Positions 1 to 64,000 of a stretch of 64,000 bases of DNA are shown here, piece after piece; the stretch's first letter is position 1; the number at the start of each line of letters is the position of its first letter. The DNA lies in NCBI GenBank assembly GCA_002077065.1, contig NAJO01000084.1, forward strand, positions 1-64,000, written 5' to 3'. This stretch comes from Cryoendolithus antarcticus (lineage: Eukaryota; Ascomycota; Dothideomycetes; Cladosporiales; Cladosporiaceae). The notes below the pieces were generated by a model that saw only the letters and a list, made by a program, of their open reading frames with translations, made no database searches and was not told the origin of the DNA. Made by a program: the position numbers and the translations under genes.

Positions 1-2318
1 TCCAAACAGGCATGATCGGAAAATTGTAAAGGAAGAGGGAGTGACGCGACCTGCATATCCTTGGCGCAGAGGGTGAAAGCATGCATTTACGCAAGATACA
101 TGTACCTCAGAGGTGCGAAGAGAAGACTAGAAAAGAACATTTCACAATGCAAGATCTTCCGGGGACTCTTACTTAATGGACCAGGCGAGCGTGTGGGGTG
201 GGAAGCCCTCTCAACGTTTCTCTAATAGGTATTGCACCCGACTAAGCTAGGCCGATAACAATGCGCCTTCTCCATCCAGAGCATCTATGCAACTAAGTTA
301 CCCATGCTACACCTCATAAAATCCTGCATTCAGGGTATGCAGATACATAGACCTGTGTCTCGACGCTTGTGCGGGGCAGATATTTTGCACGCACGGATGT
401 GTGACGGAATGTGGCGCGTGGAGAACATCGGGCAGGGACATCGGCCGAGTCGAAGTGCTTGCTCAATAGGATCTTAGCCTTCACTTGACAGCTGAGGTAA
501 TACCAATGTAGGCCTTCAGTGTGAGTGCTGTGACTTGGAGATGATCAGGCTCTCTCCCATCTCGATGGGCGTGTGCACACTTGAGCAGGGACTCCGGATC
601 GTCTGTACTTCCGTTACATAGTGCAAGAGGCATGTTAAGAACGAGCACATCGAAAGTCGGGCGCCACGCACTATTGCAACAAGAGACATTAGCCTCTTCT
701 GATCGTCGAGAGTGGAGCTCCAGCAGGTCACTTCAACACTCGAACTCGGCGCTGCGAGGGGTATATCTGCAGCTGCTCCGAGATGTCCCCGATCGGCATG
801 GTAGACATAAAGCCGGTAAAACGTCGGCGTAGGGATAGCTGCCCCTAGGATGGTCTTTAGAGAGCGGTCGACACTAGGAATGAACCACGCATTTCAGTCT
901 CTGCCTGCCACGTGAACACATGAGAGATGATCGTGCCTGGAAATGGGTATTGATGATTACATGCGCTCCACCGGCTGTTGACTTGAACATAGCGTATATC
1001 TCTGGAAGGTAGAGGTGCTTGATCAAGTCAGGTATGTCCAAGTCGTCTTGCGATGGATTGGTACGCCATTTCCGCACTGTAAATCCATACCTGTCGAGAT
1101 CGAAGCTGCATTCCTGACTGCGAATATCCGTCACCCGTTCAGGCACCGTGCTTTCCACACAAGGTCCAAGGAACGCTGTCCTGGCGCTGATTGTATCAAG
1201 TGGAAGGGCTTCTCGCACCTATATAGCCGTAGTCTCTCAAGATGTTCGAAGCTCACGGTCTCATGTAGCGGCGATACTCGCCAATGTCTGACAAGAGTGT
1301 TTCCTGGCGCGAGCCACCTGGAGGACATGCTCAAATGGAAGACAGGGATACAAATTGTTAATTTGCGTATCGATAGGAGACAGGTGGTATCTCGAGAACG
1401 CGTCCGTAGCGAAATGTATCGGACTTGTGATAGAATGCCTGTCCATAGATTCGGCCGGGGCGCCTAATGTTCCGTAACCACTACCGCTTCGCTATGAGGG
1501 CCGAGTATCGCAGGCGGTCTATGTAATCTTCGCAGCCAAGTTTGCAACGCCATCTGTCGTTCGACCGAAATCACTTTTCGCAAATGGCACACATCATACA
1601 GTTGAAGGACTCCGATGTTTGATAGAAGCGATAAGCTCAAGTCTTTTACATGTGTCTTGGGTCCATTGATTTCAGTCTCGCATGGTCTGCGCGCAAGGTT
1701 CGTGTAGAACACGCACGAGAGAGAACCGCGCCCAAAGTCGGGACCCGGCATCAATGGGCTCGCGACACCGAGCTGGCGGCCGAAATTGGACACAACGTTG
1801 CTGTAAGATGTCGAGCTCATTCACGATTGTCGGATGAAGCACCGATATCTTGGAGGACGACAGAGGCAATCTTAGCTGAAGCCCGGAAAAGGACTGTCAT
1901 ATATACAGCGGGGTGCAGGTGGTCACCGAATATTCCACTTGACAAGGGTATCTGATTGCTCTGCAAAAGCTGAGATTTCGCCTCATCAAGCCTGGAAGTC
2001 ACCTCAAATAGGCGGTGTGTTAGAAATTGGCGCTAGCAGGCGTTCCGTGACCACTTGCACCGCTCTATGTACAAGATCCCCGAAAGCTTGACTTTCCTTT
2101 TCCCTCGGCCCCGACACCGAACACATGCTCTATTATGCTAGAGACTGACTCGCCTCGGAGACTCGTCGCCGAAGTCTAGCAGCTCAACGAGTACTCGCCT
2201 GTTATCGACCATCAACTATAATATTGTTCTTCTACCGCCATCTGGGTTCTCGCGCCGGCTAGTTCTAAGTGCATTGCTCTCTCCATCTTCCACAACACAC
2301 GTACGTAGTTGAAGCCAA
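1..2318. other. Gene-poor stretch, nothing supported
   Basis: I see only short, mutually overlapping open frames on both strands with no family motif, no good splice pairing and no biased amino-acid composition. It may be decayed intergenic or transposon-derived DNA. Confidence 0.5.
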
Positions 2319-2606
2319 ATGCCGGAGGACGGGGCCAGCGCTATTACACAAGAGGAAGAGTGGGTCATCGTTGATCTGATTACCTACGAATGCAACGGCA
2401 AACTGGGGGACGTATCGAAGGGCGAAGATGAGAAAGAAAAAGTGGTTACAACAGAGATAACAGCGACTGGGCGAGCTCTTGTGGGAAACGATGGTAAGGG
2501 AATAAGCTGAACAAAAGCACGTTCTCATTAGCTAATGATTCTAGAGACAGGAAGAGGAAATGTACCTGGAGTGATGAGATTCGGTATCATGCTATCGGCT
2601 TATTAA
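2319..2606 (+). CDS. Possible small two-exon gene, unknown function
   Basis: An acidic open frame (2319-2493) meets a good fungal donor GTAAGG at 2494. A branch-like GCTAATG and an acceptor CAG at 2550 give a 57-nt intron, and the second exon ends at 2606. The spliced product would be 76 aa, rich in Glu/Lys/Asp in the first half, with no recognised domain, signal peptide or membrane segment. The intron signals are the main support. The gene is very short and could be a leftover exon of something larger. No function is proposed. Confidence 0.25.
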
Positions 2607-4846
2607 ATGTATAGAACATCGCGTACCGGAAACTTTGCGTCTCGTAGCCACAATACACATGGGACTGGGCGTGTTATAGAACTCTGCTAAGGCGATTTGT
2701 AGTACAATTGACCACTATGAATTATCAGGCTTGCACATAGTATGAATCATCAATCTGATCTACTCGCGGAATCTTGTCACAACGCGAATACGTATAACAG
2801 AGTTTCCAACATGCCCAGACATTGGACCGAAGTCCAAAGATCATAGGCCACCGCCGATCCGTGTGAATAGTAGCATGCATAACAGCAGCGGTGATAGCAA
2901 CCGCACTCCCATGATGAATAGTGCGAGCAACATCATACTCGCGAGTAAACATACGACTAAATATGCTCCAACAACGCCATATCCCCGGAATCGGATCCCA
3001 AAACGCCGTGAGTGCTATATAGAACCTGCCTGGCCGGCGCAAGTACCTAATGATCAAGGAGGCATAGACATCAAGGCTAAGAGATCGCGTACACAGAACT
3101 AGATCAGTGCTATAATCCAAAGTATCACAGTACGACGTAGACAACATAATCCAACGCGTTAGCCTAATCGCTCTCAGCCGTCCCTGTGCTTATCTGACCC
3201 TGTTATGGACGTCTGTGTCTCAGTGAAAGCGAGCTCTGGCGAAGTGGGCATCTAGGGCAATCATAGCCGTATCGTCCTAACCACCAACATAAAACCACGT
3301 AAGTTACAACCTAGAGTCTAACATGAAAGGTAGGTGTCAGGGTCCTAGAGCTATGATGAACCATCTTTGAGATATCAAGAACGATGCAGGAAATGTGTAA
3401 CCATGTTAAAAATTCATGACGCATGCATGAAAGCGGGAGTAAAAGGTCTATGCGCTATAGTAGGTCTTACAAACTATAGTAATTCAACAGCCATCACTCC
3501 AGATCCGTTGATAATGTGGCGGATGGGATTCGGCGAATTCGCAGAGATCGGTGACCTCCTAGGACCCGGTTCCTACGCCATGGAACGAGTCCCGCTATAC
3601 CAGCAGTTCCTTTTCTTAGAATGGCATGCTTTCACATGATGGTAGAATTTGTATCGTGGTCATCCGCATGTACTGGGAGACCGCGACAGAGCTACCCTAC
3701 TTGTGCCTATATGGAGCTAATGCGACACTATCAAGTGCCTCCCATCTCTATGAATGCCCCGAACGAGATGCCTGGGCCAAAGCTAATCGAAGGATGCGCC
3801 TGCAGAATCACACCATAGCAGCATTTCAAGCGATCTTCACGTGTCGGTAAGCGTGTGCGGCATGCACGCTAATCGCCGACCGCGACCGTCCGGAGCTGCA
3901 CTCTGCCTGTAAGGATCAATGAATCGTCTTCCTAGTAGAGTGTATCCCTTGGATGCACACTATCGACCGCTACGGGCATCTTGAGCATGCAAGACCTAAG
4001 ACCGTTAGGCAAGGCCCCCTCGATCTCCGCGGAGAGGGCGAAGTCTGTTCTGGTCAGTGTCCCACACCTTCTATCGGTGATTGAGCTTCAGATTATATTA
4101 GGCCGAAGACGTTGCCCGACACTAAGTCATGCACACATATTCGATTCACATTCGAAGTCGCTGCACATGGCTGCTGTCGCAGCTAGTCAGTGTGAAAGCG
4201 TCGCTATGGCGCATAGAGAGACGCGAACGATCGCTGGAGGTGAGGGGAGTGAGAGCGTCCTCCAAGCTTGGGTGGAATCTAGCCCGAGGCTCGAACTCCT
4301 TGGCGGGAGCAATGGTTTCCCCGTTGCTGCACCCGCCCCTAAACACACGGTGAGACTCAAGTACTCGACGAATTCTGCTCCATGTGCAAAAGAATCCAAT
4401 TCCACTGGTCAGGTCAATGAAAGGCAAGCCAGTGAGCATCTGCTGTCTTCAAACCCCTTGAGACTCTGACCCTGAACGAGACCGAGCTGTGTTACAATTA
4501 ACCTCTTCTTGACAACAACCTGTGGGTCGGCGAGTCCGTCGGCCACTTCTTGCTAATATGACAACCACCGCGCTGCCAGTGCATTTCTGGGATGTCAAAC
4601 CATGCCGCCGCGGACGATTTTACCCGTCGAGCTCGCTGCGCCGGTCAACGCTGAGACTATATGTCCGGAAAATCGCCGAGCCTCGGTCGTGTGATCCCGT
4701 ACGTGATTACGCACAGACCATGGGCCAGCGGTGCATGATCCGTGCGTTCGGTTGGTTATGTTTGCTTCAACTACGCTCCACACCTTCCATCAATTACATC
4801 CGCTTGTCAACCCTGGCTTTCTCCTCAAAAGCTGCACTAGAGCTTC
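2607..4846. other. No confident gene; one weak open frame at 3981-4469
   Basis: The plus-strand frame 3981-4469 (162 codons, Ser/Ala-rich in its second half) could be part of the decayed locus immediately downstream, but I cannot connect the two by splicing. The rest shows only overlapping short frames. Confidence 0.35.
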
Positions 4847-4849
4847 GTG

Positions 4850-5352
4850 ATGCTGTCGACGGAACGCAACGCACTCGCGCCCCCACGGGAATGGCTACGG
4901 CAAATTCTTGGACGCATGAACGACAATACCTCGGTAAAGTCGTTTGACATGGCTCACCACTTCGCTTCAGGGTTCTACGACGCTCTCACTTCGGCCGGTG
5001 ACAACGCAAGTCCACGGCAGCACTTGCGCTTGAGTTTCGCGACTTCTGCCTCGCGCTTCGCGAGCTTGCAGAGGACACTGCGGCTGGACTCGTTGAACTC
5101 GAGCACCTCGTCGCCGAATCGCCCGAATTGTTCCCTACTGCCGACATCGATGCTATCAAAAAAGGAATTGTGCGGCTGAGGACAGAGCTAGGCGGTGGCT
5201 GTGGGTCAAATTGTGCCGCGAACATTGGAGAGTGCTCTTGTAGCAGAGCTACACGACGCTTTACTGCCTTCTGCAAATCCCACCCTTCACTCCGTCCGTA
5301 TGGCGTGGAAGACATGCATGCTAGCTGCATGATCGATCCCTATCAGATCTGA
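4850..5352 (+). pseudogene. Frameshifted gene remnant, unknown function
   Basis: Two protein-like segments lie in different frames. From ATG 4850 one frame reads a plausible N-terminus through about 5030. The adjacent frame then reads a charged helical segment (Leu/Glu/Ala-rich, with ...ALRELAEDT... and ...LVELEHLVAESPE...) to the stop at 5352. The switch near 5030 needs a net 1-nt shift, and no intron of fungal length fits between the halves, so a frameshift is the simplest reading. The helical part resembles a leucine-rich amphipathic or coiled-coil region. Family not recognised. Confidence 0.3.
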
Positions 5353-8276
5353 TTGCAATCAGTTTGAAAGGCCAGTGGCCAAGGAGTTCTCAAGAGGCAA
5401 ACTGCGTCAGTCACAAGCGCGTTGACAAAACCGATCATGTGCTGACGCGGAACGCCTGAAGACGGCGATGAGATGGAGTTGCGGCTCGTCTATTCCTCAA
5501 CAGGGAGCTACGTTCATCGATCATGTTCTCTGAGAGTGGGGCACATAGATGGGCGACAATACGTCCCTACGTCGATAGCGAAGCAACGTCTCATTCTCGA
5601 ATTGTCTCGTATTAACTCAACTGACCTTGCTCAGCGCTTTGGACTACTTAGCTCAGATGCAGCCCCGTGAATCAGAGGGAAAACAGGTTTTGGTCACTAA
5701 GTCTCGCGCTGTCGTTGCTAGGTACGTCGTGTCAAGATCATCCTTCGCGGTGGCGTAAGTCTAATCGCTAATGGACATTGCCCGCCAATGCAATGATCAA
5801 TACAGCACACAAGTAGGCTTACTACAATCGCATGATAGTACTGTCCTGCATAAAGGTCTGCACTTCGTACTGAGGACGCTAAATGCAATCTTTCCAGAAG
5901 TATGCCGCGAATAAGGGTCCAACTAGAGACTCACATCGCGGTATGTTCTCCTCATTAGGACCCCATCGTGCTTAGATTTAAGTCTGTCTTACTCCTGAGA
6001 GCTGATCGAAATGTTAGCGTAGGCCCTAGCAGTTCTAAGTGATATATGCACATTCGTTCTATAGTGTCTCCAAAGCTGCCATACAAACAGAGCTATAAGT
6101 ATCCCAGATGTAAAGCCTGCGATAACGATTCCGGAAATTCGGTTGATACTGTCTAATTGCTTGGGCATGCTAGTATTGACAGATGCCGGATTCCAAGCCA
6201 TATTTCTAGGCAGCGCGCTTTGACAAATCACTACAAGATGTCTGTAAGGGATGCATGTAGTCTTCTCGATCGCAAGTGTTATGAAAAAGAATCAAGTCTC
6301 CGTTAGGTTTCGGCCTTGGCGTATACATGGCCATGATGTCGGGCCTTCGCGTCCTCCGGGTTTGCCGACATACTGCACTCCTCTCGTCCGAAAGGTAGCG
6401 TGTCTCTTGGGCCCCTCGGACCCCGTTCTATCAACCTTAGCGAACAGAGCCTTGCACGGGTGTGAGCCTTGTCCTGGAGGGGTAATTAGCCGCTGTGGTT
6501 GTGAGACATAGCAGAAACTGCTCGGAAACTATCAATCTGCTACCGTGCTACTTGGTCTCCTTCGTCGCCACACGCGGAGTGCTATCGCGTTACCTCTGTT
6601 GCCTTCGCGGGAAGTAGTCGAATAGCGATAGGTTCTCATTTGACCTACTCGCCCGTGCAGTCCTCCCTTGCGACGGTGCGACGACGTTGTCCAAAGTCAC
6701 CGATACGAAAACTATGACCAAAGCTGACAGAACAACGTACAGTGATTGAGCTCCTATGCTGTTCTCGTCGAAAAGGTGGTTTCTGGTAAGCATTCGCTAC
6801 GTTCCAACGTGAAGCTCCCACTTGCTCTCCCAAGTAGGTACTCGACAGCAACACGATACAAAATGTCGCGAAATCTCTCGCGCCGTTAGAACTAGGCGAT
6901 GCGGCAGAGCTCGTAGTGTAGTCGTGTAAGTGAAAGGGAGTACTAGTGTCCTGTGTCGCAGCTCGAAAATAGAGGCCGGCCTTGGTGCATCGAAATATGG
7001 CACTTTACTTGTGTTGATAACCTGGCAGTAGCTTTGCATACATATCAAGAATACATCGTACATTAGTCATTGGTCTCTAGGTACAAGCCCATGTCACCGG
7101 ATCTGCTCCGTGTATGTGTCAGATATTATCCACCGGAAGTGAGGGTTCCACATAGGTCAGAGTGACCGAATACGGAGATGTGTCATCAGTCGCTTCGGCA
7201 GTGAACTCACTTCCACCTGCACGTAAGCTCCTACAGCAGGTTTAGACGAGCACAGGAGCGGCTGTGAGGAGCTAGTGCGGTGTTGCATTCGTTATTGCCT
7301 TGATACCTGGAGATTTGACCCCACAGAGTATCAGCTTGTCATCGACGATGACGCATAAATAGCACGGAGGACATTTTTTAGGAATATCGGCCGCATGTAT
7401 CGGCTACATGCTCGAGATGACTCACCCGATATATTTGTATTGCATGTGCTCTCTTAGTCTACTTGACCCGAACACGACAACTCCGTAGCTTACAACCTAT
7501 GCGGACTCTGTACACCGGACTTGGAGCTCCCGCTGCCAGGACTGTGCATATACGTATACGCGGATTGCCGCACAAACTGAAGGCACATTGCATGCAAGCC
7601 CCCAGACCGTCTGGCTTGCTTCCAGACCCTTCGGTCCGAAATGTTTCTTCATGAGCTACGAACCGTTTGACCAATGCATCGTATCATCTATAGCCCAACG
7701 AACATGCGAAACAAACGCATATTACGATCGATACGACGTCACTACCGCGGGTTCGAGGCAGGGCCGCACGCTTTCAGTGCATAACATAATGCATTCAAGA
7801 TGATCAGCGCAAAGGTCTGGCATGAAATGACGCTCTCTACCTAAAGCTAGAGATCGATTGAACAGAAGCACCTTCAATTTCAAGGTAAAGTCAATTAAAC
7901 TCTCTCCCACCACATTTCTAAGCTAGAACATACGAATATTGCGGACTGTGCCGTGGATATTGTATTGAATTACGACAGGGCAATTTATTCAAGTATTCGA
8001 TTTACGTCCCGTTCAGTAAGCCGCGTATCTAACATGATGTATTGAGTTTCAATAAGGAACTCGCGATATCTGATGAAGAAGATGCACATAACGAAAATGT
8101 CGCTGTGTACCAAGTCATTATCTATCAATTGCATACAGAGCCGGAGATATCTCTGAAGGCGAAGACTATGGCGGTGTCGCTGATACTGTTCTATCACAGC
8201 ACCCTAGCTATAGGCATACTTTGCTTTCATCTACAACTGTGCCTATACGACTACCGTCGTAAGGACCCACTCCCCC
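5353..8276. other. Gene-poor stretch, nothing supported
   Basis: Many short frames on both strands overlap without coding character. I see no tRNA-like, rRNA-like or domain-bearing sequence. Confidence 0.45.
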
Positions 8277-8673
8277 TCTTTCACGATCTGAGTCGTGAGT
8301 TACAAGGGTCAGACTCATTCTGCAGAGAGCAAGTCGATCTGGGGTACAGAGGGTTATCGAGGGATGCTAGCAGAGTGCACAAGTGGTCTGGGAGAGTGAT
8401 TTCCAATCAATCACTATGAAAAAGGAGTTGAACACGAGAGGAGCTGAGCGCATCTCTCGCGTGCTTCATAACTATAAGAGTCGTCCATGATCAGGCATGA
8501 TCAGGGCGAAAAGGATCCCAATGGGTAGGGGTCAATCTGATGCTGATCCAGATGGCTCGATTTCAGTCTGATCCAAGGGTTTCACGTGACATCGGCGGCT
8601 GTGTTTCATCTGCTAGACCCTTGTGAAACAATCGTGGGGCCGCTGGCTGTAACAGCCTGCTTGAATCTTAACA
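8277..8673 (-). repeat. LTR-like dispersed repeat, copy A (inverted)
   Basis: Read on the minus strand this begins TGTTAAG at 8673. It aligns along its length with copy C (48910-49344) and in its second half with copy B (20845-21044). Shared patches include CACAGCCGCC, a GATCATGCCTGATCA-like block, ACGACTCTTATAG, a GCGAGAGATGC block, CTCGTGTTCAACTC and CAGACCACTTGTGCAC. A TGTTA start with a TAACA-like end at about 400 bp is typical of a retrotransposon LTR. No internal region follows, so it looks like a solo LTR. Confidence 0.7.
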
Positions 8674-9110
8674 CTCTCCTTACCACGTTGCTGCTAATTA
8701 CAGCAAGTACGGGAGGCTCGCGTGGCTAGGGATGACGTGTGTTACCGCGCCAAGAATTCACCTACCTGACCAAGATATCGTGATAAGCAGGTCGCATACG
8801 TGTTAGAGTCCTGATTACGAGGCGGCTGTTTAGTGAAGGATGAGTACTCAGTCCTAATTTACAAACAAAGACAAGAATTACCAACAACCCCACCTACCTT
8901 TAAGCCCAGATGATTATGGCATTTTATGTGAGATTGATGCAGTCTACAATCCTTGCATAAGTAGTGTTTGCCCCTTCGAAGAGTAGTGATTACTGTGCAT
9001 AGTAAGGTGTCTGCTAAGCCGTTATGCACCAACTTATATAAATGGTCCCTACTCCGCTACCAGTGTTCCTATCGCCAAACTGTGTCTAGTACACAGCGGA
9101 CACGCACCAC
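8674..9110. other. Intergenic, nothing seen
   Basis: No coding or repeat structure could be supported here. Confidence 0.4.
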
Positions 9111-9761
9111 ATGAGACTACGAAGCTTTGCGCTAGAACACTCACAGAGTGTCCGACGAGGCAACGGTATCCATCGAGCTAACATTCGACCAACTCGCCGG
9201 GGGAATTGGTATTATGGAGTCAACGTTCGACCAAAACAATTTCCTCGTGCTCTGAAACCTAGGAAGGAGATTGACGAGATAGTGAGTATAGCGAAAAGCC
9301 TCCACATCTCGGGTCTGCCTAGGAACGTCGCGAAGTTAGAGCTACAGGGATGGTTAACAAAAGTCATCGACTCTTCGTCAGGTAATTGTGATACAGTGAC
9401 AAGGACCCAATGTCCTCGACCCGAGGTCGCAGTCACATTCACAGCTAATGCGAGCGACGGATCTTTCCCAGTGGATAGAATTACCATACTAGCCAATCGA
9501 CGCGAATGCAAAGCTCATGTCACAATGGCAAATGTGGCGTGCCGTCAGCGCGTATTAGCTAATGCGCAAACGATACCGTTTCGTTACGGGCACCCACAGA
9601 TTAAGGTGAGAAGCTCCGCAATGCAAAGACTAGTCTCTCAGCTAACAGTATTGTCAAAGGTAGAGCCATACGTCGCCCGTGCACTACGACGGGCCGACAT
9701 GCGCCGTGCAGATGATCATCATATAGCACATACTGCGACGCTGCGTAGAAGATCACAGTAG
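9111..9761 (+). CDS. Hypothetical Arg-rich protein, possibly spliced further
   Basis: A 216-codon open frame, basic throughout (many Arg and His at the C-terminus), with a central segment ...ISGLPRNVAKLELQGWL... that resembles an RNA-binding fold only superficially. Its last codons overlap a donor-like GTAGTG; joining to the CAG at about 9808 (52 nt) would extend it by a few tens of residues. No known domain, signal peptide or membrane segment. The frame length alone is only modest evidence, so this may be a remnant. Confidence 0.35.
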   Translation: MRLRSFALEHSQSVRRGNGIHRANIRPTRRGNWYYGVNVRPKQFPRALKPRKEIDEIVSIAKSLHISGLPRNVAKLELQGWLTKVIDSSSGNCDTVTRTQCPRPEVAVTFTANASDGSFPVDRITILANRRECKAHVTMANVACRQRVLANAQTIPFRYGHPQIKVRSSAMQRLVSQLTVLSKVEPYVARALRRADMRRADDHHIAHTATLRRRSQ

Positions 9762-9814
9762 TGATTGTGTCTCTATAAGGAACCTCCTTGCTTGATACAT
9801 GAAGGTCAGTATTG

Positions 9815-12410
9815 GGCGCGACCGTTACCTTACTTGGAGCTCTATCGCAAGATCTAGTACGGTACGGATATGCTTCTTTCGGCATCGTAGTTAGTAACCT
9901 AGTCATAATACGCCTAATCTCACTGATTGCCACATCGCCGCTCCCTACTCTCTTCGACTCATTCGCATATGCTAGCATGTTTCCGTAATTAGTACAGCCA
10001 ATGGCTCGCAACGTAGGCGCTCTACGCTGTCTGTTTCTCGATGCCTAGCATCATCTACGTTAAGAAGGACGCTCTCACCGTTTTTCAGAATGGCACTATA
10101 GGCGACCTGTTCCTGTTCGCTACCACGCTTGCACATCGTGATACGGCTGATTTTGGTCTTGATCATGGCGAGTGATCCGCTCGGTTCGTGACTTCCAGTT
10201 GCCGACCTTCCCTGACAGCGGCAGGAGGTCACTCTCATACAAAAAGCATTCAAAGTCGGCTGATTAGGCGCCTAAGAGGACTTCGAAGTGGGGCGTCGTA
10301 GACGAATCTGCAAGTAAGCAGTTGGCCGTGCGCTCAACCGTTGCCGCGTGTTGTGAGCTCGTAGGATGCCTCAAGGCTATGTTGTGCATACAACATCTGA
10401 AGAAGACACTGCTACGTCGGCTACGATCACCTCGATCCGATACAGCGAGGAAGTACATGTACCAGGCTCCGGACTATGCTCGCGATCAAGCTGAGTGCGC
10501 TCATGCACGCGCTGCCGCCGTCAATTGGTTGATGTCATAGCAATGTCGCAATCCCGCACAGTAGCTTCGAACGAGATAGAACTTAGCTAAGTCATCTGAG
10601 TGGACGAGCTACCCAGGTCTCTATAACCTAGTATTGATTCTAGAGCGTACGACTGGCGGCATCCAAGGGTCGAGACTCGGGTTTCCGAAAGTCCGACCGA
10701 TTTTAGTAAGGATTGTGTAACGTTAGAGATGTTTTGGCTGTAATGTCATCGGAAATCGCCTGCTACTATGAGCAAAGTGGTAAGCTTAACCATAGTCTGC
10801 TAACCCACTTTGCTCGAAAGTACCCGCACACAAGTCGAATCCGAGCCACTTTATTAGGCTATCAAACGACCCACTTGCGCTATTCCTTCGCCGAGTAGAT
10901 CTCCTGTCAGCTGATCTGATCGTGTCATGAACACACAGACCGTATGCGACGCCGTCCTGCTTTTGGTCCACTTCTGCTCTGCTAGTTTGTCCGAAGAATA
11001 CTTGACATGTGACTCGGGCTCTTAGGTCAGTCGGGTCCGCTTGGCAGATGTGTGTGTCCATGATGAGCCACTCGAGTCACTTTCGAGGGCCAAAAGACGG
11101 TTACAACCACAAGTTGTGTAATTGTCTCGGTGGGAGTCGGGCTACGGCGTTGTTAGGTGGAGTAAGGTCTAAAGGTCTATTCACCGGTCATTGAATCTGT
11201 TCTATACCATCATTAGGATCCGGAGGAATTCGGTGTATTGTTGACCAATCATACTCACTATACCGCGTATTGGTGGGGAGTTCAACGTCCCGTGATGATC
11301 TTGATATGCGGGTCGGAGATATAACTCGTGACACTGGAAGCTTACTCCAACGGTAGTATAGCGAGTAGTATATATAGATGAGTTGCGTGACAAGTGCAGC
11401 GTCCATAACCACACAACAGTACAAGATACTCGATCGTCCGCAATGTTTTAATGCCTGTGTCGCAAGTTGCACTACATTACGACTGTAGATGATGCTTGGT
11501 CTCCGGGCGCCGCTGCCGTCGCTAACATTCTTATCGGGTCAGATGTCTCTGTCTTCGCTGCCCTCCCGCACACTTGATCAAATCTTAGCCTTTACGAGCG
11601 AACGCGATAAATGACTCGGGGAAAGGTGGAGTGGTGCTAGTGGAGCATTGCCTAGAACAGGCGGACCCTGTCAATTACGTTGGTCTATAAGACAAGAGCG
11701 GTAGCTTGCTATGCAGCAAGAGCATTAGTGTTATGAACAAGACATAGTAATAGTGCCAGGAATTGTCGACCCGCGACGCCTGCTACTCACTATACTATAG
11801 CACTAGGCAGAGCGCGCTGCTTACTCAAGTGCCATGGTGAAGTGGGCAGGTGGTTACCGAATGTCTGCTTGCATCAAAGGGCCATGAATCCCATTTCCTA
11901 TACACGTAAGACATGACCCGGTCAAGTGGATTGTTCGTTGTCTAGGTAGCTCAGGTGGTGCATCTTCTACCTCGTCCGTACACTTACGTTCGCCATGAAG
12001 AGATCAAGTTACCTGTCGTTCCAGCGCTTACCAATTATTTATTGCCTCTTAGGCAAGCTCGGGAGTATACATCTATTCAGTGTAGATGGGAGGTAGGCCA
12101 AGAGACGTGTAAGCACTTCATCGTGTACCAAGAATGACTAAGAAGGTGCCACTACCCGCATCACCGATGTCGGACCCGAGTATACTTGTGTGCACCCGAG
12201 AGTCATCAATGTTCACTTATAGTGTACCCGCGTAGCGGCAAATATGATGGCATTCCATGCAACGCTACTAACTTAGCTACAGGGCTAAACCGGGACCGTA
12301 TGCCATGGGAAAGGTAGACAAACCTAATGCACACCTGCAGGGTTCATTTGTTGTGCCACCCGAGAAACGATGCACTGAAAGCTGTGGTACACAACCGCTT
12401 GAACGCTCGC
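9815..12410. other. Gene-poor stretch, nothing supported
   Basis: Only short overlapping frames. None carries a recognisable motif or a convincing intron. Confidence 0.45.
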
Positions 12411-12420
12411 GGGTATATAA
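12411..12420 (+). promoter_or_regulatory. TATA-box-like element
   Basis: A TATATAA core lies about 80 bp upstream of the ATG at 12501, a reasonable core-promoter position for the two-exon gene that follows. Confidence 0.4.
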
Positions 12421-12500
12421 AGAAGGATAGATCGCTCACTCACGGTAACTCACACACAGATCGGCGGCGGCATTTTTCCAGGAAGATTTCCTGTGCACCC

Positions 12501-13015
12501 ATGGAGAATTACGTGTTCCCCCAGTCGTACGTGCATCCGGTGCAGAACGTCGGCGACTACCAACAACATTGTGTGTTCACTTTCTCGATTGTTATGCTCG
12601 AGCACTATGCTTACATGACTACGCAGATACTTCAGCGATTTCGAGAGCCTACCAACCGCAGTTGGCGTACCAACCTTCACAGAGCTCGCCCGATAGCACA
12701 CCACAGTCGCACCCCGGAGAGAATGTCGGACAAGACCCATCAGCGAGCGAGTCACAAGAGGATACCGGGCATTCGGTAGACGATCCAATTCGTGTAACGC
12801 GAGACGTTCTCATGGGTCAGCGTAAGCTTGATGAAGACCTGAAAAGGGTAGCGGTTCGTGGGGATCGCGCGCAATCGGAAAGAAACTCAATTCTCGACAA
12901 CGAGAATAGGGTTCTTGCTCCTCAACAACTGTTTGCGTCGATGTGGGAACATAAGAATGAAGAACCAGGGAACAGGAGCACGACAAAGCATGCTGTCGTG
13001 GACACTACTAGATAG
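12501..13015 (+). CDS. Small Tyr/Gln/Pro/Ser-rich two-exon protein, unknown
   Basis: Exon 1 is 12501-12570 and exon 2 is 12627-13015. The 56-nt intron (GTGTGT...TACGCAG, branch-like TTACATGAC) is in phase 1, and splicing joins a Tyr/Gln/Val-rich N-terminus smoothly to a YQPQLAYQPSQSSP-type low-complexity stretch. The product is 152 aa: a disordered first half, then an acidic Ser/Glu region, then a charged, probably helical segment (...LMGQRKLDEDLKRV...). No signal peptide or membrane span. The compositional continuity across the splice is good evidence that the gene is or was real. Function unknown; a small disordered regulator or orphan gene is possible. Confidence 0.6.
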
Positions 13016-14509
13016 ATCGGCCTGTTCGCGTAGGCTGTATACATCGCAAGTGTACTTGGATACTACTAGATGTATTGGAATATCCGCGTAGGTGTGTACA
13101 CAATAAACGCACCTGATGTTTCACGAATAAGCCACATGAGCAAGCGTTTGGTGCTAGCGCCAGACATCGAACGGGACACGAAAGGTCCGGACTGCGACTT
13201 TGCACCCTTGGGCCTACTTACATCATACTATCATCCGAGTTGACCTCATGTCTGTATCCTGTGATAAGTCTATGTTGCGGTATCGCCAAACTTTACAATT
13301 CGGTGTGTCGACACTCTGGCTCCTTCAACTGTCAACAGACGGTTTGGCTGCGAAGCGTCACCACCACTTGTGAGCTAACGCCGTTCGGATTTATGAATGC
13401 CAATGTTTGTTTGGGTGCACATATGGTCAAAGACAAAATTGCACCGGATGTCACCATTGGTGGCAAATCTCAATCACCCCCCGTCACGTCTCTCGATCGC
13501 ACCACGGGACAAAAGCTCCGATACAGTCGGTACCCTTGTGTCTTCTTTACCTTCAGCTGTCATGGGACTGCAGGAGTATCACTCAAGAATGCAATATACG
13601 AACACATATTCATCTGCATGATTGATGGATGGTCTTGTAGTTGACTATCGACCAGTGTTCCGCAGCGCTGAGTGGGAATTGTCCATGAGCGTGTCACCAA
13701 GATCTTGCAACTCTACAGTTGGGCGCTGCAGGTTGTCACCGGAATGATCCACTTTGCAAGGGTATTAAATTGCTATGGAAAGGTCCGTAGCTCTGCCTCT
13801 CTGAGCCTAGGGTCTGACTTACCAGGCAGTACGTTAGGTTCCGATGCGAGCAGGCGTTCGGCGACTACCAACCCGCACCTGTACATGCGCATGCCCATGC
13901 TTGGAGGGTTGGATGCACATCGGATGACCGGGACCGTAGACGGCATTCCAGGTCGCGGGATGTAGCGCGCAAATGGTACATAAAGCAATCTATTACATCA
14001 CCGGCTTCACTCCCCATCCCCTGCTAGCGCAGACTTCGTTGTACGACAAGGGGTCGCAGTCGCAGGTGTCGTTTAAGGTCCCGGGGTCGATAAGGGCATA
14101 ACCGACCTCGCCTTAGATCGTAATGTCGAGCTCGTAGGCTTGTGGGATGAACGCATCAAGAGGTATGGGCTTCACTGGGCCCGATGACTAAACCTTGATG
14201 CTAGTGCCCACATCCGCGACGACATTCTTACTAGTCCCGAGATTCATCTCGGAAAGCCCGACTTCAGTTATCGAGGTCCAGCAGGATCAGTGGCAACGCT
14301 AGTACATGCGAGTAGTCGACGCTAATGAGTGGAACTGAGCATCAATGTTTCCCGGCCGAAATTCCGGCGTCTGCATGATAGATATCCACTCCTGTGCCTC
14401 ACGCGCGCGCTTCGCCGAACAAGCGCCGCCGTCGTAGCGGCGGCATACAACAGGCCGTCGACAGCGCTGACAATAGCCACTTTTCTGCACGGCATACATC
14501 CCGATACTA
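13016..14509. other. No confident gene
   Basis: Overlapping frames at 13240-13644 include one string that vaguely recalls a reverse-transcriptase motif (TPFGF.NA), but the neighbouring residues do not fit. Nothing else is supported. Confidence 0.4.
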
Positions 14510-15142
14510 ATGATGCACTCCCTGTTTTCAGACACCTTCTTGCAGCATAGTGACGAGGTGCACGTTATGAGCCAGGAAATGCAGCAGACTCCCTCAGGCA
14601 GTGCAGACACACACAAGCGTTCTATCCAGAAATTTAGAGACAGTCTGCAGGAGCTTAGAACAAGGCTCAGACTACCATGGACTTCGGATGAGGGAGGGTC
14701 AGGCGTGCAAGTCACACAAAGAGACACTATCGGCAAAAGTGAAGCGCAGTCAACCCGGAACCAGAAACGAACTTCCATGGATTCGCGCGAGGGAAAGCGC
14801 ACCAGGAGAACATGCAAGGAGTGTCGCATAAGCAAGGTGAAATGCGAAAGGTTCGAGCCCCAGTATCAAAGGGCCGAGTTTCAGTGTGGAAGGTTCGAGC
14901 CTCAGCACGAAAGGATCAAGCATAAATGCGCAAGTGTGTACCCCTACAAAGGCATCCGGCATCTTCTATTTACACGATATCTAATAGGGTGTCGCAAACG
15001 CAAGACTCCCTGTGTTGTTCCTTCGAGGAGAAAGGAAACTAGTCGAGAAGCTCGTTTTTCCCCACCCAGTACGTCAGGTTCTATAAGTCGTGGCGTTGGA
15101 AAAGTCGCTAAGCCACAGCACAGCGGTTGCCACACCAGCTAG
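14510..15142 (+). CDS. Zn2Cys6-type DNA-binding protein with expanded linker
   Basis: The fungal binuclear zinc cluster binds DNA in the nucleus. The first half reads CKECRISKVKC (C-x2-C-x6-C). The second half appears only if a 54-nt intron (14934-14987, GTGTGT...CTAATAG) is removed, giving CARCRKRKTPC, again C-x2-C-x6-C. Because the intron is a multiple of three with no stop, the unspliced frame also stays open but breaks the second motif. The linker between the halves is about 27 residues, far longer than the usual 5-12, and contains a duplicated RFEPQ segment. Basic residues (GKRTRR) precede the cluster. ATG 14568 is an alternative start. The protein is only about 190 aa and lacks the usual C-terminal fungal transcription-factor domain, so it may be truncated or have unseen exons. 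Target genes unknown. Confidence 0.65.
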   Translation: MMHSLFSDTFLQHSDEVHVMSQEMQQTPSGSADTHKRSIQKFRDSLQELRTRLRLPWTSDEGGSGVQVTQRDTIGKSEAQSTRNQKRTSMDSREGKRTRRTCKECRISKVKCERFEPQYQRAEFQCGRFEPQHERIKHKCASVYPYKGIRHLLFTRYLIGCRKRKTPCVVPSRRKETSREARFSPPSTSGSISRGVGKVAKPQHSGCHTS

Positions 15143-17540
15143 TCAGGGTAGTGAGAATTACCTCTTTCCATAAGCGACGGTGAAGACCCGCCGCATGGTC
15201 GTTCGTCATTACGCATGGAAACAAGCATCTTAGTGGGTGCATTCAGCATTGCTGCGAACACCAATCTTCAAATCCATCTTACGTGCAACGTAATGGCAAC
15301 CAAACCAGAGAACTACATACATCTCCTCCTTACGCACTCCTGCGATATCACATGACTGACAGCTCTCAAGCGGGTGTGTCATCGTGTCTTTAAAACGTCA
15401 TAAGTGCTATGCCGTCGTCCCATTATCGGCAACATCGCATTCGAAGATCTCCGCCAATAATCTTACTAGATGCATCCCTCTAGCAGCGCCTGGCTTGACT
15501 TGGGCGACCGAGGTCATAGCGTACTGAATGCACCAGCTAATACCGTTCCTACATGTACGGTTAAATCGGCATTACAAGCGATATCACACTTGTCTAGTGA
15601 CACGTCTATGCTCTCGATCATGGAGAGAAGTAGACTTCACGAGATGCTTTTGACAGTCGTACGAGCATCTCAAACGAGGGATGTCTTCACCTACAACCCT
15701 GGATGGCTTAGTCTTCTACACCTTCTGCAAGGCTTATTGAGACGTAGGTAAGGGATGTTGGTCTTCCCTCGGCGTCGCTGACTGAAACAGACACCATACC
15801 TTGGATACCTGAAGAAACGTTCACGTATGATTCCGATATAGTGATAGGTGCTGCGACCGATTGTCCTCCTAGTATAGACGAAGTCACCTCCGTTTTCAAC
15901 GATGCGCTGTTCTGGCACTCTGTTACGTCGCAGACTGCAAGAAGACTGTGATAGGTTACGCTCTGGCCTTCGCCAAATTCGGTAGATTCCTCTAGGTTGT
16001 GTACCGCGGGGTCGAAGTGCTTGTGTTGCCACTCTATACCAATCTTTTACTTGCCAGAAGACTTCCTGGCTTGTCATGCAACGTGAGCCACTATTCAAGA
16101 GACTTAGCCTCGTGCATTGGTGCATGCAGCACTTCTCGGTTCAGTACTGTCGTCGACCGATCGCTTATCTAGCAATCCGCTTGCGCTCTGCTGATGTGAG
16201 GCCTCATCGGCCGAGCGCTTAAGCCGTAGAGACTCTTCGATCCTGCAAGCCTCCTACTGGAGGAACGGCTTCAATCCTATTGCGTAAAGTCCGCTTCTAC
16301 AGTAGATATCATATCTGGGGTAGATGTATGCAAACACACGTTGAGAATCGCTGACACCATCATAATTCGAGGGAAATAGGCCACGACTAGGACTTGGTGA
16401 ATTGCGCAGATCAGAGGCGTGATTGTGTAGCGCTGTGATGTCGGACGCTTAAACAATATTGCCTTGGGCGTGCACAGGCGTGGTGAAGCTGCGTGGTTCG
16501 TTTGAAAAGACTTTATGTTTGTGTGATCACCGTAGTGATGAAGCTTATTATAGGACCACATCCGCTAGGCGCTACGAAGTATTCCCCTAAGCGTGCTTCT
16601 TGCCCGATACTTTTCGTCCACATTAGCGAGGGCTCGTCATTCGTGTAGCTAGAAAGACTAATTACTCTCTTTCAGCACAGCGTCACGTCAGTAAAATCAT
16701 TGAGCGTCGTATTAGGGATGGCTGAGTAGGACCATTGCTTCGATGAGATAAATCAATGATATCGCAGCCTTCACGGCTATAAAGTGCTTACTCTCGGTAT
16801 CAGATGTATCTATATGCACTTCTTTCAAGTGTTGTGGAAACAGCTTGCTCGTTACTACTGATGCCGATGCGGAAGGTAGCTTCGTAGAAGTCTCCCAGGT
16901 TTAACGGCCTAATGTTCCACTCTTGTGTAGACGTGTAAAAATCATTGATACCACTTCTGAATCTCTTTAATTTTGTGTGCCTTTCTGTGTGACTTAGGCT
17001 GTGTCCTGCTATAGATCATCGATCCTAACATTAGAACACTTGCCTAGCAGCGCGCGGCCCGAAGAACATCTACCTTGGGCTTAGCGACCTTACGGAATGT
17101 TCGTTGAGTTCCCGGAGGTCAATTCTCTTGTCACGCTGCTGTACGTGCTCGACGACGATATCACGGCATAGCTCGCTCTCCGACCTCGGCCGAAGGTGAG
17201 TTTGTGGTCGTTTATGAAGCTTGCAAGTCTTGCCACGGTTTCGGATGTTATGGACTTAGCTTTGCAGGCATTGGCTCGCAAGCTTCATGAGAGCAATCTG
17301 TACACTTTTCTTTTCGAGAATCTGCTGTATCTCCGGTTCTGTGACATGGTTAGCACCGCTTCTCCGCAGTGCTGCTACGACCGAGTGAATAAAGACGGAC
17401 GTTGACCATGGCTGCGGACGACGACAACGACAACCTACTAGGGTCGGAATAGAGCAGTCTAGGGCTGCCCAATAATGTCGACTGTAGCGAAGTTCGGTGG
17501 TTGTAGCAAACGTCATGTAACGAGTGCATCGGCGCCCTAT
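15143..17540. other. No confident gene; short inverted repeat at about 17214-17290
   Basis: Short overlapping frames only. An 11-base inverted repeat (ATGAAGCTTGC and its complement) brackets about 75 bp near 17.25 kb. A protein-like minus-strand fragment at 17256-17516 (...EPEIQQILEKK...) cannot be built into a gene. Confidence 0.4.
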
Positions 17541-18314
17541 TCAATTGCTCCCGATTGGGCTAGATCCGTTAAGACCCATCTTCGACGGGAATGTGGTGCA
17601 GATATCTGACTCGCCGCCCTCTGCGGCATCGAGACCATGTTCATCGAGGTCAGTGAGGGGGCGATCATAGGCATTATGACGCCAAAGACAAAGCTGCTGT
17701 TCCCTGTTTAGATGAGGGTCAGAGTAGCTGCACTGATGTAATATTTGCCGCCGCCCCCGGATAGAACGCCAGCCTGGTCGTCTTCTCGAGGGTTCGACGA
17801 TCCTAGGCGTCTCTCCGATCAAAGACGGGACCTTCAGGGGCACCGGCTCACGCTCACTCACTTCACTAGCCTCGAGATCGTCTGACGGATCGTGCCGTGA
17901 CCACGTCCGCAGTGCATTCATCATGTCAACATAATTAGACCATATTTCCCATTGCTGATTGAGGACTTCGGCCACGGTCTGCACTGCAGCCAGAGACAGC
18001 GGACACACTGTCACATCCCGTCGCGTCTTCTCAAGGCAATCATGCAACCGCGTTACTCGGTCGCAAATATCCTGTTGTACGAAAGGTGGCACCTCGTGCA
18101 TAATTGTAATGCAGAGGGCGCTTAGCCGTTGTATTTCAGCAAGCTTTTCAGCCATCAATACTTTGGATGGATTTCTCCCCCTCATGGGTAGTCGATGTAG
18201 TATAGACGTATGATGATTGCACTTGATCCAGCTGGAACAAGTATGCAATAACTGGTGTAGAGCGAGATTACATGCTAAGTTGGAGTGCGTGATGGATACA
18301 TCGCTGCCTAGCAT
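17541..18314 (-). CDS. Hypothetical protein, 257 aa
   Basis: A long uninterrupted frame with protein-like composition. The middle (...AEKLAEIQRLSALC... to ...QTVAEVLNQQWEIW...) looks helical. A charged, Arg/Pro-rich and probably disordered tail follows. An internal Met at about residue 44 is an alternative start. No signal peptide, membrane span or catalytic motif is visible, and I do not recognise a family. Frame length and helical periodicity are the main support. Confidence 0.45.
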   Translation of the reverse strand: MLGSDVSITHSNLACNLALHQLLHTCSSWIKCNHHTSILHRLPMRGRNPSKVLMAEKLAEIQRLSALCITIMHEVPPFVQQDICDRVTRLHDCLEKTRRDVTVCPLSLAAVQTVAEVLNQQWEIWSNYVDMMNALRTWSRHDPSDDLEASEVSEREPVPLKVPSLIGETPRIVEPSRRRPGWRSIRGRRQILHQCSYSDPHLNREQQLCLWRHNAYDRPLTDLDEHGLDAAEGGESDICTTFPSKMGLNGSSPIGSN

Positions 18315-20844
18315 CTTGGTAGTGTAGGGTGTCGACCATACAGGTAAGTTGTGCCAATATGAAGTATATGAGTTGCGAGTTGTTAGCTACGTGTACGGCG
18401 GTAGACAAATATCGAATGTACTTAGAGCGTCGTAAAGTATAGCGAGCTAGTCTCGTATGCCGCACTTTGGGATAATGTCGTATAATAAAGACTGCTGACA
18501 TAACTACGAGATATGGTATGAGGGCGGTGACACGGCATCGAGTGTGGCTATGGATAGCCACGGGACACCCCAGGCATCTGGATTTGTAGCGCACTAGCGA
18601 AAATAGAGATCTTCTAGTCACGTACAACCCTAGCTGTGCTCTCTAAATACGCATGACATAGCGCTAGTCATACCGAGTCACAATCCTACTCCGCGCTTCA
18701 TCTCTTGCCCGAGCTCCACATAGACGCTCCCTGCATGCGTGATAGAGAGGGGGGTGAACTACAATATCAGGAACACTGGATGGCTGTCACGAAGCAGGAG
18801 TTTGGACACTTCCTAGACTAACACCTTAGAGATACAAAGGGCTGCCATAGAAGATTGGTCTTGCCTGCGACATCATTATCACTACGCCCGTCTGACTAGG
18901 ACGCGTGTCATTTCGTGAGCTCGAGATGGGGTTAGTAGCTCGCTACGAAGCCCTACCGCCGAAGAGAGCACGGCGGTCGAGACAGAAGGTCGTTTCCGTC
19001 TCCGCTGCAACCGCCTGTGTTACGTATAAGATCAGTCATAGATAATAATTACTACGGAAGGGTATGGGAGCTTCTAGCTGATACTCAATCCCCGTCACGT
19101 CCTAGCTTCTCTCAGTCGCTCCTGTGTGTACATGTGTCCACGTAGACCTGCTGTGTAGGCTTCAGATTCATCGCTATTGCATGGGGTCACTATTTCCATC
19201 GGTGAAAGCTCAGGTATGTTTGCTTGGGTGTGCGCGACAGACGGGAGACGGCCGGCTGCCCGGTCACGTGTGGCTACGCCTAGAGATTTCCACTGGTCGT
19301 CTTCCTCTTCGATCCCTTGTATCGCGATGCCCTTTGATATGTATATCAGTGCCCCAACGGGAGTGCGGATCTGTGTGCCGGATGTTCGCGCAGAGGAAAT
19401 GACAGACTACTGCAAATTGAACAGTTGAGCCATCAATCAAAGCAGGTGCTTTTAGGTGTAAACCACGTCTATAACTCCAGACTACTTGAGGTTGGAGAAC
19501 TCTGACGCTCGCTCCGACGAGCGAGAGCGCGCCCTCGACGCAGCCTTCAACCTGAACCGCCAAAGCATGATATGCTCACTAGGTAGAAGCTTCTGCATCC
19601 GCGCTCCCATAGCCACCTTGCAGGACACCATAGTGCAGTCCAACAAGATTCCGGCTGCTATCGGGAGAGGAGGCAATGGCTTCTGGAGATTGCATCGGGC
19701 ACAGATCTTCCGTCGCTCATATGTGCACGACGATGGCATCTGCACGTAGGCTTCTAGAATCTCGTCTAACACGTAAGCAGTCGACCCCAAGGGCTGAGTC
19801 CTCGGAGCGTCAAGCAGTGAGGACCAAGCACATTGGTTGGCAGGAGTCTCTTTTCCCATGTCTCTAGCGGTAGTATCGGTATTTCAGGCGGATGTATGTG
19901 AATCCTCTAGCGTAGCGATTCTTGACAGCAGCGAGACAAGTACGTCGATCACCAACTACTTTATGAGGCGTCCTATGCATATGTATGTCATGATTGCATA
20001 ACCGATAGACTATGCAGCTCAGATGTTCGGGCAAGTCTCGACGCATAGAGTGTGATAATGCTCCCGACAGCCGTCTGCATCTTGGGCTAGCGTGTAAGCT
20101 ATCGACTCAGCAGCTGGATACCTTGGCCCCAGGGGTTTCAAGTTGTAACGATAACTTAGCTTACTTGAAATCATAATAATAGGACACTGTCTACAGTACC
20201 AAGCCACGCTGTTTCTCTCCGAAGCCTCTAACCCGATTAGGATAAATCCCAGAGATCCGTAGTGTAATTTGAGTGGCTTTGAGCATGCGCAGGAACACGA
20301 ATTAGGAACCATAATGAAGACCTCGCGCCGAAAGTCTGAACCCGGGAGATAGGTGTAATCGCGAACTTTGTAAGACGGCATTCCTTGGAGGCGTAAAGTT
20401 GTGCAGTCATCAAACAACAAAATGGAGACCATTCACCACTTTCGCATCCGAGAAGTCGCGCAAGCGACATGAGACGGGTGGTCGGGGCTCGGACGAACAC
20501 CGATCCGACAGCGTGCGCCAAGTCTATCTGTTCCGACTTAGCATCTAATAATTCATCGCATAAGCCAAGGTAAGGTATAGATGTACGGTTGTTTGCTATC
20601 TGCTACGTTACTTAGTGTTACGATTCGTGCCTCACGCTTCGGGAAGGCGCGTTCTGATTGGGCGCACGAACCGCAACGACTATCGCTCACCCTGCACTCG
20701 TCGAGCAATCACGATACCCACAAGGTCTCACGTGACACCGACGCACCTGCTCACCGACTCACTCGTGAGCTGGTGTTCATCTCGCGCTCACCTTGGCACA
20801 GGTGAGACGCATCCGCTCACTCACTAGCGCGTGAGAGTAACGAC
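18315..20844. other. Gene-poor stretch, nothing supported
   Basis: Several frames of 80-130 codons overlap on both strands near 19.1-19.9 kb and 20.0-20.5 kb. None has domain features. The 20.65-20.83 kb part has several CTCAC/GTGAG-type short inverted motifs. Confidence 0.4.
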
Positions 20845-21044
20845 TCTTATAGATATATAGCGAGCGAGAGATGCCTTATGCTTCTCTCGTGTTCAACTCA
20901 TTGTTCATAGTGACTGATTGGAATCATTCTACCAGACCACTTGTGCACTTGTTAGCATCCCTCGCCTAGCCCTCCGTACTCCAGATCGACTTCACTCTCT
21001 AAAGAATACTCTGACCTTTGTCACTTACGACATCTGTCGTAACA
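20845..21044 (+). repeat. LTR-like dispersed repeat, copy B (3' half)
   Basis: This matches the second half of copies A and C, from ACGACTCTTATAG through GCGAGAGATGC, TCTCGTGTTCAACTC, CAGACCACTTGTGCAC and GTAGCATCCCTCG-like blocks, and ends CGTAACA. The first half present in the other copies is missing upstream. It abuts the RIP-like block immediately downstream, consistent with a 5' LTR fragment followed by an internal retroelement region. Confidence 0.65.
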
Positions 21045-22200
21045 CTTAGATCCTATCTCGCTAGTGATATTAAGGGCATTCCTTACTTTAGTTATATATA
21101 GTCATTACTAATAGTACAATGCTATCCTATCTTTTAGGATTCGCAACCTAAAGGCTTCGGGAGAACTAGTCTAGGCTAGTCTGGGTAACTCCTACTACGT
21201 ACTACTAAACCTAGCTATAGCGTAGAAAGACCACTCGGGGCTACCCTAGCTTATCTCCACCTCTCTTCCTTTCCTACCGATTCGAGTATTCAACTATAGT
21301 ATTTTAGCTATATAATTACTTCATTATACTACGGACTATATACGCTCCCTATACTATCTATACATTCTACCTCCTACTCTATAGAGTAGCCGGACTACCG
21401 TACTAGGGCGGACTAAGGACTTCTACGTAGGTTTTAACGGTCTTTCTATACGAGGTACGATAGGTCTAACTTAGGGAGAAAGTATATACTTAGCTTCCTA
21501 AGCGGAGACGATAAGTATTACCTATCTTATAAATAGGATTTACTACCGAGTGCTAGTCCGTATTTCGCTACTACCCCGATTTCGAGCTAGTATAGCTAAT
21601 ATAGGTATAACGTAGGCTAAGGGACGTAGAGATAGTCCCGAGGTAAACTTAGCCTATAGCGTGAATTTGACCTACAATTATTACTAATATATCTAGTACG
21701 AGCGGTCTAGGGGGCGAAGTAGATCTCCGAGATAGCGTCGTAAGTAAAAGCGTAGTAATATACCCGCTTATATAACTTTCTTATAACTATCGATAGTTTA
21801 GGTAATAGAGGGTTAGATTATAGGATTCAGGGTTCGGAGTTTAGGTTAGAAGACTAAGTAGTAATAAGGGGAGGTAGCGGACTTGTTCGCGTTCTTCGCC
21901 AAGCTAAACACCGTAATAAAACATTTCCGCATTAGGCGTATATCTCACTCCGACTTAGTACGATATATTTAAACACTAGGGCTTAGTCTAGCTCGTCCTA
22001 GCCGCTAATGTTTTCCGTAGAGATATATATGAAGGTGAGGCGAGCTCTTTAGCGTAACGAGTTACGAGGGCAACTATAGCCGTATATCGAGGGCACTAAG
22101 AGGGTCTGCTTAGAGATAAGGTTTACTACGCTCCTTAGATACGCTCCCTATAAGATCTACTACGCTCTATAAACAGTTTGCATCTAGTAGTCACGCTAGA
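21045..22200. mobile_element. RIP-mutated retroelement internal region
   Basis: This block is extremely rich in TA dinucleotides while CA and TG are nearly absent, and CG is well kept. That is the classic footprint of repeat-induced point mutation, which turns CpA into TpA. The change in texture is abrupt at both edges. It follows an LTR copy, so it is most likely the start of an LTR retrotransposon internal region. One frame near 21.88-22.10 kb still hints at a gag-like sequence, but stops are everywhere. No 3' LTR is visible. Confidence 0.7.
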
Positions 22201-23093
22201 TAGGGACGCCGCGTTCAAGTTAATACGTTGCATATCGACACGTAACTCTTACGTGAACCGTGCGTGACCAGATCCGTTCACTGTGAACGACCCTGCCAAG
22301 AGCCCCTTACCATCCCCGGAATAACTACGCCTATCAAGGCCTGATTCAGCCTTGTCCTAGCGGACCCACCCCAGTAAGCGCGGCTCACGTGCATTTAACG
22401 TTCATATCTACGCTTTCCTGTGAAAGTTCAACGTGCACAGTGTGGCTGATAATCATGACAATCATTCACTTTGAAGCGGCATCCCCAACGCTGGATCCAG
22501 GATGCTCTTAGCTTCCGGCTCTCCGAAAAGCTATATGTCATACCTTATGGTTGGGCGGTTTTTCGAAGGGTCTGACTCGGCTTTGACACCTGACCACGCT
22601 TCCGCTTGATTCGTCGCCGTAGAATCTAGTCATATCGATCGGGACGCGGAGCTCATGGTGATGCTTCTAGACATGTGTACTTATTAGACAGTGCAACGAC
22701 TGGACATGGCTCTGTTGCCTGACAGAAACTCGTCGGGGCCGTCATAGTACGAATAGTCACCTCCCTGTCTTCCGACCCCTGGACGTACGTCTGAATAGCA
22801 GAGTAGACAAGGACTATGATTCCGCTAGTAAGCGCTCAGTATTCAACAGGCGATCGTAAAATCATGTGGCGCCAGCCGGCCGGAAATCAGCACTGTTGCA
22901 ATGACTGTGTACCCCAGAGAGCTTCGGCCGTCAAGTCATATTCGGCCGCACTATCGAAACAGATTCTCATGGATGTTCTGGGGCAATAAATTGAAGAAGA
23001 TCCACACGCAGCATGTCAATAAGATCGTAGTTTTTATGACACGCGTGCGCATACGGCTACTTCTTCCCATATTACCAGTAGCGATTGCAGATC
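22201..23093. other. Intergenic region upstream of the lysine monooxygenase
   Basis: No gene supported. The frame 22901-23188 overlaps the next gene in another frame and looks like a shadow. A TTGCAG just before the ATG at 23094 could be a splice acceptor for a leader exon I cannot identify. Confidence 0.4.
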
Positions 23094-24731
23094 ATGAACA
23101 CCGGACCAGACTTCCCGTTCGATACCAAACATTGGGTGGAAAGCCCATTCGGGCTAGGTATCGTTCCCAAAAAAGTGCAGGGAACTGAAGTTGGAATTAT
23201 CGGTGCTGGTATGGCAGGAACAGCTGCCGGCTACGAGCTTATGAAGCTCGGCATGAAATCAGTAATGTATGAGAGTGCAGAAATTGGCGGCCGACTGCGC
23301 ACATGGTCATTCAATGAAGCACCTGGAACCATTGCGGACTTGGGTGGCATGCGATTTTCATCGGCGTCCACGTTATTCCATCACTATGTGAAAGTATTGG
23401 GATTACAGACAAAGCCATTCCCGAACCCGTTGACCGCCGCTGCTGGTAGCACAGTCATTGAGCTAGAAGGGGAGCGACACTATGCAGAGAGTCCCGGCGA
23501 CCTGCCTCTTCCATTTCACGAAGTTGCAGATGCCTGGATTGAAGCGCTTCGAACCGAGGCCCAGTTTGCGGAGCTCCAGGAAGCCATGCGAACAAGGGAC
23601 CTCACAGGCCTCAAATCGTTGTGGAACCACCTGGTGCTCACCTGGGATGACCGCTCATTCTTCGACTTTGTCACGACATCACGATCTTTCGCAGCATTAA
23701 CATTTCGGCACCGTGAGTTGTTTGGTCAGGTTGGTTTTGGAACCGGTGGCTGGGATACAGACTTCTCCCACTCGATGCTTGAGATTCTCCGCGTGGTTAT
23801 CACAAATCTGGAGGGGGAACAACATCTTGTGATTGGCGGCGCTGCGCAAGTGCCTCGGAGACTGTGGAGCCATGCACCTGATCATTGTGCCTATTGGCCA
23901 TCAGGGACAAGTCTCAGCTCGCTGAATGACGGCAAGCCACGCCCTGAAGTGACTCGCATTGCTCGATCCGCCGATGGCCAAATCATGGTCGTCGACGCTC
24001 ATGGGGGAGTAAAGAAGTTTCAAGCTGTGCTCGTGACCTGCCAGAATCGCGTCCTTGTTTCGAACATAGACTGTGAGCAGTCCTTGTTCTCCCCGCAGAT
24101 GTGGACAGCACTGAATAAGACGCATTACATGCCCTCGTCGAAGGTTTTCGTCGTGGTCGATCGCCCGTTCTGGAAAGACAAGGACCAAGATACTGGCCGC
24201 GACGTGATGAGCATGACTCTGACCGATCGACTGACACGAAGCACCTACCTCTTCGATAGCGGTGAAAAAGGACCGGCAGTCATCTGCCTATCTTACTGTT
24301 GGATGAAAGATGCTCTTGGTATGCTTCCACATTCTGTGGAGAGGCGCGTCGAGCTTGCGTTGAGCGCACTGCAGGAGATCTATCCCGGCATAGACATAGG
24401 CGACCATATCATTGGCGAGCCTATTACGGTCTCTTGGGAGGCTGACCGCAACTTCCTTGGAGCGTTCAAATGTACTCTACCAGGTCATTATCGATACGAT
24501 CGGCGTATTTTTACGCATTTTATGCAGCGAGACATGCAGGCCAGGCATCGTGGCATTTTCGTCGCAGGAGATGACAAATCGTGGACTCCAGGTTGGGTGG
24601 AAGGTGCAATTACGACATCGATGAACGCGGTCTGGGGGATCATGACTCACCTTGGCGGTCGGACCAGTCCAGAAAATCCCGGACCTGGCGACCTTTTCGA
24701 CAGGCTTCAGCCTCTGTTAGTGGGTGACTGA
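23094..24731 (+). CDS. davB-like: L-lysine 2-monooxygenase (bacterial DavB-type flavoprotein)
   Basis: This flavin amine-oxidase-family enzyme is predicted to turn L-lysine and O2 into 5-aminovaleramide, CO2 and water, the first step of the 5-aminovalerate route. The 545-aa frame has a Rossmann FAD motif GIIGAGMAG near residue 34, followed by GGRLRTW. A string of segments (GPDFPF, ELMKLGMK, LGGMRFSS, LETKPFPNPLT-like, FGTGGWDTDFSHSMLEI, FWKDKDQDTGRD, MTLTDRLTRSTYLFD, VSWEADRNFLGAFK, GDDKSWTPGWVEGA) runs essentially colinear with Pseudomonas DavB as I know it, and is closer to that than to tryptophan 2-monooxygenase (IaaM). Length matches the family. The frame is intronless. ATG 23094 is preferred because GPDFPF then sits at the family's usual distance from the FAD motif. 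No amidase (DavA) lies beside it. Probable horizontal acquisition. Confidence 0.92.
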   Translation: MNTGPDFPFDTKHWVESPFGLGIVPKKVQGTEVGIIGAGMAGTAAGYELMKLGMKSVMYESAEIGGRLRTWSFNEAPGTIADLGGMRFSSASTLFHHYVKVLGLQTKPFPNPLTAAAGSTVIELEGERHYAESPGDLPLPFHEVADAWIEALRTEAQFAELQEAMRTRDLTGLKSLWNHLVLTWDDRSFFDFVTTSRSFAALTFRHRELFGQVGFGTGGWDTDFSHSMLEILRVVITNLEGEQHLVIGGAAQVPRRLWSHAPDHCAYWPSGTSLSSLNDGKPRPEVTRIARSADGQIMVVDAHGGVKKFQAVLVTCQNRVLVSNIDCEQSLFSPQMWTALNKTHYMPSSKVFVVVDRPFWKDKDQDTGRDVMSMTLTDRLTRSTYLFDSGEKGPAVICLSYCWMKDALGMLPHSVERRVELALSALQEIYPGIDIGDHIIGEPITVSWEADRNFLGAFKCTLPGHYRYDRRIFTHFMQRDMQARHRGIFVAGDDKSWTPGWVEGAITTSMNAVWGIMTHLGGRTSPENPGPGDLFDRLQPLLVGD

Positions 24732-25046
24732 ACGAGAGTCGTCGGTGTGATACGAATACAAATATCACTCCGCCTAATATTGACCCAACCTAGTATTTGC
24801 ACGAGGCGACCCACACTCGAGCTAAGACGCGGAGTACGTAAGCAGCCTGCAGCTCATAAAGTAAGTTTTCCGGAACAACGATATCACGTCTACTCGTATT
24901 GCAATATTCACGGTAGAAAATGTGACCGACCTCCAAAAGGCTGATCATAACGTGACTGGCACCCTCTCGAAGGGAATGACAATGTCTATGGTGATCTCAG
25001 ACTCGCAGTACCGGTATAGCTATGTTACAAGGTTTATGCACGACGT
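24732..25046. other. Convergent intergenic region
   Basis: 3' flank of the lysine monooxygenase facing the 3' end of a minus-strand coding segment. Nothing else seen. Confidence 0.4.
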
Positions 25047-25660
25047 TCAAAGCAATGTTGGCCCTGGGGAATTAGTAGACACATAAACACAAAAGCCGGA
25101 AGGGCTGTAAATTGAACTGTCTCTTTGAATTACGGGAAACATGGGCGTGGGGAGAAGGTACCTCGTGCTGCTACGGAGAGGCGCAAGACCGAACACGGCC
25201 ATATACGAAGGGTCATCGGTGACGTCCAGTGTGGACCATGGTGACTCGATGTGACTCAAATGGTAGCCTCGTACCTCAACAGCGCCTTCGTCCCATACTG
25301 CTGTTGGAACACCGTACAGCTGTAAGTTTTGGGTATGTGGGAGATCTGTTACAGTACGTACTCCTGCCCCTATAATAGTAAGAAGCTCATCCGCCTGCCC
25401 ACACGACAGAAACACAGCAACTCGGCCGAGTGTCCTACCGTCTGATTTGTGCGCTCAGCATTAAAGCCGGACGAGGGCCAAAGCCGAGAAGCACAGTCGC
25501 AGCAGATCTTCGATACTTTGCGTCGTAACACAACACCCAGGTCGCAGAGACACTTCGAACTCACAAAGTGAAGAGTCTACCAGGTGATGTCGCAGCGAAG
25601 TATCGTTGCGAACTTGGTCAATACTTCTGCGCTGGCTTTTGAGCACTGGCTCTCGATTTT
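25047..25660 (-). CDS. 3' exons of an unresolved minus-strand gene
   Basis: A coding-like segment (about 25660-25517, charged, ...QRRSIDQVRND...) can be joined in phase across a 63-nt intron (25516-25454, GTATCG...CTGAG) to an exon 25453-25047. That exon encodes ...DGRTLGRVAVFLSCGQADELLTI... and a Ser/Pro-rich C-terminus. Further protein-like frames at 25679-25933 and 25876-26079 may be earlier exons, but no splice chain fits them. The protein is not recognised. It may be a multi-exon gene with poor splice signals or a partly decayed one. Confidence 0.35.
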
Positions 25661-26342
25661 GTCATGCGCTTGCCTGATTCACCGTGCTCGGGCTGCATTG
25701 ACCTCGAACGTCGCAAAGACATGTGACGGCGTGAAGCACACTGCCACCATGCTAGCGGTAGCTCGCCAGCCGTGAGTACTCGTGAGGGGGTGAATAGTCG
25801 TAAGGAAGACACCTTGGAAGTGGCCTATACTGACACCCTCTATTTCATGGTTATAGGTGGTATTGCTGTCAGTAATTAGAGAGTGACACTTTTGTACACA
25901 GAGGGCTCCAGACCCTTGCAGGCCGCGAGACATTGAACGGGCAACTCAACTTCGACTGGTTCTGAGAGGCCTGAGAGATGGACATTCAGCAATAAACAAA
26001 AACTCTCGAGACCCCTACTCGTAAGCAAGATAAACCCGAGATCATAGGGCTGAAGGTCCTCAGTGTAGTGATAGGCCATTACTGTGGTCTAATTCCACGT
26101 TAAGTGGGTTCTGATCACGACGTCTAGGTAATTCGTCGAGCTAATTCCAACACAGCCGCTGTTTCTGTACGTTGTTACGTGTATTTCGCCACCTCAGTAT
26201 ACATCGAAACCATCGTTGCCTCTAGAGATGGACATCATGCTAAGATGGAGCAACTCACTATAGTCCAACGTAGGGTCTGATCAAGCTGTCGTCTGCGTGT
26301 CAGCTTGCTGTGTTCAATTTAATCCACTCATAACATCCTTAC

Positions 26343-27230
26343 TCACGCGGTTTCTTTGACCTCAAGCTCTGCGCACTGATAAGGCGGTGGTGTATTCTGG
26401 TACGGGACAACCTGAGCTGATATTCTAGATGCTCTTCGCCGATGGAAGAGGTATAGAAGTCCCGCTGCTATCCCAACTATCGTAATTCCTCCGATGCAGC
26501 TGCCGGCTATGACACCGCCGGATGAATTTGAAGAGGCATGCGAAGTGGACATTATCGTCTCAGCTTGTCCGAAGCCCCTTGTAGTGCTTGCTGCTGGTCG
26601 TCCCAATGTCGGGGTTGCTCGAGCCGAGGTCTTCGAGGTTTGCGGATCCAATTGGAGCGAGTGCAGAACAGCATCCGAGAGGTTAGCCCCTGGCAGTATA
26701 ACAGAGACGGCGTCTTTAGCAAGTCTCATCTGGGCCACAAGCGGGCTCTCTTCGACGGCGTTGACTACACCAAGCATTGCGTGCCCAATGCAGCTTCCTG
26801 GGGCACCGCAGTAGAAAAACACCGGACCGGTGTCGTTGATGGTCAGATTCCATGTGGGCTGTTGCTCAGTCGTTGTGTTTTCTGTGATTACGCCGCTGTA
26901 GAATCCAGGATGGCCTGGGAATATATATTCGAAAGGAACACAGGGGTAGCCAAAAGCGGCACGAATGACTGAGTGGTCACCTGGCCAGAATGAAAACGAG
27001 ATAACGTCACCGGGGTGAGCGTTTATGCTGTTCGGGCTGAAGGCATGGGAAAGGTTACCAACCGTGACTTGATGGACGGTGATCTCGTTGCGTGTGTAAC
27101 TTCCATCAGTCTGATTGTCGATACGAATTTCTGGATCATCTTCTCGAGCGTACACGGCGCTACCGCAAGGGAACCAGGGGAGCATGGCGAGCATCGTCAG
27201 GCCTTGTTGTCTCATGTACATCGCGTGCAA
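26343..27230 (-). CDS. Cupredoxin-domain extracellular/membrane protein
   Basis: This 295-aa protein belongs to the fungal extracellular serine-rich/cupredoxin group. A hydrophobic signal peptide spans about residues 8-28; ATG choices at residues 1, 4 and 7 are equivalent. The cupredoxin domain follows, with N-terminal strand ...HQVTVGN..., then SFSFWPGDHSVIRAAFGYPC (candidate copper ligand His) and near residue 150 FYCGAPGSCIGHAMLG, where Cys/His/Met match the C-terminal copper-binding loop. A Ser/Thr-rich stalk leads to a membrane helix (...GGITIVGIAAGLLYLF...) and a short basic, Pro-rich cytoplasmic tail. It is probably exposed at the cell surface or wall. The family is often induced during host contact or development (family knowledge). 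Single exon. Confidence 0.85.
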   Translation of the reverse strand: MHAMYMRQQGLTMLAMLPWFPCGSAVYAREDDPEIRIDNQTDGSYTRNEITVHQVTVGNLSHAFSPNSINAHPGDVISFSFWPGDHSVIRAAFGYPCVPFEYIFPGHPGFYSGVITENTTTEQQPTWNLTINDTGPVFFYCGAPGSCIGHAMLGVVNAVEESPLVAQMRLAKDAVSVILPGANLSDAVLHSLQLDPQTSKTSARATPTLGRPAASTTRGFGQAETIMSTSHASSNSSGGVIAGSCIGGITIVGIAAGLLYLFHRRRASRISAQVVPYQNTPPPYQCAELEVKETA

Positions 27231-27612
27231 CTGGACGCACGCCTAGGAAATGGACAGGTTCTATAATAGAAATCCAGATCTGCTATTATTCGTACTAGCT
27301 CAGTCGCCGGTGCCTATCCGCCCTCGCGACACTGGACACTGTTTCCCCTGTCTCGGACTATCTTTTCTGGTACCATCGTGAGCTACGTCCCATTATATCG
27401 GCCGACAGACTTGTGAAATGTACCTCCGACGTCGCGTAGCAAAGCCTGCGATCTTGTAGTGTCTTGCGATGGTCCCTGGAGGTTCGGATCCGATTTTCAA
27501 GGATATCTTGATGCGGGATCTCTGTGATATGACCGAAGCGGCACGAGACGAGCTGCGATAAAATAACGGAGCAATGTCTATGAGACGTGTGCGCAGGCCT
27601 ACTTCATCATAA

Positions 27613-28229
27613 CTATCTCGGGATTGGACGCATCATGCATGTGTCTAGTACGTCTCTTAAATGCGGAGCGTGCGAGACTGCGCGGAGAACCCCTGAAGAC
27701 TCATGGAGCGCTTTTATCAAGACATAAGGACTCTGGTGCGATGAAGCTATCTGTGCGATCGGAGTTTCGGATATACGGCTAGAGTTCTCCGCCATCGTTC
27801 TATGCCGCGGGTAAGGCGGCTTTAGAAAGGCGTCTCCTTTGGTCCGTGTGCTTGCTCGAGGACCATTGAACACATACGGCACAGCTGTACTGCGAGGAAC
27901 TGTAAACACGTGCTGTCACTAGAGCTAGGCACTACAGGTACTGGGACCAATCCACTCTGACAGCTCCTACTTTTCCTACGGTCCTCTTTCGCCCTTCGCT
28001 CCTTTCCCTTCGCCTCGTTATGAGCATTAGCGGGAGCATAAGGTTTCATTGCTGGACAACTCTTACGCTCTGGGTTGCTTTGCAGAAGAATCGACCCGGA
28101 GTCTTTGAGTCCCGTTCGTAGATGTTTCTCGTCTTGACAAGGGTCTTCAGTCTCTGTCAAGTTAGAGTGTTTGGTCGCATTTTGGCAGTCTTTCAACTCG
28201 CCTGTGAACGAAAGGCATACAATCTGCAC
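27613..28229 (-). CDS. Possible two-exon basic protein, unknown
   Basis: Exon 1 is 28229-27956 and exon 2 is 27899-27613. A 56-nt intron with a weak donor (GTGGAT) and a good acceptor (TTTACAG) joins them in phase 1 to give 186 aa. The first exon ends in a strongly basic stretch (KGKERRAKEDRRKSRS) that could be a nuclear localisation signal or the start of a basic DNA-binding region, but the heptad pattern of a bZIP is not seen. The second exon is Pro/Ser/His-rich. No family recognised. Confidence 0.3.
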
Positions 28230-29921
28230 CCCGTACAGGTGGTGAACTCATTCGCAAGGCCGAGTGTCCCAGTGAGCGTATCTGTATGCATTTGAGGGGA
28301 TGCCAGCTGGAGTGGCGTAAACGAATTCTGCTACTGAGACAGCCTCTATAACATGATCGCGTGTCATTGTCATCGTCCACGCGACTATATCGTAGATTGA
28401 CGGGACTTGAGGTGTCATCATTCTCGTCGTCGTGTTATGTTAGTAACGAGCCGTCGGCTTCATTGAATATGTCAATGAATTGCTAGTCCTTATCCTCTGA
28501 GCTCCATATTGACTACCTCTCGGGTCGAAAGCGCCTTATAGTGTTCTTTGAGATGCTTTGGCGAGATTAGCCACGGCGTTGATGGCACCGGAGGCTCTCG
28601 CATATTTGTTTCATCAGGCAACGAGGAAGATCCGGAACGGTTACATCTTCCCTAGCTCCATACAAACCCCCGTGTATCTCGCTCTTATATTCCTGCTTGA
28701 GCAGAAGCCTCCAGAAACGTCTAAATCATCGACTCGGTTGCACTGCTAGCTCCGGAACGGAGGCAGCAACTTCCCATGTAACATTCCACTGCGTAGTATC
28801 TTAATGTTTGTCCAAATATATACATTAGTATTAGTAATAGTAAAACCGTAGTACGACACCACCGGCGTGACGAGTGACTCTTGAACTATGACTCGTCCCG
28901 CTGTACGAGGTATAAGTGACAACGATGAGTAGATAGGGCTCGAAGTATGCGCCCTCCCCTCCAATATTCTAGATTCTGTCCACCAGCCCTTATTGTACGT
29001 GACAAACCCATCGACGCCTTGTGACCTGAGTGAGGACGAGCAAAGACAATAAGAGCGCAGACGTGCTTCTGTCCAGTATTATTCCGTATACAGCATATAC
29101 GATGACAAGTATTGTCCTGACGAGAAATAACTCAATTCTTTTCAGTATCGAGCCTGCATGTTCGTACGTAGTAGATCGGAGACAAATAATAATGTCGACA
29201 GCCAAAACGCCTGAAAGTATCATAAGGAGGCCGGTAATACATTTCCATAGCGCCCAAAGGACTATAGTATCGTAGGTCAAGTGTAGGATTAGCAATCTCA
29301 AATCCTTCATTCCGGTGGTACAAGGGATGTTGAGGACCCCGTAGAGAATCGTTGATGGGTATCGACGCTCTGCAGTATACGTGTAGATCAAACTTGTTAG
29401 CACCTGAAGCCTTCTGAACCACCAAGTCCTAGTATACTACTGTCTATATCATGGCTTAAGCCTTTTACGTGAATCAGCCCTGACGGAAGTATGTAACGTA
29501 TGTCCATGCGGTCTTAAATCTAAGTAAGTTACTGCTTAGTGTTGTCCTACACACATGACGAGGACAGCTTGGGTCCCATATTCTCCAATTCTGTTGCTAT
29601 AGACGTAAGCGGCGCTATGATGCAGGAGAAGTAGCCCATGTCACCAACAACACGCTAGGTCATCGTCACGCCGATCTCCCGAGTGAAAACACCGAATTTT
29701 TAGCGATATGGTGGGTCTGCAATTGCTGGAGAAGCTCACACTTGTAGTCCGTGGCAACCCGCAAGGCTAACGCGTGGCTCTATAGACACAGGGCCTCGAA
29801 CGACTGCCGTGCGGCCAGATCAAGTACGCAACTGTCAGGTCAACCGGTTTGAAGTGCCGATGCTCAAGTCCGATGATCGTGGAAGACCAGGGAAGCACAA
29901 GGGGAGTACTATTGATAACGT
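28230..29921. other. No confident gene
   Basis: Overlapping open frames on both strands around 28.9-29.4 kb lack motifs. Nothing could be supported. Confidence 0.4.
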
Positions 29922-30961
29922 TCATCCATAGCTACAGTCGGCTATCAGCGCATCCCCTATCCGCCGTACTCGGAGCATTTTGTCTCCGAAATAGCCTACA
30001 GGCTTCGCAGCACGATGGCCAAAGCAAAACCGACTAGACTCTGGTCGCACTAGATGCATACCAATGTCGCCAAGGCATCTAGATAGCGCCTTGACGCTAC
30101 AGCTAGGTTTCGGCATAATCTTCGGTATCGCGCTTTTGGTAACGGCTTTGATGGATTCGGCGCTGATCAATTGGAAAGTCATACATCGAGCTTTGTGTAC
30201 AGAGCCTGCATAATCGTCCATCTCACTCTCGTCTATCTTGGATGCGGCCATCTTATTACGGTGATATGTCTCTAGAATATGGCCTCTGGATTATGGTATG
30301 GAGGTGGATGTATCAGCTTGATCTGCTCTTAAGTATCTGTCTATATTCGAGGTACGTCTCGCTGACCGTCTCTAAAACTCCTCGCTCGTCACGAATGACG
30401 TCATCAGTTTTGAAAAACCTTTCATGCAGAGCCTCCGGCTGCACCTTGTAGCCACATTACGGTTCAGGACTGTTAGTGTCGCTTTCCATGATGTACGGCT
30501 TGGGCTACTGAGGCTTCCCCAATAGTCTGCCATGTGATAGGGCTGTTCAACAGTATGCCATGTGCTTTGACCAGACGCAAAGATGCTAGGAGATCGTCAT
30601 CAGTATCGTTCGATGGTTGGTCATTATCTGTAGCGAAAACCATAGATATAATCAACCGTACCTAGATACTACCGCGGGTGAGCAAGCAGAGTATGGTGAC
30701 ATGTTCTGCACTACACTAAGAAAACTTCGCAGGAAGGGATGTGACCCGTCTATAGTTCGGTTTACCAAGAAGGCTGGTGCGCTGGCTGTACAAGCTTGAG
30801 CTTACGGCGTTATCCGAGCTCTGCCCGCCGCACTGCAAAATAATCATGGTCTGAAGGGCCATCCAATCGACGTCGGACTCGCCTATTATATAGTCGCGCG
30901 TGGATATTACGCCTCTTCGGTGCCGACCAGCAACCCATCCCGACACAACTCCTTCGGACAT
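29922..30961 (-). CDS. Multi-exon protein of unknown function, divergent from MFS gene
   Basis: Four protein-like segments chain in phase: 30961-30806, 30661-30497, 30444-30356 and 30285-29922. The introns are about 144 nt (GTAAGC...TATCTAG), 52 nt (GTACAT..., with a perfect CACTAAC branch site) and 70 nt (GTACCT...AATCCAG). The product is about 257 aa: mostly helical and acidic in the middle (...DDVIRDERGVLETVSET...), with a Lys/Ser/Pro stretch near the C-terminus and no signal peptide or membrane helix. A longer open frame extends upstream of the ATG, so a leader exon is possible. The start lies 166 bp from the MFS start on the other strand, suggesting a shared promoter. Family not recognised; the last two introns are better supported than the first. 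Confidence 0.45.
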
Positions 30962-31126
30962 AAAGTATGACTCCACAGACGGCGGCGGTGGCGTCACGGC
31001 CGATGGGTATCCACCACGCCATGCTAGTTCCGAACCTGTTCTACATCCCGTGGCCCATCAGGGTATAAGGCATGCAAAAAATTCCGGCATGTGTTTGTCT
31101 CGGCTTCCCACCCTTCACACGCTGTA

Positions 31127-32810
31127 ATGCCGCCTAAGATGACAAATCGATGCCTTGGATTATGTCTGGCAGCAACAGCATTCATTACGGTGCGTTAGAC
31201 CTTCCGCGATAAACGTCACCTAAGATCTCATAAATTTAGGAATGGATCAACGCTAGTTTCAGCTTCCTGATACCAGAGATCACAAGGGAATTCCCCTCTG
31301 GATCAGTTTCGGAACTGTGGCCCGCAAGCGTCTTCTCTCTTGTCAGTTGCGCAACAACTATCGGCTGGTCTCGCGTGGTACAACTCTATGGTCCGAAGCG
31401 AATATACGCCGGATCTCTTCTTTGGCTGGCTATCTGGTGCATGGTCGCAGGGCTCTCACGATCACTTAGCTTGTTCTGTATATCGAGGGGAATGCAAGGC
31501 CTCGCCGTTGGGGCACTTATACCCGCCCAGTATGCCATGATGAGCGACATTTCTTTGGCCGACCCTACGACGCATAAGAGTCTTCTCTCCTGGGCAAGTG
31601 CGCTGTCTCCACTGGGATTCCTAGTCGGCAATCTAGTTGCGGCCTCTTCACCAATGTATATTACATGGCGTTGGTATTTTTGGATACTAAGCCTAATCGC
31701 GGTTTTGAATCTGGTCGTCATGGCGGTCGCTACCTCGTGGCAAGCAGATGTACACGGCACTCCATCGATGCTGAGTAGTAATTGGCCAGGCTCATTCCTG
31801 CTTACTGCGACCATGCTCGTAACTGGGTACATCCTCGCGATATGTCCGTACCATGACGCAGCATCACTTGATATACTGTTGCCGACTGGCATCGGGATTC
31901 TCCTGCTCATTGCTACCACTATCCATGAGTGCTTCTACACTAAGAGCCCACTACTACCAAGACTGCTATTTCAGAGTCTGGATCTTAACCTCACTATGAC
32001 GTGTTGCGTACTCAAATATCTCAGTGGAGGCATCGTATCGTTCTATCTCGTGTTTTTGTAAGGTCTAATCTGCAATCGAAAAGCCCTAGCGTTGACTGAC
32101 GGTGTAATAGTTGTCGCGACACTGCCGGCATAAGTCGTCTGCAGGCAGCCATCCTATGGATACCTGCTTGCCTGGTAGGATTCTGCCTCGCGAAAGTGGT
32201 AGGTTGGGCTTCGCAAAAGCCCAGACCATGCTTATTGGGATCTCTTTCTGGGCTGTCTGACGCTGGCTGGATACTGTCGCCCCTGCTTCTTGCTACAGCT
32301 CCCCGGCAGATGCCCACATACGTTCCACATGTCATTGCGTCTACAGTTTTGGGTACTTGCGGTTACGACATCCTCTTCTCCCGTTCTACCATCCTACTGA
32401 CTGAATCACATCTCGCCAGTCATCACGGTCTCATCGGCAGTCTTTCAAGCATGTTTGTGGAGATAGGAACAGCCTTAGGACTGGCCGGAGCCAACATTGT
32501 TCAAGAGCGATTCGACCATGGAACAGATCCAACCTCATATTTGGCTCCATTTTGGCTCTCGGTTGCCTGTGCTACGTGCGGGATGCTGTTGTCGACGTTC
32601 AATCTTTTGCTCCGGCAGTATCGTCGGCGCGTGAAGTTGAATGCCGGTCCAGTTTGCTTGCGAAAACTGCAGCACGACGAGATCTCTGTCCAGTCACTAG
32701 AAAGTCCACGCGATGTGTACATCCGCCAAGATGGAGGCATTTCAATGTCAACATCGAAAGCCTTCGACGGACAAAGCGACCTGCCGCGTTCGCAGTGGGA
32801 GCGAACGTGA
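31127..32810 (+). CDS. MFS transporter, DHA2-like drug/H+ antiporter
   Basis: A plasma-membrane major facilitator protein, probably exporting a small organic compound with proton exchange (family inference; substrate unknown). Exons are 31127-31189, 31240-32057 and 32111-32810. The introns are 50 nt (GTGCGT...ATTTAG) and 53 nt (GTAAGG..., branch TTGACTGAC, TAG) and give 526 aa, full length for a DHA2 member. Visible signatures are PEITREFPSGSVSELWPASV in the first extracellular segment, LYGPKR of the loop 2-3 motif, and RGMQGLAVGALIPAQ of TM4, followed by many hydrophobic helices (14 expected). The usual Asp of motif A appears to be Gln here. The tail is hydrophilic. Divergent from the unknown gene on the left. 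Confidence 0.85.
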
Positions 32811-34240
32811 GGACTCGCACTACCTGGTCTGACTTGTCCCTCAGCCTATTTGATCGACCACAACCGAGATGAGTCGGTCCGTGGGAATGGGCTCGCTGTC
32901 AGTACGCAACAATACTGCTGCTGGTGTTCGTCCGGTAAATGAGTATATTGAAGCGAGACGCTTGTTACCTAGACAATTGCCTGTGACCTATGCAGAGTCT
33001 GACAAGATATCTCGAACGCGTAGTGCTATAGCCAAATCGATATCCCATACCTATCGTACAATGTTGCTTTGGTCACTGCACCTCAGGTCTGTGAGTGGCC
33101 AAATGATACAGTGTCTGAGTCGGACGCATGCGACCGTAGGTATGTCTATCTCAAGCGACGCCAAATGATACAGTGTCTGAATCGGACGCATGCGACCGTA
33201 GGTATTTCTATCTCAAGCGACGCGTTACGGGTCTAATTATGTTAGTAAAATGACAGTAGGACACGCCCGGATTGGTCAAGTCCTACCATATGATCTTCGC
33301 ACTGAAAGGATCCCCTCGCTACAATGACACTGTTCATCTGCGGCGCTCCGCACTCTGGCGGTGGTGCTGCATGAGCAGACTTTTGCGGTATACACAAGTC
33401 TCGAGTCGTTTTATAAAGTGCCATGACCGATTGAAAGCCGTGCCGCCGAGGTTCAGATATAGTCTAGGACTGCATATACTTCCAATCTTCCTCCACTTCG
33501 ATAAAGCTGTTTCTAGATCATCACCGAAAAGCTAGATCCCATTCACCTAACTCCTCGCTCCATGAAAGCAGCTCGTCGGGCCAGGTACTGATACCCGTGA
33601 CATGCTGTCTCCGTATGAGCTCAGCATGCCATTCTCTAGCATTGACGCATAAATTAGCCATCTTCGCCGCAACGACGTATCGTCTCTAGCCACATTTGCG
33701 TGTATCGTCCTCAGATTTCTGCTAATGAATATCGAGCTGCTAGATCGCGCTGGAGCGCTTCACGTCGAAGCTGGGTAGCCATCGTGACTAGAGTGAGGAG
33801 CGGGGCCTCTTCGCGCTGGATAGATGCGCTCAAGTCTATGACTGCGTAAGTGCAGGGGCATATGTCACGGTGAAAGTACGGTTTGAATGTGGCCGAGTTA
33901 CCGAGGCTATTATCTAATACAATGTAATCTACCCGCGTCAACAAATTCTCTTACAGGATAGCGTTTAGTACTGCTTACCATTTTGCAATCCAACGCTCGC
34001 AGCTGTTTGCTCAACTTGCAGCACACGCATGCGCCCTAGCGTGTATCGTAAGTACTTGCAACTCGAAGCGCGGACTGTTTGACCTTTGTCAGTGCATAAT
34101 TGTTGCGCTACGCATAGGGTAGTGATCCAGATACGGTGGGTATACTCACCGGAGAATCGCCCTATGCACGGACTTCTGCAACGACCACCAGAATTATCGA
34201 TGTTAGTTGTACACCCCGGCCATGCTCATACAATAACAAA
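32811..34240. other. Intergenic, with a tandem duplication
   Basis: Apart from the 62-bp duplication at 33098-33221 I see no gene. Short overlapping frames only. Confidence 0.45.
33098..33221. repeat. Exact-length tandem duplication, 62-bp unit x2
   Basis: Two adjacent 62-bp units share all but two positions (G/A and G/T). The unit contains GCATGC and CGACCGTAGG. Both mismatches are G versus A or T, so the duplication is young. It is not in a recognised gene. Confidence 0.95.
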
Positions 34241-34700
34241 GTAACGTCCATCCCTGCGTCGCGAGACACCCTATGTAACGAGACACTTTCACTCGCTTGA
34301 TCTCTCAACCTCTTTCTCGCAAAGCTGTCCATATGCCACCCATCTATTGCGGTTCCGACTCTATTCCCCCACAAGGCCAAGGATGCGCGACAGGACTGTT
34401 TGTAGTGCTGCTGTTGCTGTCAAGCGATTCGTCCGCGCCGACTCTTTCCGCCCTGACTCTTCGCCCTACCTGAGGACGGGCAGGCGCGCAGGTGAGGTCG
34501 AAAGTAGGTTCGTTAGGTCCGTTGCGGCTGTCGGAACAGCATTTTCATATATGCGTGAAGGCTGTAGCAACAAGCAACTGGCGCTGAGCCGTTTAACGCG
34601 TCTGAAGGGGCTGTTGGAGGGGTAGGCTCCGGCTTGGTCGGCTGCGGCCGTTGCTAAGAGAGGCCGATGTCGCTCAGTCGCTCGTGTCTGATTGAGTCGA
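34241..34700 (+). repeat. Long terminal inverted repeat, left arm
   Basis: Starts GTAACGTCCATCC at 34241 and continues GCGTCGCGAGACACCC. About 45 of the first 46 bases match the inverted right arm ending at 39691. Homology resumes in patches further in: around 34490-34527 about 36 of 38 bases match 39405-39442 inverted, and 34635-34695 matches 39236-39300 inverted. A TA dinucleotide at the outer edge could be a target-site duplication. Confidence 0.85.
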
Positions 34701-35023
34701 TGCCACAGCAACGCTGTGCACCTCGTGATATTGGCGCTCTTCCATCAGATAGCACTCGGCGAAGTATTCATGAATGCTTTCGGCTCTGTCGCTCATAAAA
34801 CATAATGTCTTTGATTATACAGTATTTTTATCATGTTAGAGCATGCTGTGCTTTTGAAGAGAATTACGGAGCATCAGTTAATGAATCGTGGTGGCGCTGT
34901 CGCTGGCAAAGCTGTCTCACTCAAGTCTGAACAACTTCGCACAGGCTGTAAAGTGGATGTTCTTTCACCTAGGTTACAATTTGGCAATGATCGTAGACAT
35001 CAATACAAAGATGTACGTATAAC

Positions 35024-38000
35024 TCATATCGAGATCAATGCTCGATGGTCAGCTGCTGCATCCATCAGCATCTGCACCACCTTCTCGTGGCCTCGTTTTG
35101 ATGCCGCCTGCAGTGCATTGCCACCTCGTCCTCCCTGAGCGTTGACGTCTGCCCTTGCATCTAACAGCATCTGCACCACCTTCTCGTGGCCTCCATATGA
35201 TGCCGCCTGCAGCGCATTGCCGTATTGTCCTCCCTGAGCATTGACGTCTGCTCCTGCATCCATCAGCATCTGCACCACCTTCTCGTCGCCTCCAGCTGAT
35301 GCCGCCTGCAGCGCATTGCCGTATTGTCCTCCTTGAGCGTTGATATCTTCTCCTCCATCTATCAGCATATGCACCACCTTCTCGTGGCCTTGTTCTGATG
35401 CCGCCTGTAGCGCATTGCCAAAATCTCCTCCCTGAGCGTTGACGTCTGCTCCAGCATCCATCAGCATCTGCACCACCTTCTCGTGGCCTCCATATGAGGC
35501 TGCCGTTAGCGCATTGCCAAGAAATCTTCCCTGAGCATTGACGTTTGCTCCTGCATCCATCAGCATCTGCACCACCTTCTCGTGGCCTTCGAAGGATGCC
35601 GCCTGCAGCGCATTGCCATAGTGTCCTCGCTGAGCGTTGACATCTGCTCCTGCGTCCATCAGCATCTGCACCACCTTCTCGTGGCCTTCGAAGGATGCCG
35701 CCTGCAGCGCATTGGCGCATTGTCCTCCCTGAGCGTTGACATCTGCTCCTACGTCCATCAGCATCTGCACCACCTTCTCGTGGCCTCCTTCTGATGCCGC
35801 CTGGAGCGCATTGCCGTATTGTCCTCCTCCCTTAGCCTTAGGGTCTGCTCCTGCATCCATCAGCATCTGCACCACCTTCTCGTGGCCTCCTCGTGATGCC
35901 GCCACCAGCGCATTGCCATAGTGTCCTCGCTGAGCGTTGACATCTGCTCCTGCGTCCATCAGCATCTGCACCACCTTCTCGTGGCCTCCTCGTGATGCCG
36001 CCTGTAGCGCATTGCCGTATTGTCCTCCTCCCTTAGCCTTAGGGTCTGCTCCTGCATCCATCAGCATCTGCACCACCTTCTCGTGGCCTCCTCGTGATGC
36101 CGCCTGCAGCGCATTGCCGTATTGTCCTCCCTGAGCATTGACGTCTGCTCCTGCATCCATCAGCATCTGCACCACCTTCTCGTCGCCTCCAGCTGATGCC
36201 GCCTGCAGCGCATTGCCAAAATCTCCTCCCTGAGCGTTGACGTCTGCTCCAGCATCCATCAGCATCTGCACCACCTTCTCGTAGCCTCCATATGATGCCG
36301 CCTGCAGCGCATTGCCATATATTCCGCCCTGAGCATTGATATCTGCTCCTGCACTTAGCAATCCTTGCACTGCTGTTTCGATGCTTAGTAGACTAGCATA
36401 ATACAGTGCAGTCCCAATGGTCCCTTCTGGTGTCTCGAATGACCCTTTCCATAATTGATCAGGGCTGTGCACGAGGAGCCACTCGCGCTTCATGACCTCA
36501 GAAGTAAGAAGGGACAACTCTCGAGTGCTACCGCTACATTGCTGTAGCGATGCGTGATAAGCCCATGACTTGGCAGCATATGCTAGCAGTGGAAATGCTG
36601 CAAGATCCTGCTTAGTTGAGGTCTTTCGAGAAGAACTGCTGTAATGTACAAGGTACACAAGGCAGCTCTGCGTCAGAAACCTATGTTCCTTGTTAGGGTC
36701 GAGATGGAAAGCCTTCGCATCGCTCGCCAGTATTCGTGATGACTCCAGGTACTCTTTGACGGAGAAATGAGCTAGTCTGACTTTGCTATCCTTGTGGATC
36801 CGTTGACCTCCCTCCGTCACGCTGAGTTCGCCTTTGCTATCATCTAAGGCATCTGATCTTGCAGTCTCGTCGTCTATGTCTCCATTATCAGCTCCCCCTA
36901 CCATAACAAGGCCGGCGAGTATCTCGAGTGTGTCTCCCCAGCCGCCCCGGTTTTCAACGTCCACAATCCCGTCCGCAGTCTGATCGTCGGTGGGATCGAC
37001 AATACTCGCTTCGGCAAGCTCGCCAAGGCTTGGGGGCGACTGTGCGTAGGCCAGCCATCGGAGGAACGTGAATGCATACGGGCGGTCGTCTTGGTCGATG
37101 TTATTCAGCATGCGCTCGTACGTTTCGTCCAAGTCCTTGGGCAGGGTGAGCAGCGCGGCCTCGACCGATTTCGGCCTAGTCGACTTGGATTTCTTTAGCG
37201 TTTGTAGCTGGCAATAGACCCATCTGAACCTTTGCGAGAGGAACATGTCAACATATGGCCGTCCTATAGAATACATCGCGTGACTCACATTCCATCTGCT
37301 CTCTGTAAGAGCGTCTTTTCGATCAATGTCTTTGTCGGGGGGTCTAGCTGAGAAAGCTTATGGTCACGTGACAGCTGTGTCGAGACATATGTCTGTATAT
37401 CAGCATTCACTGTCTGGGCCGCAATAAACATTGAATGAGCGCCAGAGTTTTCCATAAGAGAGCGGACATCTGGCACGTCTCGACTTGTCACAAGCATTCG
37501 CACGTTTGGTGCTTGTTCTAAGAGCTGCCCTATACCATTCAGCGCGTTCTGCCGCACTCCGTCGCTTTCAGGACATTCATCGAGTGCGTCCAGGTGAAGG
37601 TAAACTTGATCATACGATGCAAGTGAGGATAACAGGATCTTTTGTAACTCATCTGGTCCTGGCAGCCTTCGCTCGGCTTTCTCATACGCTTGGCGGAGCA
37701 TTGACAGACCGGGCTCTCTCCGGCCAAGTTGTACAACTAGCGAAACGAGGATGTTCTGATACGTCTGCTTGTGATTGTCCGAGAAGGAAAAGTAGAAGAT
37801 TGCATATCCAACGTTGCTTGCGTTCTGGCAGTGCGTGCGGATGTCCTCGATAGCTGTAGAGCAGAGAACGGTCTTACCACATCCAGCCTTTCCGTGTACC
37901 CAAAAAACCCTTGTCGACCTATACTTCCACGCCAGGTATTTGTCGTGGCGAAGCAGCCAGGCGCCAGTCTGAGGCTCATGCCGCTGGCGTGCCGACTCAT

Positions 38001-38823
38001 GGTTTGTCCACGGATCAGGTGGTGAGAGCCAGTCAGCAATTTCTCTATACTGCTTAGCATGCTGTATGGCTAGGTTGTCCCGCTGATGAATTGCCGCCAT
38101 AAGGCGCTGTCTTGCTCCCGCATGTTTCTCGCCATAGTTTGCACCTAGTGTCACACCGAGGATGCCATACAGGGCGTACGACATGTCTTCCGGCTTTGTT
38201 GTCTTCCGGCTCTTCATCCATTTCAGGTTGTCGTCTACACTCAGGCCGGCACTTGCTTCGTAATTGTATAGAACCTCCTCTGGTATCCCCGTGACCTGAG
38301 CAATCCTTTTTCCTAGGTTACATCCGATGAAAAGCCGGCATTTGTTGGAGGTGGAGTCTCCTTTATGACCGATGACTTGCCATCCCTTTGTCACAAAGAC
38401 TACTGTCTGTGGCGCTAGCAACTCCTGCAATGTCCAGCCCCTCTCGAACCACACGCTCTGTTCGAAGCTGCTGATTCCGTCGCCTGTTTTCACATCTGCA
38501 AGATATGCAAGGCATAGCTCGGCATTGTGGTACCACTCGAACATCGTGTTGATCGCCTCCGACAGCTCTGCGGCGCTCTCCTTATTTATACAGCATGTGT
38601 CCATCCATAGCCACTCGACATGAGGTATGTTGCTCTTGATGTATTCCGCAAAGGCCTTGACTTTCTGGTAGCCTTCGCCGTTCACATTGCGGAAATCTCT
38701 AACATCCTGAAACGTCGCTTCACCATCCTTCAGCCACCGGTGCGATGCTATCACATATGACGGCCTCTTCTTGTCGTCTTGGAACTCGGCGAACGTTAGG
38801 TTCTCGACGTTGAGGAGTCGCAT
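35024..38823 (-). CDS. HET-NACHT-ankyrin NLR-like receptor
   Basis: A cytoplasmic STAND-type immune or incompatibility receptor, with signal input through repeats, a nucleotide switch and a HET effector that in relatives triggers regulated cell death. Exon 1 is 38823-37289 and exon 2 is 37229-35024. The 59-nt intron (GTGAGT...GCAAAG) restores ADGMFRWVYCQL, the conserved end of the NACHT module, and gives 1246 aa. Domains: HET at about 20-150 (SYVIASHRW, WLWMDTCCINK); P-loop GKAGCGKT at 311-318; Walker B LHLDALDE at 409-416; sensor-like LVTSRD near 444-449; winged-helix/helical region to about 780; then 13 near-identical 33-34-residue ankyrin repeats to the C-terminus. Nothing is broken. It is the only gene between two long inverted repeats. 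Confidence 0.93.
35049..36345 (-). repeat. Tandem near-identical ankyrin-coding repeats
   Basis: About 13 tandem units of 99 bp (two carry an extra Gly codon, 102 bp) encode the NALQAAS-x-GGHEKVVQMLMDAGADVNAQGG pattern. The nucleotide core CTGCACCACCTTCTCGTGGC (as seen on the plus strand) recurs almost unchanged. Differences cluster at a few codons: the residue pair before GNAL and the two residues before GH/GD. Such high internal identity is the hallmark of fungal NLR sensor repeats kept similar by recombination. Confidence 0.95.
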
Positions 38824-39235
38824 TTTTGATCAACCGCGCATTTGTCTGCTAGGGGAGTGTGCCGAACTTCCAAAAAGCTCGCGTTTTGGGTGGTGAAAAT
38901 AAGCAAGAAAACACGAGCGTCGAGATAGTGGTAAAGCAAAGGCTGAGAGCTGCGCGTTAATGCGGTACAGCTTGTCGCTGCGCCCCGCTCCAAGCCACAA
39001 GAGGCGCATGCATTCTATCTGTTGTCATGAGAAACACTGGAAATTACGCTTATATGAACGTAGTGGATCCCGGTATAGAAAGGTCGAATGCAAGTTGCAA
39101 ACACAGGTGCTCTGACTTGTGCGCGACAGTATTAACTTACACACGATTTTTGATATTTACCAGAGTGCCGAGACAATCGACCCTTGCCCGCTACGTTGCG
39201 GCGGTTCAATCTTTCGCTCGACGCGCGGGCTGCTT
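38824..39235 (-). promoter_or_regulatory. NLR upstream region inside the element
   Basis: About 410 bp between the NLR start and the right inverted arm, without a gene. Whatever promoter drives the receptor must lie here or within the right arm. No clear TATA box close to the ATG. Confidence 0.3.
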
Positions 39236-39691
39236 CGATCAGAGACGAATGACCGAGCGACATCGGTCGCTCTTGGCAACGGCTATAGCCGTCCTCGTTA
39301 GAGAGTTGCTCTTCTAAGAGCCTAGTCCGACACCTGCAAGTGCTCAGCGCTAGCTGGGAAATAGCCAAAGTCTACATGCAGCCACATGCAGGGCATGTTA
39401 ACTGCCGCGACGGACCTAAGGAACCTACTTTCGACCTCATCTGCGTGCTAGTCCGTCTCTACGTGAGCTGAAGAGCTTAAGGCATAACAGACGTGGCCGA
39501 CAAACCCATTGATAGCACTACCGACATCGCGAATAGCTCCGTCGCGTGTTGTTATTCTTATAGAGCAATGAGTGCAGAATCATAAGAGACAGATCGCATA
39601 TTAGAACATCAGTAAGAGCGTAACTAAGAGGTCAAAAGCATGAGAATGTCTCGTTATATAGGGTGTCTCGCGACGCAGGGATGGACGTTAC
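39236..39691 (-). repeat. Long terminal inverted repeat, right arm
   Basis: Inverted counterpart of the left arm. The outer end reads ATGGACGTTAC at 39681-39691, preceded by TGTCTCGCGACGCAGG. Matching inner patches lie at 39405-39442 and 39236-39300. Between the patches the arms have diverged by substitutions and small indels. Confidence 0.85.
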
Positions 39692-40840
39692 GTCTTTAAT
39701 TCCTTCAGCATTGAGCATGCGAAGCGGTCAGGGTCGTACGCCGGTTCAGTCGTTCTGAGCCGCGGCATAACCAAGGACGGTCAGGGATTCCAAGGGACAG
39801 ACTGCGTGCGTGCAGTGACTGTGCTCGCTCCTCACGCTAAGCCGGAGCTAAAATGAAGCCTGATGTTGCCTGAAGGCAGAAGTACAACGCGCAGTTCACA
39901 ACTTGGGACAGGAGTAAATAATCGAGATGTTCATCGAGGAAGCAATGGACCTTCACAAGGCCATCCTCATCCAGAAGCACCTCGCACGTAGCTTTAATCT
40001 TCAGGATACTCCGCAATGGCTGTATCGCGTATCGAAGCTGCGGCTGTACTGTGCGGTTCAAGCCATGGACTGTGAGCAGGTCCGCACCTCTAACGCTAAT
40101 AAGGCTGAAGATTATCTTCTACAGCAACCCTGCCGGGATACGATCAATCGACTTTGATCTTCTGTCCGAACCATCCATTTTGAGGAGATGTTACAGTCAA
40201 GTTAAGTTTACGTACTGCAGACAATATCGTAGGTAAGGAGTGATGTTGAGATATGTATGGTAAAGCTCCTAAGTAGCCCAAATTACGTACATATCCATCT
40301 TACCCATCCGATGCTGACGTGTGTATACAGCTCGAGTATTCATTTACCACTCAGTAGCATATAGCTATGGCTACAGGTGTCAACATACTAGAGCCCACTA
40401 CTCAGTGGTCTCGAAACGATACTTGATACCCCCATAATGCGCCGAACTGCTAGCGAATCGGATAGCGGCTCATCTTAACAGCGAAGGCGACGGCAGCAGC
40501 CTTGTCCTACCGATTGCGTAAGGGAGGTAGATTAAGCCCTTTCCAGTGGATTATTATAGCATACGTGACCTGTCGTATGACTAGAAGATGCAGACTGAGG
40601 CCTGCCTACAATGTGAATAACAGTATCATCTACGAGTCTATGGCCACGCCAGACGCGACTCTAGCCAAAGAAGTGGCGTTGATTTTGTTGTAGTTGTACT
40701 CCCAGCCATGATGAAGCCAGAGTAGAAGGTAGTCTTGTCAGCATTTAGGCTATGAATCTCGCGTAACTCAGATTTCTACACTTATAAGGGAAAACGACTA
40801 TTGATCTAGAGAATTCAAGTGCAACTACGTCTCTGTTACT
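39692..40840. other. No confident gene
   Basis: Two opposed frames near 39.84-40.16 kb look mildly protein-like but exclude each other and lack motifs. Confidence 0.4.
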
Positions 40841-41173
40841 ATGCTGTATTGTCGAAAATGTTCCCGTCCACGCTCACGAAGCTATCACCATCGGCCTGAT
40901 CCTACGAATCTTATCTGTCGGCGATGCTTGGATGTCCAGCCTGCGCTTAAGGTTCCGTCATTAAGCATTATCTTATGGATCCGCGTAGTGGACGCGACTA
41001 CTTGCCCGCAACATCGCGAAAGTAGACTTCATGAACCTCAGCTAGTACCCTTTACGAGCTTCCAAGCACCAGTAGAGCTATCGGCCGATTCAATGCCTTG
41101 CAACCCACCGATAGTAAACTATACAACAAAACCATCGAAATCGTATCGACCATATCGACCTACAGCTCGCTAG
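40841..41173 (+). CDS. Possible small Cx2C...Cx2C protein or remnant
   Basis: A 110-codon frame starts MLYCRKC and has a second pair CRRC 22 residues later, a spacing and Arg/Ser/His-rich composition suggestive of a small zinc-binding knuckle. The rest is Pro/Tyr/Ser-rich and unstructured. Protein-like sequence seems to continue in another frame after the stop, so this may be a decayed gene. No known family can be claimed. Confidence 0.3.
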   Translation: MLYCRKCSRPRSRSYHHRPDPTNLICRRCLDVQPALKVPSLSIILWIRVVDATTCPQHRESRLHEPQLVPFTSFQAPVELSADSMPCNPPIVNYTTKPSKSYRPYRPTAR

Positions 41174-41702
41174 CCTCATATCGCTTGCACAGCGGAAGAC
41201 TTCCCCTCCATTGCCATTCAAATCAGCCTAGCTACGGTCTCACCTACATTCAGTCAAAGCTATGTTTGATGTATATGCGTAGCTAGTCAAACGCTTGACT
41301 GGGCAGCCGGCAACTAGATACTCAAGCGGCTACGGTCCAAAGTGCTGCGCTTCAAGACGTGCTCATACCGCGACTTGATGACATTTCGAGGGAAACTAGA
41401 GCTTCTAGAAAGCCTCTTCGTAGAGTATTTCAGTAATATATGCACCGCAAGATGGCATATGTGTGAAGGTCATCGGGCTCTGATTCTGTTCCTCTAGCGA
41501 ACATGATTGCGCGTTGAATCCATCCGGGGCTATGAAGTGAATTCGCTCTCTCCGAGGGATTGTCGATTACCTGATAATCTTCTAACTTTGTGATGCTTTA
41601 CCTGGAGCTGCCAAGCTGCTATTTAAGTAGCTGTCAACCTTGCAATCAGCCTCTATTGTGTCATAAGCCCACCTGAGGTCGTTTTCGTTGTAACCACGGA
41701 CA

Positions 41703-43925
41703 ATGGCCAGAGGTCCGCGCCGAGATGGCCGGCACGCGCACGCGCACCCGGAGCTACGTCGTGAAGCAGCATCAACGTGTCAAAAGCCTGACTACGTACC
41801 AGCACGAAGAGGTCAAGATAGGACGCGTTGTTGCTGCTATCGAGGCAGTAGAAGTGCTAATTGCTGCCTTGGACTCGGCAAAGGAGCACGACCTACCATA
41901 CCAGACACTGAATCGTCGATTTCGTGGTCAACCTGGCTCTCTATAGGCACGTAGTCCTCCGCAACTACGCTTCACTATGTTGTAGGAGAATGCACTCATG
42001 CAGTTCGTTGAACAACGGGATGCTATGGGCGTTAGGATCCCCCTACAAATGCACCAGACCCTCGCCAGTCAGATCCTTTTCAAGGCACTACCAACCATAG
42101 AGCAGACTAATGGTTCTATATCTGGAGCATCTTCGCAGTAGACTATGTCATGCATGGCACGCCGCAAAATCGAGAAGGTAAAGTAGAGGTCCGTTAAACT
42201 CGCTCGCAAAGAGGCCCACGACCCAGAGCAAATCGGATAATAGTACGAAAAGTATCTATCAATCCTGCATTGACACCATATCTAGCCAAAGCACCTCTGG
42301 AACTTCAACAAGACTGGCTTCCGCATTGGCAGTAGGGGATGTGGTTATATCGTCACGAGGGACAGCAAGCGTAGGGCCTGGCTACTTGTAGATACTAATA
42401 GGAAGCACTTAACAAGCGTTGGGGACGGGAGTGCAACAGGGCGACGGATCGATGCAATGCTAATTGTCTCCCGAGTAAATTTTTAGGAACGCTCGTTCCG
42501 ACAGCTGCACGATGACGTGCTCGTATCTACGAGTCCCACATGCTACATGAATGACAAGTTGTGCCTTGAATGGATGAAGCACTTCGACCTACTCTCACGA
42601 CCTCAAGATGTACTGCAGTGGTGACTTCTTGTTGTAACTTAGATAAGTACTTTAGCCATACCTTCAGGGATTTTTCACATTACGCATAGATTATAACATA
42701 TGGTACTTCTCGACACCTCTGCATATTGGTCACTTCCTAAAGCCCCTTAACGTCGTAGTTTCAGCTATTCAAGCGCGGCTTTCAACGGGCGGTGCATGAA
42801 TCTACACGACAGGGAGTTGAGCAATTTAGGGTGACTAACTTTATGCATGCGATCTACCATGTTCAGGCCGAAGCATCTATGCCAACTAATGTCATCTCAG
42901 GCTTCAGAAAGACTGGCATATGGCCCTCCAGTCCAGATACAGCACTCCACTTCCTAAGGAATTATTATAGCCTTGTAGACCACGATAGTTGGATGATGCA
43001 GAACCAAGATGCACTGCTTGATCGCATAAAGTACGACGTAGCTAACTTGATCAAGCGCATTGAACGTGTGCGGCACGATAGTGAAGAACCCCGCTACTCC
43101 ACCACGCCCTACTCTGGACCTAGCCCTATCACAATCTGCAACGGCAATCCGCACGCTCGATTGACAGCGAGATGCAGTGCACGAGCACCTAGATCACTAC
43201 GGCAAGTCTTAAACCTTGGGAAGATTGCTAGATGCCTTCCCAACTAGCAGTGTAGTATAGGCCATAAAAGCAGCCTAGGCAATGCGCGACTTGGCTATGT
43301 CTAAGGCAGCTACGGAGGCACAGAATAGGGACCGAGCTGTACGCAGTCGAGCACTACAGACAGGCAGAGTGTTGTGTGCTCATAAGGCACGGTCTGTAGT
43401 GAAGAGCTTCATATAGAATGAAGTTGCCAAGGCATAGGGGATTACAGAGCGGGAGCGTGAGGCACGGGAACGGCGATAGTATCGACATCCGGTTGCATGC
43501 CGTAAGGAACTGGCACGAACTACGAGGGCGTAGCAAAGTGAAGGCACAGCCTCCGCAGTTACACTTCAAGAGCTGGCTCCGAGTACAGGACCCTAAGCCT
43601 GGCCAATGGGGGCTACCCATGAGCAACTGGATGCAGATCTACACACCGTGGTCGTGCTCCTCGCCTTTGTCGACACAGCCGGCACAGCAAAACTTTGCCG
43701 ATAGCTTGCCAAGAGCCAAGGAGCAGCTTCACCGCGCTACATCACAACTGCGGCCGCCCTCGCAAAGCTGCCAAGCAACGACATTGTCCAGCCACTTAGC
43801 CTCTCGTACAGCACGTGCACGGGACGACCCGTTGTCATCTCGGGCGAACGCATCTCCAGTGAACGGCCTACGTACAAGGTTTCAAAGGCTGAATCAGCGG
43901 ATGAGGACAATTATGTTGTGAAGTA
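41703..43925 (+). mobile_element. Decayed pogo/Fot1-type DNA transposon
   Basis: The remains of a DDE transposase gene are scattered over three frames with many stops. 41725-41946 encodes an HTH psq-like start (...AIEAVEVLIAALDSAKEHDLPYQTLNRRF...). About 42310-42480 reads a TGFRIG...VTRDSK core typical of this family. 42792-43247 matches the C-terminal VISGFRKTGIWP segment, and about 43.43-43.47 kb has the RER-EAR-ERR tail. The order is colinear with the family, so one ancestral copy has decayed in place. I could not delimit its inverted repeats. No functional transposase is left. Confidence 0.75.
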
Positions 43926-44647
43926 ACTATGCGAGATGAAAGCAGTCCGAAGATCTCACGCTATCACTAGATGAGAAGCCAGCTGGTTTGGCAGCGCGCA
44001 CCCCGCAGAGCGTAGCACAAACACCGCCAAGACCGTTCTTCAGGCTAGCAGCTGGGAGCTCATCACCACCGTGTGCCGAGGTATCCGAATCGTGCATTCA
44101 TCCGACTTTCGTGCAGCTGGAAAGCCATGAGTCATCTTGACAGCCCTTGAGGGCTACAACTCTACAGTTATCTACTCAAATGACCCCAAAATTGAGATTG
44201 TGGCATCTTCCATGCATGCTCCAACGTGTCTAGTCAACTCATAAAGTACTCCTTGCGGTATATCAATATGAAGGTGGTATTACATACGATGCAATCAAGG
44301 TCTTAGCAGTACCATGTAAACCATCACTTCAACCTCAGATAATCAGGTAATCGACAACCTCTCGTAGAAAGACGGAATCGCTTCATAGCCTCGGATACAT
44401 GTAATGCACTCGTTCTACGACTAGCGCGCCTTATGCTGTATTCACTTCCATGTCTATAGAAATATAGACATCTACTCAAGATGCACAACACATGCCTTCG
44501 TACCGGTTATATCTGCTTATGGGTGACTCTTATGTATGTCAATGTAGCTCTCTCCACGTATTCCACTCTTCAAAGATCAAACATGATGCACATGTGTTGA
44601 CTCGTGAACAGCGCATAGTCAAAGTGGCGCTATCTAATACCCGGTAT
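43926..44647. other. Flank of the transposon remnant
   Basis: Possible extra transposon 3' sequence. No intact frame. Confidence 0.35.
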
Positions 44648-45514
44648 CTACGCGGAGGGTTTATAGCACGTTACAACCCGCATAATCTCAGTATTGAGGG
44701 GGAATGTCCCAGATCTCAGTGGCTGCACCCGGTGGCCGCCGCTATAAGACCACGAAGCGTCGTCGTACGCATACGTATAGGCCTCGGGAGCTGCTTCTTT
44801 CAGTGCAGGACTTGTATTAGTACAATTACGGGGATCATTATACCAACCTCTACAGCATGTTGCGTCACTATCGAATACTGTGCAGTTGGAGAGACACGTT
44901 TGTTGGTCGCTCAAGAAACTAGTCGGTAGGTTACCTTGAAGAGTCGGCGTAATGTTACTTCGTCGATTTACGAACGGACATTCCCACTGTACGGGAGGGC
45001 TAACAATTATAGGAGGATAGCTTGTGCTAGGGAACTCCACTAGAACTGAACTAGTCAGGCCATCGATAGTGCTTACATCAACAAAGCATTTCTGCTCTCT
45101 ATCATTGAGTTTCGTGCAGGTAGCCTCGACGAGAGTCTGATTACGGGCAGCCATCGTGCCGTCGGTGTCCCACCATAAGCGCCAAATAGAGCTTGATGTG
45201 CCATTCTCGGAGGGGTTGATTGCATGATGCATGCAGATTTTGCGGATCTCGCCATGTGTCATGACAACGTCAAGTGAGGTATTACTAGCCACTGAGTCAG
45301 TTTCTAAGTCAAAGGCACTTCCGGATGTCACTTCGAATTTATGATGTATTTCAGTGTGAAGATCTGATGAGCATCGATTCTCGATCGTGAGTTCATAGTA
45401 CGAGCATGAGTCCTCTGCTTTCGAGGGTGTTCCGGCTATGTGACTATTCGGAGCTGCTTGCAATGCTTTTGCAAGGACGAGGCAGAAATAGCAGAGCTTG
45501 AGTAAAGAATCCAT
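44648..45514 (-). CDS. Secreted thaumatin-like protein
   Basis: A 288-aa extracellular protein with a signal peptide (about 1-20) and several N-glycosylation sites. The C-terminal half carries the thaumatin signature order: CLSNC, then DATCCRG, NDPRNC, and APEAYTYAYDD, matching the family's CCxG...PxxC...CPxAYSYAYDD. The Cys that normally precedes PxAY is Ala here, and the Cys after the DD motif is missing, so at least one standard disulfide is lost. The N-terminal acidic cleft residues are not obvious. Fungal members are linked to beta-glucan binding or wall remodelling (family knowledge). A TATA-like element lies about 45-50 bp upstream. Single exon. Confidence 0.78.
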   Translation of the reverse strand: MDSLLKLCYFCLVLAKALQAAPNSHIAGTPSKAEDSCSYYELTIENRCSSDLHTEIHHKFEVTSGSAFDLETDSVASNTSLDVVMTHGEIRKICMHHAINPSENGTSSSIWRLWWDTDGTMAARNQTLVEATCTKLNDREQKCFVDVSTIDGLTSSVLVEFPSTSYPPIIVSPPVQWECPFVNRRSNITPTLQGNLPTSFLSDQQTCLSNCTVFDSDATCCRGWYNDPRNCTNTSPALKEAAPEAYTYAYDDASWSYSGGHRVQPLRSGTFPLNTEIMRVVTCYKPSA

Positions 45515-45558
45515 ATTGTTGCTTCATGTAGCAAAGCTGGCAAAGGAGAGAAGGGCTG

Positions 45559-45567
45559 CTTATATAG
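45559..45567 (-). promoter_or_regulatory. TATA box of the thaumatin-like gene
   Basis: CTATATAAG on the minus strand, about 45-53 bp upstream of the ATG at 45514. Confidence 0.5.
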
Positions 45568-45599
45568 CCCAAATGCATGCTTAGGTCAAGCGTGTCCTA

Positions 45600-46099
45600 A
45601 TGCGTGGCTAGTAACCCTACTAGCCGATACTGATATCAGCATCGCATCTTACGTACACGTCAGTATATGTCTTACCCCCTTACCCTCGTAAGAAGACACA
45701 AACCGTCGACATCGAAATTTACTAGATGATGCAATAGTAGATGGGCCGAGCGTCTTCAGCAAAGTGTCCTTACTATATACCTCATATCTATAATGAACGG
45801 ATCACCCTGCGGTTTATATTTGACATTGTCACATCTTGGATATACCATCTATGCTTGTCCTATAAGACTATATGACGTGGAAGACCCTAATGTATCTCAC
45901 TCAGAAGGAGTATGTACAGCATAGTCCTGTGCTTTACCTGCTAGGAATTTCTGCAAGAAGGTGGCAGAGTCAGGAGAGGAAGCAGTTACAGTGAAGTGAA
46001 TGAAGACATTTATGACACCGTCTAGTGAACAGTCTAACAAGATGCGCCAGTTGTGAGGATTTTCTTTGACAGTGTCTAGTCTATTGAATAGCGATTAAC
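45600..46099. other. Intergenic, nothing seen
   Basis: No coding, repeat or RNA feature could be supported. Confidence 0.4.
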
Positions 46100-46690
46100 T
46101 TAGTCCTTTGCTGGCGATTGTGAGAGCCTTGTGCTCCTCCGCGTCGGTAGGAGTGACGGGACCGCGTCCAATACCCGCTTCTTAGTCGGCCTATCTACCC
46201 CCCCCGTTGCTTTTCGCTTCCGAGTAATCGACTTCTCTAATGGAGAATCGTCGGCATCTAGTGACGGCGTTGGCGATAGGGGTGCATGGCTTGGTTTAGA
46301 CTCGCTGAAGCGGTCGTGGTGGCTCCCGCCTACTAACGCTCCAGTTTCAGCCGCTAATCCTACTAGACTCGCCTTCTGTTCATTGCACTGTATCATCAAT
46401 GTTGATAGAGCGGTTTGGGTAGCTTCAGCTTTAGCAATTGATGCATTCAGTGCCTTCCCCAATTTTTGGAGAGGCCCTTGCCAGTCAGGCGGGACTATTG
46501 CTGCCGGTTCCCAACCTAGAAACTCTACATCGAGTTTCTCATTCTTTGCCCGTAATTCAGCCCTTTTGCGTGCGTATATATCTCTTCGCTCTAGGTCAAT
46601 TATATTAATCGTTGGAGACATATGGACCTGACCTGCAATACGTTTCGGGAACGCCGACTTATTGAGGTCTTGATATATATATACAGACAT
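46100..46690 (-). CDS. Hypothetical nuclear-type protein, 196 aa
   Basis: An uninterrupted frame with convincing composition. It has a charged helical N-terminus (RRDIYARKRAELRAKNEKLD), an Ala-rich helix (KLGKALNASIAKAEATQTAL), then a Ser/Pro-rich disordered part and a bipartite basic signal (RKRKATGG...PTKKR) ending in RRSTRLSQSP. This suggests a nuclear, nucleic-acid-associated protein (inference). An internal Met at about residue 24 is an alternative start. No known domain; lineage-restricted gene likely. Confidence 0.6.
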   Translation of the reverse strand: MSVYIYQDLNKSAFPKRIAGQVHMSPTINIIDLERRDIYARKRAELRAKNEKLDVEFLGWEPAAIVPPDWQGPLQKLGKALNASIAKAEATQTALSTLMIQCNEQKASLVGLAAETGALVGGSHHDRFSESKPSHAPLSPTPSLDADDSPLEKSITRKRKATGGVDRPTKKRVLDAVPSLLPTRRSTRLSQSPAKD

Positions 46691-48909
46691 GTATTACATA
46701 TTACCCACTATGCTAATGTTTCCGTTACGTAGCCCTCGTTGTAATGGTCAGGTTTAGAAGTACCTCTCTCTGCTAGCCAAAGGCAGGCCACTTGCCTCGA
46801 TCAACCATGGATAGAAGCCACGTCTCGCGTGCACCTTTGTTTGTTCTCGGGAGCTGGTTGTATAACACAGCATACGTTGGCGTTAAACGAGGTTGATAAG
46901 CAGATTCAATTTGAGGCCGTGCACAGGGCGTTCAAGGTTGCTCAACCACAATAACACGTCTGTATGAATGTGCGTCGCTCATCTTCCTTCGCATTGCTGA
47001 CGCTCCTGCCTCTGAACGTCAACTATAAGCGAGAGCGATAGCTCACTCACATTCGACCCTTCTGGCACTACAGATCTCCACACGCGACTCCTTTCTAGCT
47101 TCGTAGTAAATGTTAGGTATACCGCCCTTGACGGTACTCGGTCTCGGCGCACGTCTATTTTCGTAAGATTCTATCGTCGTATAGTAGGACCCTTACCTAC
47201 GGCGTATAGAAGTAATTCTTACAACATGGCCGAAATGTGATGAATTAATCTACCTACCTGTGTCAAAACTGACCTCCTTCTGAAGCGATGTGATTATCCG
47301 CCTAGTGCTACACAAACGTCGGTCACGGTCAGCGTTGTTGTAGATGTGCGCAAAGCCACTGTGCAGCACGATATCAACTGTCCCCAGTACGAAGCTTCAA
47401 TTCTCCGTAACATCCTTACTATTATAAGACTCTTTGTATACGGTTGGTCAAAGGGGGGCATGTGGGCTTTTTCGCCTGCGGGTGACCTCTGTCGCCTGCG
47501 GCCGGCCTCGCAGACAAAGCAAGCGCCGAGGACGTCGAGGAATCGACAACGTGGGCCCGTTGCTTGAGTCCGATGCGTGGATTCAGTGCATGAAGTGAGT
47601 GCGGAGACCCGACACGCATAGGATAGATAGATGAAGAAGAACGACAGCGATGACGTTGGTCATGAATGTTCGCAACGCGTGTCTGATCATCACAACAACA
47701 CCTAGATGAAGATTCTTTCGGTAGTACTTCTCAGAACTTGAAAAGCCGCCACAGTCTCCACTCCACTATGTTACCTTACGACGGACCTTACAAGGGTCGG
47801 CTACACACTACGTTCCGCCGCTCCCGATACCAAAAGTGACACTTTTCACGTCACAATATCTCTACAACGCCGGGGTTTGGGATGCTGCGTTATCTATGCA
47901 TTATCTATGCATTTCGGATCATATGCCGGCAAAGCTACCCACCACACTTTGGACAGATTTAATGAAGACAATGGTCGGAAATGGACGTCCTGAAACATAG
48001 TCTCGGAGTGATAGTCGGTATAACCGAGATATAAGCGGGGTGTACTAAGATTTCGCAAATGCCCATTCTGCGCACCACTACAAGTCGAAAATCGAAATCT
48101 CTAGACATTTACATCGCGACTAGAGGAACTACGCGTAATTTCTCATCGATGCATATGCTCAGATTTCTAGTAGCTGTTCTTCACCTCATGGCGCATGAAC
48201 GTGAAAAGGGTCGATTTTGGTGATACTCGTGGGGGGCGGCAGTCTCCAAAGTCGCCGAGCCTTGTTGTATAAGTTACACCACATAGCTTAAGGCGTCATC
48301 TCGGGTGTCCCCTCAGCCGGTAGGTCTACTCAATTTAGAGGCGTCCAAAAATAGTCAAAGCTAATCAATGTCTAACCAGTCGGACACACATCGTTGGCTC
48401 CTCCCCGACCACCGAGATGACGTGAGCGAGCCGAGTGATCTTGACTTTTTGTGCACCAATATACAGTATATCAGACAGGAGGTTGAAAGTGCCTTAACAT
48501 GACGAAGGTAAGCTGCGGCATTAATCAGACACCGTTTCCACATTCCTTCACTGTGCTCCCGACTCGATTCCACGCCTGAAAGAGTAAAGCAATCCTAGTA
48601 TGCATCCGCGAGAGAACAATTCTGACCGTGCGGATGAATCTGCCAAAGGGGCACGATCTCACCAGGATATTGACACGCAACCCAGGACACCTACTAGAGC
48701 ACCTTCCTGGGAGTACCGGACTTCACCCTATGTCATTCCTTGTATTACCTTGACGACATCGAAAGGATACACTACCCTCCTTACAAAGCCCCATGCGTAG
48801 ATACGAGGTACGATCATGCTGAGTAGGAGTAGGAGCTTCGACGGGATCACAGCTGCTTCCTCAGATCGGTTGCGTTCGGTCCAGGTCTCATGCGCTTCTT
48901 CCGACGTTA
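46691..48909. other. Gene-poor stretch
   Basis: No gene supported. The part at 47.0-47.2 kb is TA-rich with a GCGAGAGCGATAGC block faintly like the LTR family; I cannot assign it. A short frame at 48600-48800 looks unremarkable. Confidence 0.4.
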
Positions 48910-49344
48910 TGTTACGATTTATGAAGGCTAATACAGCCTGAGGACCCATGACTAGTTCACAAGGGCCCGGCGAACGGAACACAGCCGCCAGAGTCACGTG
49001 ACTCCGTTGGATCAGTATTAGCCCGAGCCAGCTGTATCAGACTCAGACTGATCCCGATCTATTGGTATCCGTTTCACCCTGAACATGCCTGATCATAAAC
49101 GACTCTCATAAGTATATAGCAAGCGAGAGATGCTTTCTAGTTCTCCCATGTTCAACTCATCGTTCATGGTGACTTCTTGGAGTAAAACGACCACACAATG
49201 AACTACTGATTGCTCATCATTGGCTCAAGACTCGACAGCGCTTCTAGCTCTGCCTCCTCCCTCAAGCATAACTTGTGAACACCCGTCTCCTTCGGAAATC
49301 CTGTCACGTGCGATCCATTGTCACTCACGACATAGGTCGTAACG
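48910..49344 (+). repeat. LTR-like dispersed repeat, copy C
   Basis: Begins TGTTACG at 48910 and ends near CGTAACG at 49344. It is colinear with copy A inverted: GGCT(A/G)..ACAGCC, TTCACAAGGG, CACAGCCGCC, CACGTGA, GATCATGCCTGATCA-like, TATATAGC.AGCGAGAGATGC and GTTCAACTC blocks. About 435 bp, with no retroelement interior on either side: a probable solo LTR. Confidence 0.7.
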
Positions 49345-50141
49345 AGTCAGCTATTAGGTCTCAAGTAGAGTCCTTTTGCAGAACTTCCTCACCAGCGACA
49401 AGGTTGACGTTTGCACAAACATGGTGATCGGCCGCCAAAGTATATCTCCTCGTATTTCGTCGCCGTCATTTCGCGAGACGCCCCTGAAATGGGAGCTGGG
49501 CCCCGCGTACTTCTCGACCTATACACGCGTCGTCCGCAGCTTTGTGGTCGCTTGTCCAAACACCATTCCACGATTACTTCTGCCCTTGACAACATAACGC
49601 TAAGTTACCCGATGACGAGCATACCCCTTAGGTAGAGCTTTATCATCATGTTCATTAGAAGGCAGCTAGGGCTCCGAATGGTTGCACAGAAGGCAAGAAT
49701 GAATTTACCTCGTTTAGGTCGGAGTAGGTTTAGAGGTAGACGCGCTACTTGTCATCACACATTCGATGACTGTAGTGTAACAGTCATGTTCGGTACGATG
49801 TCGTCCGCAGTCAATAGGCGCAGCGCGACACGAAGCAAGGCGATTGGGTAAATGAAGTTTGAAGCCAGTGTATCTAAGAGGTTCAGGTTTAGCCTACCTT
49901 TGGGGTGCTGATACCTGGCGCCTATACGTATATACCATGGGCATCAACAGGCACCAACGCACAGTGAAGTCATTTCGTGACAAATCCTAGTATAAGCTCG
50001 GTAACACTAGACTGTATAGCTAGATCAAAATAGCGAGAGCACTTGATTACATTGTCCCTAATACCAAAGCAGTAATATAACCAACACTGTAAATGCGTAG
50101 AGGTCTTCCACAGCAGATCGGTCTTAGGCTATCTCTCATGC
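49345..50141. other. Intergenic, nothing supported
   Basis: Three mutually exclusive short frames at 49.38-49.64 kb; none has motifs. Confidence 0.4.
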
Positions 50142-51375
50142 ATGGTCTCTGCCACGGAAGCAACCATACTGTCACATCCTTGCTCAGATGTGTATGATCC
50201 GGGCAGGCGATACACAGCATATGGTGCGGGTATGCACGAGGGTGAACGACATCAGAAGACCCTCGTTGCCTACATGAATCACATGAGACATGTTACACTA
50301 GAGAGGCTACACGACGAAGGCTATTGTTGCCTGGGATTTCTCAGTCACCGAAGATGTGAATCGAATAAGATGCATTGTGAAGTGATGCGGAGGCGCCAAT
50401 TTCCTCGCGGCAACGACCTGCAGCCGTTACAGATTGTGGGCAAGTCCATCAGACGCGGCGCCCGGCCCGCACAGGGTTTGGAGCAAATAGATGCACCTAG
50501 GCTGCGAGTGCACTTACGCGAAAAGCCCAGGTTCCGAATTCGTCATGGACCGCCAGTCGGTCTTGAGGATGCCGACGTAGCCGATGTCACTTCTCTACTT
50601 TGGCTCAACACTGTTATCTTTGACTTCACTGAGACGAGACCTCTTCCAACGAATCTGTCAGCTTACCTCGCACGCTTGAACTTACTATACTCCTACGAAG
50701 AGCTTCTGCAGATAAAGAAGAGCGTCGTGTGTCCGGTAGGTAAGTCCAGGGAGTACTGCGCAAAGATCCAAATTCTCGAAAAGTACAATCGCAACGGCGT
50801 GCGTTCACTGAAAGATAACCTGCCAAAGGTTGGCAAAAGGCTCCAACAATTGACCGCTATGGGTGGGATAAGTATACTCCTGGCTGCTGGAACACGTTTT
50901 GATCAACTGTAGGTGGGTACCTCTGCGCAAGGGTTAGCATGCACTGACTGTTGCAAGGATAGAGAGCTCGAACAAGCAGCAGTACGGTACGCTCATTGAT
51001 AGGATCGAAAAACATCGTACGTACTTTCGAGCAGTCGTGAATCAGTTTGAAAGTGTGGCCATGTACTTCACGCAAGTCAGCCATTGTCATCAGGATGCCA
51101 CGGAAGCACGACGCGAGTCACCCTTCGAGCAATTGCTCCCTAACCATGCGGCTAGGGAAGATATGGCGTGCAGATTGGAAGAAGTTGTTAGACGTAGCCG
51201 CTGGATGGCGATAGGGCAGGACGCAGTACTAGTTGCGCGACGAAAGTTGGCACATGGACTCCGAAAGCCATGCTTCAGAGTGGTCCACGGGGAGGGGCCT
51301 ACCTCCGTCTCCGTCCCTTGGTCGTCCCTTACCATTGCTGCGCGTACTGATGTAGGCAGGTTAGGCGAGCGTTAG
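50142..51375 (+). CDS. Two-exon orphan protein, 394 aa
   Basis: Exon 1 is 50142-50908 and exon 2 is 50958-51375. The 49-nt intron (GTAGGT..., branch CACTGAC, acceptor TTGCAAG) is in phase 2 and joins two long coding-like frames. The first half has a His/Arg-rich stretch and a hydrophobic TSLLWLNTVIFDF segment. The middle is helical with many Lys/Leu, and the second exon begins ...YGTLIDRIEKHRTYFRAVVNQFESV..., a clear amphipathic helix, followed by more helical charged sequence (CRLEEVVRRSRW). No signal peptide, catalytic motif or recognised family. Frame length plus a canonical intron make this a likely real gene. Confidence 0.58.
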
Positions 51376-52122
51376 TGAAGCGTCTGAGCACAGACCGTAG
51401 TAGTTTAATGTGCTCTACGTAATCTGCATATGATCGTTGTCATGAACACCTACTAACTTAGGATTTTTGTACAGGATCTCGGGTTCGTAGATCAGGGCGG
51501 CCTCGGTTTCCTTTAGCAGTAAGTGGGAGATATGTGCATAGAAGGTCACCAGGACTACCTATAGATACCTGTCTAGCATGTCAGAATTCTGATCACTCCT
51601 CCTACGCTATCACTGGCACAGCCCCGAGGCCCTGTCCTTTGCACGCATTAGATGCATGGTGAAGCTCCAACTCATAGGCAAAGGAATACTAGCGCCTCCT
51701 ACCTTTCAAAAGCGAACGTCGTTCAAAAGAGACGCCTTCGTCGTGATTCTGGGTGCATAAACCCAACATTTGTTTTTACTATGGGCGCACGTCTCCCTAT
51801 CAAAACAGCACCTGATCCGAACACCGGCGGAGCTCTTCCATCGCTACACGGCCTCTGCTGCGTCGTACTGTTGAAGAGGTCTTCCATCGGCCGAACGCTC
51901 CTACCCGGTGGAGCCAGCGGACACCGCATAGCCGATATCTCGTCTGGCTTGTACTAGGCGCGAAGATTGCGTCTTGATAGCAGTCACGACGGGACACTGG
52001 TCACTATGTATATTCGTAGTTGCGTTTATTCACGCAATGTCGCACATCTGACTCCCTGAGCTTCTTCACTCTGTTACTAAGGTGTTCTTGTAAGAGATCG
52101 TAACGAAGGCCCAAATTACGCG
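51376..52122. other. Intergenic upstream of the ABC transporter
   Basis: No gene supported. The frame 51652-51957 has no motifs. Confidence 0.4.
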
Positions 52123-54018
52123 ATGTCCCTAGCAGTGAGAGATCACCGCGGGGTAAGCAGCTTTCGCTGGCAAGTCACGCGTAGCAGGAGAAGTCGCTTC
52201 GCCGCACATACGATAGGGAACAGCTTGTTCAATGCTCACGGTACTGCTAGAGCCGGTGAGCTACTTGCTGTTATAGGCGAATCGTAAGCGACGACACACT
52301 ACCTAGCCTACGATTCATACCATACTCACTAAGATCTTGACAGAGGCTGTGGTAAAACCACACTATTGAACGCTCTTGCATGCAAACCGGGCAGTCATAG
52401 CGATCGTGTTGAGGCTAATCTATCTATCAACGATAGAGAGGCGACTGCGATGGAGGTGCGGCGGTGTTCTGCTTATGTGGAAGCGGAGAACACATTCTTA
52501 GGCTCTCTAACAGTGCATGAAACCATGGATTTCACCGCACGGCTTGCATTGCCGAGGAATACTACCAAACAAGAACGACTCACCCGCATCAAAGAATTGT
52601 TGGAGGACTTCAAGCTTACACCCCAGAGGGATGCTCATGTCGGAACACCGTGGAGACAGGGAATATCTACCGGAGAAAAGCGCAGGCTTAGCATCATAAT
52701 GCATCTGATTACGCATCCTATGATACTGTTCCTGGATGAGCCAACTTCTGGTTTGGATGCTATATCGGCTATGCAGGTTGTTTCCTATTTGCGAGACACT
52801 GCAAAGGCGAGACGTATCATCATAATCGCCTCTATTCACCAGCCATCAAGCGAAATCTTCCGCTTGTTCGATAATCTACTTTTGCTATCCTCTGAAGGCA
52901 TGATATGGGGCGGACCCATATCAGAGATTGACATCAGAACATGGAGAGAGCAGGACGCGAAACTGCTTGTCGGCCTTGTGGGACCGCAGTTTACCTCGAC
53001 AGCAGACAACGCAGCGAGTCGGCATTATGGTTACTACGCGGAACAACCACGGACAAGGCCGGCTCCGGACACAGCCATTACAACTGGAGAGATCGGATGG
53101 TCCCCGACCAGACGATACAGTGTGGTTGAGCATCGGGATAGCCCCATGATGATAACGACGATGTGGATTCAAATGCACCGAGCCTTTATAAAAGCCTATC
53201 GAGATGTGTTTGTATACACTGTTCGCCTTGTAATGTACCTAGGACTTGCTACGTTGATGAGTACCGTCTGGCTGCGACTTCGCCCCTCAGAAGACAATGT
53301 CCAGGCCTTTGTCAGCGCAATCTTTTTTGGAGGAGCATTCATGTCCTTCATGGCTGTCGCATATATTCCAGCATTCCTAGAGGATCGGGCTATGTTTATC
53401 AAGGAACGATCTAACCGACTTTGCGGACCTGCTTCCTTCATACTTGCCAACTTCCTGATCGGGGCCCCTTTCCTGTTTCTGATTACTGTCGCCTTCTCTA
53501 CCCCGGTTTACTGGCTGTCAAACTTCCGCCCATCTGCAACCGCGTTCTTCACATGGATAATGTGGCTGTTCCTAGATCTTCTAGCTGCAGAATCTTTGGT
53601 AGTCGCAGTCAGCTTGTTATTTCCTGCGCCAGTTGTAGCGCTGGCCATTACCGCGTTTACAAACGGTATTTGGATGTGTACTAGCGGCTTCCTGGTACCA
53701 CTACGAAACCTGAACTCGTTCTGGCGCTACGCCTTTCACTATGTCGACTATCAAACATATGTCTTTCAGGGAATGATGACTAACGAGTTTGCATTCCGAA
53801 ATTACACATGCGAACGGGACGAATTCGAAAGCACAGACTGCAGCTGTAGATATCATACTCATATCGAGTCGCAATGCCTTACAGCTGGGACAGGTATCCT
53901 AGAAGACTATGGCTTTTACAGAAACAGGGACACGAAGACATGGGTGATAAGCTTGATCGCTATCGTGTTAGTCATGAGAGTCTCTAGTTACGTCATCTTA
54001 CATTTTAAGCGCAAATAG
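52123..54018 (+). CDS. ABCG (WHITE-type) half-transporter
   Basis: A membrane ATP-driven exporter of the ABCG family, nucleotide-binding domain first, expected to work as a dimer. Exons are 52123-52283 and 52344-54018. The 60-nt intron (GTAAGC...TTGACAG) lies inside Walker A, and splicing yields GELLAVIGESGCGKTTLLNA, so it is well supported. 611 aa. Further motifs: LTVHETMDFTA (Q-loop side), signature STGEKRRLSI at about 162-171, Walker B ILFLDEPTSGLD at about 180-191, and switch ASIHQPSSE. Six membrane helices fill the C-terminal half (first about ...TVRLVMYLGLATLMSTVWL...), with a Cys-rich extracellular loop (CERDEFESTDCSC). The N-terminus ahead of Walker A is short (about 50 aa). Substrate unknown. 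All catalytic motifs are intact. Confidence 0.92.
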
Positions 54019-54728
54019 AGATACGCGCCAAGGAGATGACCATTGGGACAGTGCAGCGGCACATACGCGTTCCACCATCCGGTCGCTCCGGCTTACGATA
54101 GAGGACGACTTCCAAATCGTGTCCTCCATGTGGTGTATTGTCGCCGTCAATAAGACTTCAATTCCTGGAGATCGACACTATGAATTAGTACCATAGGCGA
54201 TGCAACGTCGTTACGATCGTTCATGCAAAGAAAGAGTGTTTCATTCCATCTAATTCAAGACGTCACATATACTTGGGCACAAGCTGCGATTCGGACATCG
54301 GCGCATCGGAAACATACATTGACGTGTTGACTTCTTCGGCCGACATTAGCCCTACGTAGCGTTCTTGAATGATCCTATTGCTAGAAGTCTTGTCACGACT
54401 TCTTCTTGCACCCAACATACATCCGCCGGACTCAAGATATAGTGATCGACTCATAGATTGTACAATGCATTCAAGCCGATGGGCGGAGTACATTCGCTCG
54501 CTGCAAGCAAGTTGGCGCGCGCTTCTTTGTTATCGGGAACATAAATCGCCAAAGGAGCAGCTCGCTGTATCTTCTGAACGACGTGGTTCTCTATTATCTG
54601 CCCGCATGTATACACATAGGTCATGGGAAAGTGATTGTAAGAGCATTGGCTTAAATTGCATTTCAACGTATATACTCTAATACATATCCTAGCAACGCTA
54701 GTAGACGCGATGGACACTTTTGGAGGTG
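54019..54728. other. Intergenic, nothing supported
   Basis: Short overlapping frames only. Confidence 0.4.
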
Positions 54729-55219
54729 CTATGTAGAGGTGAGAAGTGAAGCTTGGACATCCCTCTCCACATTAGTCACTGCTGACCTTGCACCGACCCC
54801 GTCCAAAAAGTGATCACCGTTTTCAGCCGCAATCCCCAGCCGCGGTCGTGAGGAATTGCCGAGATCTGGTAAGAAGAAATCACTGATATCTACGCCGGCC
54901 CCAGTAGTAGCAATACGCAACCACTCTATATGCGTGTCAAACATATTCGGCGCACTCAATCCTCACTTGTGCTGAAGATGCCTACTTGGAGTACTGGCCA
55001 ATTCTCGTAGACAACAATATGGGTATGTTTGGCGAGTATTTTGAAGCGAAAATATCTTCCGTTTGCACATCCGTCTAGCGGCTGTCGTTGGCGGAAGCCA
55101 TGGCGTGAGGTGAAGATTTGCCCTCGTTTCTGGCGACAGCTTTTGTGCACACATTCATAAACAGTCTTGGAAATGGGAGGTTGTAGTTCAAGGTCGGGAA
55201 TTGCTTCGTAGTCTGTCAT
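54729..55219 (-). pseudogene. Frameshifted gene remnant, unknown function
   Basis: A coding-like frame from ATG 55219 (...GRYFRFKILAKHTHIVVYENWPV...) ends at 54956. A second frame (about 54957-54729, ...FDTHIEWLRIATTGAGVDI...) continues the protein-like sequence one frame over. I tested the available GT...AG pairs near the junction and none is in phase with fungal length, so a 1-nt frameshift is the simplest reading. Family not recognised. Confidence 0.3.
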
Positions 55220-55797
55220 CTAGGAAATGACTGCGTTTGGCGTCATAAGAGACAGAAGGGGAGCATAGCGAACATAAATCTACGGATGAGCATTTCTCTG
55301 GTTCAAGTTGCAAGAGGCGTGATCTAACGAGTTTCGCTAGATTCATGTGTAAGAGTAGAGATGTCGCAAGAGCCGTGTATGTAATGTAAAACAGTCGAAG
55401 ATGTAGATTTGAGAGGTGTTGATCTACATCCTACAGCAGCGCCGGGCGGTTAGTACACAGGCGCTCCACAGAAGCATCGGCCGAATCCCAGGACAGCAAT
55501 TCGGACATCCCGAGGATTGAGACTGAGAAAGAGGTAAGGACCGCGCTATAGTCGTCACGGTTTCGTATCGTCACCGACGGCAGATGAGCGCCTCAATCCA
55601 AGCTCAGCACTATGCGAGCAAGCCATACGTAAGGTACGTCGATCGGTCTCAACTCTCAAATCCCACATTCTGGGCATCTTGTTCCGTCAGCGATCCAGAA
55701 GCTGGTCGGTGTACCCTGTGATTGCAGTAGGCAGCGTCCATAATCACTTGCGAAGTCACCACACTGTTCTAGTGACCAAGTCGATTGGCGCGGACGC
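55220..55797. other. Intergenic, nothing supported
   Basis: No feature seen. Confidence 0.4.
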
Positions 55798-56772
55798 TCA
55801 TACGAGTATCATGGGGTTGGAAGGTGTTGCTAAGCGAGCATGCTGCAGCCTCTGCGGAAGCGCGACTGTTGGCGCTCGAGACCTCTTCCATGTCTCTCTG
55901 AGGGCGACCATGAGGCTGTAGCGTGAGTAGATTTCTGCTCGGTGCTTCGATACATCAACGGGACTGAATCCTTCTCCGCATCTGTCGAGCACTGATGTCT
56001 GGGTACCGAAAGTATCTGCCCAGGTGGGGCTACAGTTAGAGCTGACGGACATGCGGCGCACGCCTCTGCTTGCACTGAGCATGTCCGATGCCAATGTATC
56101 CGTTGTATATTGGTTGTCAAACGAAGCGGACGGTGCTCCTCGAAGTGATTCATTCGACGAGATAAGTTGCACAAGCTTGCTAAAGATGACCGTGTAGTTC
56201 CTGTGGCCGTTGTTGTCCCAGTACTCCTGTCCATCTGCACGGAAGCAGATGCATAGTTGCAGAGTGCCACCATGTGGCATATTCGCGTGAATCAAATGAA
56301 GCGAGAATCTGAAATGATCATACTCGCGTGATCGACAGCCTAGTATTCCTGGTTCGTAAATAGCTTCAACCTCGATGTCGCTGTTCCAGTTGTCCAGTGT
56401 ATATTTTACAAGTACGTGCTTTTGGTAGCAAATGTTCTTCACTACCACGAGACCGTCCAAACTCGCTGCATTTGAGTCCCACTGCAAATGTGTCATACGT
56501 ACGATCGCCTGAACGATGTCTGGTAGCTCGATCGCAACTTCGACGGGCTCACACAACGGTGTCCATTGTGCATCATAATGATTGCGGAGGGGACAATGGT
56601 TGTCGGAGGTCGTCATCGCCCTGACTAGTTCTCTCGGTGTCTGTTCCGCAATGAAGTACGAAATTTCGTTGAGGTCATCGTTGAAGTGTACATGTTTAGT
56701 AGGCCGATCGGAATATCTGGAAGCTCCACGCGATTTGAATGTCGACTTGCCTGCCTGTGTAGGGTTCCCCAT
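55798..56772 (-). CDS. CBM21 glycogen-targeting regulatory subunit of PP1
   Basis: This subunit brings type-1 protein phosphatase to glycogen so that glycogen synthase is dephosphorylated (Gac1/PTG-like role, family knowledge). In 324 aa I see a KHVHF docking motif of the RVxF type at residues 26-30 followed by acidic residues, then a CBM21 domain at about 100-197: VVVKNICYQKHVLVKYTLDNW, EAIYE, DHFRFSL, LQLCICFRADGQEYWDNN, NYTV. These are the signature strands with the aromatic and Asn/Asp residues that bind glucan. The C-terminal third is Ser/Arg-rich and disordered. Shorter than yeast Gac1 but similar to other compact fungal members. Single exon. Confidence 0.88.
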   Translation of the reverse strand: MGNPTQAGKSTFKSRGASRYSDRPTKHVHFNDDLNEISYFIAEQTPRELVRAMTTSDNHCPLRNHYDAQWTPLCEPVEVAIELPDIVQAIVRMTHLQWDSNAASLDGLVVVKNICYQKHVLVKYTLDNWNSDIEVEAIYEPGILGCRSREYDHFRFSLHLIHANMPHGGTLQLCICFRADGQEYWDNNGHRNYTVIFSKLVQLISSNESLRGAPSASFDNQYTTDTLASDMLSASRGVRRMSVSSNCSPTWADTFGTQTSVLDRCGEGFSPVDVSKHRAEIYSRYSLMVALRETWKRSRAPTVALPQRLQHARLATPSNPMILV

Positions 56773-57539
56773 TGCTAGTGTGACTTTGTGACATTGATAG
56801 CACAGGGCGACTACTCTTGTGCTTGATTCCCAAAGACATCGAGTGCGCTCTGCGAAATTTGCGGATGTCTCTCGTAATCAGGGATGCCTCGACTCTATGT
56901 CACGTTTTTGGAGGGTGGTATCAATGTGGGCTTCATGCAATGTGGGCTTCATACAATGTGGCACAGAATTAGCGGCATGCCCCTCCTACCATTACACGTG
57001 TTGTCGATGGACAAACAGTCCTGCCTCGGCCGACGCACTTCCTCTTACATATTTGTTCGGTGAAGCAAGCTTGACCCTTTGTGAGTCATACGAAGCCGAC
57101 CCTGTCAATGATGACGCAATAGGCGGTTTGGTGTGGACGACGGCCACACTCATCGTCTGCATCGTCCTCGCTGCTGGACAGAGTGCTACAGAAGAGAGTC
57201 TCCTTACGACGACAACGTAATATTGTGTATTCGTCACCCATCCGTGGCGATCGATGCTCTGTCTCTCCTCGAAGGGACGACAAACGCCTTCACGTCGATG
57301 TATTATATCTAACCTCGTTACCAAACAATTTGAATCCTTCACTTCGATTGCTAGGTGTCATTTAATCCCGTGATCAACACACATGCAGTACATAAGCTGC
57401 CATCTTTAGAGCATCGCTCATGGACGTCCCTGCCTGGCTCAATCGCGCACACACGAGGCAGCGCAGTCCAGAATCCTGCCAAACTCCGAATTCCAATTCA
57501 CTCAGCCCCAGGACGGCACGATACTGTGTTGTCTTCTGC
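56773..57539. other. No confident gene
   Basis: Opposed frames at 56819-57220 (+) and 56992-57342 (-) exclude each other. Neither has motifs. A GGGCTTCAT(G/A)CAATGT unit repeats twice near 56.93 kb. Confidence 0.4.
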
Positions 57540-57731
57540 CTATTCATCAAAAGCCTTGTATTGAAATTCGTCCCTGCCCCTTGTCGTCAACTCCCATAGT
57601 TTCCAGATACCGTCTACATTTTCTACCAGATCTCTCTTCTCGTGGTCCCCAGCCTGTTCGAGAACCCGTTCCTTGACCTCCTCATTGTTGAATTCCTCCT
57701 TCACCCGCTGCCTCTTCACCCTGCGTGGCAT
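57540..57731 (-). CDS. Small basic/acidic hypothetical protein, 63 aa
   Basis: From ATG 57731 the frame starts PRRVKRQRVK (nuclear-signal-like) followed by an acidic helical stretch (NNEEVKERVLEQAGDHEKRDLVENVDG) and IWKLWEL, ending at 57540. Synonymous positions are mostly G/C, as in the confident genes nearby. No family recognised. It could be the last exon of a longer gene, since the frame is open upstream to 57872. Confidence 0.35.
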   Translation of the reverse strand: MPRRVKRQRVKEEFNNEEVKERVLEQAGDHEKRDLVENVDGIWKLWELTTRGRDEFQYKAFDE

Positions 57732-60181
57732 CGTTGTCTGGGTCTGCGCTTCGTAATGCTTGTTCCTCGTGGTGTCGATGTTCACGAGACTGCAGAATGT
57801 GTACTGTAGGATTGCTAAGCAGCTGGAGTCTGTACATCTATGTAGTTGCTCTTTATACATACATAGGAGCAAGCAATGTGAGGGGCGACAATGTGCGGGG
57901 CTGGGCAGAAAGCGAGATCTCGGCTTCCTGGAGCACGAGTGATCGGCAACTACACAAAAGTTTTGATGTGATTAACGTGCGGTCAGCAACATGAGTGCCC
58001 GGGTTTTGCGAGATAACAAGATGAGTGCCATCTTCTCGTTTACGAGAGATAGTAATGCACCGGCCACCTCGAATATTGCAACTCTCCAATCCCACTAACA
58101 ACACCAATACAAGAGCTGCGTCATGATACGTTTTGCAAATGTACATGTACGTAACTTAGGCTTCATCCCGACGAGGACTTGTGTATTCAACACACCACCC
58201 AGCATCTTCTTATCGCCCTTGCGAGCGCCTTGCGCTACAGCCTGAACGAGGCGATGAGACACGGTCGGGAGAAGTAAATGATTGACTTAGCATGCCTTCA
58301 TATTTAAAGTCTCTATTGTTCTATTGTCCCCTGAGGAAAATGGTGCTTTTCATTATCATGTAATGAGACCTTGATTCTGTATTAATTGACCCAGTACTCG
58401 ACGAAGAGTGAGTGTATGTTTATGGTAAGCAGAGCACCAATCTCAGGGTGGGCTCAAGGACTCAGCGCGCATGACTCGCGCCCATGGATGCATTCACCTT
58501 GTGACATCCGGGCTCCTCCGAGCTCGCCGCGGTCGAACAATCCAGAGATGTGCAAAAAGTATTAGCATCAATGATACGCCAGCTGAGATCTGTGATAAGC
58601 TCAAATACACCTCTTCCAAGCAGATTCATTTTGAGGAGCTGAGCGCATGATAGCGCTAAGAATGCACTCTGAATACCGCACGAAGATCTCGACACTTCCT
58701 TACCCGCCTAACGGTGATCTGTCCCTAGCTAGAGTGAGCAACGTTCTAAGATATTCGGAAACGACACGTGTAATCTACCTCAATCGGTAGTGCGCGTCCA
58801 TTGGACCCATTATATACGTCTTGTTTCCTCGTAGGTATCATAGAAACGAGGCGTAGAGGATAGGGTAATTTCTCCCCATGCAGTATGAGCGATGAAGGCC
58901 CCGCTAGGGTGCATTGACGCATGAGGCTACATTGACCACAGAAAAACGCCATTCGAGTACGTCTACTGTATGTGGTCCCTGGCTCTTTGCTTGATATGGT
59001 CGTGTAGAGGATGTCCCAATGAGCCTATCGAATTATAATCCTTCGTCTTCTACAACTTAGCAATAAACATCACCGTTCGATAGACTGAAATACGGTCAAG
59101 CTGTGTTACGTACTTTGGCCGTGATTGAGTGATACATCGGCCGAGTAGTGAAATTTGTGCACAACCTAACAATAGCTTCAATCGATCTACGCGTCTACCT
59201 ATCTAAACTAAACGCCGTGGCCCTCTCCCCGCCCTGCTCTGTTCGTCCCCCCTCTAGCAGCGTGATTAGGATTTCGTGTAGATTCTATAAGTCAAGGATA
59301 AGTGGGTGAAGTCTCGAATAGATCGTCGCTAGATCAATTCAATTGAAGACCGTATATTGCCCATAATACACATGCGCTAATTCGGTTGGATAGTGCGTCC
59401 GATACGGACTGTTACGACCTCGCGCTTCCACACCTGCTTCGCTATGTTACGATCTACCCTCCGCTATCTTGCGACTCCGATCCAACCTCTACTTGCTCCT
59501 CCCTTCGCTCCACACTACCAGCCCTACTTCTTTCATCTCTCCACTTATATTCATCTAAGCAGACGTCCTAAACACGCGCCTTATTCAAGCCTTGATCTTT
59601 ATTGTGATCTTCTTCATGCATCTCCATATGCGCCATGATTGTACTCCGTAATGTTTCCAGTCTACGTTAACCTTTGTGTTCATTTTGCCCTAAAGCTCGT
59701 CTATGAATCTCAAATCACCAATAGAATACTTTATCAAAGTATATTGAGCTCTGCATTACATGGATAGGAACCAAAAAAGCCGTTATTGAGTTGTTATAAC
59801 TCAACCATAACTTCGCAAACGGAGTGCCTCACGTTACGAGGTGTTGTCAGGATAAGATGAATCAGGAGTCTCGGCGGCTAACTCGGAGGTGTATCGGCCC
59901 GGAAGGCGGAGTCGGAGTGGCTGATCCGCGCTTAGCGAAATATGCTAACTCACGTCATGATAGTGACTGACATACTATGGATCTCGATCGCCGTACGATA
60001 ATTCTACGACATACGGACGAGAAGAGAAGTGGCTTAATACTGAGCAGACTGCTACTCTGCGGTCGCTCTCTTTCGCCGCATTTCATCGTTCTTTTCCTGC
60101 TTTTACCATAACATATGTGGTAAACTGAGTCCTGCTCAGTACACTGGTTGCATTTCGAAAGTAGTCATATCATCATACCGT
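57732..60181. other. Gene-poor stretch
   Basis: No gene supported. Frames at 57853-58146 (-) and 58462-58695 (-) are mildly protein-like but isolated. 59.40-59.63 kb is pyrimidine-rich. Confidence 0.4.
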
Positions 60182-61309
60182 ATGCGTCCCTTCGGACATT
60201 ATTGCTCATGGATGACCGCTTCAACCGTGAGGAGCTGTCATACGAAAGCAGGGGTGTTGTCGGCCTTACTGAGCTGTACGCTTCTTTTGCTCGTGCTCGC
60301 ACTCATCAGAGGCGCCACTAGAGCTGTTTGCATTTCGTATGGGCGTTGTGCTGCAATCTATGATGCCCACGTGACAAATGTCCTCAGTGTGGAGGCAGAA
60401 GCTGGAGCACAGACGACTGTATCCCGAGGAGCCAAAGCAGACCAAGCATACTACGGATCGATACATGGCCAGAACATCACAGGAAAATTCACAGAAGTAG
60501 ACGTCACTGATGTCAGTCGCGCAGGAGAGCCAAACAGTAGCCGTATCCGGATCGGCAAATGTACGATTCTCTTTGGTGGAACGGACATTTGGGAGGATGC
60601 CATAAGAACACATGAAGAACACTGTCAGACGCATGGATACATGTTCTATGTGCTTCGACATGAACTATTAGATGATGTTTGGACTAAACCAGCTTAAGTT
60701 CTCAGTCTGTTGTTGCTGGAACTTGCAAAGCCGGATCCTGAGAGGCTTGACTGGCTTTTATGGGTAGATGCTGACACAATCATTCTAAATCGGTACATAC
60801 CTGTTGATATATTCCTTCCTCCTTCGCAAGACTTTACCGGTATCAATCTACTATACACTGCAGACTGGAATGGACTCAATAACGGGGTCTTCTTTGTCAA
60901 GGTGAATAGATGGGCGGTTGAGCTTTTCAGTGCAATCGTTTCTTTCAGGACATACAAACCCGCCGAACAGCTTGCGTACCGAGATCAAAGCGCTATGGAA
61001 TATTTGGTACAACAACCGCAGTTTGTGGAAAACTCAGTGCAGGTGCCACAGCACTGGTTCAATGCTTATGACGAGCATTACATCATACAGGAGCGATATC
61101 GGGTACGGCATGGTGACCTACTTGTGCACTTTCCAGGCATCCCAGACAGAGAACAGCGCATGGCTCACTGGTTGAGACTGGCTGCTCAGCATCTCGACGA
61201 ATGGGAAGTGTCCGTCGATTCACTAGGCTACCCCGCGCAGCAACAAGAATTCTGGCGCGAGCAACTAACCTTGAAAGGAGATAAAATGTCGATCGCAGAT
61301 AAGCTGTAG
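60182..61309 (+). pseudogene. GT34 (Mnn10/Gma12-type) glycosyltransferase with in-frame stop
   Basis: A Golgi type II membrane alpha-glycosyltransferase acting on glycan outer chains. The N-terminal cytoplasmic tail and membrane anchor (about residues 25-45, LSALLSCTLLLLVLALI) are followed by a stem and the catalytic domain: CTILFGG, HGYMFYVLRHE, the DxD motif WVDADTIILN, WNGLNNGVFFVKVN, YRDQSAMEYL, VPQHWFNAY and HFPGIPDREQRM. All family motifs are in one frame, but codon 60695-60697 is TAA, right after VWTKPA and before VLSLLLLELAKP, where relatives have a sense codon (often Tyr). No intron removes it. A truncated 171-aa product lacks the DxD motif. Recent pseudogene, a readthrough case, or a base-call error. 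Confidence 0.85.
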
Positions 61310-61770
61310 CTCATGGCCGACGGACACCTACACCTACGAAAGACAATGCCTGAACCATGCTGGCCAGATTACAGCAAGTCGTGAAGTGACTCTGGAATAA
61401 GGCTAGAGTCCGTGCATTGACTTGTTGTTGCATGACTTTGCCTGTACGTTGCAATATGTAGCAAGTTGAATAAACAAACTTGAATTCGATACAAAGGGAA
61501 AGGCTAGCATACTTCGTTATCGATGGCTGTAACGTCATCTGCCCAGAGAGGCTAGAGACTCCCCTATTAAATTAGCTGTGCATTGTCCAACTCACCTGTC
61601 GGCTTGTGCCGAGACGATATTTTTTTCTGTACTAAGTTACAAGGAAAGGCAGCAGAGTTATCCGTGCGTGAAGTTGACCGACTGAATATACTGTCGACCG
61701 TCTGTAAGTGAGGATCCATACTGTGCTGTGCTAAATCGAGTTGCACTTCGCATACAGTACCGCCCCTCCT
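61310..61770. other. Intergenic, nothing seen
   Basis: No feature supported between the convergent genes. Confidence 0.4.
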
Positions 61771-62772
61771 TCACTCTTTGTATATCGTGGGTTTTCTTGG
61801 CCTTAAAATTCTCCCCGGCCGTCTTGTGCACAAGGCCACAACTTCTTCACACCGCTCATCTCCGCCGCCCTGATCACCACCACATTTCGCAAACTCAGCG
61901 CCTGACTCTAGGCTCACGGCGGCATCGTGAATGGATGATATCTTACGCTGTGGCGCATCAGTGAACAGCGTCTTACTGCTGGTGCCCTGCTCCGCCCTTT
62001 GCAGCGTGACCTGCTTCCCTGCGATGATTTCTTCGATAAGAGGCTTCATCAACTCGATCACTCGGTCGGTGGCATCGGCCGATTTGCTAGTCGCCGGCTG
62101 CCCTCCTTCACTCGACTTAGTGAGTAAATTGACCAGCTGAGTGAGTGTTTCAGCGGCGGAATCGAAATATTTCCTGGTCTCCAGTCCTCGTTCAATTAAT
62201 TTCGTGAATTCATCGGCCAGCTTAGTGAGTGTGTTAGTGTGGGTAGTGAAAGCAGCACGGAGCGCATCAAGCTCCAATTTTGTGGCTTCTTGACTTCCCA
62301 TCAACTTGGCCTCCTGACTTCCCATCAACTTGACGAGGCGCTCGGCGGTTTCATTGAGCGCCTCAACGGGCAATACGGCCGAAGTCGGCATTGCATCGCC
62401 GGGCACACGCGCAGGACCGCGCTGAACAACAAATTGATGGCTTGGAATCTGCTGATTCGGATATCCTCGCAGCCCTTCGTCGTGTTGGCTATAGGCATGA
62501 GTCACATATCGGGAAGCAGCTGAATCGTGAGGCGTGTTGCGTGGTCTCGCACCCCTGTCAGTAAAATATGGTCTTGTCTTGTTCAGTGGCTGGCTTGGCT
62601 GCACACCAGTACGCTCCTGCGCTCGCGGAGGTACGGCAGTCGATATGGATGGTACATAGCCTTGCTGAATGGAAATTGGGTGGTACGTCCAGGTCGATGC
62701 ATGTGAAGCTGGTGGAGCTGCATGCAGAGAATGCACAACCGGATTCTGTCGCGGTGCAATGTATGACGCCAT
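61771..62772 (-). CDS. Coiled-coil orphan protein, 333 aa
   Basis: A single open frame. The N-terminal 120 residues are Pro/Gln/Ser/His/Tyr-rich and probably disordered. Residues about 135-270 form a helical or coiled-coil section (ALNETAERLVKLMG..., LELDALRAAFTTHTNTLTKLADEFTKLI, AAETLTQLVNLLTK, IELMKPLIEEII). The C-terminus is Gly/Glu-rich then basic (RRPGRILRPRKP). An 8-residue unit KLMGSQEA is tandemly duplicated, mirrored by a 24-bp DNA duplication near 62.30-62.33 kb. A TATATA element sits 35-45 bp upstream of the ATG. No known family. It may be nuclear, judging by the basic tail. Confidence 0.62.
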   Translation of the reverse strand: MASYIAPRQNPVVHSLHAAPPASHASTWTYHPISIQQGYVPSISTAVPPRAQERTGVQPSQPLNKTRPYFTDRGARPRNTPHDSAASRYVTHAYSQHDEGLRGYPNQQIPSHQFVVQRGPARVPGDAMPTSAVLPVEALNETAERLVKLMGSQEAKLMGSQEATKLELDALRAAFTTHTNTLTKLADEFTKLIERGLETRKYFDSAAETLTQLVNLLTKSSEGGQPATSKSADATDRVIELMKPLIEEIIAGKQVTLQRAEQGTSSKTLFTDAPQRKISSIHDAAVSLESGAEFAKCGGDQGGGDERCEEVVALCTRRPGRILRPRKPTIYKE

Positions 62773-62803
62773 GGTGCAGATATCTCTTGTAAGGGAAGTA
62801 GTC

Positions 62804-62816
62804 TATAGTATATAAA
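62804..62816 (-). promoter_or_regulatory. TATA box of the coiled-coil orphan
   Basis: A CTTTATATACTAT-like element on the minus strand, about 35-45 bp upstream of the ATG at 62772. Confidence 0.5.
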
Positions 62817-63073
62817 GCGTGGCTACAGTGTGAACGCGGTTCAAGATGTCATGGCCAGCTCGGCCGAAAAACAGATTCAATACTCGCGACACGCGCCGTC
62901 TGACTGCTTGAGAAAAGCGCCAAGGTAATCAAAACCCTTGCGCTTGCAGGACATCGTCTTCCGTCGGTGTTAGTCATGCGCCGGAGAAATCAACGCACTG
63001 TTGATGTTGGGGAAGACCGCGATCAAGCTGCTTGCCTGTCCCAACTCTGCCTATCCAGGGTTGTCCTCAAAGA

Positions 63074-63553
63074 TGTCGCCTGGATCCGAGAAGGTATGGC
63101 CACGTCCAGCCCAAGGCAATTTTGCCCAGTCCCGGTTCCACTTCGCCGAGAATGCCGAGCTCGGCCGAGTCGTCGGCTCTCAAAAAGTTAATCAGTCGGG
63201 CTCATCAACAAAGAGGATGGTGGCGTGCATCGGTGTAAATTGGGAGTCTTTCGTGAAGATCCCTGCGCACTAGCAATCGCTGTCGACACATGGCTCGTCC
63301 TTCACTATCTTGTACACGACATCGTAGAGAGCCGGAGCTTCCCTGCCTATGTGCGAAGTCGCCTTTAGTATTATCTCGATGAGAGACTGGCGGGAGCTGC
63401 GTCGGATGATTGCAAGACTCCCAAAATACTGTACTGAAAACATCAAGGATACATAGATGTCGTGCGCCGGGCAAGAAGGGTACCCTTTGATGGGCCTCAT
63501 GAGTTCGAAATACCTGTTTTCCTGCTCTGTGAAGTACTTGCATAAGCATATCT
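63074..63553 (-). pseudogene. Unresolved or decayed minus-strand gene
   Basis: A frame from about 63553 to 63270 encodes a strongly protein-like stretch (...YFELMRPIKGYPSCPAHDIYVSL...LYDVVYKIVKDEP...). A second segment near 63200-63074 reads ...ADDSAELGILGEVEPGLGKIALGWTWP.... An 88-nt GT...AG joint could connect them in phase, but the second frame soon stops while an adjacent frame continues with ...FSDPGDIFEDNPG. Either a multi-exon gene with further unseen exons or a frameshifted remnant. Family not recognised. Confidence 0.35.
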
Positions 63554-63916
63554 AATTGTGCCCGTTAAACTAGACGTCATATGTAAGCTGCACATTGAGA
63601 TTACTACCTGGGATGGACTCTTAAGCATCCACCTCTAGGCCATAAGGATTTCCGCCATTGCAACAGCACCTCAGAAGTCCAGGCTTCGTCTACGTCCCCT
63701 TACCTTATGAAGTTATGACAGCTCGTCTGATCGGCCTGATTTGGTCAGTAAGACGCAGGCGCAGGGCGCTAGCAGTGCACAAACTCGGAGACGAGCGAGA
63801 AGACGGCGCGTGGAGTCGCGATTGGACTTAACAGCAGATATCACCATTCACCAGCACACTGGCACTTTGATGAGTCCGCTTTCTACTCATGCGCTCGCAG
63901 TGTGGCCGGATGTCTA
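63554..63916. other. Intergenic, nothing seen
   Basis: No feature supported. Confidence 0.35.
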
Positions 63917-63957
63917 GATTCGGATGAATCGGCTTCCGATTCGGATGAATCGGAAGC
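63917..63957. repeat. Two direct copies of a 16-bp unit forming a hairpin
   Basis: GATTCGGATGAATCGG occurs at 63917-63932 and 63938-63953. CTTCCGATTC and its exact complement GAATCGGAAG make a 10-bp stem with a 4-base loop. Function unknown. Confidence 0.9.
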
Positions 63958-64000
63958 TTATGCGGAGCGCCTGAGGACTTACCGTTCTCCGCTTGCTATG

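Follow-up and report, generated by a model that had tools for sequence, protein, structure and literature searches.

The window, a 64-kb stretch (64,000 nucleotides) of contig C133 of Cryoendolithus antarcticus (an Antarctic fungus living in rock; species supported by a protein match of 100%), harbors a unit of 5,445 bp (34244-39688; exact limits read from the sequence) that is bordered by a TA dinucleotide on both sides and carries inverted arms at its ends (Table 1). A single HET-NACHT-ankyrin NLR gene, transcribed towards the left end of the unit, is the only cargo recognised in it; this content was assessed by running Pfam on the two ORFs of that gene only. Altogether, 20 ORFs of at least 60 aa overlap the unit; two of them make up the NLR gene, and the remaining ones longer than 101 aa overlap it. 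The ORF at 37285-38823(-) encodes the HET and NACHT/NPHP3_N domains, and that at 35024-37288(-) the ankyrin repeats (E-values: HET, 5e-8; NACHT, 7e-11; NPHP3_N, 4e-36; ankyrin, 3e-95). The two ORFs differ in frame because an ordinary intron separates them, and the three domains belong to one protein once these are joined. The spliced product of 1,246 aa is open throughout, with no premature stop. The intact NLR described in the initial annotation as the only recognisable gene between the arms is borne out by this gene model. We infer that the encoded receptor acts in non-self recognition and cell death.

Table 1. Positions of the unit's borders, inverted arms and NLR gene in the window.
Feature	Position	Strand	Basis
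Left TA, target dinucleotide	34242..34243		Sequence; TA adjoins 19/22 family termini
Right TA	39689..39690		Sequence
Left terminal inverted repeat, with paired GTnnCGAGACAC motifs (34258-34269, 34275-34286; spacing 17 bp)	34244..34287	+	Sequence
Right terminal inverted repeat, second paired motif altered at one base	39645..39688	-	Sequence
Left arm, subterminal region	34244..34695	+	Collinear with right arm, 67% identity
Right arm, subterminal region	39235..39688	-	91% identity to solo arm C27:5109-5538 over ~430 bp
Inner conserved patch GAAAGTAGGTTC, left arm	34500..34511	+	Arm position matches right-arm copy
Inner conserved patch GAAAGTAGGTTC, right arm	39421..39432	-	Arm position matches left-arm copy
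NLR exon 1: HET + NACHT/NPHP3_N domains	37289..38823	-	NPHP3_N match 37480-37971
NLR intron, 59 bp, GTGAGT...AAAG	37230..37288	-	Position common to C94 paralogue
NLR exon 2: rest of NOD region + ankyrin repeats in units of 99 bp, stop codon at 35024	35024..37229	-	Sequence

The two arms, each of about 455 bp, are collinear, and their outer 44-45 bp are almost identical. A repeat search recovered three in-register inverted blocks (34234-34305/39627-39698, 85%; 34457-34531/39401-39475, 79%; 34636-34695/39235-39294, 80%), and blastn joined the arms in a single alignment of 466 columns at 67% (E about 1e-27 to 1e-29). The inverted arms opening at TA, as described in the initial annotation, are confirmed. 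The resemblance is not restricted to the termini: after removal of the outer 45 bp, the arms scored 91 against each other, compared with a maximum of 27 among 440 random windows from the same 64 kb. A 23-nt core of the terminus had only two matches in the window at up to three mismatches, and none in 100 shuffles. Both members of a GTnnCGAGnC pair, spaced by 17 bp, were found in seven of the 11 termini scanned; the left end of the window unit has both, and the second one at its right end is changed at one base. The earlier suggestion that the ends are conserved for transposase binding fits such a motif pair.

Across the 47 Mb genome, the terminus occurred 50 times at up to three mismatches, and the reversed pattern did not occur at all. 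When we used a 25-nt terminus pattern that is free of the TA, this dinucleotide nevertheless adjoined 19 of the 22 matches. These data demonstrate that the termini belong to a multi-copy family of TA-flanked DNA elements. The exact terminus pattern had no match in viral_contigs. No empty site was recovered from this genome either: the joined flanks (600 + 600 bp) matched only their own places in a search that skips very common words.

Our analysis connects this family with a transposase. Among 42 matches to the DDE_1 domain (pogo/Fot1-type), six start 1,166-1,257 bp downstream of a family terminus of the same direction, and the other 36 have no family terminus at a distance of 1.17-1.26 kb; the transposase sharing these ends that the initial annotation had envisaged is thus represented by a pogo-type DDE_1 at a fixed distance inside six termini. 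On C136, the corresponding frame is open for 586 codons (DDE_1 match, 5e-29). Among the relatives of this frame are proteins bearing PF03221 and "HTH CENPB-type" names, and PF03221 was seen in these relatives only, not in the C136 frame itself. Each transposase copy has one matching end. Inverted termini do enclose the transposases at C42:8981 and C8:11863, at a spacing of 10.4 and 13.2 kb, respectively; the two arms of C42 have no match to each other. Arms are common to transposase and NLR ends, as in C43 versus C136:20761 (78% over 552 bp). The match between the arms of the window unit and transposase-bearing arms is limited to the outer ~40-85 bp; the copy at C32:18501 (85% over 48 bp) is a candidate for the transposase that serves this unit.

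Consistent with the earlier idea that other copies might hold different cargo, further NLR genes were found directly inside family termini, most of them broken. Eight loci are at least 81% like the NB-ARC-TPR NLR of C120 in their best piece. At six of these, all those where both are visible, the NLR match ends 636-699 bp from the terminus; of the other two, the C54 contig starts inside the arm, and the 3' end is unmatched on C10. A HeLo gene adjoins two of the six copies, and none was found beside the C120 NLR by tblastn in the 6.5 kb examined. A second TPR-type NLR resides inside family termini in three places, and a WD40 fragment inside one further terminus. Inside a family terminus on C4, a HeLo gene adjoins a TPR NLR in divergent orientation; the start of the NLR resembles the end of the HeLo protein, and the pair recurs in C51. 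On C61 an NLR has an arm on either side, and so does the sequence at C136:20761-25587, which forms a second unit: TA and an arm mark each of its ends, and the TPR gene that it encloses is broken. No second terminus was found for C120 in C120:53500-60000 or for C4:5984 in C4:5900-12500 (up to 14/43 mismatches each). The arms at C4:5984 and C4:35719 are 83% alike over ~760 bp, with other repeats between them, and the latter may be the partner of the former.

We assessed the relationship of the window NLR to its paralogues. The closest one in the same genome, on C94, has 69% protein and 74% DNA identity, with a dS of 0.93 and a dN/dS of 0.23; such distances rule out a recent copy of this resident gene, and the retained intron rules out a retro-copy. 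Inspection of 9-9.9 kb around each of the paralogues on C94 (9.9 kb), C116, and C13 revealed no arms. The protein search covered chains up to 1.75 times as long as the query. In a tree of 59 HET-NACHT sequences (55 of 120 listed relatives plus four from this genome), the window NLR forks with C94 and two further proteins, with weak support (84/86, under the 95/80 mark). Among 36 NACHT matches genome-wide, that of the window is the only one known to lie between such termini, which indicates that this mode of carriage is not general among NACHT NLRs; the match at C3:22727 sits 5.8 kb inside one family terminus.

The divergence between the arms had been taken as a sign that the insertion is not brand-new. 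This argument fails. A solo arm at C27:5109-5538 shares 91% identity with the right arm of the window unit and 68% with the left one. Left and right ends therefore already differed before these copies parted, and the divergence between the arms cannot date the window insertion. The initial annotation had also considered an arm existing by itself as a complete MITE; the C27 arm does stand alone, and no second terminus was found for it up to C27:14800 at up to 13/43 mismatches. The window unit as a whole is no MITE, an element that is short and non-coding with terminal inverted repeats on either end, since it spans 5.4 kb and carries a gene for 1,246 aa.

Judged from these sequence features, 34244-39688 is very probably a non-autonomous pogo/Fot1-type element (Tc1/mariner superfamily) with an NLR passenger, from a family in which NLRs were acquired again and again. 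The initial proposal of a non-autonomous TA element with NLR cargo thus gains from the multi-copy TA-flanked termini, the linked DDE_1, and the other NLRs at termini. The unit would have inserted at a TA, and a transposase encoded elsewhere in the genome would have to recognise both of its ends, a need that would keep the outer ~45 bp with their paired motifs alike. A complete NLR gene, including its intron and upstream region, would stand in place of the transposase and travel as a passenger by cut-and-paste; several different NLR types would have been moved likewise by the same family. Both the transposition of the window unit and its mobilisation in trans are inferred.

One might object that two relics of the family, in opposite orientation, flank a resident NLR that never moved with them. 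Solo ends such as C27:5109 exist, C4 combines several termini and other repeats within one stretch, and we found no second copy of the window NLR unit in the genome. Yet the layout of terminus, arm and NLR 3' end is repeated at 636-699 bp at six sites with another NLR, which separate insertions would not yield; moreover, no transposase match lies within the unit, as none of the DDE_1 matches is on contig C133. We therefore regard such an accidental composite as improbable. Considerably less probable still is that a giant Starship carries the NLR as accessory cargo, with the inverted arms present by coincidence. NLRs are known as Starship cargo (PMC9815663 citing Gluck-Thaler 2022; PMC9594970; PMC12134995), but the boundary is a TA with terminal inverted repeats common to a 50-copy, DDE_1-linked family, and matches to the DUF3435 captain (PF11917) are located on C145, C148, C67, and C78, with none on C133, a contig of only 77 kb. 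A local inverted duplication unrelated to transposition has nothing in its favor except the pairing itself, and the same termini recur on many other contigs, mostly beside TA and some with a transposase inside, which leaves this reading with hardly any credibility.

Fungal NLR sets differ between strains. The probable pogo/Fot1-type unit and its family suggest a compact and simple way in which NLR genes could be relocated and multiplied in fungi. Where a DDE-linked element of ~5 kb holds one NLR and is a member of a multi-copy family, one helper transposase might be enough to spread receptors, and further receptors can be sought at each family terminus of a genome. If the NLR-HeLo pair is cargo, complete cell-death cassettes would be mobile too. 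We tentatively consider, while doubting it somewhat more than we believe it, a pogo-type "immune-receptor carrier" lineage in which the transposase was repeatedly swapped for an NLR, either alone or together with its HeLo cell-death partner. Whole recognition-and-death cassettes would in this way increase in number and travel as mobile units, perhaps because the element's inheritance is protected or enforced by the cassette it carries.

In the literature searched, no published NLR carrier closer than Starships or ToxhAT was found. The divergent C4 pair resembles the HET-S/NWD2-type NLR/HeLo pairs with a shared amyloid motif (PMC3321046); unlike these, it is located inside a family terminus and has a recurrence in C51, and the window unit differs from them in having no HeLo partner. 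With the fungal pogo/Fot1 elements (IS630-Tc1-mariner), the family shares TA ends, terminal inverted repeats, DDE_1 (PF03184), and CENPB-type relatives, but it departs from their description by its arms of roughly 400-760 bp and its NLR passengers; passenger genes are not mentioned in the available portion of that account (PMC7325037). ToxhAT is likewise a fungal element with terminal inverted repeats and host-type cargo, including an NLR-like Patatin-TPR gene. It is a hAT-like element of 14.3 kb with eight genes, 74-bp terminal inverted repeats, and no target-site duplication found (PMC6737239), whereas the family of the window unit is TA-flanked and, in the units read, holds a single NLR or an NLR together with a HeLo gene in each. 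Starships resemble the window unit in having NLRs as reported accessory cargo (PMC9594970, PMC12134995, PMC9815663) and are described as possessing a tyrosine-recombinase captain and reaching up to ~700 kb (PMC12134995); in contrast, the family of the window unit is DDE-linked and forms units of ~5 kb, and the contig of the window has no captain match.

The unit in the window, 5,445 bp enclosed by two TA dinucleotides, ends in inverted arms that are collinear with each other. The left and right arms are 100% identical over positions 1-30 and 73% identical over the following 30-bp bin; further in, most bins fall to 43-63%, with peaks of 87% (positions 241-270) and 70-83% (391-450). After removal of the outer 45 bp, the arms still align with a score of 91, compared to a maximum of 27 among 440 random windows, which bears out the description in the initial annotation of near-identical outer ends followed by inner patches of similarity. 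The unit is single-copy: neither a second copy of exactly this unit nor an empty site for it was found in the genome of Cryoendolithus antarcticus (46,965,068 bases, 149 contigs), where the window covers 64 kb of a 77-kb contig. C. antarcticus is a black, endolithic fungus from Antarctica placed within the Cladosporiales (Dothideomycetes).

Coordinates of the unit, of related termini and of the genes beside them (C, contigs of the same genome; C133 holds the window)
Contig	Position	Feature
C133	34242-34243; 39689-39690	TA on either side of the unit
C133	44648-45514; 55798-56772	ORFs near the unit: Thaumatin-family; CBM21 starch-binding
C133	64607-65021 (+); 68260-68613 (-)	Second inverted family-arm pair, outside the window, 25 kb from the unit; about 4.0 kb end to end
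C27	5109-5538	Solo arm
C73	963147-963193	Outer 46 bp shared with the window's terminus, 98%
C120	56773-59301	Open TPR NLR frame, 843 codons
C61	591882; 601173	Arms at both ends of a TPR NLR copy
C136	20761-25587	Arm pair enclosing a broken TPR gene
C3; C46	16920; 923132	Termini carrying TPR relatives of that gene (one end seen each)
C4; C51	8600-10357; 1881-4855	TPR NLR with divergent HeLo gene
C3	22727	NACHT match
C42	2306	Terminus with WD40 repeat
C130	72945-77951	Terminus pair, 5.0 kb apart
C43	10630-11259; ~11200-11540	DUF3723 frame; ankyrin-like remnant
C8	8295	Adjoining termini
C135; C138	63706; 58085	Variant terminus CGGTCCGTC
C136; C4; C32; C43; C48	60179; 39352; 18501; 12849; 2627	Termini with transposase inside
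C32	18940	Terminus reading into the transposase copy of C32:18501
C42; C8	8981; 11863	Transposases between inverted termini

The gene within the unit was likewise found to be intact, as the initial annotation had claimed. Its HET (5e-8), NACHT (7e-11), NPHP3_N (4e-36) and ankyrin (3e-95) Pfam domains are spread over two minus-strand ORFs, which a 59-bp GT-AG intron connects into an open spliced frame of 1,246 amino acids with a normal stop; the ankyrin units are 99-bp tandem repeats, and about 410 bp of upstream region separate the gene start from the right arm. Paralogues occur on contigs C94 (69%, with an intron at the identical position), C116 (56%) and C13 (54%), and no arms were found in the 9-9.9 kb surrounding each of them. 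Over the 782 codons of the non-repeat part, comparison with the C94 paralogue yielded a dN of 0.213 and a dS of 0.934 (ratio 0.23; 0.20-0.25 by three segments), a pairwise value that covers both branches jointly; purifying selection has therefore acted on the pair during most of its history after the split. The top database relatives reach 71%; NLR proteins labelled "Quercus suber" look fungal and perhaps reflect contamination of that plant's genome.

Searching with the 25-nt terminus (TA excluded, up to three mismatches) gave 22 matches in the genome and none with the reversed control; a degenerate 24-nt pattern gave 50. TA adjoins 19 of the 22, the exceptions being C42:2306, preceded by TT, and the termini on C135 and C138, preceded by TG; the latter two are 94% alike over 1.5 kb, and at most 290 bp of their arms resemble the window's. 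A transposase domain behind termini of this family, which the initial annotation had suggested looking for, was located: among 42 matches to DDE_1 (PF03184), the pogo/Fot1 catalytic domain, six (C4, C8, C32, C49, C136, C138) have a terminus of matching orientation at 1,166-1,257 bp upstream, and the remaining 36 have none at that distance. The C136 frame is open over 586 codons (DDE_1, 5e-29), with relatives up to 76%, some carrying an HTH CENPB-type domain. Among 33 termini, each compared together with at most 1.5 kb of the sequence internal to it, five held a transposase. No transposase copy with two matching ends was seen; two lie between inverted termini 10.4 kb (C42) and 13.2 kb (C8) apart, and the arms of the C42 pair do not match each other. 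Similarity between the window's arms and the transposase-bearing arms is limited to the outermost 40-85 bp. Of the 11 termini scanned, seven contain a pair of GTnnCGAGnC motifs spaced 17 bp apart, likely a double binding site; four, including the window's right end, retain one motif of the pair.

Copies with different cargo, which the initial annotation had suggested seeking, also exist, since TPR NLRs lie inside other termini. In a second group among the 33, a TPR-coding array begins about 690 bp inside. The reference frame on C120 (NB-ARC, 2e-14; TPR, 2e-78) encodes a protein that matches C. antarcticus B0A48_18348 at 100% identity across 98% of the query length. Eight loci are at least 81% alike to it in their best piece; in six (C120, C8, C9, C51, C4, C61) the similarity stops 636-699 bp away from a terminus, the C54 locus begins inside an arm and the C10 locus has an unmatched 3' end. 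Most copies contain stops or frame changes, the C120 copy being open. Of 14 more diverged homologues checked (up to 58%), two (C3, C136) have a terminus within 2.5 kb past the 3' end and 12 have none there. Arms at both ends are present on C61 and on C136, the latter with TA on each side and arms of about 630 bp (80% identical). On C4 and C51, the TPR NLR and a HeLo gene (PF14479), both carrying stops, are arranged divergently inside the termini. The C-terminus of the C4 HeLo protein resembles the N-terminus of the C4 NLR (score 40, equalled or exceeded in 21 of 20,000 shuffles) and the annotated C120 NLR start (score 49, 0 of 20,000), and an amyloid-like motif is common to the C4 HeLo end and NLR start.

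The window's NACHT match is the only one of 36 in the genome known to sit between family termini; that on C3 lies 5.8 kb inside one terminus. At C42:2306, a WD40 repeat (7e-10) in a single 64-aa frame occupies the corresponding place and possibly represents a further NLR architecture. Family cargo is not restricted to NLRs, given the HAD-hydrolase-like frame between the C130 termini, itself either non-NLR cargo or a neighbour. Many of the 33 ends showed no recognisable gene within the inside sequence examined, Pfam having been run on part of the frames. The C43 features lie 1.3-2.2 kb inside a terminus that also holds a cut-off transposase start. On C8, a second terminus-like ACGTCCATCCCT begins immediately after the first one's TA, an arrangement resembling the insertion of an element at another element's edge TA.

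The divergence between the arms had been taken as a sign of the unit's age, a reading that fails: the solo arm on C27 matches the right arm at 91% and the left at 68%. Left and right ends were thus already different when these copies separated, and their divergence is no clock for the insertion in the window. Between the solo and right arms we counted 37 transitions and 24 transversions (the last ~40 bp being poorly aligned), without a strong RIP-type transition excess.

To the directly observed termini, TA, arms, gene, family and repeated NLR linkage we add the mechanism proposed as most likely. A pogo/Fot1-type transposase supplied by another copy would bind the paired motifs at both ends, excise the unit and then insert it at a new TA, carrying along the NLR with its upstream region and intron. 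We infer that such a transposase acts in trans on the window's unit and that this unit has moved; its NLR presumably functions in non-self recognition.

The likeness between the C4 HeLo and TPR NLR ends recalls the HET-S/NWD2 amyloid-motif pairs, as far as the accessible text of PMC3321046 describes them. In the openly available portions of the literature, which seldom include subscription papers, we found nothing closer on NLRs carried by fungal elements of the TIR, Fot1 or pogo kind. The consulted parts of PMC1805685, which concern the Podospora HNWD family, describe RIP and a transposon relic adjoining one pseudogene, and report no inverted repeats. According to the accessible accounts, NLRs are among the cargo of Starships (PMC9815663, PMC9594970, PMC12134995) and ToxhAT carries an NLR-like Patatin-TPR gene (PMC6737239); while these carriers are already published, the NLR described here lies within a TIR family linked to a pogo/Fot1 DDE_1 transposase.
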